Position numbers and translations under genes: made by a program. The notes under the pieces are model-generated. The model was not told the origin of the DNA. It saw only the letters and a program-made list of their open reading frames with translations, and searched no databases. A stretch of DNA of 22,923 nucleotides, taken from the IMG/VR virus record IMGVR_UViG_3300047284_000195, positions 1 to 22,923 of that record, one strand, 5' to 3'. This document shows, piece after piece, positions 1 to 22,923 of the stretch. Every line of letters begins with the position of its first letter. Position 1 is the stretch's first letter. This stretch comes from a virus.

Positions 1-1179
1 GCGTTTCATGCGTTGATGCCGTGCTGTGGCTCGCTGGAGGTGCTGCGATGGCGCGAGCACATGAAATGGGACCGACCGGATGGCGAGGTGTGGTGTGAGT
101 GTCCGGCGTGTGGTGAGCGAGTGGCGCAGCATCACAAGACAACGATGCTGCAAGGTGCAGTGTGGCGACCGACGGCTAGCGGTGATGGGCAGACAGCTGG
201 CTTTCACCTGCCGGGGTGGTATGCGCCGGCAGGATGGACATCATGGGAGCAGATCAGAGATGAGTTCCTGCGAGCGAAAGAGGATCCGCTGCTGCTCAAG
301 GGCTGGGTGAACAAGCGAGCGGCTGAGGCCTGGGAGGATGAGGCAGTGGCCAGGGTGAATGCTGATGGCCTGATGGCCAGGGTGGCAGAGGATAACTACC
401 AGCCGGGGATTGTGCCAGATGGTGCGCTGTTGCTACTGATGGCGGTTGATACGCAGGATACCTGGCTTGAGACTACGGTATGGGGATTTGGTGAGGGTGA
501 GGAATGCTGGAGGATATGGCATCAAAAGGTAGAGGGTGATCCGGCGGGGGATGAGGTGTGGCGGCAGATTGACACAATTCGGCGGACGGTATGGCCGCGA
601 GCGGATGGCGGCGAAATGACCGTCAAGCATTGCGCGGTGGATACCGGCGGCCACTTCACGCATGAGGCGTATGAGTACTGCCGGCGGAACGCTGGCGAAG
701 GTGTGGTGGCGATCAAGGGTGCCACAAACCGTAGTGCCCCAGCGCTAGGTAAGGGCAGCAAGGTGGACGTGAACTATCGCGGCAAGGTGATCAAGAATGG
801 CGTAACGCTATACATGGTGGGTGGTCATACGCTGAAGCGCACCATTTACGCAAGGCTGAAGAAGGAAGCCCCCGGAGCCGGCGCAATCCATTTCGATATG
901 GGCACGGATGAGGTGTATTTGAAGGGGCTTACGGCTGAAAGGTTGATTCCGAGAATGGTGAAGGGCTTTCAGGTGCTGGAGTGGCATAACCCCGCTGGTG
1001 CGCGAAACGAGCCGCTGGACATTCTGGTGTATTGCCTGGCGATGCTTGAGCTGGTGAAGCGTCGCTACAACCGTGCGACAATGTGGCAGCAGCTGGCGGC
1101 GCAGATCAACCACGCCCGAGAGAACAAGGGAGCGCCATCAATGGGCCGCCTATCTGCCTCAGGACGGTTTGGCGGTTAG
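1..1179 (+). CDS. Phage terminase large subunit, GpA family (5' partial)
   Basis: The reading frame is already open at base 1, so this is the C-terminal part of a protein that is usually 600-700 residues; about 392 codons remain. The large terminase cuts concatemeric phage DNA and pumps it into the prohead at the portal. What remains is the end of the motor domain plus the nuclease domain. A CxxC ribbon (CPACG near base 115) is followed by the family signature HLPGWYAP and SWEQI. The nuclease block carries AVDTQD (likely metal-binding Asp), then CAVDTGGHFTHEAYEYCRRN and the closing ARNEPLDILVY stretch, all hallmarks of lambda gpA-type enzymes. The first half of the expected Zn ribbon reads MPCCG rather than CPxCG. 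The gene ends 9 bases before the DUF6148-like joining gene. Family assignment is firm; the ATPase motifs lie outside the window. Confidence 0.95.
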   Translation, partial: AFHALMPCCGSLEVLRWREHMKWDRPDGEVWCECPACGERVAQHHKTTMLQGAVWRPTASGDGQTAGFHLPGWYAPAGWTSWEQIRDEFLRAKEDPLLLKGWVNKRAAEAWEDEAVARVNADGLMARVAEDNYQPGIVPDGALLLLMAVDTQDTWLETTVWGFGEGEECWRIWHQKVEGDPAGDEVWRQIDTIRRTVWPRADGGEMTVKHCAVDTGGHFTHEAYEYCRRNAGEGVVAIKGATNRSAPALGKGSKVDVNYRGKVIKNGVTLYMVGGHTLKRTIYARLKKEAPGAGAIHFDMGTDEVYLKGLTAERLIPRMVKGFQVLEWHNPAGARNEPLDILVYCLAMLELVKRRYNRATMWQQLAAQINHARENKGAPSMGRLSASGRFGG

Positions 1180-1188
1180 AATCACGGC

Positions 1189-1422
1189 ATGGCAGGAATC
1201 ACGCTAGAGCAGGCCACGGCACGGCTTCAGGTCTATCTAGACGCTGAGGCTGCGATTCTGGCGCGGCAGGAATACAGGATCGGTGATAGGTCTATGAAGT
1301 TCGCCGATCTGGCTGAGGTGCAAGCTGGTGTGGACATCTGGAATCGTAGGGTGCAGGAGCTGACCAACCGCAGCAGTGCCGGCGGGCGCGGCCGGTCGTT
1401 TACTCCGACCCCGAGGTGGTGA
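1189..1422 (+). CDS. DUF6148-like head-tail joining protein (gpW position)
   Basis: This 77-residue protein sits between terminase and portal, where lambda encodes gpW, the small protein that completes the portal vertex before tail attachment. The sequence has the pattern I recall for DUF6148: a helical N-terminus (ITLEQATARLQVYLDAE), then YRIGDRSM, then a second helix (FADLAEVQAGVDIWNRRVQE). The tail, rich in Arg, Gly and Ser, looks disordered. The start ATG has no strong Shine-Dalgarno sequence and may rely on coupling to the terminase stop 9 bases upstream. The stop TGA overlaps the portal ATG by one base. The joining role is inferred from position and family; a small terminase-accessory role cannot be excluded. 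Confidence 0.8.
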   Translation: MAGITLEQATARLQVYLDAEAAILARQEYRIGDRSMKFADLAEVQAGVDIWNRRVQELTNRSSAGGRGRSFTPTPRW

Positions 1423-2987
1423 TGAGCCGAAAGAAACGCCAACGGGCGGGCGCCCTGCAGGAGATCAACAGGCTGGCCCAGGGGCAGCCGATGGCGCTGG
1501 GCATGATGCAGGGCACCAGCCGGATGGCGGGCACAGCTCGATTCGCTGGCTGGCGGCCACCGCTGCGTGATGCCGACAGCGAAGCGCAGTACGAGCTGAA
1601 GGATCTACGCGCCTTCAGTAGCGACCTGGTGCGAACGGCGCCGGTGGCTAGCGGTGCGATTCAAAACAGGGTTTCATACATCGTCGGGACTGGCCTATCG
1701 CTACAGAGCCGTATTGATGTTGATGAGCTAGGGATAGGCGACGATCAGGCTAGTGATTGGCAGTCATTGGTTGAGCGTCGTTTCCGGTTGTGGGCAGGTT
1801 CACCGTTTGCGGATGCGATGGGTGAGCAGTGCTTTTATGAGTTGCAGGATCTGGTGATGCGCTCGCATGATGCGCGAGGTGATGTATTTGTGCTGCTGGC
1901 ACGAAAGCGTCGTAATGGCTGGCCATTCCAGCTGGTGCTGCAGGTCATTGAAGCCGATCGGGTCTGCAATCCTGATAACAGCATGAACACTGCCACGATG
2001 GTTGAAGGTGTCGAGCGTGGCGCTGATGGCGAACCGGTGGCGATCCATGTAGCGAAGCATCATCCCGGCCGTGTGATCCCTGGCGGCAAGAACGAATGGA
2101 CGCACATTCCAATTTACGGTAGTGGCGGTCGTCGGAATGTGCTTCATCTTAAAAAGATGGACAGGCCAGGTCAGACCAGGGGAATGCCACTACTGGCGCC
2201 GATCATTGCAACGATCAAGCAGCTTACGCGTTACAGCGATGCTGAGGTAGATGCTGCGGTGAACAGTGCAGCAATGGCGCTGTTTGCGACAATGGATAGC
2301 GAGGCGTTTAACGATATTTTGAGCGATGATGAAAGAGCGCAGATCATGAAATCTGCATCAGCGTGGGACGGCAATCTGGACAGCGGCAAGGTTATCAACC
2401 TGATGCCAGGTGAAAACATTGTGAGCCCTACGCCGGGGCGGCCCAATCCTAACTTTGAGCCATTCTTCGGCGCCATGGCTAGCCTGCTGGCCATGGGGTT
2501 GAACATGCCTAAGGAAGTGCTTTTGAAGGCGTTCAATAGCAGCTATTCAGCCAGCCGTGCTGCGCTGATGGATGCGTGGCGGACGTGGAAGATTGAGCGG
2601 GCATGGCTGACCCGCAGGTTATGCCAACCGGTGTACGAGGAATGGCTGGCGGATGCGGTTGCTGCCGGCATCATTCAAGCCGCTGGATTCTTTGCTGACC
2701 CGTTTGTGCGAGCTGCATGGTGTGGATCCAACTGGAGCGGCGATGGCCCCGGTGCATTGGATCCGAAGAAGGAAGCCGAGGCCATTGAGTTGCGCACTAA
2801 ATCTGGCGTCACCACGCTGGCAGAGGAAACTGTGGCGTACGACGGCGGCGACTGGGAGGCAAAGCACCGTCAGCGGGTGCGAGAGGTGGCGGATCGGCGA
2901 GCCGGCCAGCTGGAGGCAGAGCCTGCCCCTGCGGCTCCGGCCACTACTCCACCATCTGATGATGACGACGATTCCGACACTGATTAG
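1422..2987 (+). CDS. Phage portal protein, lambda gpB family
   Basis: The portal forms the dodecameric ring at one head vertex through which DNA enters and leaves. The protein has 521 residues from the ATG at 1422, a normal size for the lambda portal family (Phage_portal_2). Diagnostic stretches are SDLVRTAPVASGAIQNRVSY followed by IVGTGL near residues 68-92, and MPKEVLLKAFNSSYSASRAA near residue 362, followed by an aromatic-basic helix (DAWRTWKIERAWLTRR). The C-terminus is Pro/Ala-rich and ends in an acidic run (DDDDDSDTD), probably disordered. I chose ATG 1422 over the in-frame GTGs at 1416 and 1419 because GAGG at 1413-1416 lies five bases ahead of it, and because it gives a one-base overlap with the previous stop. 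Confidence 0.95.
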   Translation: MSRKKRQRAGALQEINRLAQGQPMALGMMQGTSRMAGTARFAGWRPPLRDADSEAQYELKDLRAFSSDLVRTAPVASGAIQNRVSYIVGTGLSLQSRIDVDELGIGDDQASDWQSLVERRFRLWAGSPFADAMGEQCFYELQDLVMRSHDARGDVFVLLARKRRNGWPFQLVLQVIEADRVCNPDNSMNTATMVEGVERGADGEPVAIHVAKHHPGRVIPGGKNEWTHIPIYGSGGRRNVLHLKKMDRPGQTRGMPLLAPIIATIKQLTRYSDAEVDAAVNSAAMALFATMDSEAFNDILSDDERAQIMKSASAWDGNLDSGKVINLMPGENIVSPTPGRPNPNFEPFFGAMASLLAMGLNMPKEVLLKAFNSSYSASRAALMDAWRTWKIERAWLTRRLCQPVYEEWLADAVAAGIIQAAGFFADPFVRAAWCGSNWSGDGPGALDPKKEAEAIELRTKSGVTTLAEETVAYDGGDWEAKHRQRVREVADRRAGQLEAEPAPAAPATTPPSDDDDDSDTD

Positions 2988-2996
2988 GATGATGCC

Positions 2997-4334
2997 ATGA
3001 CTGTTCTCGACGTTCTCAATTCGCCCTGGGCGATCACGCCCGACCGCTTGGAATCCATCCATGCGATCTATGCCGCCCGCCTGCGGGGGGAAGACCCGGA
3101 CTTGGCCGGCATTGAAGCGAGGATCGGCCGACCGCTGCAGAATGAGCCGCAGGGGTACGAGGTGCGCGATGGCGTGGCCCTGGTGCCATTGCGCGGCGTG
3201 CTGGCCCAGCGGATGAATCTGATGTCAAACATCAGCGGCGGAACCAGCACGGAACTGTTCGCCCGCGACATTCGCCAGGCCGCTGAGGATCCGGCGGTGG
3301 CATCAATCATCGTGATGGCAGACACCCCCGGTGGAGCGGTGGCAGGTACGCAGGCTGCAGCGGATGTAGTGCGCAGCGTGCGTGGGGTTAAACCCATTGC
3401 GACCTATGCCGAGGGGCTGATGGCCAGCGCGGGGGTGTGGATTGGCACCGCAACCGACCTGGTGGTGCTGGCTGATGGTGCAACTCAGGTTGGCAGCATT
3501 GGTGTTGTGGCAACCCACACCGACGTTTCACAGCGGGAGGAGCAACTGGGGATCAAGACCACTGAGATTGTGGCCGGGCGATACAAGCGTGCGGCATCGC
3601 AGTATGGCCCGCTGACCGAAACAGGCCGCGAAACAATCCAAGAGCAGGTTGATTATCTCTATGGTCTGTTCGTTGCTGATGTGGCACAGAATCGCGGAGT
3701 AAGCGTTGAGGCAGTGCTGGAGAACATGGCAGATGGACGGATGTTCATTGGCCAGCAGGCTGTAGACGCCGGAATCGCCGACAGTATTGGTACACTGGAG
3801 GGGTTAATCGCCACAATGAACGCTCGCGCATCTACGGCGCGACCCTCTACCCCTGTCCGTTCCTCCGTTTCTCCCATGAACCCGTCCGAACTGGCTGCTG
3901 AATGGGCAGCCGAGAATCCCGAGGCAGCGGCGGTGCTGCGTGCCGAGGGTCGCGTTGAAGGCGCGATGGGCGAGCGCGACCGCATCGCGGCCGTTCGTTC
4001 CCAGTCTCTGCCTGGCCACGAAGCCCTGATTGAGCAACTGGCGGCCGATGGCCACACCACCGGCCCTGAGGCCGCCATGGCTGTGGTTGCCGCTGAGGCG
4101 GCCCTGCGACAGGAGCAGGCGCAAGCCCGCCAGGATGATGCCATCGAACCGGTGGCATTTGCCCCCGCCCCTGATGGCCTCGAATCCGAGCCGGCGGCGC
4201 AAGCTGCTGAGGTGAATGCCCACGAGCTGGCCGCCCGCGCCCGCAAGATCGTGGCTGATGCCAAGGCCAACGGTGAGGTGATCACCGTTCCCAATGCTGT
4301 GGCGCAAGCCCGGCGCGAACTTACCACCGCCTGA
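2997..4334 (+). CDS. S49 capsid maturation protease fused to scaffold-like domain (lambda gpC/Nu3 type)
   Basis: This 445-residue protein combines a serine protease of the S49 (SppA/lambda gpC) family with a scaffold-like tail. The protease trims head proteins inside the prohead. Visible landmarks are the DTPGG oxyanion loop (residues 109-113), likely nucleophile Ser144 in LMASAGVWIG, and likely general base Lys197 in AGRYKRA. From about residue 294 the sequence becomes Ala/Glu-rich and helical (NPSELAAEWAAENPEAAAVL), typical of a scaffold that shapes the shell and is then degraded. In lambda the scaffold Nu3 is made separately from an internal start in gene C; here in-frame ATGs occur at 3816 (M274) and 3876 (M294). 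AGGA at 2986-2989, overlapping the portal stop, serves the chosen start. Confidence 0.93.
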   Translation: MTVLDVLNSPWAITPDRLESIHAIYAARLRGEDPDLAGIEARIGRPLQNEPQGYEVRDGVALVPLRGVLAQRMNLMSNISGGTSTELFARDIRQAAEDPAVASIIVMADTPGGAVAGTQAAADVVRSVRGVKPIATYAEGLMASAGVWIGTATDLVVLADGATQVGSIGVVATHTDVSQREEQLGIKTTEIVAGRYKRAASQYGPLTETGRETIQEQVDYLYGLFVADVAQNRGVSVEAVLENMADGRMFIGQQAVDAGIADSIGTLEGLIATMNARASTARPSTPVRSSVSPMNPSELAAEWAAENPEAAAVLRAEGRVEGAMGERDRIAAVRSQSLPGHEALIEQLAADGHTTGPEAAMAVVAAEAALRQEQAQARQDDAIEPVAFAPAPDGLESEPAAQAAEVNAHELAARARKIVADAKANGEVITVPNAVAQARRELTTA

Positions 4335-4347
4335 GGAGGGCTGATCC

Positions 4348-4740
4348 ATGACGATGCGCAACCAAGGACTCATCAAAACCTTCAACGCCGGGGCATCGGT
4401 CAATCCGAGCCGGTTTGTGAAGTTTGATGCTGACGATCGAACCGTGATTCAAGCCGCCGCCGCTGGCGATTTGGTGATCGGCGTTTCTGATTCCAACCCG
4501 AACGGCACAGCCGCCGCCACCGGTGAGCGTGTGGATGTCGTGCTGACTGACGTGGTTTCGGTCACCTACGGCGGCAACGTGACCCGCGGCCAGCTGGTGA
4601 TCAGCAACGCCAGCGGCCAGGCCATTGCGGCCACCGCCGCCGCCGGCACGAATGTTCGCGTCGCTGGTGTGGCGATGGTGTCGGGTGTGTCCGGCGATCT
4701 GGGAGCTGTGCTCCTGAGCCCTGGCTCCTTCCAGGGTTGA
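4348..4740 (+). CDS. Head decoration / capsid cement protein (DUF2190-like)
   Basis: This 130-residue Ala/Gly/Val-rich protein lies between protease-scaffold and major capsid gene, the position of lambda gpD, which locks onto the expanded shell and stabilises it against DNA pressure. The pattern is that of DUF2190-like cement proteins: an opening stretch on staying constant (AGASVNPSRFVKFDADDRTV), then GDLVIGVSD, GERVDVVLTDVVSVTYGG, and AGVAMVSG, i.e. a beta-rich small barrel. A strong Shine-Dalgarno (GGAGGG at 4335-4340) sits seven bases ahead of the ATG, matching a protein needed in hundreds of copies. The assignment rests on fold-like pattern and position rather than a catalytic motif. Confidence 0.85.
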   Translation: MTMRNQGLIKTFNAGASVNPSRFVKFDADDRTVIQAAAAGDLVIGVSDSNPNGTAAATGERVDVVLTDVVSVTYGGNVTRGQLVISNASGQAIAATAAAGTNVRVAGVAMVSGVSGDLGAVLLSPGSFQG

Positions 4741-4761
4741 CCTATCTATTCGTTGACCCTT

Positions 4762-4768
4762 TGAGGTG
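4762..4768 (+). promoter_or_regulatory. Strong ribosome binding site of the major capsid gene
   Basis: GAGGTGA lies five bases ahead of the capsid ATG at 4774 in the only short gap (33 bases) of the head module. It and the GGAGGG before the decoration gene are the best-placed strong sites seen in the head module, consistent with high expression of the two shell proteins. No promoter or terminator was recognised in the gap. Confidence 0.7.
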
Positions 4769-4773
4769 ACCCC

Positions 4774-5736
4774 ATGGCAAACATGAACTTTCCATTTCCG
4801 ATTCAGCAGGAGCTGACGGCAATCACGCTGGCGTACACCAACCGCAGCCTGATTGCCGACCTGGTGCTCCCCCGTACTCCCGTGCCTGCGCGTGAGTTCA
4901 AGTGGCTGCAGATGAACAAAGATCAGATGTTCACTGTGCCCGAGACGATGGTGGGCCGCAAAGGCCAGCCAAATGAGGTTGAGTTTGGCGGCACCGAGGT
5001 GGCCGGGTTCGTTCGGGACTATGGCCTCGATGATGTGGTGCCTCAGGAGGATCTGGACAGCGCCCCTGCTGGTTACGACCCGCTGGGCACTGCCGTGACC
5101 GGCATCTCCGAACTGATCGCCTTGGACCGTGAGAAGCGCGTGGCTGATCTGGTGTTCGGCCTGAACACCTATCCTGCCGCCAACCGCGTGACCCTGAGCG
5201 GCACCAGCCAGTGGAGCGACTACACCAACTCGGATCCGTACAGCGCGATCATGTCCGCGTTGGATGGAATGCTGATGCGGCCCAACCGTGCCGTGATCGG
5301 TCGGCTGGCATTCTCCAAGCTGCGGGTCCATCCGAAGATCACCGCCGCCCTGGCCCCCAGCACCACCGGTAACACCGCCACGGTGAACGCCTTGGGTGCT
5401 CCGGCGACCGCTCAGGCGATTGCTGATCTGCTTGAGCTGGATGAGATCATCATCGGTGAGGCATTCATCAATACTGCCAAGCCGGGCCAGACTGCAACCC
5501 TCAGCCGTTGCTGGGGTAAGCACATGGCATTCCTTCACCAGAACCCGGTGGCCACGATTCGCGGCAATGCCGTGACCTTTGGGTTTACGGCCGAGTACGG
5601 CAACCGTGTGGCCGGCAGCATCCCCGAGCCGAAGGTGGGCCTCCGCGGCGCTCAGCGCGTCCGGGTGGGTGAGAGCGTCAGCGAGCTGGTGGTGGCCTCC
5701 GACGTGGGGTACTTCTTCCAGAACGTGGTGGCCTGA
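4774..5736 (+). CDS. Major capsid protein (gpE-type, HK97 fold expected)
   Basis: The 320-residue protein forms the icosahedral shell. It matches a common family of siphophage capsid proteins: FPIQQELTAITLAYTNRSLI, then ADLVLPRTPVPAREFKW, then VGRKGQPNEVEF and RDYGLDDVVPQEDLDSAPAG followed by YDPLGTAV, and later LSGTSQWSDYTNSDP and RPNRAVIGR. The HK97 fold is expected from the family and is not directly visible. Position after the decoration gene agrees. The stop is followed three bases later by the next small gene, and a perfect 7-bp hairpin lies 28 bases downstream. Length is normal and there is no sign of disruption. Confidence 0.94.
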   Translation: MANMNFPFPIQQELTAITLAYTNRSLIADLVLPRTPVPAREFKWLQMNKDQMFTVPETMVGRKGQPNEVEFGGTEVAGFVRDYGLDDVVPQEDLDSAPAGYDPLGTAVTGISELIALDREKRVADLVFGLNTYPAANRVTLSGTSQWSDYTNSDPYSAIMSALDGMLMRPNRAVIGRLAFSKLRVHPKITAALAPSTTGNTATVNALGAPATAQAIADLLELDEIIIGEAFINTAKPGQTATLSRCWGKHMAFLHQNPVATIRGNAVTFGFTAEYGNRVAGSIPEPKVGLRGAQRVRVGESVSELVVASDVGYFFQNVVA

Positions 5737-5738
5737 TC

Positions 5739-5906
5739 ATGGCCAAGCACAGGGTAGTGATGGGCCCCGTCGATCATGACGGGGTGGTTTACCAGGAAGG
5801 CGAGGAGCTTTCACTGATCGATGATGCCGCCGCCGCTTTGCTGGCGCTTGGTATCATTGAAGCAGTTGAGGGTCGCCGCAGCCGGGTGAGCGCCGATGCT
5901 GATTGA
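5739..5906 (+). CDS. Small conserved phage protein (DUF7210-like), 55 aa
   Basis: This ORF begins two bases after the capsid stop and overlaps the connector gene by 11 bases. It encodes 55 residues starting MAKHRVVMGPVDHDGVVYQE. The pattern of a His-Asp-Gly turn, YQEGEEL, then SLIDDAAAALLALGIIEAVE, is what I recall from small proteins (DUF7210-like) next to capsid genes in many tailed phages: a short beta hairpin followed by a helix that ends in a G-x-I-E turn. No function is known to me; a role in head completion is only a guess from position. The ATG depends on coupling with the capsid stop. It is short, but conserved pattern, spacing and coding style support it. Confidence 0.78.
   Translation: MAKHRVVMGPVDHDGVVYQEGEELSLIDDAAAALLALGIIEAVEGRRSRVSADAD
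5765..5784 (+). other. Perfect inverted repeat just downstream of the capsid gene
   Basis: CCCCGTC (5765-5771) and GACGGGG (5778-5784) are perfectly complementary across the six-base loop GATCAT. The hairpin lies inside the small 55-residue gene, 28 bases after the capsid stop. It is not followed by a T tract, so it is a poor intrinsic terminator; it could stabilise or delimit the capsid message, or be a chance result of the codons for PVDHDG. Confidence 0.55.
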
Positions 5907-6258
5907 GGATCTATCGATCTTCTTGGCAGATTTTGCCAAGCCTGTTAGCGCCAATGGCGTTAGCGGGCTTGGCATTTTGGATGCACCTGGCGAGTATGTA
6001 TCAGAAGGTCGAGCGATCTCTGATGAGTATGTGCTGAGGGTAAAGGCATCAGATTTTGGCACACTTGCCTATGGCGATAGTGTGACGGTTGACGGCCAGG
6101 CTTTCACGGTGAGAGAGGCACCATTGAAGATAGGTGATGGTGTGTTCTGCCTGGTGCTGCTGACGCTGGCAACGGTGGTTGCTCTGTCGCGGCTGCTGAT
6201 GGAGGATGGATCGTTTCTGCTGCTGGAAGACGGCGGCTATCTGTTGCTGGAGTCGTAA
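5896..6258 (+). CDS. Head-tail connector protein (lambda gpFII-like) with C-terminal LLxEDG repeat
   Basis: The first ~92 residues resemble small head-tail joining proteins of the lambda gpFII / Gifsy-2 type: a short helix (LSIFLADFAKPV), then beta strands around GLGILDAPGEYVSEGRAIS, VLRVKASDFGTL and YGDSVTVDGQAFTVREAP. These proteins sit at the head neck and receive the tail. The last ~22 residues are different: three near-repeats RLLMEDGSF, LLLEDGGY, LLLES (residues 99-120), an add-on seen at the ends of some other phage structural proteins. The start ATG has GGGTGAG at 5884-5890, five bases upstream. The stop TAA shares a base with the next gene's ATG. Function is inferred from position plus sequence pattern. 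Confidence 0.72.
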   Translation: MLIEDLSIFLADFAKPVSANGVSGLGILDAPGEYVSEGRAISDEYVLRVKASDFGTLAYGDSVTVDGQAFTVREAPLKIGDGVFCLVLLTLATVVALSRLLMEDGSFLLLEDGGYLLLES

Positions 6259-7670
6259 TGGCTGATCAGAAACTCTCACAGCTGACAGCGGCGACGACAC
6301 CGCTCACCGGGACAGAGAGCGTTTATGTAGTGCAGAGCGCAACGAGCCGGAAGACGACGACCCAGGCAATCGCCGCCCTGGCGCCCGGCACGGACCTCAC
6401 CTACACCGCTGCGACCCGGACGCTGGCCAGCAGCACCGGCGCCGATGTGGTGCTGCCGGAGGCAACGTCAACCGATGCCGGACTGCAGAGTGCAGTGGAC
6501 AAGGCGAAGCTTGACAGCATCACGGTTGATCGAGCTGACCTGACCGTTGCTGAGGTGCGCAACACCAGCGGAGTGCAGATTCCGAAAGGTGCGCCAGTTT
6601 ATGTGACTGGCAGTAGCGGTACGGTCAAAACGGTAGCCATGGCCGATGCGTCGGCGGAGGCCACGGCAGCGAACACGCTCGGCCTGGCGCTGACGGCGAT
6701 CGACCACAACAGCAACGGATTGATTGTCACTGAGGGCCCACTGGATGGGGTGAACACCTCGACGCTGACCGAGGGCGCCCTGGTGTTCCTGTCGGAGACG
6801 ACGGGGGCCCTGACTTCTACCCGCCCAATCCCTCCTGCCCATGGGGTGGTGATCGGCTGGTGCGTGAAACAGGGTGCCGGCACCGCCGGGATTCTCTACG
6901 TCAAAGTAGATAACGGCCAGGAGATTGATGAGCTCCACGACGTGCTGATCACCAACCCGGTAACGGGGCAGGTGCTGCGGCGTGCTGCTGATGGGTTGTG
7001 GAAGAACCACACGCTGACGGCTGGCGATGTTGGTGCAGACCCTGCTGGCACCGCATCGGCGGCGGTCAGTGCGCACGTTGCAGCAGCTGACCCTCACCCC
7101 GGCTATCTGACCGCTGCTGAGGGCAATGCCGCTTATGCCACCGCTGCGCAGGGTGCGCTGGCTGCTACGGCTGTCCAGCCTGGTGCAATCGGCAGCAGCG
7201 GCCTGACGATGGGCGCCGGCCTGCTGGGGCGTGAGACCGGCACGGGGGCGATCGGGACATTCTCAATTGGCAGCGGCCTGGCTGTGGTTGGCGGCGCGCT
7301 GGTGGTCACAGCCGGCGGCACGGGCACTGATCTGAGCTACACAGCCGCCAGCCGAACGCTGGCCAGCTCGACGGGTGCTGATGCGGTGCTGCCGCTGATG
7401 AGCAGCACCGAGGCGGGTCTGGTGCCCGCCAGCGGCGGCGGGACGACCAACTTTCTGCGAGCTGATGGCACGTTTGCGACACCACCTGGTGCCGGATTGG
7501 GACCACCATCCGGCGGAATAGATCGCGTGTTGATTTGGGACGAAAGTCAGCAGGCATGGGTGCCAGGTAGTGTTGGTGCCGGCCTGGAGATCACCGGCAC
7601 TACACTGTCGGCCACCAGTGGCGTATCAAGTCCTGGCGGCAATCTCTATCTGTACAACAACTTTGTGTGA
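6258..7670 (+). CDS. Fibre-like structural protein with internal duplication
   Basis: This 470-residue protein looks like a phage fibre or appendage. The N-terminus (MADQKLSQLTAATTPLTGTE) is a common fibre opening. Low-complexity Ala/Gly/Thr/Ser runs dominate, and fibre hallmarks are present: HVAAADPHPGYLTAAEGNAA (273-292), AAQGALAATAVQPGAIGSSG (296-315) and NFLRADGTFATPP (398-410). The middle (~95-220) is beta-rich, like a cargo or trimer domain. Residues 45-76 and 357-388 are near-identical copies (TDLTYTAATRTLASSTGAD versus TDLSYTAASRTLASSTGAD), framing the middle. No enzyme motif is seen. It overlaps the connector stop by one base. Its location, between head connector and tail terminator, is unusual for a fibre; it could be a head or neck fibre rather than a tail-tip fibre. 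Confidence 0.75.
   Translation: MADQKLSQLTAATTPLTGTESVYVVQSATSRKTTTQAIAALAPGTDLTYTAATRTLASSTGADVVLPEATSTDAGLQSAVDKAKLDSITVDRADLTVAEVRNTSGVQIPKGAPVYVTGSSGTVKTVAMADASAEATAANTLGLALTAIDHNSNGLIVTEGPLDGVNTSTLTEGALVFLSETTGALTSTRPIPPAHGVVIGWCVKQGAGTAGILYVKVDNGQEIDELHDVLITNPVTGQVLRRAADGLWKNHTLTAGDVGADPAGTASAAVSAHVAAADPHPGYLTAAEGNAAYATAAQGALAATAVQPGAIGSSGLTMGAGLLGRETGTGAIGTFSIGSGLAVVGGALVVTAGGTGTDLSYTAASRTLASSTGADAVLPLMSSTEAGLVPASGGGTTNFLRADGTFATPPGAGLGPPSGGIDRVLIWDESQQAWVPGSVGAGLEITGTTLSATSGVSSPGGNLYLYNNFV
6390..6485 (+). repeat. Internal repeat copy 1 of the fibre-like gene (32 codons)
   Basis: Encodes residues 45-76 of the fibre-like protein. It pairs with the copy at 7326-7421; 24 or more of 32 residues agree, including the run RTLASSTGAD. 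Such copies in fibres often mark trimer-forming beta units or past recombination. Confidence 0.85.
7326..7421 (+). repeat. Internal repeat copy 2 of the fibre-like gene (32 codons)
   Basis: Encodes residues 357-388, the second copy of the unit at 6390-6485. The two copies differ at DNA level (for example ACCTACACCGCTGCG versus AGCTACACAGCCGCC), so the duplication is not brand new. Confidence 0.85.
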
Positions 7671-7676
7671 AGTATC

Positions 7677-8069
7677 ATGGCCACCAATCCACAATTCATT
7701 GCCACGCCACGCATCAGCCGTTGCCAGTTGCAAACGGCAAACACCGCCACCGATGGATCGGGCACCATTGCCGATTTAATTGTTGGCGCTGCAACTGGGA
7801 CAAGGATTTTGGAGATCACCGCCAAGGCGACTAACACAACAGTGTTATCACAGATCAATCTATTCTTGTATGACGGTACCCAGTGGGATTTATTTGATCA
7901 GTTTGCCGTCACTGCTGTTACTGGCAGCAACACTGTTTCATCGTACAGGTTAAATCGTGTCTATCAAAACCTGATTTTGCCGAGCGCCACTTGGAAGATC
8001 GGCGCCACGATTTCAGTGGCGCCCACGGTCGGAACTGTGCGTGTTGCCGCGTTTGGGGGTGATCTCTAA
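7677..8069 (+). CDS. Small conserved phage structural protein, function unknown
   Basis: This 130-residue protein begins MATNPQFIATPRISRCQLQT and ends VRVAAFGGDL, a pattern I recall from short proteins found beside fibre genes in diverse tailed phages. The body alternates hydrophobic and small polar residues (GTRILEITAKATNTTVLSQI then NLFLYDGTQWDLFDQFAVTA), predicting an all-beta sandwich without signal peptide or membrane segment. No catalytic motif is visible. It starts six bases after the fibre-like gene and ends two bases before the propeller gene, so the three are probably co-expressed and may form one appendage. A decoration or adaptor role is inference only. Confidence 0.72.
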   Translation: MATNPQFIATPRISRCQLQTANTATDGSGTIADLIVGAATGTRILEITAKATNTTVLSQINLFLYDGTQWDLFDQFAVTAVTGSNTVSSYRLNRVYQNLILPSATWKIGATISVAPTVGTVRVAAFGGDL

Positions 8070-8071
8070 TT

Positions 8072-9133
8072 ATGTCAGCGCCTCAGCCATTCTTATGGCC
8101 AGCTCAAGCGAGCGAGAGTGCCAATACCTGGCCAACGTTCGCTGATCCGCAAATGCCCCCAACACCAGTTTTTCCATGGGGGGGGCTGCCGAGCAACGAT
8201 TTATGTAGTAATTGGAAGACTCTCGTCACGCCTGTTGACAACAATTATACGTCAATCTGCTGGGCTTCCGGCTTTGGGATGTTTTTGGCGGTTGCCAGCA
8301 GCGGCACCGGCGGTAGGATCATGGCGTCATATGACGGGTATCGATGGTTTGTGGTGCCGACTACGGCGGATCTCAACATCAACTTTACGTCAGTTGCATT
8401 CAGTCCTGATCTTGGCATGGCGGTTGCTGTTGCCAACTCGGGCACGGGAGCCAGAGCGGCATACACATTTGATGGCTGTAACTGGTTTTTGTCCAGCACG
8501 CCGGCCGATAACGCATGGAACTCTGTTGCATGGTCGCAAACTCTGGGCATGTTTGCTGCAGTGGCAAGCACCGGCACAGGCAACAGGGTAATGACCAGCA
8601 GCGATGGGATCAACTGGGAATTACAGGTAACGAACTGGGACAACTCCTGGGTTTCTATTTGTTCGGCAGAATACCTGGGAATGTTTATTGCTGTTGCCCA
8701 GTCCGGCACCGGCAGCAGGGTGATGACCAGCAGCGATGGAGTTGACTGGATTGCCAGATTAAGCGCAGCCGATAATACATGGACAGGTGTTTGCGCGATT
8801 GAAAGCCTGCGTCGTGTGGTTGCTGTTGCTAGCACCGGCGCAGGCAACAGGGCGATGATTTCAGTAGATGGCATTTCCTGGTTTTCAAGAAGTACATCTA
8901 TTGATGCAACATGGACAGCATTGTGCCCCATTGATCAGCTTCACAGAGTAGTAGCAGTTGCCCAATCAAACGTAGGCATCAGCGACGACGGCGGCAATAC
9001 ATGGAGACGTGTCACGCCGTCAGACACCAATGATCGCACCGGCATTGCGTGGTCCCAGGAACTTGGCATCTTGGCATGCGTGTCTGACACTGGCACCAAA
9101 AACCGCGTCATGATTTCGGGAGGTGGGTTATGA
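8072..9133 (+). CDS. Predicted seven-bladed beta-propeller protein (BNR/Asp-box-like repeats)
   Basis: After a Pro-rich N-terminus (~1-45) the 353-residue protein consists of repeats of about 44 residues. Each has a strand (GMFLAVASSGTG-like), NRVMTS, then S-x-D-G-x-x-W. Repeat tryptophans fall at 48, 92, 138, 182, 226, 270 and 311, seven in all. The first (SNWKTLVTPVD) has only the outer-strand part and the last repeat (residues ~320-353) stops just before its S-x-D-G-W strand, so the ends would complete one blade together: the classic Velcro closure of a propeller ring. Asp-box propellers often bind sugars, so an adhesin role is plausible; no sialidase catalytic residues were recognised. 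It overlaps the next gene (ATGA). A run of eight G lies at 8178-8185. Confidence 0.78.
   Translation: MSAPQPFLWPAQASESANTWPTFADPQMPPTPVFPWGGLPSNDLCSNWKTLVTPVDNNYTSICWASGFGMFLAVASSGTGGRIMASYDGYRWFVVPTTADLNINFTSVAFSPDLGMAVAVANSGTGARAAYTFDGCNWFLSSTPADNAWNSVAWSQTLGMFAAVASTGTGNRVMTSSDGINWELQVTNWDNSWVSICSAEYLGMFIAVAQSGTGSRVMTSSDGVDWIARLSAADNTWTGVCAIESLRRVVAVASTGAGNRAMISVDGISWFSRSTSIDATWTALCPIDQLHRVVAVAQSNVGISDDGGNTWRRVTPSDTNDRTGIAWSQELGILACVSDTGTKNRVMISGGGL
8178..8185 (+). repeat. G8 homopolymer near the start of the propeller gene
   Basis: Eight consecutive G bases follow CCAT and encode part of P-W-G-G-L-P at residues 35-40. Gain or loss of one G would shift the frame before the first propeller strand and abolish the whole adhesin-like domain, so this is a possible slipped-strand switch or an error-prone site in sequencing. 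Confidence 0.6.
8571..8749 (+). repeat. Near-identical 47-base direct repeats in propeller blades 3 and 4
   Basis: The segment at 8571-8617 (CCGGCACAGGCAACAGGGTA onward) recurs at 8703-8749 with only a handful of substitutions. The 132-base spacing is exactly 44 codons, one blade. Other blades are more divergent, so these two probably arose by, or were homogenised by, recent recombination. Confidence 0.8.
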
Positions 9134-9405
9134 GCTATCAAGACGGTGACCGTGTTGCGCGCAGGGAAAAAAGGGGCATAAGAGCAGCTACCGTTAGCGC
9201 TTCTTATGCTGGTATTTATTTTTATATTATCTACGACGAAGGCGGCTCCGGATGGTGGCCTGAAAAGGATATTGAGCCACTGGAGCAAGCCTCAATACCT
9301 CCTCAAGCTGAAATCGCAGGACAGGAATGGACGGCCCCTGATGGCATTTTGTGGCATGTAGTGCAGGATAATGATGCTCAGCTGAGCTGGGAGATTTTTG
9401 TATGA
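9130..9405 (+). CDS. Small protein of unknown function, possibly SH3-like
   Basis: This 91-residue protein is not one I recognise. Residues 1-52 (MSYQDGDRVARREKRGIRAA, then an alternating aromatic strand GIYFYIIYDEGG, then WWPEKDIEPL) have the look of a small SH3/KOW-type barrel: a DG-V turn, a long beta hairpin and a closing W-P-x-x-D/E-I-E-P-L strand. The C-terminal half has two Trp-rich strands (QEWTAPDGILWHVV and LSWEIFV). The gene is visibly more AT-rich than its neighbours, with an A6 run at 9167-9172 and a TTTATTTTTATATTAT stretch, suggesting separate acquisition. Its ATG overlaps the propeller stop, and its own stop overlaps the mini-ORF ATG, both as ATGA, so it is translated with the cassette. 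Confidence 0.65.
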   Translation: MSYQDGDRVARREKRGIRAATVSASYAGIYFYIIYDEGGSGWWPEKDIEPLEQASIPPQAEIAGQEWTAPDGILWHVVQDNDAQLSWEIFV

Positions 9406-9479
9406 CCCACCCCCGCGCCACCGTCCGAGCTGCGGTCGTCTCCCGTCTAGCGGTTGTTGTTTCTAGCGTTCAGCCATGA
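9402..9479 (+). CDS. 25-codon coupled mini-ORF ahead of the tail terminator
   Basis: The ATG at 9402 overlaps the upstream stop as ATGA and has GGGAG at 9389-9393, eight bases ahead. The frame encodes MTHPRATVRAAVVSRLAVVV plus SSVQP and stops at a TGA that overlaps the tail terminator ATG, again as ATGA. The tail terminator has no recognisable Shine-Dalgarno of its own, so ribosomes finishing this peptide may re-initiate there. The sequence resembles the first helix of other tail terminator proteins (MTHxRxxVRxAVVxxL), so it may be a shrunken remnant of a second terminator gene kept as a leader. Whether the peptide itself has a function is unknown. Confidence 0.5.
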   Translation: MTHPRATVRAAVVSRLAVVVSSVQP

Positions 9480-9919
9480 CCCTTTACCGCGAGCAGATCA
9501 TGGCCGCCGTTGCCGGCACATTGGCCGGCACGGTGCAGGTGGGCAGCCGCATCTGGCGCAGCAGGGTCGAAGCGCTTAGCCGCGCCGAAGCACCGGCGAT
9601 CATCGTTTCGCCTGGTGTCAACCGCACCAACGAACCAGATCGCACCGGTCAGCTGAGCATGTGCAAGCTGGATCATCATCTGATGATCGCCGTTGCCGTG
9701 TATGTGCGAGGCAGCATCCCTGATCAGCTGGCGGCACCGATCGAGGAAGATGTGCACAAGAAGCTGATGGCTGATCGGTCGTTGGGTGGCCTCACGATGG
9801 ATCTGATCTATCTACGGACGACGCCAGAGATGGAGATGGCGGATGAAAACTCAGGCTTCATGGTGTGCGAGTACATGGCGACATATCGAACGGCTGTAGA
9901 AGATTTGGGGATGCCCTAG
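9476..9919 (+). CDS. Tail terminator / tail completion protein (gpU-like position)
   Basis: This 147-residue protein probably caps the finished tail tube and offers the face that joins the head. The pattern fits tail terminators of lambda-like siphophages: an N-terminal helix (LYREQIMAAVAGTLAGTVQV) followed by RIWRSRVEALSRAEAPAIIV, the central VAVYVRGSIPDQLAAPIEED, then VHKKLMADRSLGGLTMDL and a final strand CEYMATYRTAVEDLG. It precedes the tail tube gene, as in lambda (U before V). The ATG overlaps the mini-ORF stop and lacks its own ribosome site. A gpZ-type minor tail role is the main alternative; no separate gpZ-like gene was found here. Confidence 0.82.
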   Translation: MTLYREQIMAAVAGTLAGTVQVGSRIWRSRVEALSRAEAPAIIVSPGVNRTNEPDRTGQLSMCKLDHHLMIAVAVYVRGSIPDQLAAPIEEDVHKKLMADRSLGGLTMDLIYLRTTPEMEMADENSGFMVCEYMATYRTAVEDLGMP

Positions 9920-9938
9920 AATCTGAGGGTACAAGGCC

Positions 9939-10136
9939 ATGGACATGGACATTTTCGACGATGAGTTCGCCGGGATGGGCGGCACTTATGAGGTGGTGAG
10001 GGGCAAGCGCCGGCTTGTGCCCGGCAGCCGTACCCTGCCGCCTGAGCCGCAATCTGGGGTGGTGGATGAGCCCGCCGCCGAACCATCGCCCGATGCCATG
10101 GCCCCTGATCCCCTGCCCCCTGCCCCTGAGGATTGA
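9939..10136 (+). CDS. Small acidic Pro-rich protein upstream of the tail tube gene
   Basis: This 65-residue ORF lies between tail terminator and tail tube genes. It starts MDMDIFDDEFAGMGGTYEVV, continues GKRRLVPGSRT, and ends in a Pro/Ala/Glu/Asp-rich tail likely to be disordered. Small proteins with a DEFAGxGG-Y-x-V pattern occur at this place in related phages, but I know no function. A fair ribosome site (GAGGG near 9926) precedes the ATG. Its end abuts the tube gene, whose preferred ATG is six bases beyond this stop. The low complexity of the C-terminus leaves some doubt; position and start signal support it. Confidence 0.65.
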   Translation: MDMDIFDDEFAGMGGTYEVVRGKRRLVPGSRTLPPEPQSGVVDEPAAEPSPDAMAPDPLPPAPED

Positions 10137-10141
10137 CACCG

Positions 10142-11074
10142 ATGCCGTTGCTGTCTCGTAAGCGCGTCATCGCGCTAAAAACCGAAGCCACCTACGCAAC
10201 CGCGCCCACCATCGCCGCTGCCGATTGCGTGCTGGTGCGTGATCTGAACATTCAACCGGCCAACACCACCATGGTGAGCCGCGATCTGGTTCGCCCGTTT
10301 CTGGGTGCCAGCGAGCAGCTGCCCGCCAACACCCAGGTTGTCGTCACCTTCTCGGTGGAGCTGGCCGGCAGCGGCACCGCTGGCACCGCGCCGCGATATG
10401 ACGCAGCGCTGAAAGCCTGCAGCATGTCGGGCACCGTGGCTGCAGGCACCAGCGTTACATACATTCCCATCAGCACCGATCCCACTTCAATCACCATCCT
10501 CTATAACGTGGATGGTGTGCTGCATACGGTGACCGGCTGCCGTGGTTCGTTCGTGGTGAACGGCACCGTAGGCGAGATCCCAACGCTGGATTTCACCTTT
10601 ACCGGTATCTTCAACGCCGTTACCGATACCAACGCTTTAGTGCCAACCTACGGCGCTCAGGCCACACCGCTGGTGTTCAAGCTGGGCAATACCAGCGCCA
10701 TGCAGCTGCACAGCTTCGCCGGTTGCTTCCAATCCGTCAGTTTCGACCTTGGCAATACGCTGGTTTACCGTGAGCTGGTTGGCTGCTCTAAGCAGGTGAT
10801 TGTTACCGATCGCAGCTCAACCGGTACGGTGGTTCTGGAGGCGCCCACCATGGCGCAGAAGAACTACTTTACCAACATCGACGCTGGCACCACCGGGAAC
10901 CTCACCTTCCTGCATGGCACCACCGCCGGCAACCGGGTGACCCTGACCGCTCCGACCACCAGCCTTACCTCAGTGGCATACGAAGATCAGGACGGTATCC
11001 ACATGCTGAACTGCGGATACACTGCGGTTGCTGCCAGTGCGGTCACTCCTGAAGTTTCTCTCGTCTTCACCTGA
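10142..11074 (+). CDS. Major tail tube protein (gpV-like; Phage_tube_2 type)
   Basis: The 310-residue protein should polymerise as stacked hexamers to form the tail tube. Family features are the opening SRKRVIALKTEATYATAPTI, the DLVRPFLGASEQLPANTQVV block, then FSVELAGSGTAGTAPRYDAA and LKACSMSG, a pattern shared by Phage_tube_2 tail tube proteins. The C-terminal half (from ~200) is also beta-rich (FQSVSFDLGNTLVYRELVGC) and may form a second surface domain. I chose ATG 10142 rather than the in-frame TTG at 10133, because GAGG at 10128-10131 is ten bases ahead of the ATG but only one base from the TTG. The stop overlaps the chaperone ATG by one base. Confidence 0.9.
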   Translation: MPLLSRKRVIALKTEATYATAPTIAAADCVLVRDLNIQPANTTMVSRDLVRPFLGASEQLPANTQVVVTFSVELAGSGTAGTAPRYDAALKACSMSGTVAAGTSVTYIPISTDPTSITILYNVDGVLHTVTGCRGSFVVNGTVGEIPTLDFTFTGIFNAVTDTNALVPTYGAQATPLVFKLGNTSAMQLHSFAGCFQSVSFDLGNTLVYRELVGCSKQVIVTDRSSTGTVVLEAPTMAQKNYFTNIDAGTTGNLTFLHGTTAGNRVTLTAPTTSLTSVAYEDQDGIHMLNCGYTAVAASAVTPEVSLVFT

Positions 11075-11412
11075 TGTCGTTCGTTCTGGATCAGCAGCCG
11101 GCCTACCGCTGGCCGGTTGCTGTTGAGTTTCCGATTGATGGCGGCAAGTTTCAGCGCCAAACCTTTGACGCTGATCTCAAGCGCTTGTCTCAGGATCGCA
11201 TCGGCGAAATCTGGGAGCTGATCAAAACCGAAGAGCTGAACGACCGTGATCTGTGCCGCGAAATCCTGCTGGGATGGGATGGCATCACCGACGCCAAAGG
11301 TGACCCTGTGCCGTTCTCTGAGAAGGCCCGCGATCAGCTGCTAAACGTGCAACTGGTTGCCAGTGCTGTTGTTCAGGCGTGGATTGATTCGCTGGGAAAG
11401 CGGAAGCGCTGA
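11074..11412 (+). CDS. Tail assembly chaperone, G product
   Basis: This 112-residue protein sits between tail tube and tape measure genes, the place of lambda gpG, which coats the tape measure protein and recruits tube subunits. The sequence begins with a short strand region (YRWPVAVEFPIDGGKFQRQT) and is then helical (DLKRLSQDRIGEIWELIKTE), with a W-D-G-I-T-D motif and FSEKARDQLLN; this resembles gpG-like tail assembly chaperones. It ends SLGKRKR. Just before the stop lies GGGAAAG in the right phase for a -1 slip, so a minor share should extend into the T frame. TGATG coupling joins it to the tube gene. Confidence 0.88.
   Translation: MSFVLDQQPAYRWPVAVEFPIDGGKFQRQTFDADLKRLSQDRIGEIWELIKTEELNDRDLCREILLGWDGITDAKGDPVPFSEKARDQLLNVQLVASAVVQAWIDSLGKRKR
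11394..11400 (+). promoter_or_regulatory. Programmed -1 frameshift site (GGGAAAG slippery heptamer)
   Basis: In the G frame the bases read CTG GGA AAG CGG, i.e. G_GGA_AAG, the X_XXY_YYZ form and the same heptamer that lambda uses for its G-T fusion. Slipping back one base re-pairs the tRNAs on GGG AAA and continues with GCG at 11400. The G frame stops 12 bases later (TGA 11410-11412). The -1 frame is closed upstream by TGA at 11385-11387. A possible imperfect stem (AGCCGGCC at 11423-11430 with GGCC at 11438-11441 and GGCT at 11445-11448) lies 22 bases downstream; that is rather far for a stimulator. Confidence 0.85.
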
Positions 11413-11750
11413 ACCTGAGGGAAGCCGGCCGATGGTGGGCCACTGGCTGGAAGGTTGCGGATGATGGCCAGGCTGCGGCAGATGATGCGGCAGCCTTTGG
11501 CATCATCGTAGAAGATGCCACGCCAGAGCCTGAACCACAGTTCAAGGTATGGCCTGAGAACTGGGACGCGATCTGTCTATTCCTGGCCATGCAAAGCCAA
11601 TGGCGCCACAGCTACGGCGGTCTGGCTGGCTTAGACTACAGCGTGTTACCGATCGTGGGGTCTGGGTTGGGCATCCGCTGGCGTGAGCAGTTTGAGCGGT
11701 TGCAGATCATTGAGTTTGCAGCACTGGAAGCACTGGCGGAGAAACGCTGA
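11400..11750 (+). CDS. Tail assembly chaperone T extension (made only by -1 frameshift; DUF1799-like)
   Basis: A frame of 116 codons runs from the slippery site to a TGA whose last base is shared with the tape measure ATG. It has no ATG, GTG or TTG until an ATG at 11589, halfway in, so it should be read only as a G-T fusion of about 225 residues (109 + 116). Its sequence (REAGRWWATGWKV, then FKVWPENWDAICLFLAMQSQ, WRHSYGGLAGLDYSVLP, ending EFAALEALAEKR) fits the DUF1799 pattern of phage proteins at this position, equivalent to lambda T. In lambda the T part brings tube subunits to the gpG-coated tape measure. Without this frame 337 bases between G and the tape measure would look empty. Confidence 0.85.
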   Translation, partial: AEALNLREAGRWWATGWKVADDGQAAADDAAAFGIIVEDATPEPEPQFKVWPENWDAICLFLAMQSQWRHSYGGLAGLDYSVLPIVGSGLGIRWREQFERLQIIEFAALEALAEKR

Positions 11751-14700
11751 TGGCACTGAATCTGGACACCGCCATCCGGCTGACTGCTCAGGTGCAGGGT
11801 GCGAACAGCATTCGCAGCATCGCCACCAACCTGCAGCAGCTGAACAGCACCGCACAGCTCAGTGGCCGGCAGCTCGACAAGCTCTACACCGAAACCCAGC
11901 GGTTTGCCGCTGCGGCGGGCAATAGCATCAATGCAATCCGCCAGCAGCGGCAGGCACTGACGACGCTGCGCGATGCGGCGGATCCAGCGAGCAGGCGGTT
12001 TCAGCTGCTGACCCGTGATGTAGACCAGCTTGATGCACGGTTGCGGCGGCTGCAGGGCACGACGAAGGATGCCAGGTTCAGTATGCGCGAGGCGCTCGGC
12101 GGCGCCGCCGGTGCTGCAGCAATGGGCGCCGGCCCTGGCGCTGCGGTTGGTGCGCTGGGTGGGTCATTGGCTGCTGCAGGCGGCCCGGCCGGGATTGCGG
12201 CAGCGGCCGGGCTGGCGGCAACGGCTGGCCTGACGGTGCAGAGCGTTCAGAATGCCCGAGCGCTAGAAGATCAATCCCGCCGGCTGCGGGTGATGACCGA
12301 GGATTCGGCAGCACTTCAGGCTGGCATCATTGCGCTGGTGCGTGAGCAGGGTCACCTGACTAGCACGACTGAAGCAACGGCGGCAGCATACGAAATTCTG
12401 CAGGCTGGGTTCAGCAAGACTGAAGATGTAGTGGCTGTTTTGCGTGCGTCTACGTTAGGCGCAACAGCAGGCTTTACAGATGCCAGGACGGTTGCTGATG
12501 CACTGACTTCAGTGATCAATGGCTACGGTCTTAGTGCGGCGGAATCTGGGCGATTGGTTGACCAGATGAAAGCGGCAACGGATGACGGCAAGATCAGCAT
12601 GGAGCAATATGCGCAGTCAATCGGTAAAGTGGTGCCTAGTGCTGCTGCGGCAAAGATTTCTTTCAGTGAGATCAACGCGGCAATCAGTGCGCTGACTGCA
12701 CAAGGCGTACCGGTTGAATCTACGTTTGCGGGTATCAACCAGATCCTCGCCAGCGTCATTAAGCCGACTAAAGAAGCGGCAGAGTTTGCCGAAGAACTTG
12801 GGCTGCAGTTTAACTCTCAAGCGATTGCCGCAAAAGGCTTGGGCGGCTTCTTGGCAGATGTGGCGGAAAAAACTGGCATGAGCAACGAAGCATTGGGCAG
12901 GCTGTTCTCTGATATTGATGGCCGCAAGGCTGTCATTTCATTGCTAAATGATGACTTGGTAAGGTTCAATAAATCTTTGGACAATCAAGCCGACTCACTA
13001 GGCCGCACCGCAAAAGCTGCTCAGATTGCCATTGATCCGGTCAAACAGTTTGACAATACATGGAAGGATCTAACGGCAACCCTGGGCTCGCTTGTGCTGC
13101 CAACGCTTAATTCAGTGGTTCGCAGTTTGACGGATGTGCTGCAATCAGTGCTGGCAATGCCAAAAGCACTGCAGGCTTTTGGCATTGAGGTAACTAAAAA
13201 TGTAATCCCACTGGGTCGGGAGTTTGCGGCGATTGCGGAAGTTGCCAAGCGAATCCAGGAATTGCGAGGCCAGCCGGCAGCGGCGTTGCCGCCACAGCAA
13301 TATGGCCCACCAGTGCCGCCTACCCTGGCGCTCCGAGCTGCCGCCGCTGATCCCGCCCGCGCTGCCGCCGCTGCTCGTGCTACTGAAATCGCCCGCCGGC
13401 TGGCCGCTGGCGATGATGACCCCGCCAAGAAAGCAGCCAAGGAAGCAGAGAAGCAAGCCAAGCTACAGGAATCCCTTGCCGAGAAAACCGCTGATCATCA
13501 GCGGCGCATCTCCGAAGAACTGGCGCAGCGTGAGCAGCAGTTGGCGGTGCAGCGGTATCAGGATCAGATCGAAATGCAAGATACCCTCCACCGGCTGCAG
13601 ATGCAGCAGATTGAGGATGAACGGCAGGCCCGCCTGAAGCTAGCCGAGGCTCGTGTTGATGTCGCCATCGCCCAGGCGCCAGAAGATCGTCGGTGGTTGC
13701 TGGAGTTTCGCCGTGATCTGATCAACATTCATGGCGGCACCACTGAGGCCATCCTGGATCTGGAACGCAAGCTGGCGGACAAGCGGCAGCAGCTGGCCCG
13801 TGCCCAGGCCAATGTGCAACTGGCCGTGATGCAAGAGCGTGCTGAGGTGATCCGCACCGAACTGCCGGGGCAGCAGCCCACAGCCGGCGCGGCGGATGGT
13901 GGCGTGGTCAACCGCCTGCTAAGGGCTGCCCAATCCAATCTGGGACTGTTCGCCGGGCAGACGGAGCGCTGCGCAGATGCAATCCGCAAGTTGTACGACG
14001 TTGCCGGTGTTGCCATCGGCACCACAAAGAAGGCATGGGATGGCCTGGCCAGTGGCGGCCGGCTGGCGTCGAGCTTCTTCGGTTCGGACATCGGCCAGCG
14101 CGTCAACCGACAGCAGGATCTACGCCCCGGCGACCTGGTGGGATTTGAACGTACCTACGGGCGCTGGGGCCCCGGCGTGCAGACCCATGTGGGCATGTAT
14201 GCCGGCGAAGGAATGATGTTTGACCACAGCTCCAGCAGGGGGCTAGTGAAGCGTCCGCTGAGCACATTCGGCGGAAAGTTCATGTACGGGGTGCGCCCGT
14301 ATGCGCTGGGTGGGGGCGCTGCAACTCCCGCCCCTGCTGGCCCAGGCGGTGAGCTTGTAACGACCCTGCCGGCCAGTCAGGCCGGGCGTGAGGCCGCCAT
14401 GGCTGAGGTGCAGCGCACCCAGCTAGAGCTGGATGCCATCACCCGATCGCTTGAGAAGGCGCGGGGCATCATCGCCGAAACCGGCGCGGCGCAGATCACC
14501 GCCCGATCGCTGACTGAGATCGAACAGCTCAGCCAGCCGCTCGAGCAGCTGGTGAAAGCCTCCGGCGATCGGCTGGCGTTTGAGCGTGAGTACGGCGAAC
14601 TGCTGCGGACTGGTATCAATCCCCAGCTGGCCCAGGAGTTTGCAGAGATTGAGCAGATTGCTGATCGTCGGCGGGACATGCTGCAGCGGTTGGCGGGCGA

Positions 14701-15484
14701 ACTGGAGAAGCGTTCGCAGCTGGCCCACCTGACGCAACAGGACCGCAGCGCCTATGCGGAGCAAGCCACTGTGGCCCGCAGCCTGCTGGCAACACAGGAT
14801 CAACAGGTGGAGCGCCTGAAGGAAGAGTTGCGCATCCAGGAGGAGATCACCCGCCAGCGGGAGCTGCAGCAGGATGATCGGATCGGAATGGGCGCCCGTG
14901 AGGGGATTGAGGGCTACATCCAGTCAATCGGCACAATGCGGGAGGCGACCGCTCAGCTCACACAGGATGGCATTCGCGGGCTGGAGGATCAGCTGGTGAG
15001 CCTGGCTACCACCGGCAAGGCCAACTTCCATGAGTTTGCGGTTTCGGTGCTGACCTCTACGGCGCGGATGATCATTCAGCAGATGGTGCTGGGGACGATC
15101 ATGCGTGCATTGGGCGGGATCGGTGGATCGGCGGTTGGCACCGCGTTTCAGATGCCAACCGCTGGATTCCTCACGACTGGTTTCAGCTTTGCTGGTGGTG
15201 GTTACACCGGCGATGCACCGCGAAGCGGCGGCCTTGACGGGCAGGGGGGCTTCCTGGCGATGCTGCACCCACGAGAGACAGTGGTGGATCACCACCGGGG
15301 CCAGGGCACCGCTGCAGGGCCGACCTATGTCACGGTGAACGTGAACACCACCACCGGCGAGACTGAAGCCACGGCAACCGATAGCGACCGGCGCAAGCTG
15401 GGGCAGGACATCGCTCAGGTCGTGGATGCGAGGATTGTGCATCACCGCCGCCCCGGTGGGCTGCTCAACCCAGCGCGGAGGTAA
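11750..15484 (+). CDS. Tail tape measure protein with embedded NlpC/P60-like peptidase
   Basis: The 1244-residue protein sets tail length and enters the envelope at infection. In order: a helical N-terminus (1-115); a Gly/Ala-rich hydrophobic stretch (~118-165); the tape measure core (~165-425; LEDQSRRLRVMTEDSAALQA, then EILQAGFSKTEDVV and LTAQGVPVESTFAGINQIL); an Ala/Lys/Glu coiled coil (~530-700); an NlpC/P60-like domain (~715-860); more coiled coil (~870-1060); and a lambda gpH-like C-terminus (GIRGLEDQLVSLATTGKANF, then GGGYTGDAPRSGGLDGQGGF and LHPRETVVDH). The peptidase has candidate catalytic Cys741 (TERCADAIRK), His813 (THVGMYAG) and His826 (FDHSS), after a LRPGDLVGFER strand. It would cut peptidoglycan to let the tail tip through. 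At ~0.15 nm per residue the tail would be at most ~190 nm, less the globular insert. Confidence 0.92.
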   Translation: MALNLDTAIRLTAQVQGANSIRSIATNLQQLNSTAQLSGRQLDKLYTETQRFAAAAGNSINAIRQQRQALTTLRDAADPASRRFQLLTRDVDQLDARLRRLQGTTKDARFSMREALGGAAGAAAMGAGPGAAVGALGGSLAAAGGPAGIAAAAGLAATAGLTVQSVQNARALEDQSRRLRVMTEDSAALQAGIIALVREQGHLTSTTEATAAAYEILQAGFSKTEDVVAVLRASTLGATAGFTDARTVADALTSVINGYGLSAAESGRLVDQMKAATDDGKISMEQYAQSIGKVVPSAAAAKISFSEINAAISALTAQGVPVESTFAGINQILASVIKPTKEAAEFAEELGLQFNSQAIAAKGLGGFLADVAEKTGMSNEALGRLFSDIDGRKAVISLLNDDLVRFNKSLDNQADSLGRTAKAAQIAIDPVKQFDNTWKDLTATLGSLVLPTLNSVVRSLTDVLQSVLAMPKALQAFGIEVTKNVIPLGREFAAIAEVAKRIQELRGQPAAALPPQQYGPPVPPTLALRAAAADPARAAAAARATEIARRLAAGDDDPAKKAAKEAEKQAKLQESLAEKTADHQRRISEELAQREQQLAVQRYQDQIEMQDTLHRLQMQQIEDERQARLKLAEARVDVAIAQAPEDRRWLLEFRRDLINIHGGTTEAILDLERKLADKRQQLARAQANVQLAVMQERAEVIRTELPGQQPTAGAADGGVVNRLLRAAQSNLGLFAGQTERCADAIRKLYDVAGVAIGTTKKAWDGLASGGRLASSFFGSDIGQRVNRQQDLRPGDLVGFERTYGRWGPGVQTHVGMYAGEGMMFDHSSSRGLVKRPLSTFGGKFMYGVRPYALGGGAATPAPAGPGGELVTTLPASQAGREAAMAEVQRTQLELDAITRSLEKARGIIAETGAAQITARSLTEIEQLSQPLEQLVKASGDRLAFEREYGELLRTGINPQLAQEFAEIEQIADRRRDMLQRLAGELEKRSQLAHLTQQDRSAYAEQATVARSLLATQDQQVERLKEELRIQEEITRQRELQQDDRIGMGAREGIEGYIQSIGTMREATAQLTQDGIRGLEDQLVSLATTGKANFHEFAVSVLTSTARMIIQQMVLGTIMRALGGIGGSAVGTAFQMPTAGFLTTGFSFAGGGYTGDAPRSGGLDGQGGFLAMLHPRETVVDHHRGQGTAAGPTYVTVNVNTTTGETEATATDSDRRKLGQDIAQVVDARIVHHRRPGGLLNPARR

Positions 15485-15486
15485 CC

Positions 15487-16365
15487 ATGGCCACGTTCTA
15501 TTTCACTCCAGATTTCGGGCTAGATGAGCAGCATGAGCCGCGCATCCTGCGGACACCAATGGGGGATGGCTATGAGCAGCGGCTGGCGTTTGGTTTGCAA
15601 ACGCAGCCGGTGGTTCTAAATCTGACATTCGCCAACCGCTCACTGGCCGAAGCGGAGGCGATTGATCGGTTCCTGTATGACCATGGCGGACAGTCGGCGT
15701 TTGATTTTGCACCGCAGTATCGCGGCCAGCGAAACCTGATCACATGGTCGCAAGACTTCAGAAACACGGCGCTAGCTGGCAGCACCCGGCCATGGATCAA
15801 CGGCGGCCAGATCACGTTGACGCATAACAGCGGCGGCACGGGCACGGCGCCGCTATCCCCGATTGGGGACAACACAACTACCACGGTGACGGCCACTGCT
15901 GGCGCTAGCAACACAATCATCAGCCATCAGACGATTGCTGTTACGCCTAACACGGCATACACTGCATCGGCTTATGTGTATTTGCTGTCTAGCATTACGT
16001 CGGCTGAGTTTACGGTTTACCTTGCCGATCAAAACAACGTGCCTGTAATCTACGGCCCGCTGCCTCCGCCCGGTACGTTCCTGCAGAACCAGTGGTGGCG
16101 TTACAGCATGACATTTACCACCCCGGCAACCATCACCAATCTGCGGTTTGATCCTTTTCGTATCATTAACACTGGGGCTGGCACTGGCTACCTGTGGGGT
16201 GCGATGGTCAACATTGGCAGCACACCACTCGACTACCAGCGGATCGACGGTAGCTACTCTGACCCTGTGATTGGGAAGTATGTTTGTGAGCGGTGGAATC
16301 TGACGCCGCCATCCTGCAACTTACGAACGATCACCGCCACATTCCGCCAGGTGTTTGAGCAATGA
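15487..16365 (+). CDS. Minor tail protein, gpM-like, split by a predicted carbohydrate-binding insertion
   Basis: Residues 1-77 and 261-292 together look like a lambda gpM-type tail-tip protein: MGDGYEQRLAFGLQTQPVVL, EAIDRFLYDHGGQSAFDFAP, then, after the gap, GKYVCERWNLTPPSCNLRTI and TATFRQVFEQ. Between FDFAPQ and KYVCERW lies an extra block of about 180 residues. It begins QRNLITWSQDFRNTALAG and ends GYLWGAMVNIGSTPLDYQRI, the typical start and end of jelly-roll, CBM-like domains found in many phage fibres. The tail tip ring thus probably displays a ligand-binding domain outward. GGAGGT at 15477-15482 overlaps the tape measure stop and lies four bases from the ATG. The stop overlaps the gpL ATG. 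Confidence 0.85.
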   Translation: MATFYFTPDFGLDEQHEPRILRTPMGDGYEQRLAFGLQTQPVVLNLTFANRSLAEAEAIDRFLYDHGGQSAFDFAPQYRGQRNLITWSQDFRNTALAGSTRPWINGGQITLTHNSGGTGTAPLSPIGDNTTTTVTATAGASNTIISHQTIAVTPNTAYTASAYVYLLSSITSAEFTVYLADQNNVPVIYGPLPPPGTFLQNQWWRYSMTFTTPATITNLRFDPFRIINTGAGTGYLWGAMVNIGSTPLDYQRIDGSYSDPVIGKYVCERWNLTPPSCNLRTITATFRQVFEQ

Positions 16366-17033
16366 CCTTTGCAGAAGCTCGCAGTTCATCGCCCACTGCA
16401 ATTATTGAACTTTATCAGCTGGATCTAAACGCTGCGCAACACGGCGTCACCCAGTCCTATTGGTTTCATGGTGGCACCAATCTGAAGGATAACGGCGAGA
16501 TCGTGTGGAACGGCCAGCCGTATCAGCGGCTGCCGATTGAAGCGGACGGATTTGAATACTCCGGAACCGGCCAGCTGCCGCGCCCCAGGATCCGCGCTTC
16601 TAACCTGCTGGGCGGCATCACGGGGCTGATTCAGATTCTGCCTAGCGGCATTGAAGGCGCAAAGGTTACGCGCATTCGCACCTTTGCGCGATTCTTGGAT
16701 GCGGTGAACTTCCCCGGCAACGTCAATCCCTACGGCACGCCATCACCTACAACCGAGCTGCCGCGTGAGATTTACTACCTTGACCGGTTGGTGGTTGAGA
16801 ACCGCGAATACGTCGAATATGAGATGGCGGCAGCGTTTGATCTGGCAGGCGTCAGAATACCTAAGCGGCTGGTGATGGACAATCTGTGCCCATGGGTCTA
16901 CAAGGGCACTGAATGTGGCTACAGCGGCGGGCTGGCAACGTGTGAAAAAACACTGCAAGCCTGTAAGGATCACTTCGGAGAGAATGCGGATCTACCATTT
17001 GGCGGGTTCCCTGGTGTGGGTGGGTTTGTATGA
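16362..17033 (+). CDS. Minor tail protein L (lambda gpL-like, Fe-S type)
   Basis: This 223-residue protein is a tail tip component of the lambda gpL family. Signature stretches are RLPIEADGFEYSGTGQLPRP, RIRASNLLGGITGLI, REIYYLDRLVVENREYVEYE and FDLAGVRIPKRLVM. The C-terminal domain has four cysteines at 176, 185, 194 and 201 (LCPWVYKGTECGYSG, then ATCEKTLQACKDHFGENAD), the set that in lambda gpL holds an iron-sulphur cluster. The N-terminal half makes beta structure at the base of the tail tip. It overlaps gpM and gpK genes by four bases each (ATGA), the K-L block being kept as in lambda. Confidence 0.92.
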   Translation: MTFAEARSSSPTAIIELYQLDLNAAQHGVTQSYWFHGGTNLKDNGEIVWNGQPYQRLPIEADGFEYSGTGQLPRPRIRASNLLGGITGLIQILPSGIEGAKVTRIRTFARFLDAVNFPGNVNPYGTPSPTTELPREIYYLDRLVVENREYVEYEMAAAFDLAGVRIPKRLVMDNLCPWVYKGTECGYSGGLATCEKTLQACKDHFGENADLPFGGFPGVGGFV

Positions 17034-17755
17034 CCTGGCAGGCTGATGCAATCGTTCATGCAATCGAGGATGATCCGCAGGAATCCTGCGGCCTGCTGCT
17101 GGTAATCAACGGCCGGCACCGCTACTGGCGCTGCCGCAACATTTCGCAGGCGCCTGAGTTGACGTTTGTGATCGACCCGGCCGACTACGCCAAGGCGGCC
17201 GATGCGGGCACGGTGGTGGCGATCGTCCACAGCCACCCAGAAGGCGATCCGACGCCATCACCAGACGACCGCACCAACTGCGCCGCCAGCGGCATGCCGT
17301 GGTGGATCGTGACGCCCACGGGGCGGCTGCAGGATCTTCACCCGCCGCTGGCCATCTTGCCGCCGCTGGAGGGGCAGCCATGGGTGTGGGGCATCACCGA
17401 CTGCTGGGATCTGACACGGCAGTGGTATCTCAGGCACGGGGTAACGCTGCCGGACTGGAACCGCCCCAGCCGGGAGGAGTTCAAGGCCGCGCCATGGTTC
17501 GATGATCTGGCCGGCACAGCTGGGTTTCGGGAAGTTGAAGGGCCGCCAGAATGGGGTGATGTGCTGGCCATGCGCCTCTCACCCGGCGCGACACTCACGG
17601 ATCATGTTGGCGTGGCTTTGGGCGGCAGGCTGCTTCATCATCTGGAGGGTAGACTGAGCTCCAGGGATCGCATGACGCCCTACCTGGCCTGTGGCTACCG
17701 CGTATTGAGGCATGAGAACAGTTCGTCTCTACGGCCCACTGGCAGCCTTCCTTGA
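17030..17755 (+). CDS. Tail tip peptidase gpK-like (JAMM metalloprotease + NlpC/P60)
   Basis: Two catalytic domains are visible in 241 residues. The N-terminal JAMM/MPN+ domain has Glu18 (DPQESCGLLL) and the full zinc motif His67-x-His69-x7-Ser77-x2-Asp80 (HSHPEGDPTPSPDD). The C-terminal NlpC/P60 domain has Cys125 (GITDCWDLTRQWY), His192 (TDHVGVALGG) and a third polar residue at His203 or His204 (LLHHLEG). Lambda gpK has the same architecture and is needed for tail tip assembly; cutting peptidoglycan during entry is the likely further role. The gene overlaps gpL by four bases and the following gpI gene by 44 bases. All catalytic residues appear intact. Confidence 0.93.
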   Translation: MTWQADAIVHAIEDDPQESCGLLLVINGRHRYWRCRNISQAPELTFVIDPADYAKAADAGTVVAIVHSHPEGDPTPSPDDRTNCAASGMPWWIVTPTGRLQDLHPPLAILPPLEGQPWVWGITDCWDLTRQWYLRHGVTLPDWNRPSREEFKAAPWFDDLAGTAGFREVEGPPEWGDVLAMRLSPGATLTDHVGVALGGRLLHHLEGRLSSRDRMTPYLACGYRVLRHENSSSLRPTGSLP

Positions 17756-18287
17756 TCGTGATGAGATTCAGGCGGATGTGGCATCACCGGCTGAGGCGGT
17801 GCGGATGTTGGTGACCAACTGGCCGGAGATGGAGGCACACATGGCTGGCTATCACTACCAGGTGCTGGTAGGTGGTATCGGCCTGCCGTTGACCGATGAG
17901 CCGGAGCAGCTGCACTATCCCGTCGGCGATGGGGAAGACATCAGGATTGTTCCAATCATCGGCGGCTCAGGTGGGTCCGGCATCTGGCAGGCGCTGGCGG
18001 GCGTGGCGCTGATTGGTGCATCATTCCTGACCGGCGGCCTGCTGACACCGGTGCTGCTGGGGCTGGGCGCCAGCCTGGCGCTAGGTGGCGTGGCCCAGAT
18101 GATTTCCCCTACACCAACGCTGCCGACCGGGCCTGATTCAGAAGGCGACCCACGGAAGTCCTACAGCTTCAGCGGGATTCAGAACACCGCCCGGCAAGGC
18201 GTGCCGGTTCCTGTTGTCTATGGCCGGATGCTGATTGGAAGCATCATGGTCAGCCAAGGCGTGAACACTGATAGGGTTAAAAAATAA
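17712..18287 (+). CDS. Tail assembly protein gpI-like
   Basis: This 191-residue protein is equivalent to lambda gpI. The N-terminal ~85 residues form the ubiquitin-like beta-grasp pattern of the family (RTVRLYGPLAAFLDRDEIQA, SPAEAVRMLVTNWPEME, then GDGEDIRIVPIIGGSGG). A glycine-rich hydrophobic stretch (~91-130; GVALIGASFLTGGLLTPVLL) follows, and then the short C-terminal SYSFSGIQNTARQGVPVPVV, YGRMLIGSIMVSQGV motif seen in tail tip proteins. It helps build the tail tip and does not remain in the lambda virion. The start at 17712 is supported because the VRLYG strand lies at its very beginning, though this makes a 44-base overlap with gpK. Confidence 0.9.
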   Translation: MRTVRLYGPLAAFLDRDEIQADVASPAEAVRMLVTNWPEMEAHMAGYHYQVLVGGIGLPLTDEPEQLHYPVGDGEDIRIVPIIGGSGGSGIWQALAGVALIGASFLTGGLLTPVLLGLGASLALGGVAQMISPTPTLPTGPDSEGDPRKSYSFSGIQNTARQGVPVPVVYGRMLIGSIMVSQGVNTDRVKK

Positions 18288-21200
18288 TGGCAAAGCGTAG
18301 CAGCAAAACCAGAGGGCCCCGCAATGTAGTTGCCGGCACTGAGACACGAGATCCCAAGGGTAAGGTCAAAGCCGGCCAGCCTGGCACTGTCGGACTCAAA
18401 GATAGCTCCGAAGATTCGGAATCAGGCAAGGTCGATAAAGACGATCTGGTATCTGAGCAGTTTGTAGAGATCATTGATCTCCTGTGTGAAGGGCCGATCA
18501 AGGGGGTGGTAGGTGAGCGCAGGGGTGTCTACCTTGAGCAAACGCAGGTTGAGGATGATCGCGGCAAACAGAACTTTGAAGATACCGAGATCAGGTTTCG
18601 GCGTGGCAACAACGATCAGTCACGCTTCCAGTTGATCGATAACGTAGAGCGCGAAGTACCGGTGGGCATCACCCTAACCCAGGGCTCGCCAATCATCCGC
18701 ACGATCACTGATGTAAACGTCGATGTGGTGCGAATCACAATCAACGTGCCGCAGATGCAAAAGATTGGCAGCCAAGGCAAAATCAAAGGCAGTAGCGCAG
18801 AGCTTGAAATTGCCACGAAATACACCGGTGACGCGGCGTGGACTGTTCAGATGGAGCGAAAGATCAACGGCCGCACATCTGACCTATACCAGCAAGATTA
18901 CAAGATTGATCTTAGCGGTACGTTCCCGGTTGACATTCGTGTGCGTCGGCTGTCTAAGGATTCAAATGATCCCAAGGAAGTCAACGCCATCAGCTGGAGC
19001 AGTTACACGGAGATCAGCCGTGAGCGGTTGCGATACCCTAACTCTGCGATGGTGGCGTTGCGGTTCAGCGCTGAGCAGTTTGGCTCTATTCCGGAGCGAA
19101 TGTATCTGGTGGATGGGCTGGAGATTCTGCTGCCCAGCAATGCCAGCGTGACCGACAACGGCCGGGTCACCTACAGCGGCGCGTGGGATGGCACGTTCTC
19201 ATCTGTGCGGCAATGGTGCTGTGATCCGGCATGGATCCTGTGGGATCTGCTGACCAATACGCGATATGGCACCGGTGATCACATCCAAGCCGCGCAACTG
19301 GATAAGTGGGCTTTCTTCGCTGCCAGCCAATACGCCAACGCCCTGGTGCCAGATAATCGCGGTGGCTTTGAGCAGCGCTTTGCCTGTAACGTCAACATCC
19401 AAACATCAGAAGAAGCATACACGCTAATCAATAACCTGTGCAGCGTATTTCGGGCGATGCCGTACTGGTCCGCCGGTGCATTGACGATCAACCACGACCG
19501 GCCACAGGCGGCGATTGCTCAATTCACGCTGGCGAATGTAGGCCCGGAAGGCTTTGCCTACGCCAACAGCAGCCTGAAGGGTCGGCCCACTGTTGCGGTC
19601 GTCCGCTACATGGACCTTGACGCCATGGATGTGTCATTCGTTGAGGTGCAGGATCAGGCAGCGCTGGCGAAGTGGGGGGTGATCAAAGCCGAGGTAGAAG
19701 CCTTTGCCTGCACCAGCCGCAGCCAGGCCGAGCGGGTTGGTGAATGGCTGCTCTACTCCGAGTGGTACGAGAGCCAGACGATTGAGTTCACATCCTCGCT
19801 GGAGGCTGGCATGGTGTGCCGCCCTGGCAGCGTGGTGGAGGTGCTGGATCCCCTGCGATCGGGTCAACGCCGTGGCGGGCGGGTGGTATCGGCCACGACG
19901 ACGGCGGTGACGGTTGACAACGCTTCGGATCTGACCGGCACCGGCATGCTCACCGTGACGATGGCCGACGGCAGCCTAGAGAAGCGGTCGGTGGCGAGCA
20001 TCGCCGGCAACGTGATCACCACCGCTGCATTCTCCGCTGCCCCCGAGCCTGGTGCAGTGTGGGGGCATGATGTGTCAACGGTGCGGCCGAGCCTATGGCG
20101 CATCGTCAAGGTGAGCGAAGCCGAGCGGGGCAAGTATCGGCTCAGCGGTGTTGCATACAACGAAAGCAAGTATGACTACATTGAACGATCGCGACCGCTT
20201 GCATTTCGTGATGTAGGTATTCTCAACGATCTACCACCGGCGCCAATCAACCTAGTGGCGGAATCGGTGTTGTATGAAGAAAACGGCAGCGCCTACATTC
20301 GGATTGTTGTTACCTGGGAATCAGTGCCCGGCGTTAGCGAGTATCGCGTCCTGTGGCGGCAAGATGATGATAACTGGAGCAGTGCTGTAGTCTCGCGCAA
20401 TGACTACAACATCGATCAAGCTAGCCCCGGCACCTACATCATCCTGGTTCGGTCGCGCCGTGGATTCGTAGAGTCTGAACATGCCGTACTGGTGCATGTT
20501 GAAGGTGGGGTGTCAACGCCGCCGCAAGATGTAACAGGCCTCACGCTAATCCCAATCAACGAACAGAGCGCAACGCTGCGATGGGATGCAACGACTGAGC
20601 TAGATGTGCAGCTGGGTGGCTCGCTGTTGATTCGTCATTCGGTGAGCACCACCGGCAGCGCAACATGGGAGAACAGCATCGAGCTGGTGCCGCCGGTGGG
20701 GGGCAACGAAACCGAAAAGTTGATCCCCCTGCTGAATGGCACAGTGCTGGTGAAATGGCAGGATCTATCAGGCAACCGCTCAGTCAATGCTGCCACGGTA
20801 ACGATCACGCTGCCGACGCCATTGCCTAGGCTCAAGTTGATTGAGTACCTAGAGCATGACACTAGCCCACCGTTTGACGGTGATGTGGTGGATATGGTGT
20901 ATGACGCTGGATTGGATGCGCTGGTGCTGGCTGGTGGTGGGTTGTTTGATGAGCTAGTCGGCAATATCGATAGCCTTGCAGGCAACTGGGATGATCTGAC
21001 CGGCCCTACCGATGTAACCTCTGCCGGGTCGTACAACTTCGGCAGCACCTTTACCGCTGCCCCCGGCGTATTCGACATCAACGTACGGCGTTACATCGAA
21101 GCTGGGCCAGTGGTGGTTGGCTCATTGTTTGATGACCGGATCGGCGATATTGACAGCTGGCCCGGCAACTGGGACGGTGACCTTGTGGATGGCACGGATG

Positions 21201-21634
21201 CAACGATGTACGTCCGGGCAACACTGAACGATCCAGCGGGCACACCAACCTGGGGGCCATGGCAGGTGCTGACCAATAACCTTATCCGCGCCAGGGGGCT
21301 GCAGTTCAAGATGGAGGCCGTGTCGCGGGATCCGTCGCAGAATATCGCCGTGACGGGGCTGGGTGCGGTAGTGGAGCTGCAGCAACGCGTGGAGCACTCG
21401 GGCCTGATTCCAGCAGAAACCACCCCATCCATTCGCACCATCACATTCGCTAATCCATTTTATGAGCCGCCAGTTGTTAGCATCAACGCTAGCAACCTTG
21501 GCAATGGCAACTACTTTGTGATCAGCAGCAGAACACGAACCAACTTTGCTATTGGCTTTTACAATAGCTCCAACGTCCTCATAGCGCGGGGCTTCCTTTA
21601 CACTGCCACAGGCTACGGCCGGGAGATCATCTAA
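18287..21634 (+). CDS. Central tail fibre / host specificity protein (lambda gpJ-like)
   Basis: The 1115-residue protein forms the central tip fibre that contacts the receptor. The N-terminal part (~50-640) is the conserved gpJ hub: SEQFVEIIDLLCEGPIKGVV, ISRERLRYPNSAMVALRFSA, CCDPAWILWDLLTNTRYGTG, FACNVNIQTSEEAYTLINNL and INHDRPQAAIAQFTLANV. Two fibronectin type III-like units follow (~648-735 and ~745-840). A region with a duplicated LFDxxxGxIDSxxGNWD motif (886 and 947) leads to a C-terminal domain (~1035-1115; FYEPPVVSINASNLGNGNYF, ending YTATGYGREII) that resembles the lectin-like ends of other phage fibres. The hub sets assembly; the distal part most likely sets host range. TAATG coupling joins both neighbours. 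Confidence 0.93.
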   Translation: MAKRSSKTRGPRNVVAGTETRDPKGKVKAGQPGTVGLKDSSEDSESGKVDKDDLVSEQFVEIIDLLCEGPIKGVVGERRGVYLEQTQVEDDRGKQNFEDTEIRFRRGNNDQSRFQLIDNVEREVPVGITLTQGSPIIRTITDVNVDVVRITINVPQMQKIGSQGKIKGSSAELEIATKYTGDAAWTVQMERKINGRTSDLYQQDYKIDLSGTFPVDIRVRRLSKDSNDPKEVNAISWSSYTEISRERLRYPNSAMVALRFSAEQFGSIPERMYLVDGLEILLPSNASVTDNGRVTYSGAWDGTFSSVRQWCCDPAWILWDLLTNTRYGTGDHIQAAQLDKWAFFAASQYANALVPDNRGGFEQRFACNVNIQTSEEAYTLINNLCSVFRAMPYWSAGALTINHDRPQAAIAQFTLANVGPEGFAYANSSLKGRPTVAVVRYMDLDAMDVSFVEVQDQAALAKWGVIKAEVEAFACTSRSQAERVGEWLLYSEWYESQTIEFTSSLEAGMVCRPGSVVEVLDPLRSGQRRGGRVVSATTTAVTVDNASDLTGTGMLTVTMADGSLEKRSVASIAGNVITTAAFSAAPEPGAVWGHDVSTVRPSLWRIVKVSEAERGKYRLSGVAYNESKYDYIERSRPLAFRDVGILNDLPPAPINLVAESVLYEENGSAYIRIVVTWESVPGVSEYRVLWRQDDDNWSSAVVSRNDYNIDQASPGTYIILVRSRRGFVESEHAVLVHVEGGVSTPPQDVTGLTLIPINEQSATLRWDATTELDVQLGGSLLIRHSVSTTGSATWENSIELVPPVGGNETEKLIPLLNGTVLVKWQDLSGNRSVNAATVTITLPTPLPRLKLIEYLEHDTSPPFDGDVVDMVYDAGLDALVLAGGGLFDELVGNIDSLAGNWDDLTGPTDVTSAGSYNFGSTFTAAPGVFDINVRRYIEAGPVVVGSLFDDRIGDIDSWPGNWDGDLVDGTDATMYVRATLNDPAGTPTWGPWQVLTNNLIRARGLQFKMEAVSRDPSQNIAVTGLGAVVELQQRVEHSGLIPAETTPSIRTITFANPFYEPPVVSINASNLGNGNYFVISSRTRTNFAIGFYNSSNVLIARGFLYTATGYGREII
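20942..21178 (+). repeat. Internal duplication in the distal gpJ-like fibre
   Basis: Starting at 20942 (residue 886) and 21125 (residue 947), 183 bases apart, two 18-residue segments share LFDxxxGxIDSxxGNWD (LFDELVGNIDSLAGNWDD and LFDDRIGDIDSWPGNWDG). The Asp-rich turns could bind metal ions; that is inference. Confidence 0.8.
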
Positions 21635-22623
21635 TGGCTCAGCACGATCAGGTCATTGCTAACCAGTCTGCCTCGGCTGTCAGGGCAGACATCAACAGCG
21701 CACTGGCTGCGGTGTTCAGCAACAGCTCCGGCGCCGCTGCACCCACTACCACGGTTGCCTATCAGCCTTGGGCCGATACGACCGCCAACATCATGAAGAT
21801 GCGGAACGGTGCAAACTCCGCATGGATCAACCTCTACACCTTGGATGGTGTTACTGACTACCTAGGGGACGCCAACTTTTACAGCACCATCGTCAGCAGC
21901 GTTCCACGTATTCAGTTTGATACTAACGACTACATCGCATACGACAGGGCGGCGGATGCTTACACCTTTTACACCGCCAGCACATCTCGCGCCAGCATTG
22001 ATATCAATGGCCTGTTCACTCCGCAGGTTCGAGTCGGCAGCACTGCCTATGGTTACGCGCTGAATGCAGACGCTACATCCTCCTATCTGTCGTTTGCGAC
22101 TAATGATTACTTCGCATTCAACCGCAGCACCAATACGCTTCAGTTCCTGGTGGGTGGCGCCACTCTGTTTAGCCTGGCTGATGGGTTTGGCTCCATTGAT
22201 TCCGCCGGTGGCGCCGGTGGGCGATTGAAGTCAAGCAATGGCTCTAACTCTATGCGGCTTGGTTATGCCGCGCCATATCCAACCATCGCAGTCGATAATA
22301 CGGTCTTTCAGGTTGCATCACCTTCAGATATCAAGCTGAAGCACAACATTGAAGACCTGCCGCTTGCTGATGCCTGGCAGCAAGTGCAAGCGATGCGGCC
22401 GGTGTCCTTTGAATGGATCCAAGGGCCAGCGGGGCGCCAGCCGGGTGTTATCGCGCAGGAAATGGAAGCAATCAATCCTGGCTTTGTGCTGCCCACCTTG
22501 GATGGCGAAGATCCACAGGAGCAGGTGATGCAACTCAACACCTCCGCCATCATCGCCACGCTTACCGCAGCGCTGCAGCAGGCAATGGCCAGAATCGAGG
22601 CACTGGAGCAGCAGGCGGGGTAA
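21634..22623 (+). CDS. Tail fibre with C-terminal S74 self-cleaving chaperone domain
   Basis: This 329-residue protein is a short side fibre. The N-terminus (MAQHDQVIANQSASAVRADI, then FSNSSGAAAPTTTVAYQPWA and MRNGANSAWINLYTLDG) is a common fibre attachment segment. The middle (~75-225) has repeated beta units (FDTNDYIAYDRAADAYTFYT versus FATNDYFAFNRSTNTLQFLV). The C-terminus from ~229 is an S74 intramolecular chaperone: Ser231-Asp232 in PSDIKLKHNIEDLPL, then RPVSFEWIQG, GVIAQEMEAINPGFV and a final coiled coil (AALQQAMARIEALEQQAG). Such domains help the fibre trimerise and then cut themselves off at the Ser. It follows gpJ by TAATG overlap, as side fibre genes follow J in lambda. Confidence 0.92.
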   Translation: MAQHDQVIANQSASAVRADINSALAAVFSNSSGAAAPTTTVAYQPWADTTANIMKMRNGANSAWINLYTLDGVTDYLGDANFYSTIVSSVPRIQFDTNDYIAYDRAADAYTFYTASTSRASIDINGLFTPQVRVGSTAYGYALNADATSSYLSFATNDYFAFNRSTNTLQFLVGGATLFSLADGFGSIDSAGGAGGRLKSSNGSNSMRLGYAAPYPTIAVDNTVFQVASPSDIKLKHNIEDLPLADAWQQVQAMRPVSFEWIQGPAGRQPGVIAQEMEAINPGFVLPTLDGEDPQEQVMQLNTSAIIATLTAALQQAMARIEALEQQAG

Positions 22624-22649
22624 CCTGTGGGCACGGCCCAGTCGGCGCG

Positions 22650-22922
22650 ATGGTGAACGATCACAGCGGGCCACGACGCCCATTCAGCAAGGTGCAGGTA
22701 CTGGAGGCCACAGCCGCCAGTCTCATGGCTGCCGCCATCCTCGCCACCGCCGCCGGCATGGGCTGGCTTGTGGTCAGCCTGCCCAACCGGCTTCAACAGC
22801 TGGAAACGCAGATCACACAGATCCTTAGAAATCAGGATCAGTTCGGCAGGCGGTTTGAGCAACTAGAGCAAAAGGTCACGGATCTTGATCGCCGCACTAT
22901 CAGGTTGGAGCTAGGGCCATGA
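22650..22922 (+). CDS. Small single-span membrane protein with coiled coil (possible lysis-related)
   Basis: A 90-residue protein starts at ATG 22650, 26 bases after the fibre stop; the frame is open further upstream but only as a shadow of the fibre gene, with no other usable start in the gap. After a polar N-terminus (MVNDHSGPRRPFSKVQV) there is one hydrophobic segment (~20-44; AASLMAAAILATAAGMGWLV) and then a charged heptad-like helix (LQQLETQITQILRNQDQFGR, ending RRTIRLELGP). This layout resembles small phage membrane proteins after fibre genes, some of them holin-like, but there is no diagnostic motif. No clear Shine-Dalgarno is seen. Its TGA overlaps an ATG at 22919, probably the next gene, cut by the window end. 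Confidence 0.7.
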   Translation: MVNDHSGPRRPFSKVQVLEATAASLMAAAILATAAGMGWLVVSLPNRLQQLETQITQILRNQDQFGRRFEQLEQKVTDLDRRTIRLELGP

Positions 22923-22923
22923 T

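Follow-up and report, generated by a model that had tools for sequence, protein, structure and literature searches.

In phage lambda, a longer version of the tail chaperone is produced when the ribosome slips back by one base. This G/GT frameshifting has long been known (cited in PMC5009743), and an arrangement in which A_AAA_AAC adjoins the stop codon has already been noted in Acinetobacter phage Loki (PMC5313236). The slip sites concerned differ in strength: G_GGA_AAG is highly shift-prone in E. coli, A_AAA_AAC is much weaker than A_AAA_AAG, stimulators of -1 shifts are spaced 5-9 nt from the slip site, and some tailed-phage shifts appear to be stimulator-independent (review PMC5009743).

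Here we describe a tail gene junction in 22,923 nucleotides of viral DNA (the window; IMG/VR record IMGVR_UViG_3300047284_000195). It shares with lambda the heptamer G_GGA_AAG, its phase near the end of G, the order of genes (tail tube, G, T, tape measure) and the lack of a conventional ATG for T at the junction. On the other hand, five sense codons follow the heptamer in lambda and three in the window, and the protein families differ, lambda G and T being Phage_TAC_2 (PF06894) and Phage_tail_T (PF06223), whereas the window's T is DUF1799 and its G is near Phage_TAC_4. The window's two proteins did not match PF06894 or PF06223 in Pfam, as lambda's own proteins do, and an hhalign profile comparison of the window's T with lambda T found no relation (probability 0.2%). 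Among other tailed viruses, Synechococcus phages S-CBS1, S-CBS3 and S-LBS1 possess homologous G and T with the G stop at the same place, but are annotated without a frameshift; the chaperone of Loki appeared low in the T fold search (E 0.11); and the haloarchaeal tailed viruses HCTV-1, -2 and -5 differ in being archaeal viruses.

The G gene and the hidden T frame

The features of the locus are collected in Table 1. Counting both strands, the window has a single GGGAAAG, against 2.35 expected by chance, and it is read in the G frame as CTG GGA AAG, the exact phase for a -1 slip. Between it and the TGA, which is the fourth codon, lie three sense codons (CGG AAG CGC); both phase and distance are as the original prediction had them. 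The G and T frames overlap by 25 nt, with the heptamer inside and in phase. In-phase X_XXY_YYZ heptamers occur in the window's genes at 8 per 7,297 codon positions, a rate from which about 0.009 would be expected by chance in the 8-codon overlap. In comparison with the near relative L002, the 43 nt at 11374-11416, which include the heptamer, form the longest identical stretch in 677 nt (P 0.058 in codon shuffles). As evidence for a frameshift site this identity is only suggestive, and dual coding accounts for part of it.

Table 1. Features of the G/T locus in the window.
Feature	Coordinates	Strand	Evidence
Tail tube protein (Phage_tube_2), upstream neighbour	10133..11074	+	E 7.6e-18
G, tail assembly chaperone, zero frame, 112 aa	11074..11412	+	ORF, PHROG matches, dN/dS
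T open frame, -1 to G, DUF1799; predicted expression as GT = join(11074..11400,11400..11750), 225 aa	11388..11750	+	Open frame, Pfam/PHROG, dN/dS
Slippery heptamer G_GGA_AAG, -1 phase	11394..11400	+	Sequence, codon phase
AAGCGC, in place of the last six bases (codons AAA AAC) of the relatives' A_AAA_AAC	11404..11409	+	Codon comparison
TGA stop of G, zero frame; position of the relatives' heptamer-adjoining stop	11410..11412	+	Codon comparison of junctions
Site of the relatives' hairpin, without excess structure in the window	11416..11450	+	Codon-shuffle test
Tape measure protein, downstream neighbour, starting at the end of T	11750..15484	+	ORF, Pfam, PHROG

The T frame opens directly after a stop and comprises 120 codons, 116 of them downstream of the slip. 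Its earliest ATG, GTG or TTG is the ATG at 11589, which lies inside the DUF1799 match with 53 aa left and is therefore too late for making the DUF1799 domain. The ORFs that a gene caller would keep leave a gap of 337 bases at 11413-11749. The frame's limits, the want of a usable start in its first half and the size of this gap had all been anticipated, as had a DUF1799-like, T-type product. The latter was borne out by a profile search, in which T matched Pfam DUF1799 (PF08809) at E 7.2e-16 with 58.6 bits (curated cut-off 26), and by the PHROG tail family phrog_680 (E 2e-22). Absence of T-type homology, which would have refuted the original prediction, was not the outcome. The PHROGs label of the matched T-type families, "tail length tape measure protein", was likely transferred from the neighbouring gene. 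Between the window and L002, dN/dS is about 0.12 in the T frame, and the two alternative frames give 0.9 and 4.3; T is under purifying selection in the -1 frame. In the fold search, an AlphaFold model of T (pLDDT 84.8) hit predicted structures annotated as phage "tape measure chaperones", several of them 210-268 aa long, the length of a G-T fusion. The predicted GT has a mass of 25.4 kDa, close to the ~25 kDa originally proposed, with the junction SLGK-AEALN.

G matches PHROG tail assembly chaperone families (phrog_313, E 4e-6; phrog_569, E 7e-16), and its dN/dS against L002 is 0.045. In Pfam it matched no chaperone model, Phage_TAC_4 (PF08748) included; of the G proteins in the alignment, 12 out of 31 reach that model (E no higher than 0.05, the best being 1.3e-5). 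Matches of the G fold to the PDB were weak, with the HK97 chaperone 2ob9 (VIA-align, Z 2.1) standing among unrelated rows, so the fold is not decisive on the identity of G. Foldseek found no significant match in the PDB for G or for T, and a sequence search of solved structures with both proteins gave chance-level matches only.

The neighbouring genes reproduce the lambda order, as had been claimed, with Phage_tube_2 upstream and the tape measure gene downstream of G/T. Several further genes were observed. The tape measure protein carries a mid-protein NlpC/P60 peptidase domain (residues 741-837, E 1e-5), and a second NlpC/P60 domain is found in a JAB-type protein at 17030-17755. A 353-aa repeat protein (8072-9133), encoded between the capsid and tail genes, contains about seven copies, counted by eye, of 'ASTGTGNRVMTSSDG'-like motifs and has no Pfam match. 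A putative tail fibre (21634-22623) ends in a C-terminal Peptidase_S74 (endosialidase-type chaperone) domain.

Junctions and downstream structure in related phages

Related loci were drawn from viral contigs, bacterial genomes and phage records. Every intact junction of this census places T at -1 to G and has an in-phase heptamer, and the sole T locus without a heptamer is a truncated one. Some 80 distinct junctions, isolate genomes among them, have the same two-frame architecture, and the split with the same stop and frame as in the window recurs in contigs L002 and L003 (the same contigs as L017 and L018, from one metagenome). Among 82 distinct related junctions with a heptamer, T is at -1 in 82/82, and in 73 the heptamer stands against the G stop, as A_AAA_AAC in 64 and G_GGA_AAC in 9, the adjoining stop being UGA, UAA or UAG. 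The remaining nine comprise G_GGA_AAC eight codons upstream (four junctions), G_GGA_AAG three codons upstream (the window, L017 and L018), one A_AAA_AAA and one A_AAA_AAC that is one codon off. In a set of twelve isolate phages whose T proteins are more distant, most have G_GGA_AAC or A_AAA_AAC at or beside the stop; Pectobacterium phage Ymer carries G_GGT_TTG, again three codons upstream. In Klebsiella phages EKq1 (L109) and NewHawk_ER18 (L117), which carry DUF1799, no strict X_XXY_YYZ was found in the G-T overlap, and the sequence at the stop site is CCAAAAGCCTTAA or CCAAAAGCACTAA.

Annotation of these genes varies. Among the DUF1799 relatives, Stenotrophomonas phage Silvanus has a joined frameshift product in its annotation. 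The records of S-CBS1 (L007), S-LBS1 (L008) and S-CBS3 (L009) give T as a gene of its own, in shortened form, and contain no GT join; that of S-LBS1 names the G gene an ABC transporter ATPase component.

Downstream of the heptamer, just past the stop, the relatives have contiguous stems of 7-13 bp (G-U allowed), mostly starting 4-8 nt after it, in agreement with the 5-9 nt stimulator distance (PMC5009743). Because this stretch is protein-coding, the reference for its folding energies was a set of shuffles in which the T protein is preserved and synonymous codons are sampled as often as the locus itself uses them. At the A_AAA_AAC junctions, a 39-nt segment from about 3 nt past the stop gave a mean z of -2.05 (SE 0.2, n=30), and segments at least 15 nt past the stop averaged about -0.6 to +0.3; a 51-nt version gave -1.91 (n=31), and its control positions -0.38 and -0.47. 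The three GGGAAAG junctions had no such excess at the hairpin site (mean z +0.19 in the 39-nt test), nor had the window alone in the 51-nt test (z +0.18), and structure around the window's own heptamer was not significant (z -0.71). Stop-adjoining DUF1799-type sites have the heptamer directly before the stop and usually a hairpin 5-8 nt downstream of it, whereas in the window the heptamer is three codons off and no hairpin was found.

RNAalifold found no consensus structure on the stop-anchored alignment of relatives, because the helix register differs between phages; the claim of a hairpin is therefore based on codon-shuffle statistics rather than column covariation. An Rfam search around the slip site returned one chance match and nothing else. 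Heptamer type is associated with the hairpin over 43 junctions (Fisher P 0.018; 0.004 with nine named isolates added), but on the tree there are only two well-supported independent pairs, and so the coupling is not established once kinship is considered. Separately, loci L077, L078, L081 and L092 have an extended G with G_GGA_AAC eight codons ahead of the stop. In L077 an 8-bp stem begins 5 nt after this upstream heptamer, tying the hairpin to the heptamer and not to the stop.

Origin of the GGGAAAG site

The original prediction regarded the lambda heptamer as conserved while the chaperone proteins had diverged. This is not supported by the relatives, 73/82 of which have A_AAA_AAC or G_GGA_AAC at the stop, nor by the placement of lambda G and T in other Pfam families. 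Among relatives, GGGAAAG occurs at the junction only in the window and in two contigs that come from a single metagenome, and in all three the former site reads AAGCGC-TGA. A scan for further members gave 11 pattern matches, in which the only true relatives were these two known contigs. A tree of G and T, with poor resolution in its deeper branches, unites the three GGGAAAG rows, and A_AAA_AAC at the stop is found in all of the rows nearest to this group. Convergence is therefore the best reading of the identity with lambda, and the window's heptamer is most simply explained as a derived replacement.

Codon comparison suggests how such a replacement might have come about. In relatives G ends in GGC AAA CGA AAA AAC TGA (GKRKN) and in the window in GGA AAG CGG AAG CGC TGA (GKRKR). 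Across these five final codons all changes but the last are synonymous, and together they make G_GGA_AAG upstream and abolish A_AAA_AAC at the stop. Two codons (Ser/Ala-Lys) that precede GGC in relatives are absent from the window. The slip signal of the window's clade appears to have shifted upstream and changed its type. We tentatively propose, at a little under even odds, that the clade replaced a weak stop-adjoining A_AAA_AAC and its stimulating hairpin with a strong, stand-alone G_GGA_AAG three codons upstream, that the end of G stayed almost unchanged and that the hairpin was lost. The reported slip strengths and the stimulator-independent shifts (PMC5009743) would fit such an exchange, in which one strong site takes over from a weak site and its hairpin. 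In the literature covered, which leaves aside most subscription papers, no description of the hairpin in the DUF1799 family or of the site swap was found.

Explanations of the junction and their meaning

The sequence and phase of the heptamer, the gene order, the homology and the selection seen for T, and the two-frame architecture of relatives make it very probable that the locus uses programmed -1 frameshifting of the lambda type, with G and GT as products. From homology and architecture we infer slippage, its rate, the G:GT ratio and the chaperone roles of the two products. In a tail operon of siphophage type, most ribosomes would terminate at the TGA at 11410 and yield the chaperone G. A small share would slip back one base on G_GGA_AAG, re-pair as GGG AAA, read GCG GAA GCG CTG AAC and continue through the 116 codons to produce GT. 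If lambda is a guide, the tape measure protein may be coated by the G part, and the T part may recruit tail tube subunits.

It is unlikely that T is a separate gene, translated from an internal or near-cognate start of its own through coupling to the end of G translation. The G stop does overlap the T frame, as in coupled genes, and T of Rhodobacter phage RC1 and Rhodovulum phage RS1 is annotated as separate, starting at the overlap; yet that annotated start coincides with G_GGA_AAC-TGA. The late first start of the window's T frame speaks against such a gene, first starts lie deep inside T in most relatives too, and independent initiation needs no in-phase X_XXY_YYZ, which the intact junctions of the census nevertheless possess throughout. 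A -1 switch by slippage of RNA polymerase rather than the ribosome is highly improbable. Most relatives offer at least six consecutive A at the site, a substrate for polymerase slippage, but the window has just three G and three A, GGGAAAC is also used by relatives, and the distance of the relatives' hairpin fits a ribosomal stimulator (5-9 nt; PMC5009743). It is scarcely credible that T is normally in frame with G and that the split reflects gene decay or an error of sequencing or assembly: the data are metagenomic and come from a single contig, but L002, L003 and the junctions of other phages, isolates included, repeat the split, and both G and T are under purifying selection.

The ribosomal frameshift thus favoured is an ordinary mechanism, and the swap of slip sites is the interesting part. 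The mechanism being textbook, the discovery is a small one, which fixes an annotation gap in which a tail chaperone domain was hidden; the same domain is likewise split, shortened or unjoined in several GenBank relatives. If the swap is true, the GT:G ratio would have been kept despite an exchanged signal, a natural trade-off between slip-site strength and stimulator. Across the family, the heptamer, its spacing from the stop and the hairpin differ although the product is constant. With such a natural series it becomes testable whether phages hold their G:GT ratio by balancing the strength of the heptamer against RNA structure.
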